From NCBI GenBank assembly GCA_000381605.1, contig KB906756.1, positions 62,001 through 126,000 of the forward strand: DNA of 64,000 nucleotides, given 5' to 3'. Origin of the DNA: Acidobacteriaceae bacterium KBS 89. GTDB lineage: Bacteria > Acidobacteriota > Terriglobia > Terriglobales > Acidobacteriaceae. The position numbers and the translations under genes were made by a program. The notes under the pieces are model-generated. The model worked only from the letters and a program-made list of their open reading frames with translations, had not been told where the DNA came from and searched no databases. Positions 1 through 64,000 of the stretch are shown here, in pieces; position 1 is the first letter of the stretch; the number at the start of each line of letters is the position of its first letter.

Positions 1-1
1 C

Positions 2-598
<597 letters not shown>

Positions 599-675
599 CT
601 ACATTGTGTTCTGTTGTGGGCAAACATGATCGCCGAACGCGTGAACTGAATCAACAGGCCGGAGATAGTTACAAC

Positions 676-2100
676 ATGTCGTCAGAACCCGCAACAAAGA
701 TGTGGTCCGGTCGCTTCCGCGAACCGCTCAACAAGCAGTTCGAAGAATGGCAGCGGAGCTTCCCCTTCGACTGGCGTCTTCTTCCCTTCGAGGTCGAAGC
801 TAGCATCGCCCACGCTCGCGCGATCAAAGCGGCCGATATTCTCACCAGTGACGAACTCTCGCGCATGGTTCAAGGCCTGCGCGCCATTGAAGGCCTGCCT
901 TTCGACGAGTCCCTCGTCGGCGCCAATCCACAGACCGAAGACATCCATCATTACGTCGAACTCGAACTCACGAAACAAATCGGCCCACTCGCCCTGAAAC
1001 TCCACACCGGGCGCAGCCGCAACGAGCAGATCGCCACTGACATGCGGCTCTTCGTCCGCGCCGCAATCGACCACACCGTCTACGGCCTCAATGAATGGCA
1101 TAACGCTCTGATCGACCTCGCTCAAGCCGCAGGCGAGGCGGTCATGCCCTCCTACACCCACCTCCAGCGCGCTGAGCCCGTCCTCGTTGCCCACTGGCTC
1201 CTCGCCTATGTCAGCATGATCGAGCGCGACATCACCCGCCTTACTGACGCCCGCAAGCGTATGAACCTCTGTCCGCTCGGCTCCGGAGCCGTCGCCGGCG
1301 CAACCCTCGCGCTTGACCGTACCATCGCTGCCCGCGCCCTCAATTTCGACGGCCCCACGCCCAACTCCATGGACGCCACCAGCGAACGCGACTTCGCCCT
1401 CGAATTCACTCAAGGCATTGCCACATTGGGCATCCACATCTCCCGCTTCGCCGAAGAGCTCACTCTCTTCTCCACCGCCGAGTTCGGTTTCCTCGAGCTT
1501 CCTGAGGCCTTCTCTACCGGCTCAAGTGCCATGCCGCAAAAGAAGAACCCGGATCTTACCGAACTCATCCGCGGAAAATCCGGGCGCCTTCTCGGCGCAG
1601 CTACCACGCTCGCGATGCTCATCAAAGGCCTTCCACTCGCTTATAACAAGGATCTACAAGAAGGCCAGGAGCCCGTTTTCGATGCAGCTGACACCATCGC
1701 CGGCATCCTTAGCGTTCTCCCTGCCTTCACACGCTCACTCAAATTCCGGTTCGACAAGATGAAGATAGCCGCGGAGACCGGCTACCTCAACGCGATGGCT
1801 GCTGCCACCTATCTCTCCAACAAAGGCGTTCCCTTCCGTAAGGCGCACGAGCACATCGGCAACGCTGTTCGACTCGGCCTTGAGACCAACAGGGAGTTGC
1901 AACATCTAACATTGGATGAACTACGCAGCATCAGCCCTGAGTTCGGTGAAGATTTCTTCGCGGCCATCACCCTTGAAGCCACTCTGGACTGCCACGACGT
2001 CATCGGCGGCACCGCCCGCGCCAGGGTTGCTGCTGCCTTGGCTGATGCCCGTCAGAGCATCTTCGCTGACAATTCGAGCGAATCTGCGAAACTGAAGTAG
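676..2100 (+). CDS. argH: Argininosuccinate lyase
   Basis: Cleaves argininosuccinate to arginine and fumarate; soluble, member of the aspartase/fumarase superfamily. The 474-residue product carries the superfamily signature GSSAMPQKKNPD around residue 280, containing the catalytic-loop serine, and the typical HTGRSRNEQIATD segment. The in-frame TTG at 604 would add 24 residues that do not resemble the family. I chose ATG 676, preceded by GGAGAT at 661-666, because the protein then begins just before the usual KMWSGRF motif. It lies between argG and an N-acetyltransferase, consistent with one arginine operon. Confidence 0.95.
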   Translation: MSSEPATKMWSGRFREPLNKQFEEWQRSFPFDWRLLPFEVEASIAHARAIKAADILTSDELSRMVQGLRAIEGLPFDESLVGANPQTEDIHHYVELELTKQIGPLALKLHTGRSRNEQIATDMRLFVRAAIDHTVYGLNEWHNALIDLAQAAGEAVMPSYTHLQRAEPVLVAHWLLAYVSMIERDITRLTDARKRMNLCPLGSGAVAGATLALDRTIAARALNFDGPTPNSMDATSERDFALEFTQGIATLGIHISRFAEELTLFSTAEFGFLELPEAFSTGSSAMPQKKNPDLTELIRGKSGRLLGAATTLAMLIKGLPLAYNKDLQEGQEPVFDAADTIAGILSVLPAFTRSLKFRFDKMKIAAETGYLNAMAAATYLSNKGVPFRKAHEHIGNAVRLGLETNRELQHLTLDELRSISPEFGEDFFAAITLEATLDCHDVIGGTARARVAAALADARQSIFADNSSESAKLK

Positions 2101-2112
2101 GAGCCATTGTTT

Positions 2113-2718
2113 GTGACCACCATCTTCCAACCCGCCGTCAGTGAGTCGACCGCATCGACGCGCGTCCGTACGGGCGGAGCCGTGGTGCGCAAGGCAAAGC
2201 TTCCTGACGCAGTGAACATCTTCGATTTGGTCAATTCGCTCTCAGGCGATGGCACCCTTCTTCGCCGCAGTTACGCGGAGATCTGCGAAAACGTTCGAGA
2301 CTTCACGGTTGCGGAATCCGAGTCCGGAGTCTTCCTCGGCTGTGGGGCGCTCCACCTCTACGGACCTCATCTCGCCGAGGTCCGCTCCATCGTTGTGAAA
2401 CCCGAGGCGAAGGGCCAGGGCGCCGGTGGCAGGCTCCTTCGTTCGCTACTTGAAGAGGCCGAGGAGCAATCGGTCACCGCCGTCTGCCTCTTCACGCGCA
2501 TCCCCGACTTCTTCTTCCACTTCGGTTTCCGTGTGGTCGACCGCACCACCCTACCCGACAAGATCTACAAGGACTGCCAGACCTGCCCTCGTCTCTACGC
2601 CTGCGACGAGGTCGCTATGGTTCGCGGTCCGCTGCCGAAGATCGCCGTGCTGGGACCGAGCCGGATTGCCCAACCCGAGCTGGTGAAGCTTCAGACGGGG
2701 ACCGTGGCTGGGAAGTGA
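2113..2718 (+). CDS. GNAT-family N-acetyltransferase, ArgA-like
   Basis: A 201-residue GNAT acetyltransferase. The acetyl-CoA loop is visible as VKPEAKGQGAGGRLL, preceded by the beta strand LAEVRSIVV. The later PDFFFHFGFRVVDRTTLPDK and CQTCPRLYACDE segments match short stand-alone N-acetylglutamate synthases, which lack the kinase-like domain of classical ArgA. Its place directly after argH supports a role in the first step of arginine synthesis, but this is inference. A TTG at 2107 is possible, yet the AGGAG at 2099-2103 sits only 3 bases from it and 9 bases from GTG 2113, so I prefer the GTG. Confidence 0.8.
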   Translation: MTTIFQPAVSESTASTRVRTGGAVVRKAKLPDAVNIFDLVNSLSGDGTLLRRSYAEICENVRDFTVAESESGVFLGCGALHLYGPHLAEVRSIVVKPEAKGQGAGGRLLRSLLEEAEEQSVTAVCLFTRIPDFFFHFGFRVVDRTTLPDKIYKDCQTCPRLYACDEVAMVRGPLPKIAVLGPSRIAQPELVKLQTGTVAGK

Positions 2719-2741
2719 CCCCCCCCCCTATTGCCCGCGTA

Positions 2742-2837
2742 TAAATCCTTTGTATTCAATAGTTTAAGGACACAATTCCTCTGTAAAATATTGCAACCAA
2801 AGGAGTTGCGTCCAAAATATTGTCACATAAGGATTTA
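2742..2837 (+). ncRNA. Candidate structured RNA or 3' UTR
   Basis: An outer inverted repeat TAAATCC (2742-2748) / GGATTTA (2831-2837) encloses an inner stem GCAAC (2793-2797) / GTTGC (2805-2809). The inner stem is extended by two copies of the self-complementary AATATT (2787-2792 and 2815-2820). A classical terminator follows at 2855. No convincing reading frame is present on either strand. It may be the processed 3' end of the arg transcript or a separate small RNA; I recognise no known family. Confidence 0.35.
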
Positions 2838-2854
2838 CCAGGTTTAGTGCCGCA

Positions 2855-2882
2855 GGCCCCGGTGGTTGCCGGGGCCTTTCTT
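2855..2882 (+). terminator. Rho-independent terminator after the arg operon
   Basis: Perfect 8-bp stem GGCCCCGG (2855-2862) / CCGGGGCC (2869-2876) with a 6-base loop, followed by TTTCTT. It lies 137 bases after the GNAT stop codon, in the right orientation to end the arg transcript or the structured element upstream. Confidence 0.8.
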
Positions 2883-3192
2883 CCGTTTCTGTTCTAATTA
2901 TACCGAGTACAGCGTAACTAATACGCCAAATGTAAGTTGTTGATGGGAAATCGGTTCGATGGTTTTGGGGCTTGACATTCGATTTTTGGGCTAAAAACGC
3001 TAAAAAAAACGGCAATAGTTGGTCGCTTTGTTCGTTCGGACTTAGATCCAGCCTTTGGCACAGCAAACAAGTGCAACAGCAGATCCTCTTCGGGGATGAC
3101 AGCATGAAAGCAACAGCAATGTCAACGATCCCTTTTTAGTGGTGACAAAGGAATGGGCGACGATGCAACAGACCAATCGAAGTGAACGGCCG

Positions 3193-3990
3193 CTACCAGG
3201 CGTGGTAGAAGCCGTCTCTTTCGGTCATGTTGACCCTGGTCTTGAAGAGGTCGCTGAGGGTGGCGGCGGTGAGGAGGTCGGCTTTGGGGCCGTCGGCGAC
3301 GATGCGGCCTTCGCGCATGAGAAGGATGCGGTCGATCTCGGGGAGTATGTCGGCGATGTGGTGGGTGATGAGTAGAATGCCGGTGCCCTTCTGGGCGAGT
3401 TTGCGGAGCAGATTGCGGAGGTCCGCCTGTGCCGCGAGATCAAGGGCGTTCGAGGGCTCGTCGAGGAGCAGCATTTGAGCGGCGTCTGCGCCGGCACTTG
3501 AGGAGCCTACGAGCGCGCGGCCGATCATGATGCGGCGCTGCTGTCCTGCGGACATCTCGCCTACGGGTTTGTCGGCGAGGGGGACGGCGTCAACCTGGAC
3601 GAGCACCTCGTTGGCGCGGGCCTGCATGGCTTCGGTCACGGTGAGGTTGGGCCAGAGTGTGCTACTCGAAAAAAAGCCGGTGAGGACGGCATCGCGGCCG
3701 GTGGTGTGGAGGGTGGGCCGGCCTGGAAGCTCGGCTGAGACGACACCGAGGCGTTTTTTTAGCTCGGTGAGGTCCCAGCGTTCGCGGCCAAAGATGCTGA
3801 CGATCGTTTCCGGCTGGGCGATCGGATAGCACTCGCAGGTGATGGTCTTGATGAGGGTGGACTTGCCGCAGCCGTTAGGGCCGAGGATGGCGATGTGCTC
3901 GCCGGTGTTGACGGAGAGATTGATGTCGTGGAGGACGATGTTGTCGCCGCGGGCTACGTTGACGTGGGCGAGGTGCAGGAAAGGAGCCAT
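3193..3990 (-). CDS. ABC transporter ATP-binding protein, solitary
   Basis: A 265-residue single nucleotide-binding domain. Walker A is GPNGCGKST (about residues 38-46), Walker B is MLLLDEPSNALD, and the switch histidine is in LLITHH. The signature motif reads MSAGQQRR instead of the usual LSGGQ, a variant also found in ModF/YlmA-like ATPases. No permease or binding protein gene is adjacent: the nearest membrane gene is the divergent ADOP permease, which has its own promoter region. Transport function and substrate are unknown; a regulatory or translation-linked role cannot be excluded. Confidence 0.85.
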   Translation of the reverse strand: MAPFLHLAHVNVARGDNIVLHDINLSVNTGEHIAILGPNGCGKSTLIKTITCECYPIAQPETIVSIFGRERWDLTELKKRLGVVSAELPGRPTLHTTGRDAVLTGFFSSSTLWPNLTVTEAMQARANEVLVQVDAVPLADKPVGEMSAGQQRRIMIGRALVGSSSAGADAAQMLLLDEPSNALDLAAQADLRNLLRKLAQKGTGILLITHHIADILPEIDRILLMREGRIVADGPKADLLTAATLSDLFKTRVNMTERDGFYHAW

Positions 3991-4077
3991 TCGTTTCTAG
4001 GATATAGGACGGAATCGACGACGCGTTTGATGACCGGACGAGAAAAGTTGGGGAGGCACGGAACTTTTCTTTCGGTA

Positions 4078-4106
4078 TTGACGTTCTATGCATAGACAAC
4101 CTATGG
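4078..4106 (+). promoter_or_regulatory. Probable promoter and PadR operator
   Basis: A TTGACG box (4078-4083) is followed after 17 bases by a weak CTATGG (4101-4106). Between them lies the perfect 12-base palindrome TCTATGCATAGA (4085-4096). A palindrome between -35 and -10, just upstream of a PadR gene, is the expected position of an autorepressor site. The predicted transcript would begin only a few bases before ATG 4116. Confidence 0.5.
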
Positions 4107-4115
4107 ATGGAGCCA

Positions 4116-4445
4116 ATGCCGAAGAAATCCGACCTGATGCCTGGAACGCTGGACATGATGATTTTGAAGACGTTGACGCGCGGCCCACAGCACGGCTATG
4201 GGATCGCGTCGTCAATCAAACGCGCGTCGGACGACGTGCTGACCGTTGAGGAAGGCTCGCTCTATCCAGCGCTGCAGCGGCTGCTGTTGCAGAGCTGGGT
4301 GAAGGCGGAGTGGAGATCGACCGAGACTAACCGGCGGGCGCGGTTCTACACGCTGACGGCTGCCGGACGCAAACAACTAGGGCTGGAGCATTCGCGATTC
4401 GAAGAGATGATCGCGGCGATCGGCCGCGTGATGCAGGACGCATAG
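4116..4445 (+). CDS. PadR-family transcriptional regulator
   Basis: A 109-residue winged-helix repressor of the short PadR type. The core reads SDLMPGTLDMMILKTL, then HGYGIASSIKRAS and EEGSLYPALQRL, the standard helix-turn-helix and wing of PadR. ATG 4107 is also in frame, but the protein from 4116 begins MPKKSDLMPG, which matches the usual N-terminus, and the predicted promoter leaves almost no leader before it. It ends 9 bases before the ADOP permease gene, an arrangement common in Acidobacteria, so it probably represses itself and the permease. The inducing ligand is unknown. Confidence 0.9.
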   Translation: MPKKSDLMPGTLDMMILKTLTRGPQHGYGIASSIKRASDDVLTVEEGSLYPALQRLLLQSWVKAEWRSTETNRRARFYTLTAAGRKQLGLEHSRFEEMIAAIGRVMQDA

Positions 4446-4454
4446 GAGAGTGCC

Positions 4455-7100
4455 ATGGACTCGATTGCTCGCTTGTTCAAAAAAATTGGGACGTTGCTTC
4501 GCCGCGAAAGGTTCAACAGCGAGTTAGAGGAAGAGATGTCGTTTCATCGCGAGCAGAAGGAGAAGGATCTTTGCGAGGCGGGTGTCGCTCCGGCGGCGGC
4601 TCATCGGGCGGTGGCGCGTGAGTTTGGAAATCCTACGCGGCTGAAGGAGCAGAGTTATGAGGTGATGGGCATGCGATTCGAGACGGTGTGGCAAGACCTT
4701 CACTTTGCGATCCGGCAGTTGCGAAGGAGCCCCGGATTTACCCTGACCGCGGTCCTTATGCTGGCGCTTGGGATTGGCGCGAGTGTGGCGATCTTTGCGT
4801 TTGTGGATGCTGCGTTGATCAAGCCGCTTCCCTATCAGGATCCGACAAGGTTAGCGGACGTGGCAGAGAGAGGAAGGCTGTGGCCGCGTTCGAACCTGTC
4901 GTATCAGGACTACGTGGATTGGAAGAAGATGAACAAGGTCTTCAGCGCGCTTGAGGCCTATACGGGCGGCGGTTATCTGATGAAGACGGCCGCGGGCGTA
5001 GAGCCGGTGACGGCAGCGCGTGTGACCGCGGGGTTCTTTCGGGTATTGGGCGTAAGACCTGAGCTGGGCCGGGATTTTTATGATGGCGAAGACCAGCCGA
5101 GCGGCGGGGACACGGTGATCCTTACTTACCAAAGCTGGCAGGAGCGTTTCGGTGGGAGGAAGGACATCGTCGGACAGACGGTGAATCTGGATGGAGTGCC
5201 GAACACGATCGTTGGAGTGCTACCGGCGAGCTTTCATTTTGCGCCGCGAGGTAAAGCGGAGTTTTGGGTCACTCTACAAAAATTGAACAACTGCGAGAAG
5301 AGACGCAGCTGTCACAATATGTTCGGCGTGGGACGTCTGAAGGATGGGGTTTCGATGCAGGCGGCATTGGTGGATATGACGGCCGTCGCGAAGCAGCTGG
5401 AGATACAGTATCCGGGCTCGAACCGCGATCAGGGCGCGAGCGTGAAGCCGCTGTATGAACAGCTTGTCGGTGACATACGGCCAATTTTGCTGGTGTTGCT
5501 GGGCGGGGCGGTGTTGCTGCTGGTGATTGCGTGCGTGAATGTGTCGAGCCTGCTGCTGGTGCGGTCGGAGAGCCGGAAGCGCGAGATTGCGGTGCGAGGG
5601 GCGCTGGGGGCGTCGCGGTCGCGGCTGGTGCGACAGTTCGTGACGGAGTCCCTGGTGCTGGTGGTGATGGGCGGCTTGCTGGGTCTGCTGTTTGCAGAGG
5701 TCTCGATGCAGGGGTTGTCGCGGCTCATGTCGAAGGACATGCTGGCTAGTATGCCTTATTTGGCGGGGATCGCCCTGAACCATCGTGTTGCGTTGTTTGC
5801 GGTGGCGGTCTGTGTGCTCGCGGCGGGACTCTTTGCGCTGACGCCGATTCTGCGTGTGCCGTTGACGACGCTGCGCGAGGGCCTGACAGATGGTGGGCGC
5901 GGCACGGCGGGAACGTTGTGGCGGCGGTTCGGGGCAAATCTCGTGGTCGTGGAATTGGCGGTAGCGGTCGTGTTGCTGGTAGGAGCGGGGTTGCTGGGCA
6001 AGAGTTTCTACAAACTGCTACATGTGGACCTTGCTTTTCAGCCTGACCATCTTGCGACGATGCAGGTGGCGCTGCCTCAGACGACCTATCCGAAGGAACC
6101 GCAATTGATTGCGATACAGCGAAAGCTGCTGGATCGGATTCGAAGTCTTCCTGGGGTTCAATCAGCGAGTGTGACGAGTGTGTTTCCGGTGAGCGGCAAT
6201 GGCAATACGGATTGGATTCGAATTGTGGGCAAGCCTTACAACGGCGAGCATAATGAGGTGAACCAGCGCGAGGTAAGCTCCGATTACTTCACGACCCTTC
6301 ACGCAAAGCTGGAGCGGGGACGTTTTTTCACCGATGACGAGGATGCTTCAAAGCCGAAGGTCGTCATCGTCAACAAAGCTTTCGTACGTCAGTATTTTCC
6401 GGGTGAAGATCCGATTGGCCGGGTGATGGGGGATGGAGATTTGACGGCGAAGTCACTCCGCCAGATTATCGCGGTGGTCGATGACATCAAGGAGAGCTCA
6501 CTGGATGTTGACACTTGGCCAGCCGAGTACACGCCTATGAACCAAGGGCCAGATAACTACTTCGGACTGGTGGTTCGCACTTCGCAGGCGGAGGGAGCGA
6601 TGCTCCCTGTGTTGCGAGCTACTGTTCAGCAGGTTGATCCTGGGATTGGCGTGTTTGACGAACAGACGCAGTTGCAGCGGATCAACGAATCGCAGACGGC
6701 GTATCTGCATCGGTCTTCGGCGTGGCTGGTGGGAGGGTTTGCGGCGATGGCTCTGTTGTTGGGTGTAGTGGGGCTGTATGGAGTTATTGCGTATTCGGTG
6801 AGTCAGAGGACGCGCGAGATTGGCGTGCGGATGGCTTTGGGTGCGCAGCAGAGTTCGGTGTACCGCATGATCTTGAAGGAAGCGGGTTGGTTGACTGGTG
6901 TTGGGATACTTGCGGGGTTGATTTGCTCCATCGCGGTGACGACGCTGATGCGGAAGCTGCTGTTTGGGATCCACTCGTGGGACGTGTCGACGCTGGCCGC
7001 GGTTGCAATAGTGCTGGGCGGGTCGGCGTTGCTGGCTAGTTATTTTCCGGCACGGCGAGCTGCTTCGGTGAATCCCGTGGAGGCATTACGGGCAGAATAG
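4455..7100 (+). CDS. ADOP-family FtsX/MacB-like permease
   Basis: An 881-residue inner-membrane protein. Residues 1-75 form the soluble permease prefix domain ([17 protein letters not shown]). Next comes the MacB periplasmic core beginning [19 protein letters not shown] with the first membrane helix. Two FtsX-like three-helix blocks follow, near residues 330-460 and 750-880, separated by a second periplasmic domain. This duplicated layout is that of the acidobacterial duplicated orphan permeases, which lack a co-encoded ATPase. It is co-transcribed with the PadR gene upstream. Export of a toxic compound or a lipoprotein-like substrate is plausible from MacB homology but not shown. Confidence 0.9.
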
Positions 7101-7137
7101 GTGCGCTGATTGCAGGTTTCATTGAAGACCCGCTGCG

Positions 7138-7893
7138 TCACATGCCTTTGAGAATGGAGCCTACGATGCCGCCGACGACTCCGCCTTCGGCCGTTTGAAC
7201 CGCGCGTTCTTTGGGGAGATATTCCTGGATTTGGTGGGCGAGGCGGGAGATGGGCAGTGTTTGCAGCCAGACGCGACCGGGGCCTGTGAGCGCGGCGAGG
7301 AAGATGCCGTCGCCGCCGAAGATCATGTTTTTAATTCCAGGAACGCGCTGGATCTGGAAGGCGACGGTGGATTGGAAGGCACCTACGTGGCCGGGGTGGA
7401 CGCGGAGGAGTTCGCCTGGGGCGAGGTCTTTGATGACGAGTTCGCCGGAGAGTTCGAGCCATGCAATGCCCTGGCCTGAGATTTTTTGCAGGAGAAAGCC
7501 CTCGCCTCCGAAGATGCCCGCACCAAGAGACTGCTGGAAGCCGACGCCGAGTTCGATGCCCGCAGTGGCGCAGAGGAAACCGTGGCGGTGGACAAAGTAT
7601 TCGTGGCCAGGGGCTACGTCGACGGGGACGATGTGGCCGGGGACTCGGGTGGCAAAAGCGACCTCGCCGGGGGCGCCTATGGCGCGATACTCGGTCATGA
7701 AGAGAGAACCGCCGCCGGCGACACGCTTGATGGCGCCGAAGAAACCGCCACCGCCAGCGTGCTGGGTGTGAGTCGTCATCTGGACTGAGGCGGACATCCA
7801 TGAGAGCTCCCCGGCCTCGGAGATGACGGCGTCGTTGGGACCTAGGGCGAATTCTAAGACGGGCATTGTGGTGCCGAGAACGCGGTTCTGCAT
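7138..7893 (-). CDS. AIM24/TIGR00266-family protein
   Basis: A 251-residue beta-rich protein. The pattern of glycine-rich turns (HAGGGGFFGAIKRVAGGGSL, GFLCATAGIELGVGFQ, FGGEGFLLQKISGQGIAWL) is typical of the TIGR00266/AIM24 family (formerly DUF124), which folds as a trimeric beta barrel of unknown biochemical role. The start ATG 7893 is preceded by GGAG seven bases upstream; the open frame to 8109 further upstream is low-complexity and not credible as protein. The C-terminus TAEGGVVGGIVGSILKGM is glycine-rich and could bind membrane, which is only a guess. Confidence 0.88.
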   Translation of the reverse strand: MQNRVLGTTMPVLEFALGPNDAVISEAGELSWMSASVQMTTHTQHAGGGGFFGAIKRVAGGGSLFMTEYRAIGAPGEVAFATRVPGHIVPVDVAPGHEYFVHRHGFLCATAGIELGVGFQQSLGAGIFGGEGFLLQKISGQGIAWLELSGELVIKDLAPGELLRVHPGHVGAFQSTVAFQIQRVPGIKNMIFGGDGIFLAALTGPGRVWLQTLPISRLAHQIQEYLPKERAVQTAEGGVVGGIVGSILKGM

Positions 7894-7951
7894 GGTGTGC
7901 TCCAGACGAAAATTGGCCCAGCAACGGGCAGTATATCGTGCGAGCTGAAGA

Positions 7952-8662
7952 TTATTTGCTGGTTGCCTTAGGGGCCACGGCGAAGACGGGGGCGGTGAGT
8001 TCGACGCGCCAGATAGGGCCGCCTTCGAAGAATTGGCCTTCTTCCTTGACGAATGCGGGTGCGTCGCCACCAAGTACCCAGACGTGAATGTCGGAGGGTT
8101 GCTTGCCAACCATTGGGGCGACGAGGCCGGTGACTCCGCCTAGTTCGATCTTGATGCGGAAGTTCGTGGCCTTGCGGCGGACGCCGCCGATGGTGAGCGA
8201 ATCTTCGCCTTCGCCGGCGAGGATGAGATGGACCAGGCGTGGCTTGGCGGTGGGCGCAACCATGGAGAGCTTGGTTGGCGGAGCTGAGGGATCGAGATTG
8301 AGCAGCAGGATGAGTGGGAGTCCATTCGCGAGGTCGGGAGCGAGGTCTAGGTGGTCCTCAGTGGTCTTGCCGTCTTTGTCGTGAGAGATGATCTCACCGG
8401 TAACGGCGTTGATGGACATATCGAGCGGATGAGGAAACGAGGGGCCGCGCTGGATGTGACGGTCGCTGATCAGCCGGAAGGTGCCACTCTGGGTGAAGAC
8501 GGTTGTTTCGTCGTCGAGCGAGCCGTCGCGAAAGTGAAAGGTGAGCCGCGAGGTGACGCGGTTGCCGTGTGCTATCTGAACGAGATCACCTGAGGCTATT
8601 GTTGCGCCTTCGAGTGTTTTGAGAACGAGAAACCCGTGAAAGGTTCCCTGGGTGCGGCGCAC
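7952..8662 (-). CDS. Exported protein of unknown function
   Basis: At least 236 residues, beta-strand-rich, no family recognised with confidence. The first canonical start is GTG 8662, but the open frame continues upstream without any ATG, GTG or TTG and encodes a good signal peptide: RSSRRLILLACLLL followed by TATHLFA and a likely cleavage before DPVS. The frame is closed by TAG at 8765-8767. AGGAG at 8765-8769 stands 6 bases from an ATC at 8758 and 3 bases from an ATC at 8761, so the true start is probably ATC 8758 (268 residues) or CTG 8746. The mature protein is probably periplasmic or surface-located. The next gene downstream on this strand is the AIM24-family gene, 58 bases away. Confidence 0.75.
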   Translation of the reverse strand: MRRTQGTFHGFLVLKTLEGATIASGDLVQIAHGNRVTSRLTFHFRDGSLDDETTVFTQSGTFRLISDRHIQRGPSFPHPLDMSINAVTGEIISHDKDGKTTEDHLDLAPDLANGLPLILLLNLDPSAPPTKLSMVAPTAKPRLVHLILAGEGEDSLTIGGVRRKATNFRIKIELGGVTGLVAPMVGKQPSDIHVWVLGGDAPAFVKEEGQFFEGGPIWRVELTAPVFAVAPKATSK

Positions 8663-8764
8663 GGAAACGGGGTCGGCGAAAAGATGGGTTGCGGTGAGCA
8701 GGAGGCATGCGAGGAGGATGAGGCGCCGGGAGGAACGGTCTAACAGAGAGGTTGTGATGATGCG

Positions 8765-8769
8765 CTCCT
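8765..8769 (-). promoter_or_regulatory. Ribosome binding site that argues for a non-canonical start
   Basis: AGGAG on the minus strand. The codons after it in the frame of the exported protein are CGC ATC ATC ACA ACC, with no ATG, GTG or TTG until GTG 8662, which lies beyond the whole signal peptide. Confidence 0.4.
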
Positions 8770-8827
8770 ATCGGTTGAATCTAGAGAGTTCGACGGGAGA
8801 AGCGACAAAGAAGATGTAAGTCAAATG

Positions 8828-9523
8828 TCATTTGATTGTTTTAGGTGGTGAAAGGCCCACGCGAAAGAGCACCGCGATGATGCGGAATCCGGCTTTGAGG
8901 CTGGCCTGGAGGTCGCCGGAGACCTTGGACGTGCCGCCTATGCGCTTGCGGTAGTCGACGGGAATTTCCAGGGTGCGGAGATGGTGCTGGGCGGCCTTGA
9001 TCTGCATCTCGAGGTTCCAGCCGTAGGTGAGTTCTGACATTTGTAACTGGTCGAGTGACGTTCTACGAATGGCCCGGAATGGTCCCATATCGGTGTAGCG
9101 GCCTTTGCCCAGAAGGCGAAGGAGACTGCCTACTAGGTGGCCGGCGAATCTCTGAGAGAAGAGCATGGATCCGGGTTCGCGTGTGCCGCGGTTGCGGGAG
9201 CCGATGACGAAGTCGGCTTCGCCGTTTTGGATGGGGGTGATGAGACGCGGGAGGTCCGCGATGACGTCGGAGCCGTCGCCGTCCATGTAGACGAGGATGG
9301 TGCTTGTCGGAAGCGCGGCGTTCGAGCCGGCGAGGCAGGCGGCTCCGTAGCCGCGTGGCGACTGGATGACGCGGGCCCCGGCGGCATGAGCTATGGAAGC
9401 TGTCGCATCAGTGCTGCCATTGTCCACGACGATGCACTCGGCGATGAGGTGCCACGGCATCTCGGAGACGACGTGACCGATAGATTCGGCTTCGTTTAAC
9501 GCGGGGATGATGATCGAGATCAC
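8828..9523 (-). CDS. Family 2 glycosyltransferase
   Basis: A 231-residue GT-A enzyme, dolichyl-phosphate-mannose-synthase-like. The N-terminus ISIIIPALNEAESIG is the nucleotide-sugar strand. The DGS/DGDGSD region (VYMDGDGSDVIADLPRL) holds the metal-binding acidic residues, and VIGSRNRG and YTDMGPFRAIRR follow as in polyprenyl-phosphate glycosyltransferases. There is no clear C-terminal membrane segment. GTG 9523 overlaps the radical SAM stop by four bases (GTGA), which fixes the start and shows translational coupling. It is the last gene of the five-gene operon from 13637 and probably loads a lipid carrier with a sugar. Confidence 0.88.
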   Translation of the reverse strand: MISIIIPALNEAESIGHVVSEMPWHLIAECIVVDNGSTDATASIAHAAGARVIQSPRGYGAACLAGSNAALPTSTILVYMDGDGSDVIADLPRLITPIQNGEADFVIGSRNRGTREPGSMLFSQRFAGHLVGSLLRLLGKGRYTDMGPFRAIRRTSLDQLQMSELTYGWNLEMQIKAAQHHLRTLEIPVDYRKRIGGTSKVSGDLQASLKAGFRIIAVLFRVGLSPPKTIK

Positions 9524-10656
9524 AGGCTCCAGCGGAGTCCGCAGTTGGCGCAGGCGGGAGGTGGAGAGCTGGTAAGAAGTCCTTCGCGGAAGCGCTGGTA
9601 TTCCGGGCCATTCCAGATCTCGCGGAGACTGTTTTGCGTGGCGTCGCCGAGCGTGAAGCTGCCATATCCCTTCATGCTGAAGGGGGCGATGCAGCATGGC
9701 AGGACGCGGCCGTTGGCGGTGATGTACATCAGGGACCAGGGACGCCGGCAGAGCGACCAGGGACTGTCGGAGCGCTGCATCTTGATGGACTCGCCGGGAT
9801 CGACTGCGCCGGAGGCTGAGAACATGACGCCAAGTTCCTTCGCGATGGATTCGGCTTCGTGAATGAGCGCCTCTTCCCGTTCTGTAGTGTGTTCGAAGAG
9901 AGCAGACTCGGCACGTGCGAGGGATTTGTCGCTCATGGGGTCATCAAAGAAGACGAGACGCTGGAGGTAGACCTCGGTGACGCCGATGGAGTGGGCGAGG
10001 CGGACAAAGTTCGGAAGCTGGTCGACGGTTTCGCGGAGGCCGGTGAGCCAGAGAGAGACGCGGGGCTTGGGAGCGTTGAGCTCACGCTGAAGTTGCGTGA
10101 AGGTTTTGACGTTGGCAACTATCTTGTCGAAGAAGTCCTTGCCGCGGACCATTTGAAAGACCTCGGATTCGGCTGCGTCGAGGGAGACACGGAGCTCGTC
10201 GAGGCCGGCTTCGATGAGGGCGCGACCGTTGGCTTTGGTGAGTAACGTTCCATTGGTGTTGAAGAGGACATAGATGTTGCGGTCCTTCAGATATTTCACT
10301 CGCTGGGCGAGATCTTTCACCAACATTGGCTCGCCGATACCGTGAAGCACGACACGCGCGATGTTGGGATACTGATCGATCAGCGAGGTGAAGAGCTGCC
10401 ATGGCATGTCGGCCTCGGGTTCGAGTTGCTCGTAGGTGCGGGGGCATGTGGTGCAGAGGAGGTTGCAGCGATTGGTGGTCTCGAGATAGAGGCAGACTGG
10501 TTCGTGCTGGACGACGGAGTTCAGTTGCGCTTCGGGCTTCTCGAAGTAGCGGCGCATGCGGTTCTTCTCTTCCTCGGCCTGTTGAGCGGCAGGGTTCAGC
10601 TTGTCTCCTTTTTCGAGGAGATCGTCGGGAGGAATGATGGGAAGGAGTGTGCTCAT
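9520..10656 (-). CDS. Radical SAM protein with SPASM-type C-terminus
   Basis: A 378-residue enzyme. The [4Fe-4S]-SAM motif is CNLLCTTC (CX3CX2C), preceded by YLETTNR. A GIGEP motif and NTNGTLLT follow, as in the partial TIM barrel of the superfamily. The C-terminal 80 residues contain CRRPWSL, VLPCC and CANCG, a SPASM/twitch-type auxiliary cluster arrangement. ATG 10656 overlaps the preceding gene by four bases (ATGA). The position between two glycosyltransferases suggests modification of a sugar or a lipid-linked intermediate rather than a peptide; no small peptide precursor gene was found nearby. The substrate is unknown. Confidence 0.88.
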   Translation of the reverse strand: MSTLLPIIPPDDLLEKGDKLNPAAQQAEEEKNRMRRYFEKPEAQLNSVVQHEPVCLYLETTNRCNLLCTTCPRTYEQLEPEADMPWQLFTSLIDQYPNIARVVLHGIGEPMLVKDLAQRVKYLKDRNIYVLFNTNGTLLTKANGRALIEAGLDELRVSLDAAESEVFQMVRGKDFFDKIVANVKTFTQLQRELNAPKPRVSLWLTGLRETVDQLPNFVRLAHSIGVTEVYLQRLVFFDDPMSDKSLARAESALFEHTTEREEALIHEAESIAKELGVMFSASGAVDPGESIKMQRSDSPWSLCRRPWSLMYITANGRVLPCCIAPFSMKGYGSFTLGDATQNSLREIWNGPEYQRFREGLLTSSPPPACANCGLRWSL

Positions 10657-12092
10657 GGGGTTACGCTCGCTGTGGTGTGTTGGACGAAGAGAATGCGATG
10701 AAGAGGCCAGCGCTTGAGCGTTAATTGGATGAGGAACGCCGCGAAGACGGCAGCATAGAGAATTTCGTTGGCAAGAAACATCTTTGGGCCGGGGTCTGCC
10801 AGCGCCGTGGTGTAGAGGTAGAAGAAGCCGAGCAGATAGGTGAGGACTGGCGGGTTCGGCATGAGGGTGAAAAACGGAACCAGCCAGATGATGTACCAGG
10901 CGTAGTGGGGAGAGAAGAGGAACATCAGAGTCGCAGCCAGCGCGAAGGAAGGTGGGAGGAAGGCGGCCTTTCCCTCGGGTCCGCCTTGCGCCGCGATACG
11001 CCAACACCACCAAAGGATCGCGGCGAAGATGGCGGCACAGAGGACGTAGTAGGCGGTTGGGGTGAGGCTGCGGAGGCCCGAGATTCGCTGCGCTAGTTCG
11101 AGGAGGAAGTAACGGCTCCCGGTAGCCATGCCCTCTTCTTTGACGTAGCCGCTGAGGAAGCCGAAGACCAGAAGCCCGACGCTCGAATAGGCCGCGTAGG
11201 CAAAGGCGATTGTCGCGGCGAGTGTCGCGGGCATCTTGAAATCGCCGCGACGATGGAGCGCTGGGAACAGTATGAGGGGATAGAGCTTGAGGAGGACAGC
11301 TATCGCCAGAAAAAGGCCCGTCAGGACCGGTTGTTTGCGGTAGCGGGCAAGGAGAGCGAGGGTGATGAAGGCCATGGCGGCGGAGTCGAGGTGGCCCGAA
11401 CCTGCGATCTCCCAGATGAGGATGGGGCACCAGGCGTAGAGGAGCGACTGCTCGCGGCGAACGCCCAGGTAGCGGAGGAGAGTGATGAGAGCGTACATCG
11501 TCACGCCTTCGAAGAGGACCATGACGGTCTTCATGAAGGTGATGGTAGGGGAGATCCCGGTGATGAGGTAGAAGAGCGCCTGCGCAGCGGGAGGGTAGAT
11601 GGTGTGGGCGTAGTCGCGGCGGTTGATGTTGTCGAAGGTGTCTTGGTGAGGCGCGCGCAGGAAGGAGAGGACCGCGTCGCCGGGAACGAAGCGGTAGGGG
11701 CTGATGTGGGCGTGCTGGACGATGCCGTCCCAGACATAACGGTAGATGTCGGAGGAGAGATAGGGCTCGGCGAAGAGAACGGCTATGCGACAGGCGATCG
11801 CGACGGCGAGAATGATGGGGAAGGTGAAACGATCGACGGGTTGGGTGAGGATGAGAAATGCCGCCGCGAGGTAGAGGATGCAGGACCAGCCGGAGACTCC
11901 GGAGAAGCCGATGGTGAAGTGGTGGTTGTACTCGCTGACGAGTTGGCGTGAGAGGAAGAAGAGTGCAGTGCCGATGAGGAGCAGCGCGGCGTTCGTCTGC
12001 CAGGGGCGAGCGATAGACCAGTGGAGGCCGCCGGAGCCACCGGGAGCAAGATTGGCTTGCGGGTTCTTTGCTGGATTGGTCACGGCGGTCAT
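10653..12092 (-). CDS. Multi-spanning GT-C mannosyltransferase-like protein (GT87/MptB-like)
   Basis: A 479-residue membrane protein with roughly ten or more hydrophobic helices. The loop after helix three reads SSDIYRYVWDGIVQHAHISP then YRFVP, followed later by HTIYPPAAQALFYL. This is the acidic catalytic loop pattern of polyprenyl-phosphate-mannose-dependent transferases (GT87, MptB-like). It would transfer a sugar from a lipid donor on the periplasmic face, matching the polyprenyl-sugar synthase role guessed for the GT2 in this operon. Its ATG overlaps the stop of the DUF2064 gene and its stop overlaps the radical SAM start. Confidence 0.8.
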   Translation of the reverse strand: MTAVTNPAKNPQANLAPGGSGGLHWSIARPWQTNAALLLIGTALFFLSRQLVSEYNHHFTIGFSGVSGWSCILYLAAAFLILTQPVDRFTFPIILAVAIACRIAVLFAEPYLSSDIYRYVWDGIVQHAHISPYRFVPGDAVLSFLRAPHQDTFDNINRRDYAHTIYPPAAQALFYLITGISPTITFMKTVMVLFEGVTMYALITLLRYLGVRREQSLLYAWCPILIWEIAGSGHLDSAAMAFITLALLARYRKQPVLTGLFLAIAVLLKLYPLILFPALHRRGDFKMPATLAATIAFAYAAYSSVGLLVFGFLSGYVKEEGMATGSRYFLLELAQRISGLRSLTPTAYYVLCAAIFAAILWWCWRIAAQGGPEGKAAFLPPSFALAATLMFLFSPHYAWYIIWLVPFFTLMPNPPVLTYLLGFFYLYTTALADPGPKMFLANEILYAAVFAAFLIQLTLKRWPLHRILFVQHTTASVTP

Positions 12093-12871
12093 CGTCGATC
12101 GCTTCCCTGCTCGTTGAGGATTCGTAGAAAATTACGAGTGTGTTCTGCGGGGTAGCCGGGGATAGTCGCGAAGGTTGGTGGGGTGCCGTGGAGGAGTTCG
12201 GCGGTCAGGATGTCGAGGGTGGCTGCGTCGTCCACGTCGTACCAGAGGGGGAGAACGGTCGTTTCGATTTTTACGGATTTCAGAGCGGCGATCGTTTCGG
12301 CAAAGACGCTGGTGGTGCTCCAGGTGATGTTGGTGAATGGCTCGGTGTGGGCGCGCTTGAGACCGATTAGGTAGTAACCGCCGTCGTGGGCAGGACCGAG
12401 GACAACGCGGTCGCCTGGTCTTTCAAGCTCGGCGACGGCTTGCTCGAATGCAGCGGCAGGGACGGTGGGGGAGTCGGAGTCGATGAGGCAGACGCTGCCG
12501 TAGCCGCAAGCGAAAAGGTCTTGGGCCGTGGCAAGGAGGCGTTCGCCGAAGCCGTCGCAGCGTTGCGGGATGAGGGCGAAGTCTGCAGGGAGGAGGTTGT
12601 CGAAGAGGGCTTCGTCGCCGATGGGGGTGTAGGAGATGATGCCGGCAGCTTTGCCCGATGTAGTGAGTACGGCTATGTTTTCGGCGGTGTCCTGGAGAAA
12701 GCAGATGTTGATGGCCGCGGCCTGATCGAGGGTGAGCGGCGGCGCAAGGCGGGTCTTGACCTTGCCCGAACGCGGCGCCTTTGCCATGACAGCGAGAGCG
12801 CACTGGGTCGCACGCGCGGCGATGGGGTTCGCGGGATTGAGTATCGGATATGGCATCGTGGCAGCAGGCAT
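12089..12871 (-). CDS. DUF2064/TIGR04282-family glycosyltransferase
   Basis: A 260-residue cytosolic GT-A-like protein. ALAVMAKAPRSGKVKTRLAP is the N-terminal nucleotide-binding motif shared with NDP-sugar pyrophosphorylases and the TIGR04282 family. VCLIDSDSPTVPAAAFEQA carries the metal-binding acidic residues, and VVLGPAHDGGYYLIGLK is the family hallmark. Known relatives are annotated near arsenosugar genes, but no arsM-like cysteines are obvious in the neighbouring methyltransferase. ATG 12871 lies 4 bases after the methyltransferase stop; ATG 12856 is an alternative. The upstream in-frame extension to 12970 overlaps the methyltransferase and is rejected. Confidence 0.85.
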   Translation of the reverse strand: MPAATMPYPILNPANPIAARATQCALAVMAKAPRSGKVKTRLAPPLTLDQAAAINICFLQDTAENIAVLTTSGKAAGIISYTPIGDEALFDNLLPADFALIPQRCDGFGERLLATAQDLFACGYGSVCLIDSDSPTVPAAAFEQAVAELERPGDRVVLGPAHDGGYYLIGLKRAHTEPFTNITWSTTSVFAETIAALKSVKIETTVLPLWYDVDDAATLDILTAELLHGTPPTFATIPGYPAEHTRNFLRILNEQGSDRR

Positions 12872-12875
12872 TGAA

Positions 12876-13637
12876 CTAGGCCGCGCTCCAATCGGCAGGC
12901 TGTCGTTCACCCAGAGAGTTGGCGAGGGCGGCGTGGGCTTTTTCGCAGACAGCGTACTGATACCAGCCATCGTACTGTAAATCGACGCCTCCCCAGGACT
13001 GAGAGTGGATGAGAGTGGCGAAGTCAGGGGCTGTCATGACATCGGCCTGACGAGGCTCGCGATATTTTCCAGCGGGTGTGCTGGTCAATTTGGAGAGGAG
13101 CCACATGCAACTAAGCGGTATACGCGTGCGGAAGCCGGAGGTCGGTTCGGCGATGAAACATCGGCCGCCGGGACGCAGGACACGAAAGATCTCGCTGAGG
13201 ACAGCATCTCGATTCGCAACGATGAGGAAGAGCCGAGAGACGACGACGGCATCGATAGAGTTGGAGGGATCGCTGAGAGCGTGGACGTCGCCGTGAGCGA
13301 AGGTGCAGTTCTGGAGGCTGCGGCTGGCCGCGCGGGACTGTGCCCTCGCGATGAGGCGGCGGGAGAGGTCGACGCCGGTGGTGTGGATCTGGGGGTACTC
13401 CTGTGAGAGTCGACAGGCATAGAAGCCGGGGCCGCAGCCAAGCTCAAGAACGTGAGTTCCGGGGGGTGGACCATCGGCAGGAAAGAGAGCCCGGGTGATC
13501 TCCTGGGTGTGGTCGCGGAAGAGGTACTCGCGACAGAGTGCGTAGAACCAGGAACAGCCTTCAAAGAGGCTGTCGGGGGGACGCCCAGAGGGCTGAGGGA
13601 ATGTTCGGCCGTACATTCCGCAGTTGCTTGGCTCCAT
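12876..13637 (-). CDS. Class I SAM-dependent methyltransferase
   Basis: A 253-residue methyltransferase of the Methyltransf_11 type. Motif I is VLELGCGPGFYACRLSQ, with the acidic residue of motif II in TTGVDLSRRLI, then FAHGDVHAL and FRVLRPGGRCFIAEP. It is the first gene of the five-gene minus-strand operon that continues to 8828, so its substrate is likely the same sugar or lipid product. Nothing in the C-terminal part identifies the acceptor. Confidence 0.85.
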   Translation of the reverse strand: MEPSNCGMYGRTFPQPSGRPPDSLFEGCSWFYALCREYLFRDHTQEITRALFPADGPPPGTHVLELGCGPGFYACRLSQEYPQIHTTGVDLSRRLIARAQSRAASRSLQNCTFAHGDVHALSDPSNSIDAVVVSRLFLIVANRDAVLSEIFRVLRPGGRCFIAEPTSGFRTRIPLSCMWLLSKLTSTPAGKYREPRQADVMTAPDFATLIHSQSWGGVDLQYDGWYQYAVCEKAHAALANSLGERQPADWSAA

Positions 13638-13955
13638 TCTTCGCCTTGTAAAGGTTTCAACGTGCGCTTTGGTCGATTTTGGACTGATGTTTCGCTGTGG
13701 TCAGATCGTAGCTGCCTGCGAAATCATAACTTTCACGTTCTTATGGTTTGATGCGCGTTTCACTATCACGATAAGGCTACGGGGAATTCAGACCTGTGGA
13801 TTTTCCTCGTACACCGGCAGTAGGTGTCGGGTGAACTTCTGGCGAAACCTGTGGGGGCTCCCGCTTATCCGGAGGACAAGTGCGCGACACGGAGCAAGGA
13901 GCAGAAGGGCTAACTTCTGTGGTGGAAGGATTGCAGCGACGTTCGACGGACTGGC
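13638..13955. other. Intergenic region between tdh and the glycosylation operon
   Basis: 318 bases. It must hold the promoter of the minus-strand methyltransferase operon and the end of tdh. I see no convincing hairpin terminator, RNA gene or coding sequence; the plus-strand frames here have no ribosome binding site and no recognisable protein features. Confidence 0.5.
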
Positions 13956-14990
13956 CTAGGCTACGTCACTCCAATCGAGAATGACCTTGCCGGAGTTGCC
14001 CGAGCGCATGACGTCGAAGCCCTCTTCGTAGTTGCGCCAGTTCATCCGATGGGTGATTACGCCTGAGATATCGAGTCCGCTTTCGAGCATGACGGTCATC
14101 TTGTACCAGGTCTCGTACATCTCACGCCCGTAGATGCCGCGAATGGTGAGCTGGTTGAAGACGACCTGGTTCCAGTTGATGGAGATGTCCTCCGATGGGA
14201 TGCCGAGCATGGCGATCTTCGCGCCGTGGCTCATGTTGGCGAGCATGTCACGGAAGGCGCTGGGGTTGCCAGACATCTCGAGCCCGACGTCGAAGCCTTC
14301 CTGCATGCCGAGCTGCTGCTGGATCTGCGGCAGTGGTGTGGCTCGCGGGTCGACCGCAAGGGTCACGCCCACCTTTTCGGCCAGCTTGCGGCGGTATTCA
14401 TTGGGATCGGAGATGACGACGTGACGCGCGCCGGCGTGACGGGCGACGGCGGCGGCCATGATGCCAATCGGGCCTGCCCCGGTGACGAGGACGTCTTCGC
14501 CAAGCACCGGGAAGGCAAGCGCCGTGTGGACGGCGTTACCGAGAGGATCGAAGATGGCTGCGATCTCACGAGGCACGCCGGGGCTGTGAATCCAGATGTT
14601 GGACATCGGGAGGACGACATACTCCGCGAAGGCACCGTTGCGGTTTACGCCGACTCCGAGGGTATGGGCGCAGAGATGCCGGCGGCCTGCGAGACAGTTG
14701 CGGCAGCGTCCGCAGACGACGTGGCCTTCGCCGCTGACGAGTTGTCCAATGGGGATGTCGGTAACGTTGGAGCCGGTCGCGACGACCTCGCCGACAAATT
14801 CATGGCCGATAGTGAGGCCCTTCCTGATGGTGGAGCGGGCCCAGGCGTCCCACTCATAGATGTGGAGGTCGGTGCCGCAGATGCCGGTGGCGAGGACTCG
14901 AATCTTAACGTCGTTGATGCCCATCTCAGGCTCGGGAACATCCTCGAGCCACAGGCCGCGTTCTTCGCGGCTCTTTACCAATGCCTTCAC
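13956..14990 (-). CDS. tdh: L-threonine 3-dehydrogenase
   Basis: A zinc-dependent medium-chain dehydrogenase, 344 residues, oxidising threonine to 2-amino-3-ketobutyrate with NAD+. The sequence shows the catalytic zinc site ([21 protein letters not shown]), the four structural-zinc cysteines ([15 protein letters not shown]) and the Rossmann motif [29 protein letters not shown] is characteristic of Tdh. The usual partner kbl is not in the window, so glycine formation needs an unlinked gene, or aminoketobutyrate decays to aminoacetone. Single-gene unit with its own upstream region. Confidence 0.93.
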
Positions 14991-15235
14991 TTAAAGTGCC
15001 TTTCTATTACATAGCTGACTGCGTTATAGGTCGCAGGTTAAGGAATGTAACCCCTATGCGTCATTCTAGTCGTTGGGACGGGGTTGACGCAGTATCGGCG
15101 TAACGGACGTAACTTTTCCAGAGCTTAAAACAGTCAACTCTTACAGTGCCGTTCCTCGCGGTGAACGGGATAATTTATTTCGAATCTCCAGGGCCGGTGC
15201 CTCATCGAACCAATCGGGCGGGCCCGCCCAGGCCA

Positions 15236-15870
15236 AAATTCGCTCAGGAACTCATTTGGGTCGAGCATTCTGTGCAGCACGCGGCGCAGTTTTCCCTCGT
15301 TCATACGGAATTCGGTCGATCTCGAAGAGCTACGAGGGAAAATTATTTGTCTTTGAATACGCCGGCGGCAATAGTTCGGTGGAGTATCTTCCGGCAGAAT
15401 CAAACACAGGAATGTTTGGCGGCAACTCCAACTGGCGCGGTCCAATCTGGATGCCTGTCAATGGCCTAATTTTGCGGGCACTTTATCAGTTCTATCAATT
15501 TTACGGAGACGACTTTAAGGTTGAGTGCCCGACGGGGTCGGGAAATCAGATGACGTTGTTTGAGGTTGCGATTGAGATTAATCGACGGCTGTCCAATATC
15601 TTCCTTCGCGAGAAGAACGGGAAACGCGCGGTTTACGGGGGTATCGCGAAGTTTCAAAACGATCCCTACTGGAAGGACTTGATCCAGTTCCATGAGTATT
15701 TCCATGGTGAGAATGGAGCGGGATTGGGCGCGAGTCATCAGACGGGGTGGACCGGAGTCATTGCGTACCTGATGAAGATGTCGGCGCTGATTACTCCGGA
15801 GGCGGCGTTGTCCACGGAGAGCGCCTATGCGGCCATCCAGGTCGAGCCGGATAAGCCCACCTCTACTTAA
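15236..15870 (+). pseudogene. C-terminal remnant of a GH63/MGH1-like glucosidase, with a short inverted segment
   Basis: From 15304 to 15870 the plus strand encodes the last ~190 residues of an MGH1-like (GH63-type) glycosidase: YGIRSIS, then PAESNTGMFGGNSNWRGPIW, DDFKVECPTGSG and HGENGAGLGASHQTGWTG. Intact family members are several hundred residues longer, and nothing homologous precedes this on the plus strand. The residues that should come just before YGIRS (GKLRRVLHRMLDPNEFLSE) are instead encoded on the minus strand at 15236-15304. So the gene has lost its N-terminal part and suffered a ~70-base inversion. No plausible start or ribosome binding site remains. Confidence 0.8.
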
Positions 15871-16011
15871 TTGGTCTTGGCGGATGTAGGATTGCGGTAC
15901 CGAGCGCTGGTACACTCTGGCAGGACGTAAGCGTCGCGGGTGCCAGTTCCATGCGATGCGTTTCAATGCTTCGGAAGAATACGTTTTCCTGAGAAATGGG
16001 AGGAAGAGTCT

Positions 16012-17589
16012 GTGGCCATCGTTGCGGGAGTTGATTTTGGGACACTGAGCGTACGGGTGACTTTGCTCGACAGCGTGCGCGGGCGACTTGGTACTGCATC
16101 AGCCGAATATCCGCTTGCGCGTAAACGCGACGATCCCGACTATGCGACGCAATCGCACACTGATCAGATGCAGGCTCTGGTTCGCGCGATGCGCCTGGTT
16201 CTCGAGGAGAACAACGTCAACGGGCAGGATGTTGCCTCTATTGCACTCGATACAACTGGTTCGAGTGTGGTCCCGGTTGACGCTGCGATGCAGCCTCTCG
16301 ACGACTACTATCTGTGGTGCGATCACCGCGCACACGAGGAGGCGCGTCAAATCACAGAGCTGGCGCGGACGGAGAACCTCGAGGCTATTCACTGGTGCGG
16401 CGATGTCTACTCGCACGAGTGGGGTTTCGCGAAGCTGCTGCACTGGCTGCGGCACAATCCGGACAAGCGGCAGCGCTTCGCCACTGCGCTGGAGCATTGC
16501 GACATGGTCGCCGCGACTCTTGCCGGCGTTACCGATCCTGCGAGAGTAAAGCGCAGCATCTGCGCCATGGGGCACAAGTGGATGTGGAACCCCAAGTGGG
16601 GCGGCCTGCCTCCGCAGTCATTTCTATCGAAGGTCGATCCTCTGTTTGATGGAATACGCGACAAGATCGGGGGCGAATACCTGACCTCCGACTCCATATC
16701 CGGAACCCTTTCGGCAAAGTGGGCAGTGGAGATGAGCTTGAAGCCCGGGATCCCGATTCCAGTGGGGGCTTTCGACGCTCATTGGGACGCGATTGGAGCG
16801 GGTTGCCGTGAGGGCGATGTGGTCAACGTTGTCGGCACCTCCACGTGCATCATTGCAATGGCGAAAAAGACGGAGCTGGTTCCGGGAGTCTGTGGAGTCG
16901 TTCCTGGCAGCGTACACCCGGCGTATACCGGAATTGAAGCAGGCCTATCGGCGACTGGAGATATCTTCGAAGCCATCGCACGGCGCGCCGGAGTGAATGT
17001 GCGAGAGCTGGCTAAGGGTCTGGAAGATTATCGGCCGGGACAAACCGGGTTGCTGAGGTTGAGTTGGGACAACGGGGACCGGACAGTGCTGGTGAATCCT
17101 GAGCTGGGCGGTGTCACATTTGGCTGGAACTTGTTGCACACTGCGCAGGACGAGCTCTTCGCCGCGATCGAAGGCACGGCCTTTCATACACGCATCATTC
17201 TTGAACGTATGGCCGAACACGGCGTGCCCGTCGAGCGTGTCATCAACGCCGGGGGCATTCCGCAGAGCAACGCCGTGCTCAACCAGATCTATGCGGACGT
17301 GCTCGGAAAGCCGGTGCTGGTGCCGGATGGGACGCCGACCAGTCTTGGTTCGGGCATATTCGCGATGCTGGCCGCGGATGCCTTCAGTACGATCGAAGAG
17401 GCGCAAAAGGCAATCTGCCTTCCCTACCGCAGCTACTCGCCGCAACCAAAATCCGTTGCGTTGTACAACGAGCTGTATCCGCTGTACCGCAAGGCGTACT
17501 TCGCTTTGGGTCGCGTGGATGCTGCGGCGACACCACTGGGCATGGTATTGCCGGAACTCCGCAGAATCGCGGCCTCCGCGCACGCCTGA
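16012..17589 (+). CDS. araB: Ribulokinase
   Basis: A 525-residue FGGY-type carbohydrate kinase. The N-terminal ATPase motif is VAGVDFGTLSVRVTLLDS. The ribulokinase-typical phrases GHKWMWNPKWGGLP, PVGAFDAHWDAIGAGCREGD, VNVVGTSTCIIAM and YTGIEAGLSATGDIFEAIARR follow in order. GTG 16012 is preceded by GGGAGGAAG and gives the expected N-terminus; the frame upstream to 15940 is not family-like. Phosphorylates L- or D-ribulose. No araA or araD lies within the window, so it acts with unlinked pentose genes. Confidence 0.92.
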   Translation: MAIVAGVDFGTLSVRVTLLDSVRGRLGTASAEYPLARKRDDPDYATQSHTDQMQALVRAMRLVLEENNVNGQDVASIALDTTGSSVVPVDAAMQPLDDYYLWCDHRAHEEARQITELARTENLEAIHWCGDVYSHEWGFAKLLHWLRHNPDKRQRFATALEHCDMVAATLAGVTDPARVKRSICAMGHKWMWNPKWGGLPPQSFLSKVDPLFDGIRDKIGGEYLTSDSISGTLSAKWAVEMSLKPGIPIPVGAFDAHWDAIGAGCREGDVVNVVGTSTCIIAMAKKTELVPGVCGVVPGSVHPAYTGIEAGLSATGDIFEAIARRAGVNVRELAKGLEDYRPGQTGLLRLSWDNGDRTVLVNPELGGVTFGWNLLHTAQDELFAAIEGTAFHTRIILERMAEHGVPVERVINAGGIPQSNAVLNQIYADVLGKPVLVPDGTPTSLGSGIFAMLAADAFSTIEEAQKAICLPYRSYSPQPKSVALYNELYPLYRKAYFALGRVDAAATPLGMVLPELRRIAASAHA

Positions 17590-17698
17590 AACGCCCGCTT
17601 CGTTCAGTTCGCGCTCCAGGCTATAAGATAAAAAGATGTGGAATGCCCGGCTGTTTGGGCGTGCCGATGCCACTGCATCCCCTGAATTCCGTCGATAA

Positions 17699-18784
17699 AT
17701 GAGAGCTATGTTCTATCCCACTGATGACCTTCGCATAACCTGGACCAAAGTGGTCCTCCCGCCCGTTTTTCTTGAAGAGGAGCTGCCCATCACTGAGACG
17801 GCCTCAGCGACTGTTTACAAAGCGCGCACTGAGATCGTCGACATCCTCAACGGCAACGACAATCGTTTGCTGGTGGTCGTCGGCCCTTGCTCCATTCACG
17901 ACACCAAGGCAGCACGAGAGTACGCGGAGCTGTTGAAGGGCGCGATCGCCGAGTTCTCAAAGGAACTCTGCCTGGTCATGCGGGTGTACTTCGAAAAGCC
18001 TCGCACAACGCTCGGTTGGAAGGGACTCATCAACGACCCCTATCTCAACGAATCCTTCCAGATCAACGACGGCCTGCGCAAGGCGCGGCATCTGCTGCTT
18101 GATCTTGCTGAAATGGGCGTTCCCGCCGGAACGGAATTTCTCGACATGATCTCGCCGCAGTATGTCTCGAGCCTGGTTAGCTGGGGCGCTATCGGGGCTC
18201 GTACCACCGAGAGCCAAGTGCATCGCGAACTGGTGTCTGGACTCTCCTGCCCAGTCGGTTTCAAGAACGGCACCTCCGGCAATGTTCAGATTGCAATTGA
18301 GGCGATCCTGTCCGCCGGTCAGTCACACAATTTTCTTGGTCACACCAAACACGGCCAGACCGCGATCTTCGTCACCAAAGGCAACCGCGATTGCCACATC
18401 ATCCTGCGCGGCGGACGTCAGACGGTCAACTACGATGCGGCCTCCGTTCAGTCGACGTGCGAACAGATGGAGAAGGCCGGCATCCGGCCACAGGTGATGA
18501 TCGACTGCAGCCATGCCAACAGCAACAAGGACCACACCCGGCAATCGGCCGTATGCCGTAACGTCGCTGAACAGATCGCCGCTGGAGACAATCGCATCAT
18601 CGGTGTGATGCTGGAGAGCAATCTCGTCGCGGGAGCGCAAAAGTTAATCCCGGGCAAAGATCTCGTCTATGGCCAGAGCATCACGGACGCCTGCATCGAC
18701 TGGGATGAGACGAGGATCGCCCTCGAAAGGCTAGCCACTGCCATCCGCTCTACCCGCAGTAGGAACACAATAGTCGCTGGCTGA
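17699..18784 (+). CDS. aroG: 3-deoxy-7-phosphoheptulonate synthase, class I
   Basis: DAHP synthase condenses phosphoenolpyruvate and erythrose 4-phosphate, the first step of aromatic amino-acid synthesis. The 361-residue protein shows LLVVVGPCSIHD, RVYFEKPRTTLGWKGLIND, AIGARTTESQVHRELVSGLS, VGFKNGTSGN and the metal-site segment VMIDCSHANSNKDH, all typical of the AroF/G/H type. The N-terminal extension before residue 50 is of the length that carries feedback regulation in AroFGH. Which amino acid inhibits it cannot be read here. ATG 17708 is an alternative start. Confidence 0.93.
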   Translation: MRAMFYPTDDLRITWTKVVLPPVFLEEELPITETASATVYKARTEIVDILNGNDNRLLVVVGPCSIHDTKAAREYAELLKGAIAEFSKELCLVMRVYFEKPRTTLGWKGLINDPYLNESFQINDGLRKARHLLLDLAEMGVPAGTEFLDMISPQYVSSLVSWGAIGARTTESQVHRELVSGLSCPVGFKNGTSGNVQIAIEAILSAGQSHNFLGHTKHGQTAIFVTKGNRDCHIILRGGRQTVNYDAASVQSTCEQMEKAGIRPQVMIDCSHANSNKDHTRQSAVCRNVAEQIAAGDNRIIGVMLESNLVAGAQKLIPGKDLVYGQSITDACIDWDETRIALERLATAIRSTRSRNTIVAG

Positions 18785-18859
18785 GCGTTATCTCAGCACA
18801 GTACGCTTTCGCCAACTCAGATTGACACGGCAGAGACAACGCACCTCTGGCAGCAAGGA

Positions 18860-19267
18860 TTATTTGCCTGCCACGGTATGCGATTGTGGGCTGCCCTTCT
18901 TGGCGGCTGCCTTCTCCGGTTCACCGGTTTCTAAATCCACGGAGTTGCCGGTCGATGTCAGGACACCTTCAAGATATTCCGTTGTTCCATACCGATTGAA
19001 GACTAGCTGCGGGTTTCCACTTGTGGTTTTGCCAGACTGTCGTCCCTGCACAATTGACGAGTGCTTGCCCGAAGCATCCTGAATCTCGAAGGCACTAGGG
19101 TCATTCTGCTGTTGTCTCAGTGTGTAGGTCCCTGCCGGCAGTTTCGCGCTCCCAGCGTAGAAGCCAAACGAAGTCGTAAATTCCACCTTAAGCTGCGCCA
19201 TAGCAGGCAAACAACTCATGAGAGTGATGATGCCTGCCGCAATTGTGAGCAACTTGATTTTTCTCAT
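18860..19267 (-). CDS. Small secreted protein of unknown function
   Basis: A 135-residue protein. It begins with a clear signal peptide (MRKIKLLTIAAG, then IITLMSCLPAMAQ, cleavage after AMA). The mature part FGFYAGSAKLPAGTYTLRQQ and FNRYGTTEYLEGVLT is short and beta-rich, of a kind often seen as 'hypothetical' in Acidobacteria. The start ATG 19267 follows GGAGAGGCGATCCT; an in-frame ATG at 19291 is less likely. Function unknown; it stands alone, divergent from gltX. Confidence 0.75.
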   Translation of the reverse strand: MRKIKLLTIAAGIITLMSCLPAMAQLKVEFTTSFGFYAGSAKLPAGTYTLRQQQNDPSAFEIQDASGKHSSIVQGRQSGKTTSGNPQLVFNRYGTTEYLEGVLTSTGNSVDLETGEPEKAAAKKGSPQSHTVAGK

Positions 19268-19341
19268 AGGATCGCCTCTCCTGCACTTCATCTCGTGAAA
19301 AATGCTCGGAACTCCCCTGGACTGTGTGCCTGGCTGGAACT

Positions 19342-19355
19342 ATTCCCCGGGGAAT
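19342..19355. repeat. Perfect 14-base palindrome
   Basis: ATTCCCCGGGGAAT, between the divergent small secreted protein gene and gltX. It may be a regulator-binding site; there is no T-run to make it a terminator. Confidence 0.4.
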
Positions 19356-19551
19356 GATTTCGCAGTGAGCCGAAAAGATCAATTGGGATAAGTACCAGTG
19401 GACAGGGGAAAAAATGCTAGGTGGTTCCCGATCGAAGTATTGTCGCTCTCTGTGCTCCTGAAACAGACTCATCACTCAAATTGCACCAATGACAGACGTT
19501 CCGCTCCAAGAGCACGCCGCTTTCCTCTGCTAGCATTAACTCTTGGCATTT

Positions 19552-21072
19552 ATGACGATTAATCCCGAAGCCCCCGTACGCGTCCGCATAGCTCCCAGTC
19601 CAACCGGCGACCCCCACGTCGGTACTGCCTACATCGGCTTGATCAATTACATATACGCGCGCCAGCGTGGCGGCAAGTTCGTGCTCCGTATTGAAGACAC
19701 GGATCGCGCCCGCTTCGTCGCCACATCGGAGCAGGAGATCTTCAACTCATTGCGCTGGCTCGGCCTGAGCTGGGACGAAGGCCCCGACGTTGGTGGCCCG
19801 TACGGCCCATACCGCCAGTCAGAACGCACCGAAATTTACCGGGAGCACTGCGATCTGCTGTTAGCCAATGGCACGGCCTACCGTTGCTTCTGCACCGCAG
19901 AAGAGCTCGAGGCCGTGCGCAAACAGCAGATGACCGCGAAGCTTCCGCCACGCTACCCCGGCACCTGTCGCCATCTCAAGCCCGAACAAGTCGAAGGCAA
20001 TCTTGCAACAGGCAAGCCCTTTGTCGTCCGCATGATCGTGCCACCACACGCTGGCGAAGCAACCACCTCTACCACCTTTCGCGACGAGCTGCGCGGCGAC
20101 ATCACCTTCGAGCACAACAACGTCGACGATCAAGTCCTGATGAAGTCCGACGGCTTCCCCACCTACCACCTCGCGAATGTTGTCGACGACCACTTGATGC
20201 ATATCACCGATGTCATCCGCGCCGAGGAGTGGATCTCCTCCACGCCGAAGCACGTTCTGCTCTATCGAGCCTTCGGCTGGCAGCAGCCCCGCTTCTGGCA
20301 CATGCCGCTCCTGCGCAATCTCGACAAGTCCAAAATCTCAAAGCGTAAAAACCCCGTCTCCCTCATCTACTATCGTCAGGCCGGTTTCCTCCCCGAAGCC
20401 ATGATCAACTTCCTCGGCCTCATGGGTGGCGGCATGCCCTCACCGACTGCTGAAACCGCCGCGGGCCAGCCGGCAGCCAAAGCCAGCGAAGCCGACATCT
20501 TCTCGCTCAGTGACATGCTCGCCCGTTTCGAGGTGAAAAATATCCGCTTGGGCAGTCCAGTCTTCGACCTCACCAAACTCAAGTGGCTCAACGGCGAATA
20601 CATCCGTGCAGCCTCGCCCGAATCGTTCTTCGCTTCGTTACGCTCCACTATTCTGAGCGACAGCTACCTCAGCCAGATCGCCGCCCTCGTCCAGACCCGC
20701 ATCGAAACCCTCGGCGAGTTCGGCAACCTGACCCACTTCTTCTTCGCCGACGATGTCCTCCCCACCCCGGAGGTTTTCATCCCCAAAAAACGCACCCTCG
20801 AAGACACTCTCGCCTTCGCCGCCGAGCAACTCACCGTCCTTGAGGCCACCGACTGGACCCATGAAACTCTGGAACCCGCGCTGAAGCAGCTAGGCGAAGA
20901 GAAGCAATGGTCGGTCAAGGAAAACTTCATGCTCCTGCGTGCCATTATCACCGGCAGCACAATGTCTCCGCCACTCCTCGAAAGCATGATCGTCTTCGGC
21001 AAGGCTCGGTCGCTCGACCGAGTGCGCCGCTTCCTCGACACGCAGAAGAAACTCGCCACTGGCAAGCGATAA
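19552..21072 (+). CDS. gltX: Glutamyl-tRNA synthetase
   Basis: A class I aminoacyl-tRNA synthetase of 506 residues. The HIGH-type motif is APSPTGDPHVGTAYIG, FVLRIEDTDRAR follows, and the KMSKS-type motif is KISKRKNPVS. The C-terminal ~140 residues form the helical anticodon-binding domain. The track TTG at 19543 would add three residues; ATG 19552 is the natural start. The protein has a short alanine-rich insertion (ETAAGQPAAKASEADIF) near residue 305, slightly unusual for the family. Whether it also charges tRNA-Gln cannot be told from this window. Confidence 0.95.
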   Translation: MTINPEAPVRVRIAPSPTGDPHVGTAYIGLINYIYARQRGGKFVLRIEDTDRARFVATSEQEIFNSLRWLGLSWDEGPDVGGPYGPYRQSERTEIYREHCDLLLANGTAYRCFCTAEELEAVRKQQMTAKLPPRYPGTCRHLKPEQVEGNLATGKPFVVRMIVPPHAGEATTSTTFRDELRGDITFEHNNVDDQVLMKSDGFPTYHLANVVDDHLMHITDVIRAEEWISSTPKHVLLYRAFGWQQPRFWHMPLLRNLDKSKISKRKNPVSLIYYRQAGFLPEAMINFLGLMGGGMPSPTAETAAGQPAAKASEADIFSLSDMLARFEVKNIRLGSPVFDLTKLKWLNGEYIRAASPESFFASLRSTILSDSYLSQIAALVQTRIETLGEFGNLTHFFFADDVLPTPEVFIPKKRTLEDTLAFAAEQLTVLEATDWTHETLEPALKQLGEEKQWSVKENFMLLRAIITGSTMSPPLLESMIVFGKARSLDRVRRFLDTQKKLATGKR

Positions 21073-21125
21073 CGGCGGCGGCCATCAACTGCGAGCAAAA
21101 CCAAATAAGCGCGCGATCGACACAA

Positions 21126-23336
21126 TCAAATGTCGATCGCAACTACCTCATGGTCAAGAATCGAGGGCACGGTGAAGATCAGTTCATCGCCCGCCTTCTG
21201 CATCACGACGTCTTTGTTTGCGACAAGCAGGTGCGCCTGTCCAGCGCGGACTCCGCTCGGCAGTCGGAGCTTGACCCTCTGCGCCCCCACCGGAAAGAAG
21301 TTGCGATACGGGCCCTTCATCGTCATCGGATTCGTTAGATTGACCAGATGAACTGTAACCGAGCCCGGGTTACGCCACACAGTCACATCGAGCAGCCCCG
21401 GGCCCTCAACTTCGATTATCGGCTTTTCCGTGCCTGCCCACAGCACCGTATTGCGCATTACCTTCAGATGGTCTTCGCAGAGGACGTCCCAGAACGTGCG
21501 ATCGATGTCAGACGGAAAATACGCAACTCTACCCGCCGGCTGGCGAAGATAGAGGCAGGAGATATCGGTCTTTGCCGTACGCGGATAGACCTTTTCCATC
21601 GGGAGATCGGGATAGCTCGGAATCAGCGTCAGCGGCGTCTCTGCGAATTGTTCGCGAGGCGTGACCTCGAGACGCGAAACTCCATCGATGATGCGCGGCG
21701 CATCCTCAAGCCCAACAAAGACGGCGTGATGCGGCAAAGCCTTGTGTTCGAGCCGTATATACGAGTTCAGCATCGGACCGTCACGCTTTCCCGTGAAGTC
21801 CACGGAAAACAAATCGGCGAGTGCGAAGTTCTTGCGCTTGGCCCCGCTCTCATCGTAAAGACTCGTCTCGTAGGTCGCGACGAGGTTACCGCCGTTCTTC
21901 ACATATGCTCGAAGCTGGTCACACTGCGCGTCGCTCAGCGCGGCGAGATTCGGCAGGATCAGCGTCTTGTACTGCGCCAGCTGATCGGGGTTCAATAGCT
22001 GGTCATGCACCATGTCGAACGGAATGCGCGACTCAATCAGCGCCTGATACCAGCCCAGCGAGTGGCTCTCGACTTTAGCTGCAGCCTGGTCGCCTCCGTA
22101 GTACCACGCGGTCTGCTGCGAATAGACGAGGCCCACGCGAGCGAGTGAGTGTTCGTGCATCAGGTATTGCTGGTTCTTCTCCGCCCAGATATAGATATCC
22201 TGGACACCGTTCAGCCAGCGTTCGTCGTGGAGCGTCGCGGAGAATTTGCTAAACCAGGGGCGCATTCCGTTCGCGATTGCATCCAGTACCCAGATGCGAA
22301 TCTCCGCGTTGCTGTTCACGCTGTCCTTCCACCGATAGGGCTCTTCTATACCCACGCCGAAAAGACCAATGACGGGCTTGCCTTCCATCGTCGCGCGGTA
22401 CTCCTTCGCCGTCTTTCCCATCAGCCAGGGCGCTGCCAGCCCGCGGCGAGCCTGCCGATCCGCAACCAGCATCGGTGTACGGCGGCTCGTCTCAATCGCG
22501 TTGATTGGACTAAGGGCGCCGCCGCCATTGTTCGGGATCATGCTCGCCTCGGCGTTGAACACACGAATCTCGGTGTTCCAGCGATCCAGCAGGCTCATCA
22601 GCTTCTTCTGCCGCCACACAAGATAGGCCCGCCTCGCAGCATCCGGAGAATCCTTCGCACGCGGAAGATCGAATCCAGTCGCCGCCTTGAAGTCTTCGCG
22701 GCAGTGCACGCAATAGCAGTCGCCAGACCCATCCCATCGATTGAGAAAAATTCCGTCGGGATGGTAGCGCGACATGATCTCTCGGTGCACAGCCGTCATG
22801 AATTCGAAGTTGTACGGTCCATACGCGCATGTCACCCACATCTCCGGCGACGACCAATGACGACGAGGATTGCCCTCGGCATCGACCGCAATCCAGTCTT
22901 GATGAGCCGCCTTCGCGTCGTCATACGTCGCGTGCGGATCGGTGCGGATAAGCACAGACATTTTCAGATTGCGGCACCCCGTGACCAGTTCACCCAGCAC
23001 ATCGCGATTCCCAAGCCAGACGCTGCGATGGTGAAACGGAACCTCGGTCGGATAGTACGCAACGCACCCGCCTCCACTCAGACAGACCCCGTCCGATCGC
23101 GTGCTTTTGAAGTAGTCCAGCCAGAAAGTCAGATCAAAATGAGCGGGATCATCTTCAACCAGCGTTAGCTGCGCCCAGCGCATCGGCTTTGTAGCCCATG
23201 CAGGCGCTATGCTCGCTGTCGGCGATCCGACACGTCCCAAAGAAAGCCCCAGGGAAGCAGGTGCAAATGCGGCAGCAGCACCTGTTACAGCAGTTGTCTG
23301 TAAAAATTCACGACGGGTCACGGCCGAAGATCTCAT
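21126..23336 (-). CDS. Tat-exported glycosidase-like protein with beta-galactosidase-type trimerisation domain
   Basis: A 736-residue protein with a twin-arginine signal (VTRREFLQTTAVTGAAAAF). Residues 50-400 look like a TIM barrel of GH42/GH29-like putative glycoside hydrolases, with DGIFLNRWDGSGDCYCVHCR in the middle. Residues 410-560 match a glutamine-amidotransferase-like trimerisation fold (GLVYSQQTAWYYGG, YKTLILPNLAALSDAQCDQL). A beta-sandwich follows. The catalytic acids were not identified with certainty. Probably acts on plant or microbial polysaccharide outside the cytoplasm. Single gene, convergent with gltX. Confidence 0.75.
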   Translation of the reverse strand: MRSSAVTRREFLQTTAVTGAAAAFAPASLGLSLGRVGSPTASIAPAWATKPMRWAQLTLVEDDPAHFDLTFWLDYFKSTRSDGVCLSGGGCVAYYPTEVPFHHRSVWLGNRDVLGELVTGCRNLKMSVLIRTDPHATYDDAKAAHQDWIAVDAEGNPRRHWSSPEMWVTCAYGPYNFEFMTAVHREIMSRYHPDGIFLNRWDGSGDCYCVHCREDFKAATGFDLPRAKDSPDAARRAYLVWRQKKLMSLLDRWNTEIRVFNAEASMIPNNGGGALSPINAIETSRRTPMLVADRQARRGLAAPWLMGKTAKEYRATMEGKPVIGLFGVGIEEPYRWKDSVNSNAEIRIWVLDAIANGMRPWFSKFSATLHDERWLNGVQDIYIWAEKNQQYLMHEHSLARVGLVYSQQTAWYYGGDQAAAKVESHSLGWYQALIESRIPFDMVHDQLLNPDQLAQYKTLILPNLAALSDAQCDQLRAYVKNGGNLVATYETSLYDESGAKRKNFALADLFSVDFTGKRDGPMLNSYIRLEHKALPHHAVFVGLEDAPRIIDGVSRLEVTPREQFAETPLTLIPSYPDLPMEKVYPRTAKTDISCLYLRQPAGRVAYFPSDIDRTFWDVLCEDHLKVMRNTVLWAGTEKPIIEVEGPGLLDVTVWRNPGSVTVHLVNLTNPMTMKGPYRNFFPVGAQRVKLRLPSGVRAGQAHLLVANKDVVMQKAGDELIFTVPSILDHEVVAIDI

Positions 23337-23393
23337 GCGCGTAATAGTACTTCAGCGATTGCGGCCTATGACGAATTCTCAACAGAACGCAGG

Positions 23394-24575
23394 CTAGCCT
23401 GCCTTGAACATCTGCTTGATTCCACGCAGCGCCTGTCGTGTTCGCTCCTCATTCTCGATCAGGGAAAACCGTACATGTCCGTCCCCGTGCTCGCCAAAGC
23501 CAACGCCAGGGCTTACTGCGACCTTCGCCTCCAGCAGCAGCCTCTTCGAAAACTCCACTGATCCAAGCGCACGATATTGTTCAGGGATCTTCGCCCAGGC
23601 AAACATCGTCGCCTTTGGCAGTTCCACCGGCCAACCAAGTTTATTCAGCCCCGGAACCAACACGTCGCGACGGTCGCGGTAGATATCGCGAATCTCTGCG
23701 ACACATTGCTGCGGCCCTTCCAGAGCGGAGATCGCAGCCACTTGAATCGGCGTGAACGTACCATAGTCGAAGTAGCTCTTGATCCTGCCCAAAGCCGCGA
23801 CCAGTTTGGGATTTCCCACCATGAAGCCGACGCGCCAGCCCGGCATGTTGTAGCTCTTTGAGAGCGTGAAGAACTCAACCGCGATCTCTTTGGCGCCCGA
23901 AACCTCCAGGATGCTCGGCGCGCGATATCCATCAAAAACAATGTCGGCGTATGCGAGATCGTGAACGATATAGATCCCAAGGTCTTTACAAAGTGCGACC
24001 ATCCGCTCAAAAAAAGAAAGCTCCACACACTGCGTGGTCGGGTTGGCGGGAAAATTCAAGATGAGTAGCTTCGGCCTGGGCTGCATGCGTGGCAGATCGT
24101 GTTCCAGCCGCTCGAGAAGCGACTCTGCTGTGCCATCTTGCACAGGAATACTCTGCACCTTCGAACCAGCGATCACCGGCCCAAAGATGTGGATCGGATA
24201 GCTTGGGTTCGGCACCGCCACGGTGTCCTCGTCGTCAAGCACCGCAAGGCACAGATGCGCGATCCCCTCCTTGGAGCCGATCGTGACAATCGCCTCCTTC
24301 TCCGGATCGAGGTCGACGTCATAGCGTGTCTTGTACCAGTTGCAAATCGCTTTACGCAGCCGCGGAACACCGCGAGACAGCGAGTAGCGGTGGGTCGACG
24401 TACGTTGCGCCGCCTCGATGAGCTTGTCGACAATGTGCTGCGGAGTGGCACCGTCAGGATTACCCATCCCGAAGTCGATGATGTCCTCGCCACGTCTACG
24501 CGCAGCGGCCTTCAGTTCGCTTGTGATGTTGAATACATACGCCGGGAGCCGTGTCAGCCTTCGAAATTCTTCCAT
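23394..24575 (-). CDS. alaC: Class I/II aminotransferase, AlaC-like
   Basis: A 393-residue PLP-dependent aminotransferase. The pyridoxal lysine lies in FTLSKSYNMPGWRVGFMVGN, and YPIHIFGPVIAGSK and NFPANPTTQCVELSFFERMV are typical of the AlaC/YfdZ alanine-pyruvate group and the related LL-diaminopimelate aminotransferases. Start ATG 24575 is preceded by AGGAA. Its main reaction is probably glutamate-pyruvate transamination; the diaminopimelate alternative is not excluded. No operon partner. Confidence 0.85.
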   Translation of the reverse strand: MEEFRRLTRLPAYVFNITSELKAAARRRGEDIIDFGMGNPDGATPQHIVDKLIEAAQRTSTHRYSLSRGVPRLRKAICNWYKTRYDVDLDPEKEAIVTIGSKEGIAHLCLAVLDDEDTVAVPNPSYPIHIFGPVIAGSKVQSIPVQDGTAESLLERLEHDLPRMQPRPKLLILNFPANPTTQCVELSFFERMVALCKDLGIYIVHDLAYADIVFDGYRAPSILEVSGAKEIAVEFFTLSKSYNMPGWRVGFMVGNPKLVAALGRIKSYFDYGTFTPIQVAAISALEGPQQCVAEIRDIYRDRRDVLVPGLNKLGWPVELPKATMFAWAKIPEQYRALGSVEFSKRLLLEAKVAVSPGVGFGEHGDGHVRFSLIENEERTRQALRGIKQMFKAG

Positions 24576-24705
24576 TTCCTGTCTGCCCGCTCCAATCTTT
24601 CTGTTCCTTCCATGATGCCATTACTCAATTGCAAGGAGTGATGGACGTACCGAGGCTACTAACAATAGTTCCTGTCGGTCACGTGGGCCATGGGAGGGTA
24701 GAAGG

Positions 24706-25200
24706 CTACTTCGCCGTGAAGATCACCTGGATAGGCAGACTCTTCGGCGGGTAACACGCGGCGTGGTCGCAGGCCTGATAGCGCAGCGTCCCTTCCACAG
24801 TGTGCGTACCTGCCTCAGCCACCACTGGGAGCTTCACCGTGAACGCGCCGGTGTACACGTCCAGTTTCTCGGATGGGTCGAAGCTGAAGCTATAGGATGT
24901 GCCCGCGGGGTATGCGACCGGTTCGGCCTTGACGCCTGCCGCCGGCTGCAAAGCAAGCTGGGTCGGGATCAACAGCTCCGACTTCGGTGTGTGCGAGTTT
25001 ACATGGAAGCCATCCACAACACGAAAGTGCAACTCGAGCGTGCTGCGCTTCCCTACTGTGACTTCCTGCGGCTCCGCGGCGTAGATGACGTACGACTTCG
25101 GTTTGGGGGTCGGGGCGTCAAGATTCCCCACCTGCTGGGCCGTCAATGCGGCCACTCCCACAAACGCAACTACCGCTCCAGATAGCGCAGCGCGGAGCAT
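24706..25200 (-). CDS. Stand-alone DsbD N-terminal-like domain, secreted
   Basis: A 164-residue exported protein: signal peptide MLRAALSGAVVAFVGVAAL ending at TAQQ, then an immunoglobulin-like domain. The redox motif YQACDHAACYPPKSLP (two cysteines four residues apart) is that of the DsbD alpha domain. The transmembrane and C-terminal thioredoxin domains of full DsbD are absent. Its ATG overlaps the stop of the tlpA-like gene by one base (TAATG), so the two are translated together and probably exchange electrons in the periplasm. Confidence 0.85.
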   Translation of the reverse strand: MLRAALSGAVVAFVGVAALTAQQVGNLDAPTPKPKSYVIYAAEPQEVTVGKRSTLELHFRVVDGFHVNSHTPKSELLIPTQLALQPAAGVKAEPVAYPAGTSYSFSFDPSEKLDVYTGAFTVKLPVVAEAGTHTVEGTLRYQACDHAACYPPKSLPIQVIFTAK

Positions 25201-25847
25201 TATTGCCCTCCCGCCGCAGTCGACGATCCCGATGAAATTGTCTTCTTGATGTGGGCCTCGATCTCGTCCTTGCTTCCAAGCCCGGCGGTTTCGTCGACGA
25301 CCAAACCATTCTTATCGACGTAGAAGGACACAGGCAGATAGTCCAGGCCGCCATAGGCCTTTTGTACCTTTCCGTCGGTCAGCAGAATTGGATAGGTCAC
25401 GCCTGTCTTTCTCACCACCTTGGCGATTGCCTCATTGCCCGCGTCCGCGTCGTCGGTCAGACCGAGGATTTCAAATCCCTGGGCCGCATACTGTTTGCGA
25501 AACTCCTCAAACCATGGCATCTCCACCTTGCAGGGAGCGCACCACGTTCCCCAGAAGTTCACCAGTACCGGACGGCCCTTGTAATCGCTCAGCGATACTT
25601 TCTTCCCGTCGAGAGTCGCCAGGGTAAAGGACGGCGCCACTTTTCCGAGCATGTGGGGGCCTGTCATTTCGCTGTCTGGCGTCTCGGCATCGGGCGTCTG
25701 CCCGGGCTTCGCGGGCATCAGCACCACACGACTGTCCCGCGCCTCTTGCATCGCTTTGCGACGCTCCCGCAGGTTATGCCATCCCGCCCACAACAGCAGC
25801 GCGATTCCAACCACCATCACACTAAGAACCAATCCGTTACGCTTCAC
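25200..25847 (-). CDS. TlpA-like thiol:disulfide oxidoreductase
   Basis: A 215-residue membrane-anchored thioredoxin-fold protein. After a single N-terminal helix (LVLSVMVVGIALLLWAGW) comes APSFTLATLDGKKVSLSDYK and the active site FWGTWCAPCKVEMPWFEEF; the cis-proline loop is YLPVSFYVDK. GTG 25847 has AAGGA eight bases upstream; the frame open to 25907 lacks this. Likely reduces disulfides in periplasmic proteins, perhaps in cytochrome c maturation, with the DsbD-N-like partner encoded downstream. Confidence 0.9.
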   Translation of the reverse strand: MKRNGLVLSVMVVGIALLLWAGWHNLRERRKAMQEARDSRVVLMPAKPGQTPDAETPDSEMTGPHMLGKVAPSFTLATLDGKKVSLSDYKGRPVLVNFWGTWCAPCKVEMPWFEEFRKQYAAQGFEILGLTDDADAGNEAIAKVVRKTGVTYPILLTDGKVQKAYGGLDYLPVSFYVDKNGLVVDETAGLGSKDEIEAHIKKTISSGSSTAAGGQ

Positions 25848-26028
25848 GTTCAACGTCCTTCCGGCGCGCAGACCGCGCCACACCGTATAGCTATAGTTTA
25901 GACGCAAAGCCTCCGAGAACGATGCAACAGCCGCGTTTTGGCGGATTTACGGGCCGGACGGTTCCCTGTTTCACCCCCTGCGGGTACCGTACCCGCTCCT
26001 CTGCTAGCATCGACATGGTTCAGCCACT

Positions 26029-27030
26029 ATGTCCAGCAAAGTCAACAGTCCCTCTGGCACCATGCGTCCGTCCGAGTTCGTACGCGTCGAGGCCGCCGCC
26101 CTCAGCGAACTCGCTCTTCGGCTTGACGGCTCAATGCTCGGCCCCTTCACACAAGCGACCGATCTGCTGCTGCAGTCCGTTCAGAACAGTCGACGCATCA
26201 TTGTCACCGGTATAGGCAAGAGCGGCATCATCGCTCGCAAGATCGCAGCCACGCTTCGCTCCACCGGCACACAGGCCCACTTCCTGCACGCCGCCGAAGC
26301 AATTCATGGAGATCTCGGCATGCTCGCGTCCGGCGACATCGTTCTCGCGCTCTCGTACAGCGGCGAAACGGAAGAGCTGTTACGACTTCTCCCCACCCTC
26401 AAGCGGCTGCGGGCCACCCTGATCGCGATCGGCGGCTGCAGCACCTCAACTCTCGCCCAGGCGAGCGATATCTTTCTCGATACCGGCGTCTCGTCGGAGG
26501 CCTGCCCGCTCAACCTCGCCCCCACCGCCTCAACCACCGTCATGCTGGCGCTGGGAGATGCGCTCGCGCTCGAGGTAAGCAGTCGTCGCGGATGGAAGGC
26601 CGAGGACTTCGCCGACCTGCACCCCGGAGGACGTATCGGCAGACGTCTCGCCCGCGTTAGAGAACTTATGCACGCCGGCGATGCCCTGCCCCAGGTCGCA
26701 AGCACGACGCCCATGCCGCAGGTCATCTACGAGATGTCACGCAAGAAGCTTGGCATGACCACCGTCCTCGCAGAGGGTCGTCTCGCTGGCATGATCTCCG
26801 ATGGAGACCTTCGCCGTCTCCTGGAGCGTGACGGGGGGCACGCGCTCGAACACACAGCCGGCGAAATCATGAACCCGAAGCCTCTCACAATTGACGGCGC
26901 TGCCCTGGCATCGTCGGCCCTCGCTCTAATGGAAGAAAGAAAGATTACTTCGCTCATCGTGATCGCCGCAGACGGCCGCGTCGAGGGGGTGGTACACCTT
27001 CACGATTTGTGGACTCTTGAACTGAACTAG
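26029..27030 (+). CDS. kdsD: Arabinose-5-phosphate isomerase
   Basis: A 333-residue protein with an N-terminal SIS domain (VTGIGKSGIIARKIAATLRS, HGDLGMLASGDIVLALSYSG) and two C-terminal CBS repeats (after residue 215). It interconverts ribulose 5-phosphate and arabinose 5-phosphate, the first step of Kdo synthesis for lipopolysaccharide, consistent with a Gram-negative envelope. ATG 26062 is an alternative start. No other Kdo gene is adjacent. Confidence 0.92.
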   Translation: MSSKVNSPSGTMRPSEFVRVEAAALSELALRLDGSMLGPFTQATDLLLQSVQNSRRIIVTGIGKSGIIARKIAATLRSTGTQAHFLHAAEAIHGDLGMLASGDIVLALSYSGETEELLRLLPTLKRLRATLIAIGGCSTSTLAQASDIFLDTGVSSEACPLNLAPTASTTVMLALGDALALEVSSRRGWKAEDFADLHPGGRIGRRLARVRELMHAGDALPQVASTTPMPQVIYEMSRKKLGMTTVLAEGRLAGMISDGDLRRLLERDGGHALEHTAGEIMNPKPLTIDGAALASSALALMEERKITSLIVIAADGRVEGVVHLHDLWTLELN

Positions 27031-27091
27031 ATCCGGAAGCTCCTGCTTAAACGATCCAGGTATCGACCTGCTTCTGGCAGCACTTGGATCA

Positions 27092-27493
27092 CTACTGCGC
27101 TGCAGGCAGTTGTCTATCGTGCGAAATCTCTTTCACGTAGTGAGAAGGCAACCTCTCCAGTAACTCGGTCGCCCTTTTGATAAGCCGCACAGGCTCAGGC
27201 AGACTCGTACCGTCGAACTTCGCATCCGCATATTGCTTCTCTGCGATCATTTGCGAAACCACTAGAAGGATCCGGGCTCCGGGGCAAGACGCATGCACCT
27301 TGTCCGCGATAACATCCGCTTCCACCGCCAACAGCGAATGACACAACACGAACAGGTCGGGCTTCTCGGATTCCATGATGTTGAGCACCTGGGACCCATC
27401 GCAGTAGATGACCTCCGCGCCGGTCTTCCTCAGCACGGCGGCCCTCGTCTCCAACAAACGAACATCCTGGCCAGTCAGTAGGATCTTAGGCAT
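27092..27493 (-). CDS. Degenerate receiver-like protein
   Basis: A 133-residue protein with the alternating strand-helix pattern of a response-regulator receiver (MPKILLTGQDVRLLETRAAVL, ARILLVVSQMIAE). The place of the phospho-accepting aspartate reads PDLFVLCHSL, with cysteine or histidine in place of the acceptor, and the N-terminal acidic pair is reduced to one residue. It is therefore probably not phosphorylated. GGAGGAGTC precedes ATG 27493. The next gene upstream on the same strand is a Crp/Fnr regulator, 108 bases away. Confidence 0.7.
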   Translation of the reverse strand: MPKILLTGQDVRLLETRAAVLRKTGAEVIYCDGSQVLNIMESEKPDLFVLCHSLLAVEADVIADKVHASCPGARILLVVSQMIAEKQYADAKFDGTSLPEPVRLIKRATELLERLPSHYVKEISHDRQLPAAQ

Positions 27494-27601
27494 GACTCCT
27501 CCAGTGTTAGAGGTTCCTGAATGTGCTGTGAGGAGTCAACACTGTCGCGGAGACCAATCTGCCGAATGAGCTTAGCAAATTGAGAAAAATCGTTCCGTCA
27601 T

Positions 27602-28357
27602 CTAGACGACATAACTCAACGACCCGTCAGGATCGGTCTTCAAGATGCGTTTATAGGACGAGGCCACGATTTCGTAGCACTCACAAGCCACACCACTCAA
27701 CGCCGGGCGGTCGAGAATATTGATTCTTCCGCGGCTGTACCCGATCATTCCTGCACGCTGCAAATCGCCCGCTGCTACCGTAACGGTAGAGCGCTGCACA
27801 CCCAGCATCTGCGCCAGAAACTCCTGGGTCAGATGCAACGACTCCGACTCCATCCGATCCGCAGAGGTCAGCAGCCAGCGCGCCAATCTCGCGTCCACTT
27901 CATGCATCCGGTTGCACAGAACAGACTGCGTCACCTGGACCAGTTGCAGATAGGTAAATGCGTGCACGATCCGCTGCAGCATTCCGCCCTTCATAAACTG
28001 GTCGCGAACGATCGAGCTGTGTACACGCATCCCGTCGCCGATTCCCTGCATAAGCACGGAATGGGACATCTGCGGCTGGTCCAGCAGTGCGGGCAGTCCC
28101 GAGAACCCCTCGCGCCCAATAACACCGACCTCAACCGACTCACCCTTTTCTGTCAGCGCGTCTATAGAGATCAGACCGCTGTTCAGAAAATACACATACT
28201 CTATGGGTTGGTTCGGCTCGGAGAGTTGCTTCCCCAGGGGCAAGTCGACCGGCGTCAGAAACTTCGCCAAAGCCGCGTACTCGTCCTCCGGCAACTGCGC
28301 AAGGATGACATTGCGGGACCGAATTGTCGACTCCGTCGTGGTGCGCCTGGTGAGCAA
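27602..28357 (-). CDS. Crp/Fnr-family transcriptional regulator
   Basis: A 251-residue regulator with an N-terminal cyclic-nucleotide-binding-like domain (LPLGKQLSEPNQPIEYVYFL, VEVGVIGREGFSGLPALL) and a C-terminal winged helix (LTQEFLAQMLGVQRSTVTVA). No FNR-type cysteine cluster and no cAMP-pocket RxxS pattern are evident, so the signal is unknown. TTG 28357 is supported by AAGGAAG six bases upstream. It is a separate unit facing proS. Confidence 0.88.
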   Translation of the reverse strand: MLTRRTTTESTIRSRNVILAQLPEDEYAALAKFLTPVDLPLGKQLSEPNQPIEYVYFLNSGLISIDALTEKGESVEVGVIGREGFSGLPALLDQPQMSHSVLMQGIGDGMRVHSSIVRDQFMKGGMLQRIVHAFTYLQLVQVTQSVLCNRMHEVDARLARWLLTSADRMESESLHLTQEFLAQMLGVQRSTVTVAAGDLQRAGMIGYSRGRINILDRPALSGVACECYEIVASSYKRILKTDPDGSLSYVV

Positions 28358-28639
28358 CTGGAACTTCCTTTACGCGAGAGGATCCTCTGGCCGCAAAGAC
28401 TGGTTGCCCACAAATCGCGGGGCGGGCTTGCGATTAGCACGACGGTACTCTCTTTAAGCAATAAAGTATGTAGTCTGGCGTACATATAAGAAAACGCTCA
28501 ACGTGTCCTTCACTTAATCGTGAAAATCTTCACCGTAAACTGCCCCCTGTGCTGCAAACAGCTTCCCGGTTAGAATGTGAATCATCCCCGAAAAGCCCGC
28601 GCATTTCGACGCAGCGGGCCGGAAAGTGCTTTTTTGCCC

Positions 28640-30448
28640 ATGCATCGCTGGTCCCAACTGTTCATCCCGACCCTCCGTGAAGCACCCGCAGACGCCGAAG
28701 TCGCCAGCCACAAGCTCCTCCTCAGGGCGGGCTATATCCGCCAGCTCGGCGCCGGCATTTATAGCTACCTCTTCCTCGGCAACCGCTCAATCAACAAGAT
28801 CATCGACATCGTCCGCGAAGAGATGGACCGTATCGGCCAGGAGTTCTACCTTCCCGCCCTCAATCCCAAGGAGATATGGGAGGAGAGCGGCCGCTGGTCC
28901 GGCATGGGCGGCAACATGTTTCGCCTTGAAGACAGGAAAGGCGCCGAGCTCTGCCTTGCCATGACCCATGAGGAGATTGTGACCGACATTGCTCGCAAGG
29001 AGCTTCGCAGCTACAAGCAGCTCCCGCAAATCTGGTACCAGATCCAAACCAAATTTCGCGATGAGCCGCGTCCAAGGTCCGGCCTGTTGCGTGTCCGCCA
29101 GTTCCTCATGAAGGACGCCTACTCCTTCGACCTCGATGAGGCGGGCCTCGACATCTCTTACAACAAACACGATGAGACCTACCGTCGCATCTTCACTCGC
29201 TGCGGGCTCAACTTTGTCGTCGTCGAAGCCGACTCCGGAGCCATGGGCGGTTCCGGCTCGCAGGAGTTCATGGTCTACACCGAGGCCGGTGAAGATCTCA
29301 TCGTCAGTTGCCCCGAGAGCGGCTACGCAGCAAACATGGAGAAGGCCACCTCGCAACTCTTTCCCGTCACCGAGATGGAGCCGACCAGCGACGGCATGCC
29401 CGAGCTTGTCCACACACCGGGTAAAGCCTCGATCGCCGACGTCGCCGAATTTTTCCAGATCTCTCCCGCCTCCGACATCAAGACCGTCGCTTACATGGGT
29501 CAGAAAAAAGATGGCACCGGCAAGACTGTCGAGATCCCGGTCATCGCCTTCCTGCGCGGCGACCACTTCGTCAACGAGACCAAGTTGATGGCCGCCGCCT
29601 ACGTGTCGGAACTCCGCACCATGGTCGCCGAAGAACTCGCTCTCTACTTCGAAGGTCCTGCCGGCTACCTCGGCCCTATTGGCCTCAAGGTACTTCCTGC
29701 CGAAAAGGGCGATCCACGCTGTGCGTTTGTCGTCATCGACAAAGGACTCGAAGGCCGCACAAACATGGTTGGCGGCGCCAACAAGATGGACTTCCACTAC
29801 CGCAACATCGTGCCGGGCCGTGACTTCACCTGGACGCGAGTCGCCGACATACGCAACGTTAATGAAGGCGACCTCGACGTCTCCAGCGGTAAACCCCTCA
29901 AGATTGGCAAAGCCGTCGAGATCGGCCACATCTTCAAGCTCGGCAATAAATACTCGAAGTCCATGGGTGCTTCCGTCCTCAATCGCGAAGGCAAAGAAGT
30001 CATGCCCATCATGGGCTGCTACGGCATCGGCATCGAGCGCATCCTCACCGCGGCCATCGAAACCTCCGCCGCCACAAACGAAGGCAAGAGCTATGCCTTG
30101 CCCCCCGCCATCGCACCCTTCGAAGTCGTCGTCACGATCACCAATATTGGCGATGCCGCTCTTTTGGCGGCAGGAGAAAAGGTCGCAACCGAACTCGAAG
30201 CTGCTGGCGTTGACGTCATCCTGGACGACCGCGACGAACGGGCCGGCGTCAAATTCAAAGACGCTGACCTTGTCGGCATCCCTTATCGAATCAATATTGG
30301 ACGCGGTGTAGTTGAAGGCAAAGTTGAACTCGTAGATCGCGTCCAGTTAACGAATGAGGATCATTCAATTGATGCGATCACCGCTCACCTTGCCGGCCTC
30401 CTGCTCCAAGCTAAACTAGAGCCAATTGGCCGAAGCAAGCCCCAATGA
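28640..30448 (+). CDS. proS: Prolyl-tRNA synthetase
   Basis: Class II aminoacyl-tRNA synthetase of 602 residues, bacterial type. Motif 1 region [20 protein letters not shown], motif 2 [19 protein letters not shown] and motif 3 [10 protein letters not shown] are visible. The roughly 180-residue insertion between motifs 2 and 3 is the YbaK-like editing domain that clears Ala-tRNA-Pro. The C-terminal anticodon-binding domain ends the protein. A GTG at 28577 is in frame, but family members begin at the equivalent of ATG 28640 ([11 protein letters not shown]). Confidence 0.95.
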
Positions 30449-30513
30449 ACATCGCCGCATCTAACCCGTCTAACATCATAGTGAATCGAAGCTAGGCCTG
30501 GTTCCCCGCACCT

Positions 30514-33129
30514 ATGCCAGTAAAACTTAAATACGGCAGCAGCACGAGCTTCAAGGCCAAGTCAAAAAGTCTGCTGCACTCTCGTCTCTTCCGCATTGTT
30601 CTGATAAGTTTCCTGGGCCTGATGGTGGCCGGCGCGGTGGTCTTCGGCTACTTCTACTACCACTATCAACGAGTGGTCGATGACCGTCTAAACGCCGGCC
30701 CCATCTTCGCGAGTGTTTCGCAGATCTACGCCGCGCCACGGGAGATCCGTGATGGCCAGAAGCTCACCGTCTCGGTAATCGCCACTGACCTTCGCCAAGC
30801 GGGTTACAACAGCAACCCGAAACTTGGTACGTTTCAGCTCAACGGCGATAACATCTTCATCAAGCCCGGCCCGGAGAGCTACCACAACACCGACGGGGCC
30901 ACTATTAGTGCGAGTGGTGGCACCGTCCAAAGCATCACCGCCGAAAACGGAGTTGCGCTGAGCGCCTACGAGCTTGAACCGCAGCTAATAACTGCACTCT
31001 CGGAAGACAAGAACCGCACAAAGCGCCGCCTGGTCACCTATCAGGAGATTCCCCCTCGCATGGTTCAGGCGGTGGTCGCAATTGAGGATCGCGACTTCTT
31101 CAACCACGGCGGTATCAACTACCTGCGCACCATCAAGTGCGGCTTTCAGGACCTACTCTCACACCACATGAGCTGCGGCGGTTCCACGCTCACGCAGCAA
31201 CTGGCACGCGGGTTCTTTCTCTCACCGGAAAAGAAGATCACTCGCAAGCTTCGCGAGATCATGATCACCTTCCAACTTGAAGCGCGCTTCAAAAAGCAGC
31301 AGATCTTCGAGATGTATGCCAACCAGATGAACCTCGGCCACATTGGCAGCTATGAGATCAACGGCTTCGGAGAAGCAGCGCGAACCTTCTTCGGCAAGCC
31401 GCTCGGCCAGCTCGACACCGCTCAATGCGCATTGCTGGCCGGCCTGCTGCAGAATCCCAGTTATCGCAATCCCTATCGCCATCCCGATCGAGCCATGGCC
31501 CGACGCAATCTTGTTATCGATGCTATGGTCGAAACCGGCGCGCTTACCTCAAGCGAAGCGGTTCGGGCCAAGGCTGAACCACTCGGGCTGGCTCCTCCCA
31601 ATATCGACGCGAGCGAAGCTCCCTACTTCGTCGACCTCGTCCACGATCAGCTCGTCCAGCGCATCGGCGATCAGGACCTGTCGCGTCAGAGCCTTCGCAT
31701 CTACACCTCGCTCGACCCCGAGCTGCAGCGCGACGCCTCAGAGGCCATCGAGATCGGGATGAAGAACGTTGACGAGCTCGTCCGTAAGCAACGCAAAACG
31801 CCCAAAGGCGAGCAGCCCAAACCAATCACTTATCCACAAGTAGCACTCGTCGCCATCAATCCGCACACGGGACAGCTCCTCGCACTGGTAGGCGGCCGCA
31901 ACTACGGCGTCTCGCAGCTCAATCATGCCACCTCCAACCGGCCGACCGGTTCCATCTTCAAGCCCTTCGTCTACGCCACCGCCTACAATACCTCGCTCAA
32001 CGGAACCTCCCTCGGCGAAGACGGAGTCTTCACAGCTCTCACTCAGCTCAACGACGATTCTCAGGACTTCGGCACCAACGACCAGCCATACACCCCCGGC
32101 AACTTCGAAAAAAACGAATACCCCGGCATGGTCACAGCGGCCACCGCAATCGCACACTCACTCAACATCGCGACCATAGCCCTCGCGCAAAAGGTGGGCT
32201 ACCAAAACGTAGCAACCCTCGCCCACTCCGCCGGCATCGCGTCCGCCAAAGCCACCCCTTCCGTCGCTATCGGCACGTATAGCGCCACGCCGATCGACAT
32301 GGCCGGCGCATACACCGTCTTCGCCAACAACGGTGTACACCTGAATCCATGGATGGTCGCTTCGGTTCGCAATACTAACGGCGACATCGTCTCCGATTTC
32401 TCTCCTGAGGGCAAGCAAGTACTCGACCCCCGCGTCGCTTACCTCACTCAGTCGCTGCTGGAAGGCGCGCTCAATTACGGAACCGCCGCGGGAGCAGTCC
32501 GCGGCCACGGCTTCACCGCTCCCGCAGCCGGCAAGACCGGAACCAGCCACGACGCATGGTTCGCCGGCTACACCTCCAATCTCCTTTGCATTATCTGGGT
32601 TGGCAACGACGACTACACTGACGTCAAACTCCAAGGCGCACACGCGGCTGCTCCCATCTGGACGGAGTTTATGAAGCGCGCAATTCAGCTGCCGCAATAC
32701 TCTGACGTCAAACCCTTCGTCGCGCCTGAAGGCGTCACCACAGCCCGCATCGACAGGCCTTCGAGTCTACTCGTCGACTCCACCTGTCCCAGCAATAGCT
32801 TCTACGTCGCCTTCCTCGATGGCACCGCGCCCGTCAACACCTGCAGTCAGATGGGTGAAAACCCACAGAACTTCATCCAGAAGATCTTCGGCATCGGAGG
32901 CAACAAAGCCGTCACTCCGGACGCGACCCATCCGGCCGCGATATCACCAGCTACAACGCCCGCGCCCATCGTCCACCCGGCCCCCAACACCCCGCCAGAC
33001 GGCAACGCTCCCGACACGACTCAGCAGCCAGAGCAAAAAAAGAAGAAGAATATCTTCCAAAAGATCTTCGGTGGCGGCAAGGACAAAGATCAGCCGCAGC
33101 AGCCTCAGCCGTCTCCACCACCGCAATAG
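30514..33129 (+). CDS. mrcB: Bifunctional penicillin-binding protein, PBP1 type
   Basis: An 871-residue peptidoglycan synthase. It has a cytoplasmic tail, a membrane helix at about 28-50, and a UvrB-like domain near 60-150. The GT51 transglycosylase carries EDRDFFNHGG at 191-200. The transpeptidase carries the SxxK serine in GSIFKP at about 480, SLN in AHSLNIAT, and KTGTS at about 674-678. The last ~90 residues are proline- and lysine-rich and disordered. PBP1B-like by its N-terminal domain. Polymerises and cross-links peptidoglycan in the periplasm. Single gene downstream of proS. Confidence 0.93.
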   Translation: MPVKLKYGSSTSFKAKSKSLLHSRLFRIVLISFLGLMVAGAVVFGYFYYHYQRVVDDRLNAGPIFASVSQIYAAPREIRDGQKLTVSVIATDLRQAGYNSNPKLGTFQLNGDNIFIKPGPESYHNTDGATISASGGTVQSITAENGVALSAYELEPQLITALSEDKNRTKRRLVTYQEIPPRMVQAVVAIEDRDFFNHGGINYLRTIKCGFQDLLSHHMSCGGSTLTQQLARGFFLSPEKKITRKLREIMITFQLEARFKKQQIFEMYANQMNLGHIGSYEINGFGEAARTFFGKPLGQLDTAQCALLAGLLQNPSYRNPYRHPDRAMARRNLVIDAMVETGALTSSEAVRAKAEPLGLAPPNIDASEAPYFVDLVHDQLVQRIGDQDLSRQSLRIYTSLDPELQRDASEAIEIGMKNVDELVRKQRKTPKGEQPKPITYPQVALVAINPHTGQLLALVGGRNYGVSQLNHATSNRPTGSIFKPFVYATAYNTSLNGTSLGEDGVFTALTQLNDDSQDFGTNDQPYTPGNFEKNEYPGMVTAATAIAHSLNIATIALAQKVGYQNVATLAHSAGIASAKATPSVAIGTYSATPIDMAGAYTVFANNGVHLNPWMVASVRNTNGDIVSDFSPEGKQVLDPRVAYLTQSLLEGALNYGTAAGAVRGHGFTAPAAGKTGTSHDAWFAGYTSNLLCIIWVGNDDYTDVKLQGAHAAAPIWTEFMKRAIQLPQYSDVKPFVAPEGVTTARIDRPSSLLVDSTCPSNSFYVAFLDGTAPVNTCSQMGENPQNFIQKIFGIGGNKAVTPDATHPAAISPATTPAPIVHPAPNTPPDGNAPDTTQQPEQKKKKNIFQKIFGGGKDKDQPQQPQPSPPPQ

Positions 33130-33132
33130 CCT

Positions 33133-34716
33133 CTAAGCAATTCTTCGAAACCGAACCGCCTGAAATGCTCTTCCGGAGAGCTTCAATTTTGTCTTTCCAC
33201 TGAATCCTCCAGGCACTGCCATCACTGTCATCTGCCAGGGATCGATCAACTCCGCCGTAAAACTTCCGTCCGGCAGAGGAAACTCATAGTAGATCGGCTG
33301 ATGAAAATCCATGTAATACACGATCTCCTGAATCGCGCCGTTCGCATCCGCGCTCGAAGCATTCAGATAGTAAGGCGCAGCTCCCGGATCAAGTCCTGTC
33401 AGTTTCGACTGCGCTCCCGCCGCAGTTGCAGTCTCTTCCACCAATCGCCTTAGAAACGCAATCCTCGCAGGGCTGCTTCCATGCAGAGTTCCACCGTGCG
33501 ACCACCACAGCGTCGGCGTCGTATTCTCATCGAACGGCTGTTCTGGATCAAGGTATGTTTCGCCATGCGTCACGTAGCATCCGGCAATCACTCCCAGCCA
33601 AAACCGCCGCGTCATCTCCTCGCCAGAGATATTCCCCCAACGTTTATTCAGATTCCCCTCATACATTACTTCGTCATACACAATCGGCTTCCCCCAAGCC
33701 TTAAGCCATGCTGCAGCCACGTCAAAGTCATAGCTCTGCAGGCTGGCGTGAGTCACCCACGGCTGGGTGTAGTCATACATCGACTTGGAATAATGCACTG
33801 ACCTCAGATGACCTGCCCAGTCGTGCTGCAATACAATCTGGAAAAACCTGTCGAAGTCCGCCACCGACTTCGCCTTCATCAAATCAAATTCGTTTGCCAG
33901 TGACCACCAGATATTCCGATACGCCGATAGTCGCGCCAGCACATAACGCAGATACTGATCGTCGGCCTTCGCCGGCATCGTCGCGTATCCCCACCGATCA
34001 TACGGGTGAAACAAAATCAGGTCGGCCTCAATTCCCAATGCGCAAAGCTCGGCAATCCTCAGCTCCAGATGCGCAAAAAACGCTGGGTTTGGCCGTCTGA
34101 AATCGCTCTCTCCCGCTGCATTTCGTTCAAAGGGATAGAGCACAGGCTCGTTGCGGTTGTACTCATAACTCTTCGGGAACACGCACATTCGTATCTTGTT
34201 GAACGGCGACGCCTGCAAGGTCTTCAAGGTCTGGCGTTCGAGTGCATCGCCCTGGTGAATCCACGCATAGCATGTCGTGCCAAAAGGAAAGTACGGTGTC
34301 CCATCCGCGTAAGCAAAATGATGCGTGTTGCGCACTTTCACCGGTCCATGAGCTCCCGGCAATGCGCGAACGCAGGTAAACGTTGCTGTCTTCCCGTGAA
34401 GCTCCGCCACACTGCTGCGCGTCGTATAACTCCACTCACCCTCTTCATCGGGCAGCCATCGGACCTTGTACCTTCCCTCACCGTCGTAGAATCCATCCGC
34501 ACTAACCGTCCGGCCTCCCCGCACAAACGTCGCCGTGAGTTCCACCTCAACGAATGGATTCCCGGTCGAGGGTCCCTGGAGAGAAATTTCGAAGATCTCC
34601 CACTTCGGTACGGTCCTACGCTGTGATTCAACGGGCGCAGCAACACCCGGCACAGTCGTCGCAAGCGCAGCCAGCGCTCCGGCCGAGCTCAGCTTCAGCA
34701 TCTCTCGCCGACTCAT
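33133..34716 (-). CDS. Tat-exported DUF5060/DUF4038-type glycoside hydrolase
   Basis: About 527 residues with a Tat signal (MSRREMLKLSSAGALAAL). Residues 40-130 form the DUF5060 beta-sandwich (WEIFEISLQGPSTGNPFVEV). Residues 140-430 form a TIM barrel with FAYADGTPYFPFGTTCYAWI, NIWWSLANEFDL and KPIVYDEVMYEG; the glutamates in NEF and DEV are likely acid/base and nucleophile. A C-terminal beta domain ends the protein. Relatives act on plant cell-wall glycans. ATG 34725, four-base overlapping nei, is also in frame; ATG 34716 gives a better Tat N-terminus. Confidence 0.8.
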   Translation of the reverse strand: MSRREMLKLSSAGALAALATTVPGVAAPVESQRRTVPKWEIFEISLQGPSTGNPFVEVELTATFVRGGRTVSADGFYDGEGRYKVRWLPDEEGEWSYTTRSSVAELHGKTATFTCVRALPGAHGPVKVRNTHHFAYADGTPYFPFGTTCYAWIHQGDALERQTLKTLQASPFNKIRMCVFPKSYEYNRNEPVLYPFERNAAGESDFRRPNPAFFAHLELRIAELCALGIEADLILFHPYDRWGYATMPAKADDQYLRYVLARLSAYRNIWWSLANEFDLMKAKSVADFDRFFQIVLQHDWAGHLRSVHYSKSMYDYTQPWVTHASLQSYDFDVAAAWLKAWGKPIVYDEVMYEGNLNKRWGNISGEEMTRRFWLGVIAGCYVTHGETYLDPEQPFDENTTPTLWWSHGGTLHGSSPARIAFLRRLVEETATAAGAQSKLTGLDPGAAPYYLNASSADANGAIQEIVYYMDFHQPIYYEFPLPDGSFTAELIDPWQMTVMAVPGGFSGKTKLKLSGRAFQAVRFRRIA

Positions 34717-34721
34717 CTCTC

Positions 34722-35618
34722 TCATCGAAGGAGTCTATCAACCCGGCCCACGGGTGCGGCTGTCTCCCCTGTTCCCACCCACGGCTGGCACTCCGGACAC
34801 CAATATGTCGACCGCGCCTGCACACCCTGCTTTCGCATCATCACCACTGCTCCGCATCTCCGGCATTCCTGACCCTGTCGCCGATACACCCACAGCCGCT
34901 CCTCACGATTCATCGCGTGTGTCGTCCTTCGGTTGCCCGAGTAGGTCACAATTCCATCGCCTTTACCGTCGACCACATTCGCCTTCATGTAACGCTGCGC
35001 GACGTCGACCATCACCTCCGCCTCACCTTGAGTGATCGTCCGCATCTCACGAAACGGATTCACCTCCGCAGCAAACAAAACCTCGCTCTTATACACATTC
35101 CCCAACCCCGCCAGCACCCGCTGATTCAGCAGCACTACAGCAATCTCAGCGTCAGGATACTCGTGGCCATAAGCGATCAATCGCGCGACTCCAGCTTCCA
35201 CCTTGAAACTCCCCGACAAAATATCAGCTCCCAGCTTCGGCACCTCGCTGCTTCTCATCAGCGACCGCTCCGTATGAAACTCCGCCACTGGAATATTGAA
35301 TCCCACGGCCTCCCACTCCGCTGTTCGAATCACCACCCGCATCCGCGATCGGCCCATCTGCCACCGCTCGCCAGTGCGATACAAGTGCCAGCTCCCGCTC
35401 ATCAACATATGCGTAACAAGAATCAAGTCACCCGAGAAATGGATGACGCACCACTTCCCCCTTGACTCCACCTTCTTCACCACTCGCCCCACCAGCGGCG
35501 CATCGTCATTTACGCGAGCCAGCATCGCCAGCCCAGTCTCAAACCCCGTCACGACCTTGCCCCCGATAGCACTTTCGAGAGCCCGCGCCGTTCGATAGAT
35601 TGTGTCTCCCTCAGGCAT
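34722..35618 (-). CDS. nei: Fpg/Nei-family DNA glycosylase
   Basis: A 298-residue bifunctional base-excision glycosylase/AP lyase. The N-terminus MPEGDTIYRTARAL has the catalytic proline-2 and glutamate-3 of the family. The H2TH region is NQRVLAGLGNVYKSEVLF, and the zinc finger CRRCGAVVMMRKQGVQARST then YWCPEC ends the protein. MPEGDT favours Nei over Fpg (MPELPE). ATG 35618 overlaps the end of lhr by eight bases, showing co-translation. The same Lhr-Nei pairing is known in mycobacteria, so they likely act in one repair pathway. Confidence 0.92.
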   Translation of the reverse strand: MPEGDTIYRTARALESAIGGKVVTGFETGLAMLARVNDDAPLVGRVVKKVESRGKWCVIHFSGDLILVTHMLMSGSWHLYRTGERWQMGRSRMRVVIRTAEWEAVGFNIPVAEFHTERSLMRSSEVPKLGADILSGSFKVEAGVARLIAYGHEYPDAEIAVVLLNQRVLAGLGNVYKSEVLFAAEVNPFREMRTITQGEAEVMVDVAQRYMKANVVDGKGDGIVTYSGNRRTTHAMNREERLWVYRRQGQECRRCGAVVMMRKQGVQARSTYWCPECQPWVGTGETAAPVGRVDRLLR

Positions 35619-38600
35619 TCGCTCTCGCCCCAGCGCGTTGTCTGGGCAACGGCGGCAAATTCCTGCGAACATTGAATCCCATCGCCCCGGCGGCAAACCC
35701 TGCATCCAAGAGAGCACGAGCCATCACACTCTGTGCCACTGCGATCCCATTCACGGTTGCAATCAACATCCCCGCTCGACCTGCATCATCGTCTCCACGA
35801 TCTCCTTGCACTCTGCCTACTAGAAATTCCGCAAGGCTCCGCGCCACCTGGGATCGTTGCGGCTCCTCGTCCGGCAGAAATACCTGCAGATTGGGATTTC
35901 CTCGCCGCAGATAAGCCACCAGAGCACCATCGCAGAGAATCACCCGAGCCCCCACACTCCGCGTCAACGACGAACCTGCATCCGGCGCCGCAGGCCATCG
36001 CATCAGCGCTCCATAGGGGTTTGCCGGATCAGTAGCCGCCAACTGCAGCATCTCAACCCGATCCGGATCCTGCTGCACTCGGAGCGAACGAAGAAGATCG
36101 ACTGCGGCCGGCATGGCAAACTGCGTCGCTCCGAGATCGGCAGCAAAATATCCACGCCGAATCTTTCCGCTCTCTTCCAGCGCCTTCATCAAGTCATAGA
36201 TCGCCGAGAACCCCCCCGGCAGGTTCTCCGCATGCGCCGTCTCACGAAACACCACACCATACCGCGTCAATAGCTGCTGAGCGATCGCATGGCTCCAACC
36301 TGTTGCAGACCTCTCCTCAGCGAAAACCGCTCCATTCAACGCCCATCGTCCCTGGGCCGTCGGCGGAGTCGTTCGTCGCGACCGGAAGACCACCTGCTGA
36401 TTCAACCGCCGCGCGGGCTTCCGCGAACTATTCGTCGAAGGACGTTCGCAATAGGCACGCAGCGCCGCCATGCCGTCGTTGGTCAGCAGCCCCTTCCACA
36501 CCAGGCTCCAAAGCGCCTCCAGCGTCTCGCCCGAATACCCTCCACCCACTCCATCATGCAGATCCTGAAAGAACGAAGCTCCGTGCCGCTTCAAGTACTC
36601 GACAATCTCAGTCTCCCTCGTCACTGCTGCAGCCAAGGGAGCAATCACCTTCCCCTCATCGTCCCGCAGAGCGCGCTCCGCCGGGGCAATCGGCCAAAGA
36701 GCTGACAGCTTCTCCGCAAGATAAAGCCCTATTCGCCCATCGCGTTCTCCAATCGGATCCATCCCAACCCACACCACCTCACCCGCCGCGATCAAAGTAT
36801 CCAGATCAGCGGGCTTGTACCCAAGCAGGCGGGCAGGCAGAATCTCCGTCTCCAGAATCGATGCCGGCAGCGGCGCGCCTTGCAGGTTCTCAATCACATC
36901 CAGCAGAGCATCCAATCCTCGGCGCGGCTGCACCACACCCTGCCACCGCGTAAACAACCTCGCGAGCGTTCTCTGCTCAACCGGTTCGACCTCCTTCCTC
37001 AACCGGGCCAGTGATCGTCGCCGAATCGCTCGCAGAACCTCGTCATCACACCACTCGCGGTGGATTCCTCCTGGCCGAAAACCACCCTCCACCACCTTGC
37101 CACTCTGCACCAAACCCTGCAGCCCTGCATCAACGCTCTCGGCCCGCAGGTCGAATCGCGCCGCAGCCTCATTCGTTGTGAACGGTCCATGCGTCCGCGC
37201 AAACCGTCGCATCAAATCAAGAAAGGCGTGCGGTGCGGCCTGCAGAAAAGCCGAAGGCAATCCCGGGGGCAGCGGTACTCCAAGCGAATCCCGATATCGT
37301 GCAGCGTCCTCCACTGCGATGAACCGCTTCTGTCCCGCAACTTGAATCTCCAGCACCCGCCGCGCACGAATCAGTTTGCCAATCGTCTCCGCAACCTCCT
37401 CCGTCACGCATCGCAACCGCAACTCTGCTCGGGTCAGATCGCCCACACGCATCAAGAGATCATGGACTCCGTCCATATTCCGCGCTTGATAAGTCTCAGC
37501 CAGGCACTGCAATTGCTCCTCAGTCTCTTCAATCGCATTGACGTCCAGCAGTTCACGAAGGTCGGCGTCGCCCATCAGCTCACGCAGCTGGTCCTGATCG
37601 ATCGAGAGCGCCTGTGCACGCCTCTCCGCCAGCGGAGCGTCGCCATCGTAGATATAGTTCGCGACATAGCTGAACAGCAGCGCCGAAGCAAACGGAGAGG
37701 GCGTTCGCGAATCCACCGTATGCACTCGCAACGAACGACTTCCGATATTTCGCAGCGTCTCCATCAAGGCCGGCATGTCAAAGACATCGCGCAAACACTC
37801 GCGGTACGCCTCCAGCACAATCGGAAACGAAGCATATTGGCTGGCCACGCTCAGCAGGTCATACGCCCGCTTCCTCTGTTGCCACAGCGGAGTCCGCCCA
37901 TCCGCTCTTCTTCTCGGCAGTAGCAGGGCCCGCGCCGCGCTCTCTCTGAACTTCGCTGCAAACAACGCCGTCGACCCCAACTGTCGCAGCACCAACTCCG
38001 CAGCCTCCTCCGGCTCCAGCAAAATCGTATCGATCGCCGGCGCCTCCTCGGTCTCCGGAAAACGCAGCACGAACCCATCCTCCGACCACATCGTCTCGAC
38101 CTCGTATCCAGACGAGGCCCTCAGCTTTGCCGTCGCTGCCATCGCCCACGGCGCATGGACCCTACTCCCAAACGGAGTGAGAACGCAAACCCGCCAGTCG
38201 CCCAACTCGTCCCTCACCCGTTCGATCACAATGTTTCGATCATCCGGAACCACGACAGTCGCCAACTCCTGATCGGCCAGATAGCGCAACACATTCTCTG
38301 CCGCACCCGATTCGAGGTCGTGCTCGGTGGTCAGCCTCGCCACCGCAACGGCCCGCGGTGAATCCCGCAGCTCTCTCACCAGAGCGCCAATTCGTCGTCC
38401 AAACTCGAGCGGTCTCCCAGCCTGGTCTCCGTGCCAAAACGGCATCTTGCCAGCCTCACCAGGAGCGGGCGTAACCAGCACACGGTCATGCGTAATCTCA
38501 TCGATCCGCCAGGTCGACGCGCCCAGGATGAACGTGTCTCCTGTCCTGCTCTCGAAGACCATCTCCTCATCCAGCTCGCCAACCCGCACTGGCTTGTTTC

Positions 38601-40455
38601 TCTGCCCTGCGAGAAAAACTCCGTACGTGCCGCGATCAGGAATTGTCCCGCCATTCAGAATCGCAATCCGCTTCACACCGGCGCGAGGTGTAATCCAGTT
38701 GCGCGTCCTGTCCCACGTAATCCTTGGCCGCAGATCCGCAAACTCATCCGATGGATACCGCCCGGCCAGCATGTCGAGCACACCATCGAACACACCTTGG
38801 CTCAATCCTGCAAACGGTGCGGCTCCCCGCACCAGCGCGAACAACGCCGCATAGCTGATGCCGGGGCTCTCCTCCTCCTCCGTTGCGCGCTTTGCCCGTC
38901 GCTCTGAATCCTCCACACCCAGGGGAGGATGCGCAATCACGGCCACCATCTGCTGCGCCAGCACATCCAGCGGATTGCGCAAAAATCGCGTCGACTCGAC
39001 ATGCCCCTCATGCATCGCACGCGTCACAGCCGCGCATGCGATCAGGTCCGCACGATACTTCGGGAAAATTATCCCATGCGAAGGCGCGCCCACCTGATGC
39101 CCTGCTCTTCCGATCCGCTGCATCCCACTCGCCACCGACGGCGGCGCTTCAATCTGAATCACCAGGTCGATCGCCCCCATATCGATCCCCAACTCCAACG
39201 ACGACGTAGCCACCAGAGCCTTGATCTTTCCCGCCTTCAGCAGCTCTTCGATCTCCGTCCTCTGGGTAGCCGCTAGAGAGCCGTGATGTGCGCGCGCGAT
39301 CTGCTCACCTGCCAACTCATTCAGCGCGCCCGCCAGCCGCTCCGCCACACGCCGCGCATTCACAAAGATCAACGTCGACGTTCGCCCCTGGATAATCTCG
39401 AGCAACCGCGGATGAATCGACTGCCAGATCGAAGTCCTCTTCGGACCCTGCGAAGCCGGCCCGCTCAGCTGCTCCTGTATTTCGCCGATCCGAGCCATGT
39501 CCTCAACCGGCACCTCAACCTTCAATTCCAGTAGCTTCCTCGCGCCTGCATTCACCACATTGACAGGCCTGTACTGGGGCGCGTTCACTCCCACATCGGG
39601 CTTCACGCCATCGTCGCTGGCGGTACTCATCAGCACACTGGCAATCTCGCTCCCACGTTCGGTCGCAGGCGGCATCTCCGCCACCGAAGAGACTATGGTT
39701 GTCGTGCCCGAGGACTCAGCACCCCCCAGAAACCGCGCAACCTCCTCCAGTGGCCGCTGCGTCGCCGACAATCCGATCCGCTGCAACCGCCTGCCAGTCA
39801 GAGCTTCAAGACGCTCCAAAGACAGCGCCAGATGCGCCCCACGCTTGCTTGGCACCAACGCATGGATCTCATCCACAATCACCGTCTCAACCGCCCGCAG
39901 CCCCTCTCCTGCCTCCGACGTCAGAAGCAAATACAGGCTCTCCGGCGTAGTGATCAAAATATCACCGGGGTGTTTCCGAAACCTCGCCCGTTCCTTCTGC
40001 GACGTGTCTCCTGTGCGAACGCTTATCTCAGGCATGCGCACATCTATCCCCTCACGCCTCGCCATGTTGGCAATTCCCACCAGAGGAGACCTCAGATTGC
40101 GCTCCACATCCGCCGCCAGCGCCTTCAACGGCGACAAATAAACCACCCGGCACCCGCGGTTAGCGTCGGAAGGTGTCTGCATCATCAGTTTGTCGAGGCA
40201 CCACAAAAACGCAGTCAGCGTCTTGCCTGTGCCAGTGGGCGCCAGAATCAGCGTTGACTCTCCACGCGCAATCGCCGGCCAGCCCTCCACCTGCGGAGCC
40301 GTCGGCGCATCGAACACGGCTCGAAACCACTTTGCCGTGATCGGATGAAACAGCCGCAGCGCCGCCTCGGCTTCATCGGCGGAACCCCTCCGCATCGCTG
40401 CCTTATCGACCTTCGCTGCATCTGCTTTCTTCGAACTGGAAGGAACTCGTGGCAT
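35611..40455 (-). CDS. lhr: Lhr-type large superfamily 2 helicase
   Basis: A 1614-residue DNA repair helicase. Walker A is APTGTGKT at residues 72-79, the DEIH box is at 195-198, and motif VI is QRIGRAGHQ. This is the Lhr core with its winged helix. The ~700 residues after residue 900 are the long Lhr C-terminal extension, built of repeated winged-helix units of the kind shared with DNA-glycosylase-like AlkZ proteins. The enzyme is a 3'-5' translocase driven by ATP. It is first in an operon with nei. AGAGGACA precedes ATG 40455. Confidence 0.93.
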   Translation of the reverse strand: MPRVPSSSKKADAAKVDKAAMRRGSADEAEAALRLFHPITAKWFRAVFDAPTAPQVEGWPAIARGESTLILAPTGTGKTLTAFLWCLDKLMMQTPSDANRGCRVVYLSPLKALAADVERNLRSPLVGIANMARREGIDVRMPEISVRTGDTSQKERARFRKHPGDILITTPESLYLLLTSEAGEGLRAVETVIVDEIHALVPSKRGAHLALSLERLEALTGRRLQRIGLSATQRPLEEVARFLGGAESSGTTTIVSSVAEMPPATERGSEIASVLMSTASDDGVKPDVGVNAPQYRPVNVVNAGARKLLELKVEVPVEDMARIGEIQEQLSGPASQGPKRTSIWQSIHPRLLEIIQGRTSTLIFVNARRVAERLAGALNELAGEQIARAHHGSLAATQRTEIEELLKAGKIKALVATSSLELGIDMGAIDLVIQIEAPPSVASGMQRIGRAGHQVGAPSHGIIFPKYRADLIACAAVTRAMHEGHVESTRFLRNPLDVLAQQMVAVIAHPPLGVEDSERRAKRATEEEESPGISYAALFALVRGAAPFAGLSQGVFDGVLDMLAGRYPSDEFADLRPRITWDRTRNWITPRAGVKRIAILNGGTIPDRGTYGVFLAGQRNKPVRVGELDEEMVFESRTGDTFILGASTWRIDEITHDRVLVTPAPGEAGKMPFWHGDQAGRPLEFGRRIGALVRELRDSPRAVAVARLTTEHDLESGAAENVLRYLADQELATVVVPDDRNIVIERVRDELGDWRVCVLTPFGSRVHAPWAMAATAKLRASSGYEVETMWSEDGFVLRFPETEEAPAIDTILLEPEEAAELVLRQLGSTALFAAKFRESAARALLLPRRRADGRTPLWQQRKRAYDLLSVASQYASFPIVLEAYRECLRDVFDMPALMETLRNIGSRSLRVHTVDSRTPSPFASALLFSYVANYIYDGDAPLAERRAQALSIDQDQLRELMGDADLRELLDVNAIEETEEQLQCLAETYQARNMDGVHDLLMRVGDLTRAELRLRCVTEEVAETIGKLIRARRVLEIQVAGQKRFIAVEDAARYRDSLGVPLPPGLPSAFLQAAPHAFLDLMRRFARTHGPFTTNEAAARFDLRAESVDAGLQGLVQSGKVVEGGFRPGGIHREWCDDEVLRAIRRRSLARLRKEVEPVEQRTLARLFTRWQGVVQPRRGLDALLDVIENLQGAPLPASILETEILPARLLGYKPADLDTLIAAGEVVWVGMDPIGERDGRIGLYLAEKLSALWPIAPAERALRDDEGKVIAPLAAAVTRETEIVEYLKRHGASFFQDLHDGVGGGYSGETLEALWSLVWKGLLTNDGMAALRAYCERPSTNSSRKPARRLNQQVVFRSRRTTPPTAQGRWALNGAVFAEERSATGWSHAIAQQLLTRYGVVFRETAHAENLPGGFSAIYDLMKALEESGKIRRGYFAADLGATQFAMPAAVDLLRSLRVQQDPDRVEMLQLAATDPANPYGALMRWPAAPDAGSSLTRSVGARVILCDGALVAYLRRGNPNLQVFLPDEEPQRSQVARSLAEFLVGRVQGDRGDDDAGRAGMLIATVNGIAVAQSVMARALLDAGFAAGAMGFNVRRNLPPLPRQRAGARANA

Positions 40456-40555
40456 TGTCCTCTAGGGTGGTGCTCCCAGCAGCATAACTGCCTTACACCC
40501 TAGGATGCACACCGGCCTTGATGAGGCTGGCCGCAAGCCATAGAACCGACAAGGA

Positions 40556-41383
40556 TCAGCTGCCGTAGACAGGCCGATAGAAATAGCAGTTCGCTGCGAA
40601 CTCCACTTCAAAGAGGTTGGTAGAATCCTCAGCCTGCTCCGCGTTCCCCAGGACCAGATACCCGCCAGGGATTATCTTGCGATAAATCTCGCCGAAGAGC
40701 GCCCTCCGGTCATGCTGTGAAAAATAAAGCAGAACGTTTCGCAACATCACCAGGTCGAACTCCGGCAGCTGTGGCATCGGTGCGCAAAGGTTCGCATACC
40801 GAAACTCGCACATCGACCGGATCCGCGGAACCACCTCCCACTCCTCGCCCTCACGCACCAAGTACTTCAGGAGCATCCGTGCCGGCAGTCCACGGTTTAC
40901 CTCAACCCGGCGATATCTCCCCCTCTGCGCATAGTCCACCACATGCCGCGAGATGTCTGTCCCGATAATCTTCACGTCCCACTGCGCAAGCGCCGGAAAA
41001 TATTCCGCCAAGGACATCGCGAGGCTGTAAGCCTCCTGCCCCGTTGAACTCGCTGCACTCCAAATCCTCAGCCGCCTTTTCTCAAGTCTCTGTTCGATCA
41101 ATCGTGGAAAGATAACCTCGCGCAACATCTCGAACGGTGCAATATCGCGAAAAAAGCTCGTCTCATTAACCGTCATGGCCTCGGCCACCGCACGGTGCAG
41201 ATGGGCCGGTTTGCCTGCCTTCAACATGTTCACAAAATCTTCGAGATTTGCCGCACCCGACAGACGGGCGATCGAAGTCAGCCTCGTGTCGAACAGCGCA
41301 TTACGCGACGGATCGATCTGGTTTGCAGACTGCTCCATCACAACCCCTCGAAGATACTCATAGTCCGAATCAGAGCAGGCCAT
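40556..41383 (-). CDS. cheR: CheR chemoreceptor methyltransferase
   Basis: A 275-residue SAM-dependent glutamate methyltransferase. The small N-terminal helical domain is followed by MTVNETSFFRDIAPFEMLRE, IWSAASSTGQEAYSLAMSLA (family usually ACSTGEEPYS), IGTDISRHVVDYAQRGRY and FDLVMLRNVLLYF. The GQEAYS variation replaces a normally acidic residue in the SAM-binding loop and deserves notice, though the fold is complete. It ends the che operon; its ATG overlaps the end of cheB by 14 bases. It would methylate receptors encoded elsewhere. Confidence 0.9.
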   Translation of the reverse strand: MACSDSDYEYLRGVVMEQSANQIDPSRNALFDTRLTSIARLSGAANLEDFVNMLKAGKPAHLHRAVAEAMTVNETSFFRDIAPFEMLREVIFPRLIEQRLEKRRLRIWSAASSTGQEAYSLAMSLAEYFPALAQWDVKIIGTDISRHVVDYAQRGRYRRVEVNRGLPARMLLKYLVREGEEWEVVPRIRSMCEFRYANLCAPMPQLPEFDLVMLRNVLLYFSQHDRRALFGEIYRKIIPGGYLVLGNAEQAEDSTNLFEVEFAANCYFYRPVYGS

Positions 41384-42593
41384 GGATCACCTCCCGCCTC
41401 GGAGTCCTCACAGAGACTGCACCGGGTCCAACTTCCGATCGTACCTGCCGCCCTGCGCTTACTCTTTGCCTCAACGCGCCTGCGATCCCCCATAACGGCA
41501 GCGTTGCGTTGGCGATACCGGCCGCACTTACCCTGCCTGGCATCCCCCACACCGCTGAGGTAGCTTCGTCCTGGGCCAACACCATCCCGCCGCCCTCATG
41601 CACCGCGCGTGCTCCGTTCAGACCGTCCGCGCCCATCCCCGTCATCACAAGCGCCAGCGTCCCCGCACCGTAGATTCGCACAGCAGAGAAGAAAAGATAA
41701 TCGACCGATGGTCTGCAGTGATTCAGCGGCTCCTGCTGGTGCAGTCGGACCCTGGCACTGCATGCTTCCGAGTCTCTGTCGCCATCACCAAGCATCGCGC
41801 GGCGGGGAGCCACCTCCATGTGCGAGTCTCCCGGCGCCAGCCAGACCGTACCCGGACGAATGGTCGCGTTGTCATAGGCCTGCTCCACGCGCAACGCACA
41901 GCAATTGTTCAGCCTCTCCGCCAGCGGTCCTGTAAACAACTTCGGCATGTGCTGCACGATCATCACAGGAACAGGAAAATCCTTCGGCAACTTCGGCAAC
42001 AGTTGCTCCAGCGCCGAGGGCCCGCCAGTCGACAGTCCGATCACCACGATCTCAACCGGAGAGAACGCCTTCGCCGGGACCTCGCCCGCGCTCGCTTTCT
42101 GTGCCCTGTCGGAGGTGACGCTTCCATCCGCTTTCCCCCTGTTCGCGTCCTTCGCCAGCGCAGCGATTCGCGGCAGCAGTTGCTGCGAAAGTGACTGCAT
42201 CGCCGCAGCAACATTACGTTGCTCCGAAGGCTTCATCACATAGTCCGAAGCTCCGCGCCCCAGCGCCTCCAGCGTCGATCTCGCGCCATGCTCGGTATGC
42301 GCACTGCACATGATCACCGGCAACGCAGGATTTTCAACGCGCAATCTGTCCAGCACGCCCAGCCCGTTCAGCCTTGGCATCTCGAGATCAAGCACAAGGA
42401 CATCGGGGCCTAGGCGGCTCACCTGTTCCAGGCACTCAATGCCATCGCGAGCGATCCCGCACAACTCCATCCTGGGCAACTCGCTCGACCGATCTTCCGC
42501 ATGTATCAGAAACAGCTTCCAGAAGACGCTTCGCATCACAGCGGAGTCGTCTGCTGCAAGAATACGAAGTGGCCGTTCCGCTAAACTCCCCAT
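41370..42593 (-). CDS. cheB: CheB protein-glutamate methylesterase
   Basis: A 407-residue response-regulator methylesterase. The receiver domain has LAADDSAVMRSVFWK and the phospho-acceptor in DVLVLDLEMPRLNGL. The C-terminal esterase carries the catalytic serine in GLSTGGPSALEQLL, histidine in VQHMPKLF and aspartate in MTGMGADGL. The linker between them is longer than usual and charged. ATG 42593 lies behind AGAGGAAA; a TTG at 42599 is in frame. Removes methyl groups from receptor glutamates when phosphorylated by CheA. Confidence 0.93.
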   Translation of the reverse strand: MGSLAERPLRILAADDSAVMRSVFWKLFLIHAEDRSSELPRMELCGIARDGIECLEQVSRLGPDVLVLDLEMPRLNGLGVLDRLRVENPALPVIMCSAHTEHGARSTLEALGRGASDYVMKPSEQRNVAAAMQSLSQQLLPRIAALAKDANRGKADGSVTSDRAQKASAGEVPAKAFSPVEIVVIGLSTGGPSALEQLLPKLPKDFPVPVMIVQHMPKLFTGPLAERLNNCCALRVEQAYDNATIRPGTVWLAPGDSHMEVAPRRAMLGDGDRDSEACSARVRLHQQEPLNHCRPSVDYLFFSAVRIYGAGTLALVMTGMGADGLNGARAVHEGGGMVLAQDEATSAVWGMPGRVSAAGIANATLPLWGIAGALRQRVSAGRQVRSEVGPGAVSVRTPRREVIHGLL

Positions 42594-42616
42594 GTCCAAT
42601 TTCCTCTGCCTTCCGG

Positions 42617-42988
42617 CTAGGCCGCAATCACACCAAGCAGAAGCATCTTCTCCCGCAGGCTCTCCGGCGTAAATGGTTTCATCAGAAATTCGTCCGCTCC
42701 ATTGTCCAGCGCCGTAGCGATAAACGAGTGATCTGCCTCGGTCGTTACCATCATCACCTTCATATCCGGTCCCAGCCTCGCTTCACGCAGCGCCTTCACG
42801 CATTCCAGCCCATTCATCACCGGCATGTTCACGTCCAGCAGCATCAGGTCGAAGGTCTCTTCGCCCGCCAGCACCATCAGAGCATCGCTCCCGTCGACGG
42901 CTTCTTCGCACACAATGTCCATCCGGCTTAACAGGTGCCGCAGATATTCGCGGATGAAGCTTGAATCATCGACGATCAGGGCCCGCAT
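42617..42988 (-). CDS. cheY: CheY-like response regulator
   Basis: A 123-residue single receiver domain. The acidic pair is in RALIVDDSSFIREYLR, the phospho-acceptor aspartate in DLMLLDVNMPVMNGLE, and the lysine in FLMKPFTPESL. No output domain, so it acts by protein contact, as in motor or pilus control. ATG 42988 has GGAGG five bases upstream and lies inside the 3' end of cheW (23-base overlap). Confidence 0.93.
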   Translation of the reverse strand: MRALIVDDSSFIREYLRHLLSRMDIVCEEAVDGSDALMVLAGEETFDLMLLDVNMPVMNGLECVKALREARLGPDMKVMMVTTEADHSFIATALDNGADEFLMKPFTPESLREKMLLLGVIAA

Positions 42989-43502
42989 CGAAACCTCCAT
43001 TCGAACTCTTCCTAAACAATCCCGTCTCCGACAATCGCGACGGGCACAGCTTCGGTGGGTCGAGCCGCGCAATCAGGCCACTCTCCATCTTGTAAGCACC
43101 ATCGAACAACCACTTCCCTCGCGCCTCCAACGTGCATGGATTCGCTTCCAACATTCGCCGGCTCACCGTGACAACGCCACCCACCGCATCCACTACAAGA
43201 CCAAACCGCTCTCCGGCTTCACCCTCCTCCATCACCAGCACGCAGCACTTTCCGGAGTGGGCCTCCATCCCCAGCAGCGCCCGAAGGTTCACCGTTGTCA
43301 ACACCTCGCCACGATAGGGCACTACCCCTGCGATAAACGTTGGAGACATGGGGACACGTTGCAGATCCCGATCCCCCAGCACCTCGCGTATCTTCCTGGT
43401 ATCGATCCCGAAGGTCTCACTCCCCGCGTAGAGCGAACAAAGTGATACTGCGTCGTTCTCCTCCTGAATCTCATCGACCGCGTCGTGACCAGCCGTCTTC
43501 AT
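42966..43502 (-). CDS. cheW: CheW-like coupling protein
   Basis: A 178-residue protein with one CheW domain (residues 20-150: CSLYAGSETFGIDTRKIREV, GVVPYRGEVLTTVNLRALLG, FGLVVDAVGGVV). It links receptors to CheA. ATG 43502 overlaps the cheA stop (ATGA) and is preceded by GGAGG. About 30 residues beyond the CheW fold, ending GLFRKSSNGGFDAGPDRR, are unusual and lie over the start of cheY. Confidence 0.88.
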   Translation of the reverse strand: MKTAGHDAVDEIQEENDAVSLCSLYAGSETFGIDTRKIREVLGDRDLQRVPMSPTFIAGVVPYRGEVLTTVNLRALLGMEAHSGKCCVLVMEEGEAGERFGLVVDAVGGVVTVSRRMLEANPCTLEARGKWLFDGAYKMESGLIARLDPPKLCPSRLSETGLFRKSSNGGFDAGPDRR

Positions 43503-45694
43503 GCGACCTCCTGCCAGCTGGCTGTCGCCTTTGCACCGGGCTCCCGGCAAACCAGCGTCAGCTTTTCCTTCACAAGCGCAAGCTCCAATCCTGTTCCATC
43601 ACTGACCTCGTCCCGCTCCAACACGGTTCCCGGCGAAACATCCAGCACCTGCCGCACAACCATGCCGAGTCTCTGCTCTCCACCACGCCCCGCTCCCCCG
43701 CAGATCAGTACCGTCGCCAGGACCTCGTCTCCACGCTTTCGCGCAACATCCAGGTCCGCCAACACGTTGCCCTGGTCCTTCAGCGGCAACAACTCGCCGC
43801 GATACTGCAGCAACGGCCGTCCCGCCGCATACTCGATTCGATCGAGCGGCACACTTTCAATCCGCTCGACCATGTCCAGCGGCAGCGCGGTCCGCTCCCG
43901 GGCGCGGTCTTCAAAGATCAGGAACGACTCTCCAGCGGCCTCCTGAATTCCGGTCTCCCGCGCGCCTGTCTCTACGCTCTCTTCGATCGGCTTCACGCCT
44001 GCGCGTGCCGCCGTCGCTCCAACATCCAGGATGAGTGCCAGCGTTCCATTGCCCAGCACCGTCGCTCCTGAAAACAAGCCGATCTCCCTCAACACGGGCG
44101 ACAGCGGCTTCACCACAATCTCCTCCGGCGACATCAGGTCGTCGACCACCAGGCCAAACCGGCATCCATCCGCCTCGAGCACAGCCAGATAGTGCCCCTG
44201 CAACGTCCCGGGAGAATCCGGCTCCAAACCAAGAAGCCCGTCAAGCCAAACCATCGGCAGCAGATGTTCCCTCAGACGATAAAGTTCCGCCGGGCCGATC
44301 CGCTGCACCATTCGCGCAAAGTCTCGTTGCGGAATATCCACCAGCTCCACGAGCGCACTATGCGGCAGCGCAAAGCACTGGCCACCACTGCGCACGATCA
44401 GCGAAGGAACGATCGCAAGCGTCAGCGGAACCCGCAATCGCAGTGTCGTCCCTGCTCCCCTGCGCGACTCCACTTCGACGCTGCCACCAACCTTCTCCAC
44501 GTTGGCCCGCACCACATCCATCCCAACGCCGCGCCCCGAGACCGTCGTCACCGCCGCCGCCGTCGAAAAGCCAGGCAGAAAGATCAGCTGCAGTGCCTCC
44601 CTCTCCGACATTCCCGCGGCCTGCTCCTCGGTCACAAGATTGCGCTCGATCGCCTTCGCCAAAACTCGTTCCATTGGAATCCCGGCGCCATCATCCGTGA
44701 CCTCGATCACCACAGATCCACTCTGATGAAACGCCTTCAGCCGCACACAGCCCTCAGCCGGCTTGCCCGCCAGCACGCGGACACTCGGCGCTTCAATCCC
44801 ATGGTCCACCGCGTTCCTCACCGCATGGGTCAGGGGATCCTTGATCGCCTCCAGCAAACTCTTGTCCAGCCCCGTCTCCTGGCCGGTAAATTCTATTCGC
44901 ACATCGCGGCCGCACGTCCTCGCCAGGTCGCGCACCATTCTCGGAAACTTGCCGAACAGATTTCCCACCGGCTGCATCCTCGCCTGCATCACGGTCTCGC
45001 GCAGATCTGCCGTCACGCTGTCCAGCCGTCGCGCCAACTCAGGAAAATTCCCTGCCGCCATATCGCTCTGCAGCATCTGGTTGCGCGTCAGCACCAACTC
45101 GCCCACCAGGTTCATCATCCGGTTCAAGACGTCTACGTCGATCCGCAGCGTCTTGTCGTTCCCCGCCCCGTTTCTCTCGCTATTCGTGGTCGCCGATGTC
45201 GGTGCGGACGGCTTGTTCGACATCTTCGAAGCTCCAGCGACAGGCGCAGCAGGTTCACCGGAGTCGATGATCGAATGTAATAACTCCGCCTCGACCTCCG
45301 CCGGCGGCATCTCGCCATTCAACAGCGTTAGCTCCGCAATCAACTCGCCATCTTCATCACCTGACCTCGTCCCTTCGCCTCCCGTCTCCTCGATCAACAC
45401 CAGAATCGCGCGCAGCCCATCCAGCAGGTTCAGTAATCCGCTGATCAGTTCCGACGTCACCGCGAGCCGGCCGTCCCGCAGCGAGCCAAGCAGATGCTCT
45501 CCTGCGTGCGCCAGCTTCTCCAACCTGTCGAAGCCCAGAAACCCCGTCGTCCCCTTGATCGTATGGACCGCACGGAAGATCTCTCCCAGCAATCCGCTAT
45601 CCCCGGGCCGCATCTCAAGCTCGGTAAGGCAACTCTCCATCCGGTCGAGACCTTCCTGGCTCTCCGCGATAAACTCTTTGGTCAGATCGTCCAC
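43499..45694 (-). CDS. cheA: CheA histidine kinase with two CheW-like C-terminal domains
   Basis: A 731-residue kinase. The N-terminal HPt domain has the phosphorylated histidine in AVHTIKGTTGFLG (about residue 44). A 90-residue low-complexity linker follows in place of a recognisable P2 domain. Dimerisation P3 is LRIDVDVLNRMMNLVGELVL. The ATPase has HAVRNAVDHGIE, VTDDGAGIP and GRGVGMDVV. P5 is near 415-550, and a second CheW-like region covers about 575-715 (FLIFEDRARERTALPLDMVE). The missing P2 suggests CheY and CheB dock differently. Drives phosphorylation of the CheY and CheB encoded downstream. Confidence 0.92.
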   Translation of the reverse strand: MDDLTKEFIAESQEGLDRMESCLTELEMRPGDSGLLGEIFRAVHTIKGTTGFLGFDRLEKLAHAGEHLLGSLRDGRLAVTSELISGLLNLLDGLRAILVLIEETGGEGTRSGDEDGELIAELTLLNGEMPPAEVEAELLHSIIDSGEPAAPVAGASKMSNKPSAPTSATTNSERNGAGNDKTLRIDVDVLNRMMNLVGELVLTRNQMLQSDMAAGNFPELARRLDSVTADLRETVMQARMQPVGNLFGKFPRMVRDLARTCGRDVRIEFTGQETGLDKSLLEAIKDPLTHAVRNAVDHGIEAPSVRVLAGKPAEGCVRLKAFHQSGSVVIEVTDDGAGIPMERVLAKAIERNLVTEEQAAGMSEREALQLIFLPGFSTAAAVTTVSGRGVGMDVVRANVEKVGGSVEVESRRGAGTTLRLRVPLTLAIVPSLIVRSGGQCFALPHSALVELVDIPQRDFARMVQRIGPAELYRLREHLLPMVWLDGLLGLEPDSPGTLQGHYLAVLEADGCRFGLVVDDLMSPEEIVVKPLSPVLREIGLFSGATVLGNGTLALILDVGATAARAGVKPIEESVETGARETGIQEAAGESFLIFEDRARERTALPLDMVERIESVPLDRIEYAAGRPLLQYRGELLPLKDQGNVLADLDVARKRGDEVLATVLICGGAGRGGEQRLGMVVRQVLDVSPGTVLERDEVSDGTGLELALVKEKLTLVCREPGAKATASWQEVA

Positions 45695-45779
45695 ATCTCT
45701 CTATATCGGGCGCGAGCTCTTAACCATTAGCGCACCACGACTTGCTATCGTCCTTCTCAACCGATAGCCTCAGCACATC

Positions 45780-46226
45780 ATGTCTTCGAACCACGGCTCG
45801 TCTGACCGCCCAACGCCACTCGACCCCGCCCAGACCGCAGACCTGCAGCAGCGGGCCATCGCCGTCGCCCACCACGCCTACGCCCCCTACAGCAACTTCC
45901 GCATAGGCGCTGCCGTCCTGCTCACCGACGGTACTATCGTCACCGGCTGCAACGTGGAAAACGCCTCCTATCGCCTCACCGTCTGCGCCGAACAGGCTGC
46001 CATCGCGACCGCCGTCAGCCTCCACGGGCCGCAAATCCGGATCCGCGCCATCGCGGTCGCCAACCTTAACGATACCGCCAGCCAACCCTGCGGAGCCTGC
46101 CGCCAGACCATCCACGAGTTCAGCACACCCGACACTATCGTCTTCTTCCCCGGCGAAAAAGGAGCCAACATCCAAGCCACCATCGCCGACCTTCTCCCCG
46201 CCGCCTTCCTCCTCCCCAACTCATAA
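45780..46226 (+). CDS. cdd: Cytidine deaminase
   Basis: A 148-residue zinc hydrolase converting cytidine and deoxycytidine to uridine forms. The active site shows TVCAEQAAIATA with the catalytic glutamate and first zinc cysteine, and QPCGACRQTIHEF with the other two cysteines. NFRIGAAVLLTDG and TGCNVENASYRL are the substrate loops. It is 22 bases upstream of the nucleoside phosphorylase gene, so they form a pyrimidine salvage operon. Confidence 0.95.
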   Translation: MSSNHGSSDRPTPLDPAQTADLQQRAIAVAHHAYAPYSNFRIGAAVLLTDGTIVTGCNVENASYRLTVCAEQAAIATAVSLHGPQIRIRAIAVANLNDTASQPCGACRQTIHEFSTPDTIVFFPGEKGANIQATIADLLPAAFLLPNS

Positions 46227-46248
46227 CGTCCTCAATCCGATCGAAGAC

Positions 46249-47637
46249 ATGACCCACTCCATCCATCCCATTGACGTCATCCTGCACAAGCGCGACGGCC
46301 TCGCTCTCACCGACGCCGAGATCCGCGCCTTCATTCATGCCATCGTCCGCCGGACCCCCACAAGACAACTCGTCACCGACGCTCAGATCGCAGCCTTCTT
46401 AATGGCAGTCTTTCTCCGCGGCCTCGATCCCAGAGAGCTTGCCACACTCACCGAGGCCATGCGCTTCTCCGGAGAGGTCGCCTACACCGAAGCCCTCAAC
46501 ACCTTCGCCATCGACAAGCACTCCACCGGTGGAGTCGGCGACAAAACATCTTTGCTCATCGCCCCAATCCTCGCTTCCGCCGGCCTTGCTCATCCAACTT
46601 CCGAAGGAGTCCCAGGAATTGTCGTCCCAATGATCAGCGGGCGGAGCCTCGGCCACACCGGCGGCACGCTCGATAAGCTCGAGACCATTCCCGGCTTCAA
46701 TACCCAACTCTCCTTCCCCGAGATGCGCGACGTTCTCAAACAATACGCCGCCGCGCTCATCGGCCAGACCCCGACAATCGTCCCCGCCGATCGCATCCTC
46801 TATGCGCTAAGAGACCACACCGGCACCGTTGAATCTCCCTTCCTCATCACCGCCAGTATCATGAGCAAAAAACTCGCCGAAGGCCTCAACGCCCTCGTCC
46901 TCGATGTCAAAGTCGGTTCCGGCGCCTTCATGCGCACCTACGAGAAATCCAAACTCCTCGCCGAACTGATGGTCGAAACAGGCGAAGCCTCCGGCACACG
47001 TACCGCCGCTCTCCTCACCACCATGGACGAGCCTCTCGGTCGCTTCTCCGGCAACTGGGTTGAGGTATGGGAGTGCGTCGACATCATGAAGCAGCACCGC
47101 CACCCCATGTCCGCCGATCTTATCGAACTCTCCAACATCCTCTCCGGCTGGATGCTTCACCTCGCCGGTCGTGCCGACACACCCGAAGCCGGCGCAACGC
47201 TCTCCGACGAGATTCTTCGCAGCGGGGCCGCCTACAAAGCCTGGCTCGCGATCGTTGAAGCGCAAAGCGGCGACATCACCGTCTTCGAAGACCCCACCAC
47301 CCAGCACAAACCACAAGCCACACGAACCATCACAGCCCATCAAACCGGCTATCTTGCCGCGATGGACTGCAAGCAGGTAGGCTGGGCAGTCCAACGCCTA
47401 GGAGCCGGCCGCGCCAAACCCGGCGATCCAGTCAGCGCCCACGCTGGCATCGAAATGCATGCCAAACTGGGCGACAAGCTCGAAGCCAATCAGCCCATCG
47501 TCACCCTCTTCGCAGAAGATCCAGAACTCCTCGGCGAACCCGAAGCCATGCTCCGCGAGACGTTACAAATCTCCGCTGCTCCACCCCAGTTCCAGCCCCT
47601 CATCCGCGAGATCATCACAAAAGAAAACCTCGCTTAG
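46249..47637 (+). CDS. deoA: Thymidine/pyrimidine-nucleoside phosphorylase
   Basis: A 462-residue phosphorylase that splits thymidine or uridine with phosphate. DKHSTGGVGDKTSLLIAP is the phosphate loop, and VPMISGRSLGHTGGTLDKLE follows as in the family; SGAFMRTYEKSKLLAELMV is the substrate region. The C-terminal domain ends normally. The choice between deoA (thymidine) and pdp (broad) cannot be made by eye. Its stop codon overlaps the convergent DoxX gene by four bases. Works with Cdd upstream and the CNT permease further right. Confidence 0.92.
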   Translation: MTHSIHPIDVILHKRDGLALTDAEIRAFIHAIVRRTPTRQLVTDAQIAAFLMAVFLRGLDPRELATLTEAMRFSGEVAYTEALNTFAIDKHSTGGVGDKTSLLIAPILASAGLAHPTSEGVPGIVVPMISGRSLGHTGGTLDKLETIPGFNTQLSFPEMRDVLKQYAAALIGQTPTIVPADRILYALRDHTGTVESPFLITASIMSKKLAEGLNALVLDVKVGSGAFMRTYEKSKLLAELMVETGEASGTRTAALLTTMDEPLGRFSGNWVEVWECVDIMKQHRHPMSADLIELSNILSGWMLHLAGRADTPEAGATLSDEILRSGAAYKAWLAIVEAQSGDITVFEDPTTQHKPQATRTITAHQTGYLAAMDCKQVGWAVQRLGAGRAKPGDPVSAHAGIEMHAKLGDKLEANQPIVTLFAEDPELLGEPEAMLRETLQISAAPPQFQPLIREIITKENLA

Positions 47638-48038
47638 CGACGCAGTGGAATGAGCCTGCGCAACTCTGGATCCCGAACCAATAGTCCCAGCCATACCAGC
47701 CCACCAAGGATGACCGGAAAGATAATCTCAAACGGCGAAGACCCGGCGCGCACGTGGGTTGACACCGCGCCGCCCAGATACCCCGTGAGTAGAATCGCAC
47801 CCAGGATCGAAGTCTTTGGCGTCACATAAATTGCCATACAGATCAATGCGAGCACACCAATCCCCACGCTCGCACTCAACGGATAGCCAAGCCGTGCAAA
47901 CGCCTCTACCACCGGAGCAGGCTTCATCAGATGCCCCACTCCATCGAAGACAAAAAAAAGAGCCATGAGCCAGCTAAGAATGCGTCCAGTCCAAAGCATC
48001 CCCTTCGAAATATCCTCTGTCTGCGACCTTGATTGCAT
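47634..48038 (-). CDS. DoxX-like membrane protein
   Basis: A 134-residue protein with four hydrophobic helices (LWTGRILSWLMALFFVFDGV, VGIGVLALICMAIYV, ILGAILLTGYLGGAV and a last one after FEIIFPVILGGLV). FDGVGHLMKPAPVVEAFARL is typical of the DoxX-like family. ATG 48038 has AGGGA six bases upstream; the long frame to 48230 overlaps moaD-like sequence and is rejected. Function unknown. It follows the moaD-like gene by 23 bases and may belong to that operon. Confidence 0.82.
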   Translation of the reverse strand: MQSRSQTEDISKGMLWTGRILSWLMALFFVFDGVGHLMKPAPVVEAFARLGYPLSASVGIGVLALICMAIYVTPKTSILGAILLTGYLGGAVSTHVRAGSSPFEIIFPVILGGLVWLGLLVRDPELRRLIPLRR

Positions 48039-48061
48039 CCATTCCCTCCGCCGTTTTTCGA

Positions 48062-48361
48062 TCAAATCCCTCCAGCCACCGCCCCAATCACCAGCAAAGG
48101 TTCCTTCCCCGTCGCAATCGCCTCCGGCAGCAACGCATCCGGCGACGTATGCGAAATATCCTCCTGGCATGCGAAGAACCGCAAAAAGGCCCTCCGCTTC
48201 AGCGTTCCATACTCTCGTATCGTCCCACACAGCATCGGGTACTTTGCTTCGAGTGCGTCCAGCACCGACCGCTGAGTCACAGCCCCCGGCACGTCGAGCG
48301 TGACCTCGCCCTTGACACCCGCCAGCGTTCGAAGATGCATCGGCAGCTCAACCCGGATCAT
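48062..48361 (-). CDS. MoaD/ThiS-family ubiquitin-like protein
   Basis: A 99-residue beta-grasp protein: [15 protein letters not shown] is the first strand, [17 protein letters not shown] the helix. The C-terminus reads VIGAVAGGI, so the double glycine used for thiocarboxylation is followed by one extra isoleucine, which would have to be removed or the protein acts differently. Between positions 60 and 85 there is an insertion relative to MoaD. ATG overlaps the BNR-repeat gene's stop by four bases. Pairing with a BNR protein is recurrent in bacteria, with no known role. Confidence 0.75.
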
Positions 48362-49473
48362 GCGAGCGTCTGCGCCTCAACCGAAAGCACCGCCGGCAGG
48401 TCACGCACAATCGGCGCCCAGCTATCTCCCGCATCCGACGACCCGTACACCTGTCCTCCAGTCGTGCCGAAGTACACACCACACGAGTCAAGCGAGTCGA
48501 CCGCCATCGCATCGCGCAGCACATTAACATAACAGTCCTTCTGCGGCAGCCCCTTCGTCAGCGCCTCCCACTCATTGCCGCCACTCTTACTGCGGTACAC
48601 ACGCAGCTTTCCATCCAGCGGATAGTGCTCCGAATCGCTCTTGATCGGCACCACATAGATCGTCTCCGGTTCATGCGCATGCACATCGATCACAAACCCA
48701 AAATCCGTCGGCAGATTTCCGCCCACATCCTGCCATGAATCGCCCGCATTATCGCTACGCATCACGTCCCAGTGCTTCTGCATAAACAGAGTTCCGGGCC
48801 GCGAAGGGTGCATTGCAATGTGATGGACGCAGTGCCCCACCTCGGCATCCTGATCGGGAATCTGCTGCGACCTTAACCCCTTGTTAATCGGCAACCAAGT
48901 CTGACCGCCATCGTCGGTTCGAAACGCCCCGGCGGCCGAAATAGCAATGTAGATCCGCTTAGCATCACTCGGGTCCAGAATGACCGTGTGCAGACACATC
49001 CCGCCCGCACCTGGCTGCCAGTGCGGCCCCGAACCGTGCTTGCGCAATCCCGATAGCTCCGTCCAGCTCTGTCCGCCATCCGTAGAGTTGAATAAAGCGG
49101 CGTCCTCCGCCCCGGCATACACCTCGTCCGGATTGGTCAGCGAAGGCTCCAGATGCCAAACCCGTTTGAACTCCCACGGATGCGGCGTGCCGTCGTACCA
49201 CTGGTGCGTCCCTGGCACTCCGTCATACAAAAACTTGTTCCCCGCCTGCTCCCATGTCTTGCCGCCGTCATTCGAACGCTGAATGATCTGCCCAAACCAG
49301 CCGCTGGACTGCGACGCATACAACCGGTTCGGGTCCACCGGCGAACCCTTGAGGTGATACATCTCCCATCCTGCAAAGTGCGGCCCACTTACGTCCCACT
49401 TCTCGCGCTTTCCATCCGACGTCAACACAAACGCGCCCTTGCGCGTACCCACCAGCAACCTAACTTTGCTCAT
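48358..49473 (-). CDS. BNR/sialidase-like repeat protein
   Basis: A 371-residue beta-propeller protein. Asp-box style motifs recur: [50 protein letters not shown]. It begins [20 protein letters not shown] without a signal peptide, so it is cytoplasmic, unlike true sialidases. GGAGGAGAGG precedes ATG 49473; ATG 49485 lies before that binding site and is less likely. Co-translated with the MoaD-like gene. Function unknown. Confidence 0.82.
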
Positions 49474-49567
49474 CCTCTCCTCCATTTTTTGGGCACTCTC
49501 GCCCCATAGTCTCGCGGTCAGTCATACCGTCGCACCGAGCCAATGTATCACCAACGCACCGTCATCT

Positions 49568-50752
49568 CTACTGATTCCCAAACGAAATAATCAGCTGATC
49601 AAGTGGCATCGCTCCTTTAACTTGCGGAGCAGATGTGCTTGGCGTCACGGCAAGCGGAGTCCCTTTTTCCTCAGCCTCATCAAAAGCTTTTGTACCCGGC
49701 GTCCTCCCGGCAATTTGAAAATGTCTCATCTCATACGGCAACCCGTTCGCTGCAAGCGACGACGACCTGTCGGTCACCTGAAAATGAAGATGAGGCGCGA
49801 CCGAGTTGCCGGAGTTTCCCACCAGACCGAGCAACCGGCCCATCTTAACAGTCTCTCCTACGCGAACCTGTATGCTCCCTCGTTGCATATGCGCGTACAT
49901 CGCATAGCGATGTTCCCCCAAATCCAGAATGATAGAATTTCCATCCGACTGATCCAGTGAGATATTGCTGGGATATTTGCCAGGAGTCTGCTCCGGAAGA
50001 CCATCGGTCACCGACGCGACAACGGCATCCGCGACCGCAATCACCGGCTTGCCAAAGATCGTATAGCTCTCGAGCTTTTCGCGATCTCCTGCGTAAATGC
50101 GGCCTTGCGCATCCAGCTGCTCCCAATCCACCGCAAAGCGCTGGGCAAGCCATACGTGCCCATTGACCGGCAGCGCAGCCCGCGTGTGCCTGCTCGCGTC
50201 GCAGCACGAATCCGCCGAAACATACCCCGCCCCCAGCAGGGGAGGACCGATCAACACAACCGGCTTGCGGTCCACTGGTACCCCGCCGCCACTTTCGCTC
50301 ATCTCCTGGTGACCCGCCGGCGCCGCGTTCACATGCATCGTGATGCGATGCGAAAGCAGACGCGGAATCGTCGCTCCGGGCTCAAGCGTGACGTGAAGAA
50401 AAAGCAGTGCCTGCACGCTCGGCGCCAGCGTCCCTGCAGACTCACGCTGGCCTGCCGCCTGCAGCCTGCCGGCAATCGCAGCGGCGTCGAGGCTTTGAAG
50501 AACATCGCCATCGCCCAGCACCTCAACTTTCTCCACCACAACATCCCCACTCGAAAAATTCGTCACCCACAGCTCATAGACAAGATGTACCCGCCCATCC
50601 GAGCCCATAAAGGGAACGGGCGCGTCCTGCATATCAAGCAGCAGTGGAGTCATCTCCTCTGGCACGTCGGCACGCCCGGCCGACGCATAGACCACGAGCG
50701 CCACAAAAATCGGCAGGATCGGCACAACGAAGGAACGACTAAGAATTCGCAT
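49568..50752 (-). CDS. M23-family metallopeptidase, exported
   Basis: A 394-residue protein. Signal peptide MRILSRSFVVPILPIFVAL to ASAGRA. A beta-rich middle domain (residues 30-170) is followed by the LytM domain: HVWLAQRFAVDWEQLD holds the first zinc ligands, VGNSGNSVAPHLHFQVTD the HxH motif. The lysostaphin-type HLH is intact. Probably cleaves peptide cross-bridges in peptidoglycan or regulates such an enzyme. ATG 50752 is chosen because the upstream extension to 50875 lacks any membrane segment before the signal peptide. Confidence 0.88.
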   Translation of the reverse strand: MRILSRSFVVPILPIFVALVVYASAGRADVPEEMTPLLLDMQDAPVPFMGSDGRVHLVYELWVTNFSSGDVVVEKVEVLGDGDVLQSLDAAAIAGRLQAAGQRESAGTLAPSVQALLFLHVTLEPGATIPRLLSHRITMHVNAAPAGHQEMSESGGGVPVDRKPVVLIGPPLLGAGYVSADSCCDASRHTRAALPVNGHVWLAQRFAVDWEQLDAQGRIYAGDREKLESYTIFGKPVIAVADAVVASVTDGLPEQTPGKYPSNISLDQSDGNSIILDLGEHRYAMYAHMQRGSIQVRVGETVKMGRLLGLVGNSGNSVAPHLHFQVTDRSSSLAANGLPYEMRHFQIAGRTPGTKAFDEAEEKGTPLAVTPSTSAPQVKGAMPLDQLIISFGNQ

Positions 50753-51011
50753 TGCTTTGTTTCCCCGTTGCGTTTCGGAGTCTAGTGCTCCATTACAGTG
50801 ACCCGAATTGCAATCGAAGCGAGTCGAGCCCAGTGACAACGCCAAAAGACCAGCACTGACCGCCGGTCCAAACACCTCAGCGCGACACAGACAGACTAGT
50901 CAAACTATGGGATCCTCACAACTGAGGAGAACAAAATCCCTAGGTGCCTCGCCCTCCCACCCGTTACACTCATCCCAACATCCACAGCCTTCATCCGCGC
51001 AGGAGCACCCT

Positions 51012-52250
51012 TTGGCACGATTCACCGGTCTACTCGGTCTCATCACCTTCCTCGGCCTCGCCTACGCCTTCTCCACCAACCGCCGCGCCATCAACTGGCG
51101 CACCGTAGCCTGGGGCCTCGGCCTGCAGATCATCTTCGCCTTCCTCGTCATCAAGTGGAGCCTCGGTCAGCGCATCCTCAGCAGCATCTCCTCAGTCATC
51201 ACCGGCCTCCTTGGACACTCCGCCGACGGCTCCTCGCTCGTCTTCGGCCGCATGGGCACTCCCGGGGACGCACTCGCTACCCTCGCCTTCGCCGTTCTGC
51301 CCACCATCATCTTCGTCTCCGCCTTCTTCGCCATCATGTACCACATCGGCCTCATGCAGCAGATCATCAAAGCCGTCGCCTGGATCATGCAGCGAACCAT
51401 GGGAACCTCAGGAGCCGAATCCACCAACGTCGCCGCCAGCATCTTCATGGGTCAGACCGAAGCCCCTCTCACCATTCGCCCCTTCCTGGCCGGCGCCACT
51501 CGTTCCGAGCTCATGGTCATCATGACCTCCGGCATGGCCCACGTCTCCGGCGGCATCATGGCCGCCTACATCAGCTTCGGCATCAACGCCAAAGATCTTC
51601 TCTCCGCCGTCATCATGACCGCACCCGGCACCATCCTCGTAGCCAAAATGCTGGTCCCCGAAACCGAGGTTCCCGCTACCGCCGGCACCGTTCACATGCC
51701 GCCCAACGAAGAGCACAAGAACGAAAACTTTGTCGCCGCCATCGCCCGCGGCACCATCGACGGCGGCCAGTTAGCCTTCAACGTCGCCATCATGCTCATC
51801 AGCTTCGTCGCCCTCGTCGGCCTCGCCAACGCCATCATGCTCGGCATCTCCAACTTCCTCTGGGCGCACGGCCACATCCCCTTCCCCCACTCACTCAACG
51901 CGATCCTCGGAGTCATAGGAGCACCCGTCGCCTGGCTCATAGGCATCCCCTGGTCCGAGGCCCGCACCATCGGCGATCTCCTCGGCACCCGCACCATGAT
52001 CAACGAGTTCGTCGCCTTCACCCAGCTCGGCCTGATTAAATCCACCCTCACTCCAAGCACCTTCTCCATCGCCACCTTCGCCCTCTGCGGCTTCGCCAAC
52101 GTCGGCAGCATCGGCATGCAGATCGGCGGCATCGGCGCACTCGTCCCCAACCGTCGCAACGACCTCGCCCAACTTGGCCTTCGAGCCATGCTCGCAGGAA
52201 CCATGGCCAACCTCATGTCCGCCAGCATCGTCTCCATGCTCATCAAATAG
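51012..52250 (+). CDS. nupC: Concentrative nucleoside transporter (CNT)
   Basis: A 412-residue inner-membrane symporter with about ten helices. GQTEAPLTIRPFL and INEFVAFTQLG are the two hallmark half-helix motifs that bind the nucleoside base and ribose; ALCGFANVGSIGMQIGGIGAL is the other conserved repeat. TTG 51012 follows AGGAG (51001-51005) by six bases; the frame upstream to 50808 is a hydrophilic extension with no match to the family. Supplies nucleosides to the cytidine deaminase and phosphorylase encoded at 45780-47637. Confidence 0.92.
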   Translation: MARFTGLLGLITFLGLAYAFSTNRRAINWRTVAWGLGLQIIFAFLVIKWSLGQRILSSISSVITGLLGHSADGSSLVFGRMGTPGDALATLAFAVLPTIIFVSAFFAIMYHIGLMQQIIKAVAWIMQRTMGTSGAESTNVAASIFMGQTEAPLTIRPFLAGATRSELMVIMTSGMAHVSGGIMAAYISFGINAKDLLSAVIMTAPGTILVAKMLVPETEVPATAGTVHMPPNEEHKNENFVAAIARGTIDGGQLAFNVAIMLISFVALVGLANAIMLGISNFLWAHGHIPFPHSLNAILGVIGAPVAWLIGIPWSEARTIGDLLGTRTMINEFVAFTQLGLIKSTLTPSTFSIATFALCGFANVGSIGMQIGGIGALVPNRRNDLAQLGLRAMLAGTMANLMSASIVSMLIK

Positions 52251-52265
52251 CCAACAGAGGAATAC

Positions 52266-52874
52266 ATGGCAAACCGAATCTCCCTTGCTGCCATCTTGGC
52301 GCTCTCAACGACACTGCAAACAGTAGCGCAGACCGTGCCTCCTCCGAACTCAGCAAAATCACAATCCGCCCCGGACAGCAGCGCCGAGATGAAACAAATA
52401 TGTCTCCAGGACCAATACGATCGCGGCAACAATCCCTATGCGAAGCCCGGAGATCCCCAACCCAAGGCACTTCCTGGCGCCGAAAGAAGACGAAACGACG
52501 ATGCCCGCGAGGTCCGGGTAAAAGAACTCTTGGAAAAAGGTCTGCTCCGTACGGGAACCGATTACTACCGCGCAGCCCTCGTCTTCCAACATAGCGGTAA
52601 TTCAGACGGGACGCTCTTGGCACATGTCCTGGCAGAGGTCGCCTTATCCAAGGGAGAACCCTCGGCGTTGTGGCTCTCTGCTGCGACGCTTGACCGTTAC
52701 CTGGTGCAGATCAAGCAAAAACAAATCTTCGGCACCCAATTCCAATCGCTGCCGCGCACCGATGAGACCAAACCATTCCTTTTTGTTCAGGACGACCTCG
52801 AACCGGCTGTTGTCACCGATCCCTTACGAGCTGAATTTGTATCAAACCCTTCGTTAAACAAGAGCAAGGAATAG
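52266..52874 (+). CDS. Secreted protein with DUF6624-like region
   Basis: A 202-residue protein with a signal peptide (MANRISLAAILALSTTLQTV then AQT). The middle part AALVFQHSGNSDGTLLAHVL and KGEPSALWLSAATLDRYLVQ resembles DUF6624 proteins, though I am not certain. The spacing of 15 bases after the CNT gene suggests co-transcription, without an obvious functional link. Function unknown. Confidence 0.7.
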   Translation: MANRISLAAILALSTTLQTVAQTVPPPNSAKSQSAPDSSAEMKQICLQDQYDRGNNPYAKPGDPQPKALPGAERRRNDDAREVRVKELLEKGLLRTGTDYYRAALVFQHSGNSDGTLLAHVLAEVALSKGEPSALWLSAATLDRYLVQIKQKQIFGTQFQSLPRTDETKPFLFVQDDLEPAVVTDPLRAEFVSNPSLNKSKE

Positions 52875-53040
52875 ATGCCTCATCAATCGACAGCGGGCTG
52901 AACCCCTGTCCTGCTGTAGAGCAGATGAAGAACAGATCAACCCATTAGGCCTCTCCTACTCCCGACCGCACCGGAAAAAAAGAACCCAAATCGCACTTCA
53001 CAGACTCATACCATCACTACATCGAGCACCACAGGAGTCT

Positions 53041-53448
53041 ATGGATCCGCAGAACGCTTCTACGCTCGCCGCGAACAAAGCCCTCGCCCTCAAAGCCCTC
53101 ACAGGCGTCTTCAACGATCGTGACTTCTCTCTCTTCGATCAAATCTTCGCTCCCGACTACATCCAGCACAACCCCACCGTCGCAACCGGCTGTGCGGGCC
53201 TGAAGGAGATCGCTCCACATCTCTCTCCCGAACTCCACTACACGCCCGGCATCATAGTTGCCGAAGGCGATTACGTCATGGTCCACGGCCGCTACATCGG
53301 TTGGGGGCCGAAGCCTCTCGTCGGCGTCGATATCTTTCGCATCGCCGACGGACTCCTTCGCGAACACTGGGACGTCCTTCAGGAAGAAGTTCCAGCCTCA
53401 CAGACAAAGAGCGGCAACCCAATGTTCACGGGCCCGCAACCCTCCTAA
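53041..53448 (+). CDS. SnoaL-like (NTF2-fold) protein
   Basis: A 135-residue small alpha/beta protein. The series LKALTGVFNDRDFSLFDQIF, DYIQHNPTVATG, EGDYVMVHGRYIGWG and VDIFRIADGLLREHWDVLQ is the pattern of SnoaL-like polyketide-cyclase/ester-cyclase relatives (NTF2 fold). AGGAG stands four bases before ATG 53041. The pocket could bind a small hydrophobic ligand; nothing here tells which. Convergent with the peroxiredoxin-like gene. Confidence 0.85.
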   Translation: MDPQNASTLAANKALALKALTGVFNDRDFSLFDQIFAPDYIQHNPTVATGCAGLKEIAPHLSPELHYTPGIIVAEGDYVMVHGRYIGWGPKPLVGVDIFRIADGLLREHWDVLQEEVPASQTKSGNPMFTGPQPS

Positions 53449-53477
53449 TCAGGAGCACGAACGCTTCACCACTCGCG

Positions 53478-54020
53478 TCAGGCAACCAGCTTCAAATAAT
53501 TCGGCTCATCCGCAATCGTCTTATACCGAAACTGCCGCACAATCTTCGGCCCCTTCAAAAAGAAGATGCCCTGCATCTGATGGCCATCTTCTTTAATCGC
53601 CCCGATTCCATGCTTGAAGAGAGCACCCTTCAACCATCCCACCCACACCGCAGGCTGGAACAACGTCAACGCCGGATGCATCCGAGGCAACGCAAACAAA
53701 GGCAGCTGATACACCCGCGCCTCGGGATCACTGACCCGCTCCACGTCCCCAATCCCGTAGTAATCGAAGAACGGCTTCGCGCGCTCAGGTGAGCCAAGAT
53801 GGACAAACACCGGCCGCACACCGCGCCGGTCCAACTCCCCACGAAGATCCGCAACATCGCTGATAGCCTGCCGGCAAAAAGAGCACCCGAAGTGCCGCAA
53901 AAATACCAGCAGGACCGGCGACGCCTCCGCCAACGCCAACAGGCTAACACCCGACTCGGTCCTAATGTCAGCGAGCACCCGCGCGATCTCGTCCGGAGAG
54001 TTCGTATCCGCGCCTATCAT
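53478..54020 (-). CDS. Peroxiredoxin-like thioredoxin-fold protein
   Basis: A 180-residue protein of the AhpC/TSA-2 kind. A redox CxxC is seen in LRHFGCSFCRQAISDVADL, then FVHLGSPERAKPFFDYYGI, matching SelL-related peroxiredoxin-like proteins, which reduce peroxides or quinones. No signal peptide, so cytoplasmic. Stand-alone gene on the minus strand. Confidence 0.83.
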   Translation of the reverse strand: MIGADTNSPDEIARVLADIRTESGVSLLALAEASPVLLVFLRHFGCSFCRQAISDVADLRGELDRRGVRPVFVHLGSPERAKPFFDYYGIGDVERVSDPEARVYQLPLFALPRMHPALTLFQPAVWVGWLKGALFKHGIGAIKEDGHQMQGIFFLKGPKIVRQFRYKTIADEPNYLKLVA

Positions 54021-54062
54021 CGGGCTGCGACCTTCCTGTCTGATTCTAGATCTTCCGTACGC

Positions 54063-54359
54063 TTATTTCGCACGTTTCGACGGAACGAGTGACAACAGAG
54101 ACTCCGTCGCGTTGCGTACGGTTGGCCGACTAAGGCACTCCATGGGGCACTCGCGGTTTATTGCTTCGATGGTGGCCATTGCGGCCACAAGGTTAATCTT
54201 TTGCAAGCGATAGAGTCCGAGGAGTCTGTCGTAATCCGCAGCCGAAACCAGGCATTGTTCCCTCCGGGCCCCATTGGCAGGTCTGTGCTTCTTCTCAAAC
54301 ACTCCATCGTCAGCGCCGAACCACGACGCCACATTTTCCGGATCGAACGTACCGCTCAT
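54063..54359 (-). CDS. Small hypothetical protein
   Basis: A 98-residue soluble protein without recognised family. The C-terminal half (DYDRLLGLYRLQKINLVAAM, then ATIEAINREC) should form one or two helices. ATG 54359 has only a weak AAGAAAG upstream; an in-frame ATG at 54419 lacks any. First of several short minus-strand genes up to 55434. Could be a chance frame. Confidence 0.4.
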   Translation of the reverse strand: MSGTFDPENVASWFGADDGVFEKKHRPANGARREQCLVSAADYDRLLGLYRLQKINLVAAMATIEAINRECPMECLSRPTVRNATESLLSLVPSKRAK

Positions 54360-54710
54360 CTTTCTTGGCCCTCGAGCTCTGCATTGGAAGGATTCCAATA
54401 GCCTACACTGGCCGGCCATGGCTTGCTAGTAATTCGTCTTCCTTCGAATCCCGTTTTGGGATTAGCCAGCGAAAAGTTCTCCGAAAACTGTAATATTTCG
54501 CCGTCCCCGCCATAAACCAATAAGAATCAATGGTTTGTGGCTTCGTACCAAGTAACAGCAACAACCGAAGTGCATTGCCATGCGTGAGTTGCGTGGTCCC
54601 AATCGATTGTTGACTGCCGCCCAGGCATCCCCCACGGGGGAATGACAATCAAACCTAAAAGGAAAGTGAACACCTAAAGCAAATCTGCCTTAGTTTCACT
54701 CTGGAAACAC
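54360..54710. other. Non-coding region with hairpins
   Basis: Together with the following terminator this is about 400 bases without a supported gene. It holds a short hairpin CATCCCC/GGGGAATG around 54626-54645 and a longer one (next entry). A TTG-started minus-strand frame of 81 codons at 54403-54648 has no ribosome binding site and was not accepted. Confidence 0.5.
54665..54700 (+). ncRNA. Candidate hairpin RNA element
   Basis: AGTGAA (54665-54670) pairs with TTCACT (54695-54700), and inside it CTAAAGCA pairs with TGCCTTAG with one mismatch around a four-base loop. Just downstream stands a strong terminator with a T-run on the same strand, so a small RNA on the plus strand is possible. 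No promoter was found. Confidence 0.35.
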
Positions 54711-54762
54711 AAAGCTCCCATCACCATTACCTCTAAGCAGGTGTGGTGTTGGGAGCTTTTTT
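54711..54762 (+). terminator. Strong hairpin terminator, possibly bidirectional
   Basis: AAAGCTCCCATCACC (54711-54725) pairs with GGTGTTGGGAGCTTT (54745-54759), 14 of 15 bases, and six T follow on the plus strand. In the minus direction the tail is only TTTGTGTTT, but that would place it 12 bases after the end of the small gene at 54774. It may end that gene, a plus-strand small RNA, or both. Confidence 0.75.
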
Positions 54763-54773
54763 CATGATGCACT

Positions 54774-55001
54774 TTAGACTACCAACTCATAGGGCGAGTC
54801 GGTCCCCTTAAATGGAGGACGGAAGCAACATACACACGTCATCTTGTGGGAGATCCATGCTGCCTGTGCGGCGGCAAGGTTCTGATGTGCTTCCATGGGA
54901 CAGAGATCAGAATAATCTTCGAGTCGAGCGACGATGAGTATTGCATCGTCAAGACTCCGCGTGAGTATTGCTTCAACAGCACATGTATTCATCCCGAACA
55001 T
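54774..55001 (-). CDS. Small hypothetical protein
   Basis: A 75-residue product, no family recognised. Supported mainly by its start: GGGAGG at 55009-55014 stands seven bases before ATG 55001, and a strong hairpin follows the stop. Most residues in the first half are helix-forming (AVEAILTRSLDDAILIVARL), then AHQNLAAAQAAWISH and a cysteine pattern CVCC. The open frame continues upstream to 55172 without another good start. Confidence 0.5.
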   Translation of the reverse strand: MFGMNTCAVEAILTRSLDDAILIVARLEDYSDLCPMEAHQNLAAAQAAWISHKMTCVCCFRPPFKGTDSPYELVV

Positions 55002-55230
55002 ACAAACGCCTCCCGAGTTAGCCGGCCCGCGACGGGGGATATCCATTGAGCAGGGTACTGCCGCCCTACTGAGGAGTCGTTGCCCAAAGGCAATTTCACA
55101 AATATTCCGGCTCGTCGTCGTTAAGGCAGCAGGGACAGTAACTTCAGTAAAGAAGGCGGGGTAGCTGGGCAAGTGACAGATGCAAGCGATGAGCTGTTCT
55201 CAACGAAGGAGTAGTAACGTCCACAGATCG

Positions 55231-55434
55231 CTACTTTGCCTTCATTTGAAGTTGAATGCCGGCGATGCGTTCGTTTATCAGCGCGATTGACTGAGGCCAA
55301 GTCTTAAAAGTTTCTGTCGTATATCCCTCGTCAAAAGTCGGTGGATGAGGTTCTTTTGCGGCGTGTTTGCGCTTGGCTTCTTCCAGCCTTCCCTCGAAGT
55401 AAACTAGTCGCTGTTTGAGATCTTCTAAGCTCAC
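55231..55434 (-). CDS. Small coiled-coil hypothetical protein, probably leaderless
   Basis: A 67-residue charged protein (LEDLKQRLVYFEGRLEEAKR at the start, then ALINERIAGIQLQMKAK at the end) with two helices likely to form a coiled coil. GTG 55434 lacks a ribosome binding site but stands nine bases after a plausible -10 box, so the mRNA may begin at or near the start codon. TTG 55461 is an alternative that lies upstream of this -10. Divergent from dinB. Confidence 0.5.
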   Translation of the reverse strand: MSLEDLKQRLVYFEGRLEEAKRKHAAKEPHPPTFDEGYTTETFKTWPQSIALINERIAGIQLQMKAK

Positions 55435-55443
55435 GGGTTTAAG

Positions 55444-55471
55444 GCTATACCCACGGGGCAAGAAGGCTCAA
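55444..55471 (-). promoter_or_regulatory. Possible promoter of the small coiled-coil gene
   Basis: On the minus strand TTGAGC (55466-55471) and TATAGC (55444-55449) are 16 bases apart, and GTG 55434 follows the second box by nine bases. Confidence 0.35.
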
Positions 55472-55606
55472 GTTCAGCACAGTTTGGCTATATTTTCACA
55501 GGCACTGCTCGAGTTGCGTCGTCCTTGCCATGGAGCCCGAGAGTTGCGACGGGTCCATTACACATCGACATACTGGTTGCAAACCGAAAGCAGACTATGG
55601 TGCCCA

Positions 55607-56674
55607 ATGAGCGTCCGGAAGATTGTTCACATCGATATGGATGCGTTCTATGCCTCCGTCGAACAGCGAGATGATGCGCGGCTGCGGGGCAAGCCCGTCG
55701 TCGTGGCCTGGAGAGGCAATCGATCTGTTGTCTGTGCGGCTTCGTACGAGGCCCGGCGCTTTGGTGTTCGTTCGGCGATGCCGGCGGTCCGCGCCGAACG
55801 TCTATGCCCCGAGGCTATCTTCGTCCCCCCCGACTTTCCACGCTATCGAGCTGTTTCACGGATGGTGAGGGAGATCTTTCAGGAACACACTGACCTGGTC
55901 GAGCCGTTGTCCCTGGATGAGGCCTATCTTGACCTCACCGAAAACAAAACGGGTTTGCTTACTGCGACACGCGTGGCCCGGGCCATTCGAGAGCGCATCC
56001 GTCAGGAATTGCAACTCACGGCGTCAGCTGGTGTAGCGCCTAATAAATTTCTAGCAAAGATCGCCTCCGACTGGCGCAAGCCGGATGGACTTTTCGTGAT
56101 CCAGCCAGATGAGGTCGACCCGTTTCTACGGCCACTGCCAGTGGAGAGGCTCCCCGGCGTGGGCAAGGTGACGGCAGAGAGGTTGAAACAAATTGGCGCG
56201 CAGACCGTTGGAGAGCTGCGCGGTCTGGAGATGGCCACGCTAGAGGGGCAATTCGGACGGTATGGTGTCCGTCTCTACGAACTTTCAAGAGGCGTCGACC
56301 ACAGTAAGGTCGTTCCGAACCGGCCCACGCAGTCCGTCTCAGCCGAAGACACATTTGAGCGAGACATGCCCTTGTCTGAGACCGGTCCGGTGATATGCCG
56401 TCTCGCGGAAAAGGTCTGGTCGGCATCGCGCAATGAATCCCGCACCGCCCGCACAGTCGTGCTCAAATTGAAGACAAGCGAGTTCAACATCCTTACGCGC
56501 AGCTATACTCCTCCATCGCCTCCCGCCTCTTGCGAAGAATTGACCCAGATCGCTCTGTCGTTGAGGGAACGTATCGGTCTGGGGGTACAACAGAGGTTTC
56601 GTCTGGTTGGCGTGGGTCTGACCAACTTCCGCGAGCCAGAAGATACATCCTGGCAGTCTGCTCTTTTCAATTAA
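55607..56674 (+). CDS. dinB: DNA polymerase IV
   Basis: A 355-residue Y-family translesion polymerase. Palm motifs HIDMDAFYASVEQRDD and SLDEAYLDL hold the metal-binding acids; SAGVAPNKFLAKIASDWRKP and RLPGVGKVTAERLKQIG (helix-hairpin-helix) follow. The little-finger domain ends the protein, with no obvious beta-clamp tail. ATG 55607 is the family-like start (MSVRKIVHIDMD); the frame upstream to 55415 is not. Stand-alone gene; no LexA box was identified. Confidence 0.93.
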   Translation: MSVRKIVHIDMDAFYASVEQRDDARLRGKPVVVAWRGNRSVVCAASYEARRFGVRSAMPAVRAERLCPEAIFVPPDFPRYRAVSRMVREIFQEHTDLVEPLSLDEAYLDLTENKTGLLTATRVARAIRERIRQELQLTASAGVAPNKFLAKIASDWRKPDGLFVIQPDEVDPFLRPLPVERLPGVGKVTAERLKQIGAQTVGELRGLEMATLEGQFGRYGVRLYELSRGVDHSKVVPNRPTQSVSAEDTFERDMPLSETGPVICRLAEKVWSASRNESRTARTVVLKLKTSEFNILTRSYTPPSPPASCEELTQIALSLRERIGLGVQQRFRLVGVGLTNFREPEDTSWQSALFN

Positions 56675-56716
56675 CTTTGCTCGTGCGTGGGAACAATTCA
56701 GAAAAGACGTCGCAGC

Positions 56717-59700
56717 CTACTGACTCTTGCCCAGGCGCCGATAGTACTCCGCCACGGCGTCCTGATATCCAGCTGGCACTGCCGGCGTTTTACTCGTCCG
56801 CACCTGCCCCGTCTGCGGATCGTCTGCGTTTCGGCGTATCTGCATCTCCAGCTTGTCGACATCGTTCATCACCTGCGCGTGTAACTGCTCGACGACCTCG
56901 GGATTTCCTGGGAAGCGGCTCGGATCGAGCTGTTGCATCTCCTTGATTAGCTCTTGAATCTCGCGCAGCGCCGCTGGATCGTTCTTCGCCGACTGACGAA
57001 GCTGGTTCAACTCCTGCAATCCCTGTCGGATTATTCTCTCGGAGTCTGCCGGCGTCAAAGAATTATCGGGAGCGTTAGCTCGTCGACCGGTCTGGTCGAA
57101 TTTATTGTTCCCTGTATTCACGTTGTAGGTCACAATACCGCCCCCACCGCCCTGCGGGTTAATGTTCCCGATGTCACCGCTATCACCCTGCTGACGGTCG
57201 CCAATTCTCGCGCCGCTTTGTCCGGTTTGGCGCCCAATCTGCCCGTTAACCTCCTGTTGTCCTCCGGCCTGTTGCCCACCACTCTGTTGTCCGCCACTCT
57301 GTTGTCCGCCCTGCGCCTCACCGCGTTGGGCTCCCTGTCCCTGCTGACCGGTCTGACCGCGTTGTCCGGACTGTCCTGGCTGCTGGCCGCCTTGTCCCTG
57401 TTGTGTTCCTTGCCCGGGCCTCTGGCCGCTCTGTCCGCGTCCGTTTGATAGGCCCTGCAGTTGACTCCGCAACCGGTCTACGTGGTCCAGCGCGGCCGTC
57501 TGCGTTCCCTGCCCCGTTTTACTCTGTCCGTTGGGCTCAGCTCCCATCCCCTGCTGCGCCTGCCTAATCTGATCATTCAACTTCTTGAGGCCCGAAGCGA
57601 TCTCATTCTCGGTCCCGTTGGAGTTAGGATTGATTCCCCTCCGCAGCCAGTCCGCCGTTCGCTGTACACGATTGGTAAGGTCCGACTGGTCCATCTCGTT
57701 CAGCGCTTCACGAAGCTTCGATGACGTTCCGGGCTGGTTCGGCGCGAGCTGACGCGCGGTGTCCCGCAGCCCTTTCTCCAAATGGGAAAGATCGTCAGAC
57801 AGCCGCTGCCGATCTTCGGTCAACTTGCGGAGGTCCTGGGCGCGTGAAGCAGTCTGCTCGGGGGTTGGTTCGTCGCCCTCGTCCTGTTTGCCCGCCAGCG
57901 AACGTATCCGTTCGGCCTGGGCGTTTTCCTCCTTCGAAAGGCGACCAGCCTCCCGCGAGAGTGAGTCCAGCTTGCCGGAGGCCTGCTCCTTCTGCGCTCC
58001 GCCCAACAGGTCCGTCGCTTCGCGGAGCCGTTCTGCTGCCCGCCGCGCCTGTTCAGGGCTCTGCTGGCCTCTCTGCTGCTGGTCACCTGCTTGACGCATG
58101 TTCTCATTCGCTGCCCGCAGACGGTTGAGCGCTTGCTGCACACGTGGATCTGTCGCCCCGTCTTTGGAATCCGCGCCCGCTTGCGAGTTCCCCTGGGCTT
58201 GCTGCGATTGGCCAGGCTTTCCCTGCCCCGGCTTCCCTCGTCCCGAAGCACCGCTGGCGCTTTGCTGTCCACTCTGTTGGCCTTGCTGCCCCTGCATCTG
58301 CTCCATCTCACGTTGTAACTGTTCTGCCTCGCGCCGCAGCATCTCCTGCTGCCAACGTTGCTGGAAGGTCTGCGCCTTATTCTGCTGTTGCTGGGCCAAC
58401 TCCTCCTGACGCTTCGCTAGAGCATCCAGCTTCTCGAGTGCTTCGTCCACCTTCTTCGCACGCTCCTCTGCGGGCGAACCTGTCTGTGCCGTTTCGTATT
58501 GGTTCTTCTCCGTGTCCAGTTCGAGGTCGAACAGGCTCGCAAGGTCACGTCCCGCTCCGCCGCCTCCGCCCCCACCCCCTCCCCCTTGCTGGCCGAACGC
58601 AACCTGAATTTTCCGGAACGTCGCCTCTGCCCGCAGCAGCGCCTGTAGCGCCTTCTGCTCATTCGGCATCGCATCGCGCCAAGCAAGTTCCTTAAGCTTG
58701 TCAGCGGAAGGCACCATCGCGGCGGCGGCCACCTGCATGTCCTTCTCAAAGCTGTTGAACTCCTCGTTCGCCGCGGCGAGATCTCTGCTCTGCATCCTGC
58801 CCGAAAGAGCCAGCACCTGCTCCCTCAACTTAACCTGCGCCTCGGAGAGGACTTTGCCGACGTCCGCCGCTTGCTGCGGTGTGGATGTCCTGTCATTCTG
58901 CTGCTTCCAAGTTGCGGCAATCAATTCCTTTTCCCGGCGCGAGATGTCTGTTTGATTGCCTTGACCCTGGCCGCCGCCACCTCCTCCGCCTCCGCTTTGC
59001 TGCGACTGTGAGAACTCGCGCTCAAACGGGTCTGCCTGAATAAAGCTGATGTCGGTGCGTGACTCTGCATGCGCGTCCTTCGCCGTGGCATACAGGCTCA
59101 CTACGTCTCCCGGCACCATCTTGAAATCCTCAAGGCTGAGAGTAGTCGTACCTTTCGAGCTCTTCGCACCCGGCTCCTTCAACAAGTCAAGCGTCCGGTC
59201 AGGGCCACCGTTGACAGAGTAGTGCAGAGTCACATGACTCAGCCCAAACTCAGCACCCGCCTTCACCCCAATCGTCACCTCTTCGACCGGACTCGCGCGA
59301 TAGTCCTGACCCGGCCGATCGATCGCAATCTCGGGTGGGTTCGCCTTGGTGGTCGAGATGAAGTAGTCCTCCGACAGCCTCACCTGTTGACCCTGATCCA
59401 TCGCCGCGACGTGGTATGCACCATCCTTCTCCATGTGGATCGTGCCACGATAACGGTTGCCGTCGCCTCCGGTGAGGTGCAGCGGCTGTCCGTTATCCAT
59501 CACCAGAACTCCATCTTTTAGAGGAGCGTCCATTACTACGGTGAGATCCGCATCCGTACCCTCCAACGCGCGAAGATCGCCACTGTGCTCCTCGGAGACC
59601 TGCTGCAACCCGGTCCACTTCGGATAGCGATACGTCACCTGGATCTGTTTTACCGCCGGCAGGTCCACCACGCGGAAGTTGAAGTGCTTCGAGCTTACAG

Positions 59701-60478
59701 GCCCAGCAGCCACGTAGTACTCAACGCTCTCGGGCAGCCCGGCAAACAGAAACTGAAATCCCTGTCCACCGTCTACTGGCTGCATCGCCACCGGCTCCCA
59801 TTTCGACGCGCTCTGATATCGCGCGTAAAGATTGACCTTGCTGGTTTCGAGACCCACAACCCGCGCCGTCACCAACTGATCGCTGTTGCGACGAACTGCG
59901 GCATCTCCAGGCGTCACGCGAATGTCATACAGTGGTGCCGCGTTCTTTTTGGGCCCGGTCCACAATAGCGAAGCCCCATACCCCAGATACCCCGGCCCGG
60001 CCGCGATCATCCACATCAAGACGGCTGCACACACTGCGACTGCACAAGCCATCCCCACCAGACGACCCTGTGGCACCAGTTGCGCCGGAGGTGAATCATG
60101 CGCAACGGTCAGAGTGTCGGCAGCAAGTAGTTCGATGAATGGGTCACCCTCCTGATCCCGCTCTGAGAACGTCAGCAGTCGCTGATCGAGCTCCGGGAAA
60201 GCGGCTTCCGCCCGATGGATCGACCGCTTCCGGTTCAGCCTCAACCACGGCAGCGCCAACCCAAACCCTACTGCGCCAGCCACCGCCGCCAACAGCACTA
60301 GTCGTGCAGGTGTAACTCCGTGTTCCGGAAATGCATAGGCATTTAAGATTAATGTCAGGAGGACAGTCGCCACTAACGCAACTGCAGCAACCACAGCAGC
60401 CCCGCGAACAGATGCGTCCAAACGCAACCGCTGCTGCACTTGCCCGATGTAGAGGTTGAGCTGCTCCCGCCGGCTCAT
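56717..60478 (-). CDS. DUF4175-like large membrane protein, Gln/Gly-rich
   Basis: A 1253-residue protein. Two helices near the N-terminus (AAVVAAVALVATVLLTLILN and a second at about 65-85) and another near 150 anchor it; the middle 400 residues are beta-rich periplasmic domains. From about residue 500 on the protein is coiled-coil and extremely rich in Gln and Gly, including runs of eight and ten glycines and 15-base DNA repeats. The final ~120 residues are again ordered. Its ATG overlaps the BatA-like stop (ATGA), making it the last gene of the MoxR operon. Function unknown. Confidence 0.78.
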   Translation of the reverse strand: MSRREQLNLYIGQVQQRLRLDASVRGAAVVAAVALVATVLLTLILNAYAFPEHGVTPARLVLLAAVAGAVGFGLALPWLRLNRKRSIHRAEAAFPELDQRLLTFSERDQEGDPFIELLAADTLTVAHDSPPAQLVPQGRLVGMACAVAVCAAVLMWMIAAGPGYLGYGASLLWTGPKKNAAPLYDIRVTPGDAAVRRNSDQLVTARVVGLETSKVNLYARYQSASKWEPVAMQPVDGGQGFQFLFAGLPESVEYYVAAGPVSSKHFNFRVVDLPAVKQIQVTYRYPKWTGLQQVSEEHSGDLRALEGTDADLTVVMDAPLKDGVLVMDNGQPLHLTGGDGNRYRGTIHMEKDGAYHVAAMDQGQQVRLSEDYFISTTKANPPEIAIDRPGQDYRASPVEEVTIGVKAGAEFGLSHVTLHYSVNGGPDRTLDLLKEPGAKSSKGTTTLSLEDFKMVPGDVVSLYATAKDAHAESRTDISFIQADPFEREFSQSQQSGGGGGGGGQGQGNQTDISRREKELIAATWKQQNDRTSTPQQAADVGKVLSEAQVKLREQVLALSGRMQSRDLAAANEEFNSFEKDMQVAAAAMVPSADKLKELAWRDAMPNEQKALQALLRAEATFRKIQVAFGQQGGGGGGGGGGAGRDLASLFDLELDTEKNQYETAQTGSPAEERAKKVDEALEKLDALAKRQEELAQQQQNKAQTFQQRWQQEMLRREAEQLQREMEQMQGQQGQQSGQQSASGASGRGKPGQGKPGQSQQAQGNSQAGADSKDGATDPRVQQALNRLRAANENMRQAGDQQQRGQQSPEQARRAAERLREATDLLGGAQKEQASGKLDSLSREAGRLSKEENAQAERIRSLAGKQDEGDEPTPEQTASRAQDLRKLTEDRQRLSDDLSHLEKGLRDTARQLAPNQPGTSSKLREALNEMDQSDLTNRVQRTADWLRRGINPNSNGTENEIASGLKKLNDQIRQAQQGMGAEPNGQSKTGQGTQTAALDHVDRLRSQLQGLSNGRGQSGQRPGQGTQQGQGGQQPGQSGQRGQTGQQGQGAQRGEAQGGQQSGGQQSGGQQAGGQQEVNGQIGRQTGQSGARIGDRQQGDSGDIGNINPQGGGGGIVTYNVNTGNNKFDQTGRRANAPDNSLTPADSERIIRQGLQELNQLRQSAKNDPAALREIQELIKEMQQLDPSRFPGNPEVVEQLHAQVMNDVDKLEMQIRRNADDPQTGQVRTSKTPAVPAGYQDAVAEYYRRLGKSQ
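57254..57313. repeat. Four tandem 15-base repeats within the DUF4175-like gene
   Basis: Units starting CTGTTG at 57254, 57269, 57284 and 57299 encode repeated Gly-Gly-Gln-Gln blocks on the minus strand. They differ by few bases and could vary in number between strains. Confidence 0.7.
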
Positions 60479-62499
60479 ACTTCCTCCCGCTGCGTGCCCA
60501 GGTAGCGGCTGGCAACCAAGGACTCGGCCAGCGCCGCCATCAATATCAAAAGCATAAACCACCACCAGAGGCTATAGGCGCCCTTTTTCTCCTTGGCGTC
60601 CGCAGTCGAGGTTTCCGCCTTCGCGGAGGTATCCGCACCTCCACTCCAAAGCCGTAATACGTCCTCTGGAATCAACTCCAACCCCGACTCCCGCCGGTCC
60701 GGATTCACCGCGATCAGTGCGTCACGGCTACTGGCAAACTTCATCCTGTAAAAGCCCGCATGGGTGAGCTGGAAGGACTGCACCCTGGCCTCCTCCTGCA
60801 ACGATAGCGGGCGGGTTCCATCTGGCCCCACGATCTCGACGGTAGCGCCCTGGCTCCCCGCCGCCGCTTCATTCGTCGCGCTTCGCAGCTGCACGAACGA
60901 GTCGACAACTCGCGCCCCGCTCAATCCCTCCATACCAGAGAGATACCGAGCCGTATGGTCGACAAAAGGCACAAACGTGGGATGCAGAGGGAGATCGTTC
61001 GTCACATTATCAAATCCCGAAGCGAATAGCAGCACGTGCCCCTGGCCAATCTGCTTGTCCAACAGCAATGGAGTTCCATCGGCTAACCGCGCTGCGACGC
61101 GGGAATGCCCTGGATCGAAAACCGCGGCATAGTAAAACTTCGCGTCCGTCCATCCTGCGGCATCCTTCATCGCAGGATGTGAGGCATCCACCTGCCCGAC
61201 GGTCGAGAAGCCCCCCGACCGAGAATAATAGCGCATGTCCGCGGCGCTCTCTCCAAATACCGGAAGACGCTGACGGTGAGTAGCTGATGGACCTACAGCA
61301 ATCAAAACATTGCCGCCGTTCTGCACATCCCGCAACAGGGTGTTCTCGAAGATCGAGGGAATGGACACCACATCCGACAACACAACAAACGCATACTTCG
61401 TCGGGTCCACGTCCGCCGCCTGCTCCACATTTACAGACTGCAGCACGAACGACGACTGAGCAGCAGCCGCAAGCGCTGCTCCGAAGTAAAGCTGCGATCG
61501 TGAGTCCGACGTCTGATGCACAAACAGTACTCGTTCCGGATCGGACCGCTTCACTGCAAAGTTGCTCGCATCGTCCGCGGAGAAACCGTCCGCTGCGTCG
61601 ATCCTGACCTCGCAGCGGCTCGCTCCATACGGCACATCCAGCGATTCGAAGGCAACAGTAACTCGGCCATCCGCTGGCACCTCCACCTTCTTCGTAGCGG
61701 CAATCACTCCGTTGATCACCAGCGAAACCGTTCGTGTTGCCGCAGGGGTCTGGTGCCCTGCGACCACCGCCAGAACTCGTGCTCTCTTCGGGTCCACCAG
61801 TTGGCCCGGAGCTTCGACGCTCTCGACTGTCCAGTTCGGCATAGCCTTCGCCACCGGATGCAGCATCAGCGAAACATTTCCCGGCATAACCATGTCGGCA
61901 AAGTTTCCCGGCATATTCGAGGACTGCATATCGCTGAACAGGTGCAGCTCCACTGGCGTGTGCACCGTCTCGGTCAACGCCCGCATCCCGCGCCCAAGCT
62001 CACCGAAGTTTCCATGCGAATCGCCGGACTGGATGCTCTCTACTGCCCTTCGTAGGGCGCCCGCATCTTGTATCGGCTGAGTCAACACTTGCAACTCGCC
62101 TCCCAGTACCATGACCTGCGCACGCTCCGACGGCTTCCGGGACGCCAGCACCTCAAGCGCCCCTTGCTTCGCATCCGCCAGCCGCGTTCCGGCACGCATG
62201 CTGAACGAATTGTCGATCGCGATCAGCACCAACCGCTCACTCGCCGCGGCCGACGACCGCCGCACAAATGGATTCGCAAACGCCAGCGCCAATAGCAATA
62301 CCAACAACGTCCGCAACGAGAAGAGCAAGAGATAGCGTAACCTGCGATGCCGCGTCGAACTCTGCGTACCGCGCTCAAAGAACATCAGCGAGCTGACCGG
62401 CCTCGGTGTCGTGGTATGGCGTCTCAGCAGGTGGATGTATACCGGCAGTCCCACTGCCGCCAAGCCTGCCAGGAACCATGGAGCGAGGAACCCCATCAT
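60475..62499 (-). CDS. BatA/VWA-domain membrane protein
   Basis: A 674-residue protein. The N-terminal helix pair is the BatA aerotolerance domain (FLAPWFLAGLAAVGLPVYIH, LLLFSLRTLLVLLLALAFAN). The VWA domain follows with the MIDAS start IAIDNSFSMRAG. A long periplasmic part with a glutamine-amidotransferase-like fold comes next, and a last helix (WWWFMLLILMAALAESLVA) ends it. Overlaps the DUF58 stop at its ATG and the DUF4175 start at its stop. Expected to hold and present substrate proteins to the MoxR ATPase. Confidence 0.85.
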   Translation of the reverse strand: MMGFLAPWFLAGLAAVGLPVYIHLLRRHTTTPRPVSSLMFFERGTQSSTRHRRLRYLLLFSLRTLLVLLLALAFANPFVRRSSAAASERLVLIAIDNSFSMRAGTRLADAKQGALEVLASRKPSERAQVMVLGGELQVLTQPIQDAGALRRAVESIQSGDSHGNFGELGRGMRALTETVHTPVELHLFSDMQSSNMPGNFADMVMPGNVSLMLHPVAKAMPNWTVESVEAPGQLVDPKRARVLAVVAGHQTPAATRTVSLVINGVIAATKKVEVPADGRVTVAFESLDVPYGASRCEVRIDAADGFSADDASNFAVKRSDPERVLFVHQTSDSRSQLYFGAALAAAAQSSFVLQSVNVEQAADVDPTKYAFVVLSDVVSIPSIFENTLLRDVQNGGNVLIAVGPSATHRQRLPVFGESAADMRYYSRSGGFSTVGQVDASHPAMKDAAGWTDAKFYYAAVFDPGHSRVAARLADGTPLLLDKQIGQGHVLLFASGFDNVTNDLPLHPTFVPFVDHTARYLSGMEGLSGARVVDSFVQLRSATNEAAAGSQGATVEIVGPDGTRPLSLQEEARVQSFQLTHAGFYRMKFASSRDALIAVNPDRRESGLELIPEDVLRLWSGGADTSAKAETSTADAKEKKGAYSLWWWFMLLILMAALAESLVASRYLGTQREEV

Positions 62500-63383
62500 C
62501 TCCCTCCCGGACGCAGAAACAGGTACTCACTCAACGCCGCATCCAGCGGTTTGTCCGTCACCAGCAGGTGGTAGTCCAGCCCCGCGGCACGAGTGCGCTC
62601 CCGCATCTGTTGCAGATGGCCGTCCATCTTCCTGCGATACTCGCCCTTCACGTATTCCGGAATCACCTCCAGCCTCTGTTCGGTCTCCATATCAACAAGA
62701 ATCGAAGGCCCTCGCAGCTCCGGTTGTATCTCCTTCGGATCGAGCACGTGAAAGAGCACCACATCACTGCCATGAAATCGCAGCGGCTCGATCGTCTTCA
62801 CAATCACCTCTGGCGACTCATAAAAGTCCGAGATCACCAGCACGACTCCGCGCCTGCGCAGAAATTCCTGGAAGTGGGCCAGTGGCTTCATGAAGTCGGT
62901 GCGTGCCTTTGGTTCGGCCTGCTCGAGTCCAATCAAAAGGCGATGGAGTTGTCCCGGTCGCGTTGACGGACGGATGTAGTTTCGCACCTCATCGTCAAAC
63001 ACGATCAGCCCAGCCGGATCGCGCTGATTATGGATCGCGAGATAAAACAGCGAGGCTGCCGTATACCGCGCGTAGTCCATCTTCGACACTCGATGCGACC
63101 TATAGTTCATTGAATTGCTCGCATCCAACAGAATCGTCAGCTGGCTATTCGTTTCCCCACGGTAACGTTTCAGATAGCACCGCTCTGTTCGCGCAAAAAG
63201 ATTCCAGTCCACATGCCGCAAATCGTCTCCCGGCGTGTATGCGCGATACTCCGCAAACTCCTGGCTGAAGCCGAAGTCCGGCGAACGATGAAGGCCCGCG
63301 ACGAAGCCATCGACCACAGTCTTCGCGATCAGGTCCAGACCGGAGATACCGGCGAGTACCGCGGGGTCGAGAAAGCGCTGCAT
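62496..63383 (-). CDS. DUF58 protein of a MoxR operon
   Basis: A 295-residue soluble protein with the DUF58 signature (FAEYRAYTPGDDLRHVDWNL) followed by the VWA-like fold (LTILLDASNSMNYRS, VLVISDFYESPEV). The three consecutive codons GTG ATG ATG at 63389-63381 give three possible starts; ATG 63383 has the best spacing (seven bases) to GGGAGG. Overlap with the BatA-like gene by four bases. Confidence 0.88.
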   Translation of the reverse strand: MQRFLDPAVLAGISGLDLIAKTVVDGFVAGLHRSPDFGFSQEFAEYRAYTPGDDLRHVDWNLFARTERCYLKRYRGETNSQLTILLDASNSMNYRSHRVSKMDYARYTAASLFYLAIHNQRDPAGLIVFDDEVRNYIRPSTRPGQLHRLLIGLEQAEPKARTDFMKPLAHFQEFLRRRGVVLVISDFYESPEVIVKTIEPLRFHGSDVVLFHVLDPKEIQPELRGPSILVDMETEQRLEVIPEYVKGEYRRKMDGHLQQMRERTRAAGLDYHLLVTDKPLDAALSEYLFLRPGGR

Positions 63384-63385
63384 CA

Positions 63386-64000
63386 TCACACCTCCCTTGG
63401 CGGGGGCATATGCGCCAGCAGACGCTGCAGAATTTCATCCGTATCGATACGTTCCGATTCGGCGTGGAAGTTCAACAGAATGCGATGCCGCAGCACAGGG
63501 AGCACGAGGGCCGTGATGTCGTCGTACGTCACGTGGTACCGTCGCCGCGAAAGCGCCCTTGCCTTCGCCGCCAGCACAATAAACTGCGCCGCGCGAATAC
63601 TGCCGCCATAGTTCACATACTTCTTTACAAAATCCGGAGCATTCGCGCTCTTGTGCCGCGTAGCCCGGACCAGGTCCACCACATATCGTGCAAGCGACTC
63701 ACCAATCGGCACCATCCGAACCAACTGCTGAAACTCAAGCAACTCCTCCGCGCTTGTTACCGCGCTGACCTTGACCACTTTCGTCGCCGTCGTCAGATCG
63801 ACCACCTTAAGTTCATCGCTTGCGCTCAGATAGTCCAGCAGCGTGTTGAACAGAAAGCGGTCAAGTTGCGCCTCGGGCAGCGGATAGGTCCCCTCCAATT
63901 CAATCGGGTTCTGGGTCGCAAGCACGAAGAACGGCGCAGGCAAGTTATAGACGTGTCCCCGCACCGTGCACGACCGCTCCTGCATCGCCTCCAGCATCGC
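63386..64000 (-). CDS. MoxR-family AAA+ ATPase, C-terminal part (5' end outside window)
   Basis: About 205 residues at the window's right edge. [20 protein letters not shown] is the sensor 1 strand and loop of MoxR, followed by [16 protein letters not shown] and the lid domain ([38 protein letters not shown]). Walker A and B lie outside. Powers the chaperone-like operon DUF58-BatA-DUF4175 downstream. Confidence 0.93.

What the first reader, a model, noticed from the sequence alone, without database searches (positions are those of the whole stretch)
8828..13637. Five-gene overlapping operon: methyltransferase, DUF2064 GT, GT87-like GT-C, SPASM radical SAM, GT2
Three junctions overlap by four bases and the fourth has a four-base gap, so the products are made together. 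A cytosolic GT2 of the dolichyl-phosphate-sugar type and a membrane GT-C enzyme form a natural donor/acceptor pair, and a radical SAM enzyme with an auxiliary cluster motif plus a methyltransferase would tailor the sugar or lipid. DUF2064 and GT2 enzymes also occur with arsenosugar genes, but the radical SAM here is SPASM-type and not ArsS-like. I know no described pathway with exactly this set; it could make a modified glycolipid or surface glycan.
Basis: partly seen in the sequence, partly recalled or inferred. Interest (0 to 1): 0.65.

Follow-up and report, generated by a model that had tools for sequence, protein, structure and literature searches.

The report
Likely sulfur-sugar operon with radical-SAM epimerase
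A five-gene operon in a soil acidobacterium most likely makes an unusual, probably sulfur-bearing, five-carbon sugar and attaches it to a cell-surface molecule, using a radical enzyme where relatives use an ordinary epimerase; this resembles a sugar cap known from tuberculosis-group bacteria.

Summary
In detail: five minus-strand genes, one 4-base gap and three 4-base overlaps. The set is not private: 379 relatives of the radical SAM (rSAM) protein were found, 80 kept, and DUF2064-GT-C-rSAM-GT2 order recurs in Acidobacteria and Alphaproteobacteria. DUF2064 folds like nucleotidylyltransferases. In three genomes of the window's genus the same operon lacks rSAM and has an NDP-sugar-type SDR beside it; trees put them within the rSAM-bearing acidobacterial clade. 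So rSAM most likely epimerises the nucleotide sugar. Two actinobacterial plasmid clusters combine the same GT2, DUF2064 and GT-C kinds with 5'-methylthioadenosine phosphorylase and such an epimerase, pointing to a 5-methylthio-pentofuranose like the MTX cap of tubercle-bacillus lipoarabinomannan. A MsrP/YedY-like oxidoreductase goes with the operon, fitting a sulfide/sulfoxide sugar. Product and activities are inferred; the methyltransferase is unexplained; MtxS/MtxT could not be compared directly. I file it as a new variant of a known kind, with one testable novelty, the radical epimerase, and an unexpected link to Rv1679-Rv1681-type genes.

The parts
12876..13637 (-). class I SAM-dependent methyltransferase, first gene; role in the pathway unexplained
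   Evidence: in 11 of 12 acidobacterial-group loci with 7 kb on both sides; no match at E<=1e-4 among the actinobacterial cluster methyltransferases
12089..12871 (-). DUF2064/TIGR04282 protein, predicted nucleotidylyltransferase for a pentose-1-phosphate
   Evidence: model pLDDT 94.7; fold matches nucleotidylyltransferases
10653..12092 (-). GT87-type GT-C membrane glycosyltransferase, predicted to use a polyprenyl-phosphate sugar
   Evidence: homologous to GT-C of Arthrobacter, Kitasatospora, Nonomuraea and Miltoncostaea clusters
9520..10656 (-). radical SAM protein with auxiliary-cluster domain, predicted nucleotide-sugar epimerase
   Evidence: an SDR takes its place in three congeners
10444..10467 (-). 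CxxxCxxC motif of the SAM-binding cluster (C64, C68, C71)
   Evidence: invariant in 35 sequences
9541..9750 (-). auxiliary-cluster region (C303, C321, C322, C369, C372)
   Evidence: invariant in 35 sequences; region aligns with BtrN's
8828..9523 (-). GT2, predicted polyprenyl-phosphate pentose synthase (GTG start)
   Evidence: 37-45% identical to GT2 of the actinobacterial clusters

Best explanation
The operon makes a nucleotide-activated, probably 5-methylthio-substituted pentose and adds it to an envelope glycan or lipid. Proposed steps: (1) the cell's unlinked 5'-methylthioadenosine phosphorylase gives 5-methylthioribose-1-phosphate; (2) DUF2064 activates it to an NDP-sugar; (3) the rSAM protein inverts a ring carbinol (ribo to xylo is the guess), doing the job of the SDR found in sister operons; (4) the GT2 moves the sugar to polyprenyl phosphate; (5) the GT-C transfers it outside the membrane to an acceptor; (6) a YedY/MsrP-like oxidoreductase with cytochrome b561, encoded elsewhere in this genome, may reduce the sugar's sulfoxide. 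Shown here: gene content, conservation, rSAM/SDR interchange, co-occurrence with YedY, a methylthioadenosine phosphorylase gene in the genome, the fold of DUF2064. Inferred: every catalytic step, the methylthio group, the acceptor. The methyltransferase is not explained. My split: about 0.75 that the set makes and transfers a lipid-linked sugar with the rSAM as its epimerase or dehydrogenase; about 0.5 for the full methylthio-pentose version.
For: Conserved order in two phyla. Within the genus, G407, G414 and G187 carry MT-DUF2064-GT-C-GT2 without rSAM and with an SDR convergent to GT2; the SDRs are 37-38% identical to the Kitasatospora cluster epimerase, E about 1e-66, and match LegB, dTDP-glucose dehydratase and GalE models below cut-off. 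These rows lie within the acidobacterial clade in DUF2064, GT2 and GT-C trees. None of 86 rSAM loci has the actinobacterial-type epimerase at E<=1e-5; the Arthrobacter, Kitasatospora, Nonomuraea and M. abscessus records gave no rSAM match at E<=1e-30. In Acidipila EB88 rSAM (L028) is unlinked from a MT-DUF2064-GT-C-GT2 operon (L127). PDB profile matches of the rSAM include the sugar or cyclitol enzymes BtrN, DesII and cytosylglucuronate decarboxylase. Arthrobacter and Kitasatospora clusters hold annotated methylthioadenosine phosphorylase, epimerase, GT2, DUF2064 and GT-C (the Kitasatospora GT2 is unannotated). The window genome has an unlinked MTAP, TIGR01694 321.5 over 274.85. YedY-like protein in 21 of 21 rSAM-positive and 13 of 41 rSAM-negative congeners, p 5.6e-8; p 0.018-0.029 within each of three strata of ClpB identity.
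Against: No chemistry. The window operon holds no phosphorylase and its MTAP may be housekeeping; the M. abscessus and Miltoncostaea records have no PNP_UDP_1 match at all. The Arthrobacter phosphorylase is just under the MTAP model's cut-off (265.1 of 274.85). The methyltransferase has no place if the methylthio group comes from MTA. Some alphaproteobacterial clusters carry selenium genes, though SelD is over cut-off in only 13 of 30 rSAM-bearing genomes and 1 of 60 congeners. The rSAM's best NCBIfam matches are maturases (TIGR04317 155.6 bits, TIGR04311 138.8, both under cut-off), and its top structural match is the peptide maturase SkfB, tied with DesII. Interchange shows related roles, not the same reaction; the SDR was read in three genomes only, and six of nine rSAM-negative genomes with strong YedY are unassigned. 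The M. abscessus stretch shows neither rSAM nor such an epimerase. Whether rSAM-bearing genomes encode the SDR elsewhere was not tested. G411 has TIGR04282 without a YedY match. Co-occurrence was not tested on a species tree.
Confidence: 0.5

Rival explanations
1. A lipid-linked donor plus GT-C system adds an ordinary or differently modified sugar (no methylthio group); rSAM and SDR both act on that sugar as dehydrogenase or epimerase.
For: GT2/GT-C logic, DUF2064 as nucleotidylyltransferase and rSAM/SDR interchange need no sulfur; the window operon has no phosphorylase gene.
Against: Repeated company of MTAP or another nucleoside phosphorylase (19 of 36 non-acidobacterial loci with full flanks) and of the MsrP-like oxidoreductase.
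Confidence: 0.27
2. An arsenosugar- or selenosugar-like pathway: a metalloid on a 5-deoxyribose, activated by DUF2064 (TIGR04282) and transferred; methyltransferase and rSAM act on the metalloid.
For: TIGR04282 over cut-off; the methyltransferase's best match is an arsenite methyltransferase model; SelD and a putative selenate transporter beside the module in some Alphaproteobacteria, e.g. L030 with ten genes on one strand.
Against: The ArsM models shown are far below cut-off and GT2 is below TIGR04283's; no SelD over cut-off in the window genome.
Confidence: 0.12
3. The rSAM protein matures a protein or cofactor (for example the molybdenum enzyme) and sits in a glycosylation operon for another reason.
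For: Best NCBIfam matches are metalloenzyme maturases; YedY co-occurs; the Acidipila copy lies beside a MoaA-like gene, so named by eye.
Against: Operons that keep YedY have an SDR and no rSAM.
Confidence: 0.08

Closest known systems
Methylthioxylose (MTX) capping pathway of M. tuberculosis lipoarabinomannan (MtxS Rv0539, MtxT Rv0541c)
   Same: a polyprenyl-phosphate sugar synthase plus a GT-C; related clusters carry MTAP and an SDR epimerase; the sulfoxide form MSX is reported (PMC8531672 passages), fitting a MsrP-like enzyme
   Different: Gram-negative acidobacterium; rSAM instead of SDR; an extra methyltransferase; no sequence comparison with Rv0539/Rv0541c was possible; product unknown
Actinobacterial plasmid clusters (Arthrobacter U41, Kitasatospora NBC_00039, M. 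abscessus subsp. bolletii 50594)
   Same: GT2 37-38% and DUF2064 28-33% identical; GT-C homologous in the first two; a methyltransferase and Mo oxidoreductase alongside
   Different: SDR epimerase and MTAP (first two) and no rSAM; methyltransferases do not match the window's by BLAST
Arsenosugar biosynthesis (TIGR04282, TIGR04283, ArsM, ArsS)
   Same: DUF2064 is TIGR04282; general plan of a 5-substituted pentose (recalled)
   Different: GT2 and methyltransferase below the arsenosugar models' cut-offs, ArsS not among the families shown
Three-component periplasmic pentofuranose addition in Citrobacter (PMC11127046)
   Same: lipid-linked pentofuranose donor, GT-C, auxiliary epimerase
   Different: that route starts from PRPP, with a MATE flippase and a GT136 enzyme (passages); the window operon's five genes include none of these
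BtrN, DesII, BlsE (sugar/cyclitol radical SAM enzymes)
   Same: PDB profile matches, with the auxiliary-cluster segment aligned to BtrN; fold matches
   Different: low identity (16-24%); fold alone shows no substrate

Membership tests
MTX (methylthioxylose) pathway | orthologues of MtxS (Rv0539) and MtxT (Rv0541c) | not testable with these tools
MTX (methylthioxylose) pathway | 5'-methylthioadenosine-derived pentose precursor | tested here: inconclusive
   MTAP over cut-off in the window genome but unlinked; annotated MTAP inside Arthrobacter and Kitasatospora clusters
MTX (methylthioxylose) pathway | methylthioxylofuranose on a glycan | not testable with these tools
   needs chemistry
Arsenosugar biosynthesis | TIGR04282 protein | tested here: met
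   162.5 bits, cut-off 134
Arsenosugar biosynthesis | TIGR04283 glycosyltransferase | tested here: not met
   49.5 bits, cut-off 182
Arsenosugar biosynthesis | ArsM methyltransferase | tested here: not met
   NF008823 64.2 bits, cut-off 263
Arsenosugar biosynthesis | ArsS radical SAM (TIGR04167) | tested here: not met
   not among the 25 best of 44 matched families, the last shown having 36.7 bits; its cut-off is 300
Tungsten-cofactor oxidoreductase rSAM maturase (TIGR04317) | curated score | tested here: not met
   155.6 bits, cut-off 380
Rv1681 family radical SAM (NF049973) | curated score in the window genome | tested here: not met
   no match at E<=1e-20 in G000 or in 11 other acidobacterial genomes
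Radical SAM with one auxiliary cluster (BtrN-like) | CxxxCxxC plus C-terminal cysteines | tested here: met
   invariant in 35 sequences; region aligned with BtrN; the number of clusters needs spectroscopy
GT87 GT-C | PF09594 over gathering score | tested here: met
   48.3 bits, cut-off 25
DUF2064 as glycosyltransferase (as its database name says) | fold nearest to glycosyltransferases | tested here: inconclusive
   apart from 3cgx (named putative nucleotide-diphospho-sugar transferase) the 50 rows are named as proven or probable nucleotidylyltransferases or the bifunctional GlmU; a family not listed is not excluded

The most novel reading that the evidence does not exclude
A methylthio-pentose glycan pathway exists well outside mycobacteria, in Acidobacteria and Alphaproteobacteria, and its rSAM protein is a radical nucleotide-sugar epimerase interchangeable with an SDR; further, genes of the Rv1679-Rv1680-Rv1681 type (FadE16, SBP-like protein, 'MoeX') belong to the same kind of pathway, since they sit with GT2, GT-C and DUF2064 in Bradyrhizobium, in Miltoncostaea and in a genome of the window's own genus (G411).
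Probability: 0.3. Interest if true: 0.85.

Novelty: new variant of a known kind. Interest (0 to 1): 0.68.

Why it matters
A 2024 paper states that it is unclear whether MTX-type modification exists outside lipoarabinomannan assembly (PMC11127046, passage). These loci include cultured, named environmental strains in which to ask. The rSAM/SDR interchange within one genus is a natural experiment that predicts a reaction for an uncharacterised radical SAM family. The Rv1679-Rv1681 context offers a testable pathway for three tubercle-bacillus genes; Rv1681 is listed as a possible molybdopterin protein and a urine marker (PMC4202705, passages).

Tried and rejected
Selenium as an obligatory element: considered because SelD, a putative selenate transporter and the module share one strand in L030; rejected as general because SelD is over cut-off in 13 of 30 rSAM-bearing genomes and 1 of 60 congeners, not the window genome. 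Arsenosugar: lowered on cut-offs. Peptide or metalloenzyme maturase: lowered by the SDR interchange. Hopanoid tailoring: considered because many carriers make hopanoids (recalled) and rSAM plus nucleoside phosphorylase recalls HpnH/HpnG; the cluster phosphorylase showed no HpnG match at E<=1e-8, so not pursued.

Structure comparisons: no glycosyltransferase appears among the 50 rows for DUF2064 besides the name of 3cgx; no sugar epimerase of the radical SAM kind appears among the 50 rows for rSAM, only the peptide epimerase EpeE; neither excludes anything. The rSAM model is modest (mean pLDDT 71.9). My first gene caller mis-called genes in GC-rich loci and one search replaced it; family counts rest on single-linkage BLAST clusters of that caller's genes. 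Rows dropped: L010-L012 were left out (L010 and L012 duplicate L016 and L017; L011 was simply left out); 3 of 86 loci fell out because no rSAM gene was clustered; L028 has rSAM alone and counts as a miss; tree rows shorter than set minima or with stops were dropped; G000 and three genomes without a full ClpB match are not in the ClpB strata. Loci L121-L125 were not assigned to a variant and G254 was not read. Literature searches for the gene set or for methylthiopentose outside mycobacteria showed none in the listings seen (one search listed 25 of 43); most subscription journals are not held.
Full report
WHAT IS THERE. The window lies in a genome of 6.0 Mb (G000); the nearest named loci are from Edaphobacter and Granulicella strains. 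Five minus-strand genes, 13637-8828, are packed with a 4-base gap and three 4-base overlaps. Family searches give a class I methyltransferase, DUF2064/TIGR04282, GT87, radical SAM with SPASM domain, and GT2.

CONSERVATION. A scan of named genomes with an rSAM alignment gave 379 relatives, of which the best 80 loci were kept: Edaphobacter/Granulicella and relatives at 84-91%, one acidobacterial MAG at 69%, then mostly Alphaproteobacteria (Bradyrhizobium, Xanthobacter, Methylobacterium, Bosea, Rhodomicrobium, Acidocella and MAGs) at 60-67%. Among loci with at least 7 kb on both sides of rSAM, 11 of 12 in the acidobacterial group have methyltransferase, DUF2064, GT-C and GT2 (the miss is L028), and of 36 others 35 have DUF2064, 35 GT2, 29 GT-C, 23 a DoxX-like protein, 19 a nucleoside phosphorylase, 15 a YedY-like molybdenum oxidoreductase and 15 its cytochrome b. 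The seven without GT-C are the seven that carry a 665-aa-type membrane protein. Groups are by locus number, and one 'acidobacterial' locus is a MAG labelled Rhodanobacteraceae (L021). In the window's genus rSAM occurs in 21 of 62 genomes; in wider samples, window genome included, it is rare: 3 of 100 in the family, 5 of 297 in the phylum.

DUF2064 IS PROBABLY A NUCLEOTIDYLYLTRANSFERASE. A confident model (pLDDT 94.7) matches the DUF2064 structure 3cgx (Z 25.8, rmsd 2.7, 225 aligned), then a probable nucleotidyltransferase (2i5e, Z 20.2), 3-phosphoglycerate guanylyltransferase (7p97, Z 19.7), Rv2983 (6bwh, Z 18.4) and IspD, TarI and GlmU at about 13-14. Sequence profiles agree: after 3cgx the only PDB match is the 2-phospho-L-lactate guanylyltransferase 6bwg, E 1e-3. 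A shared fold does not prove the activity.

THE RADICAL SAM PROTEIN. Its PDB profile matches are BtrN (E 1e-14, both the SAM-cluster part and the auxiliary-cluster part), MoaA, a tetraether synthase, PqqE, DesII, cytosylglucuronate decarboxylase and 8wm2 (8wm2 is named AbmM). Several act on sugars or cyclitols (recalled). The predicted structure is modest (pLDDT 71.9); SkfB, DesII and BlsE tie at the top (Z 22.6, 22.5, 21.6). Homology thus leaves sugar enzymes and peptide maturases open; context decides.

A NATURAL EXPERIMENT IN ONE GENUS. Congeners with a strong YedY match but no rSAM still have TIGR04282. Reading three of them (G407, G414, G187) shows cytochrome b, YedY, methyltransferase, DUF2064, GT-C and GT2 in order, no rSAM, and an extended SDR converging on GT2. 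The SDRs are 85-87% identical to each other and 37-38% to the epimerase of the Kitasatospora cluster, and match LegB, dTDP-glucose dehydratase and GalE models, all below cut-off. In the DUF2064 tree the three rows join the window's group (96/97) inside a 21-row acidobacterial clade (99/98); in the GT-C tree they lie in a 20-row clade (97/100), next to other rSAM rows (92/88) but not the same ones as in the DUF2064 tree; in the GT2 tree they lie in a 15-row clade (100/100) whose inner order is unresolved. Some rows of these clades are unassigned loci. Since the other acidobacterial and the alphaproteobacterial rows are rSAM-type, the simplest reading is that an SDR displaced rSAM in an orthologous operon. 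In Acidipila EB88 the operon without rSAM (L127) and the rSAM gene (L028) lie at different places, so the association survives unlinking. Of nine rSAM-negative genomes with strong YedY, three are thus explained; G254 was not read, the loci of G386, G393 and G401 are cut at contig ends, G389 shows only GT-C and DUF2064, and G421 shows methyltransferase, DUF2064 and GT-C with a 42-43% identical SDR some 2.4 kb away.

LINK TO METHYLTHIO SUGARS. On an Arthrobacter plasmid GT2, DUF2064, a methyltransferase, GT87, an MTAP-family phosphorylase and an epimerase are consecutive, followed after one gene by a molybdenum oxidoreductase that carries a cytochrome b561 part. A Kitasatospora plasmid has annotated S-methyl-5'-thioadenosine phosphorylase, two molybdenum oxidoreductases, cytochrome b, a GT-C (annotated hypothetical), a methyltransferase, DUF2064 and the epimerase, and an unannotated GT2 beside DUF2064. 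Nonomuraea has GT2, epimerase, GT-C, DUF2064 and a methyltransferase, with no MTAP match in the stretch read. An M. abscessus plasmid has GT2, TIGR04282, methyltransferase and molybdenum oxidoreductase, without a phosphorylase anywhere on the record. Window GT2 is 38% identical to the Arthrobacter protein (E 7e-35), GT-C 30% (5e-23), DUF2064 29% (4e-16); the window methyltransferase has no match among theirs at E<=1e-4. In the tubercle bacillus MtxS forms MTX-polyprenyl phosphate and MtxT transfers MTX to lipoarabinomannan (PMC8780516 passages), starting from 5'-methylthioadenosine, and a 2024 paper calls it unclear whether the reaction exists outside lipoarabinomannan (PMC11127046 passages). 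The original paper (Angala 2017) is not held; that the tubercle-bacillus locus also holds MTAP, an epimerase and a DUF2064 gene is recalled, not tested. The sulfoxide MSX is reported on lipoarabinomannan (PMC8531672 passages), and a reference title names a natural carbohydrate substrate for the tubercle bacillus's methionine sulfoxide reductase A (seen in the reference list of PMC5911930). The window genome carries an unlinked MTAP over cut-off.

YedY CO-OCCURRENCE. A YedY-like protein (the L014 homologue scores 73.8 bits with the MsrP model, cut-off 207) lies unlinked in the window genome. It occurs in 34 of 62 congeners: 21 of 21 with rSAM and 13 of 41 without, Fisher p 5.6e-8. Of those 13, the nine strong matches (E 1e-62 or better) all have TIGR04282 and the four weak ones do not; of five others tested without YedY, one (G411) does. 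Counting G000, that is 10 of 10 against 1 of 9, p 1.2e-4; the twentieth genome, Acidipila, has TIGR04282 but was not in the YedY search and is left out. Within three strata of ClpB identity the rSAM-YedY association keeps p 0.029, 0.029 and 0.018; the fourth (n 4) has no rSAM. These tests do not use a species tree.

Rv1679-Rv1681-TYPE GENES. In Bradyrhizobium L050 the module is near proteins of the Rv1681 radical SAM family (497.5 bits, cut-off 380), Rv1679 (437.9, cut-off 600) and Rv1680 (306.6, cut-off 400). Rv1681-type genes over cut-off occur in 8 of 32 rSAM-bearing genomes, all eight Bradyrhizobium tested, and in none of 12 acidobacterial ones. Miltoncostaea has all three families below cut-off, with DUF2064, a GT-C+GT2 fusion and a relative of our rSAM. 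G411, in the window's genus, has the three (474.9 over cut-off; 420.9 and 312.6 below) with GT-C, DUF2064 and GT2 and without our rSAM. This suggests, without proving, that the trio serves this type of pathway.

WHAT STAYS OPEN. Methyltransferases recur in distinct forms and have no role in an MTA-derived route; the acceptor is unknown; selenium genes accompany a subset. The verdict is a new variant of a known kind: a lipid-linked sugar pathway, probably of methylthio-pentose type, with a radical enzyme in the place of an epimerase.

Noticed in passing
L030:1751-12974; L037, L043, L047, L048, L059, L065, L069, L077, L084, L086: The module lies beside SelD (often an NADH-dehydrogenase-SelD fusion), a putative selenate ABC transporter (TIGR04553 in L037), a second rSAM and another methyltransferase; a selenium version of the sugar is conceivable.
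   Followed up: partly
L050:3592-6759, L103:4854-10953, L126:3409-6584: Homologues of the tubercle-bacillus genes Rv1679-Rv1680-Rv1681 sit with the GT2/GT-C/DUF2064 set in three phyla.
   Followed up: partly
L103:5708-7663: Natural fusion of GT87-type GT-C and GT2 in Miltoncostaea oceani.
   Followed up: yes
L061:16038-18035; also L055, L064, L066, L070, L074, L076, L078, L093: Nine loci that lack GT87 carry a large (about 665-aa) membrane protein without Pfam match in the two tested, possibly another GT-C.
   Followed up: partly
L016-L020, between rSAM and GT2: A small inserted gene of about 158-190 aa, resembling effector-binding (GyrI-like) proteins by eye, separates rSAM from GT2 in five Edaphobacter/Granulicella loci; absent in the window.
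   Followed up: no
L028:11430-12575: In Acidipila EB88 the lone rSAM gene is next to a gene that looks like moaA by eye.
   Followed up: no
L021: A contig labelled Rhodanobacteraceae carries an operon whose rSAM is 87% identical to the window's and whose other genes fall among Acidobacteria in the trees: probably mis-binned.
   Followed up: no
window 13956-14990: Zinc-dependent dehydrogenase gene upstream of the operon, with relatives in 10 of the loci; probably shared synteny.
   Followed up: no
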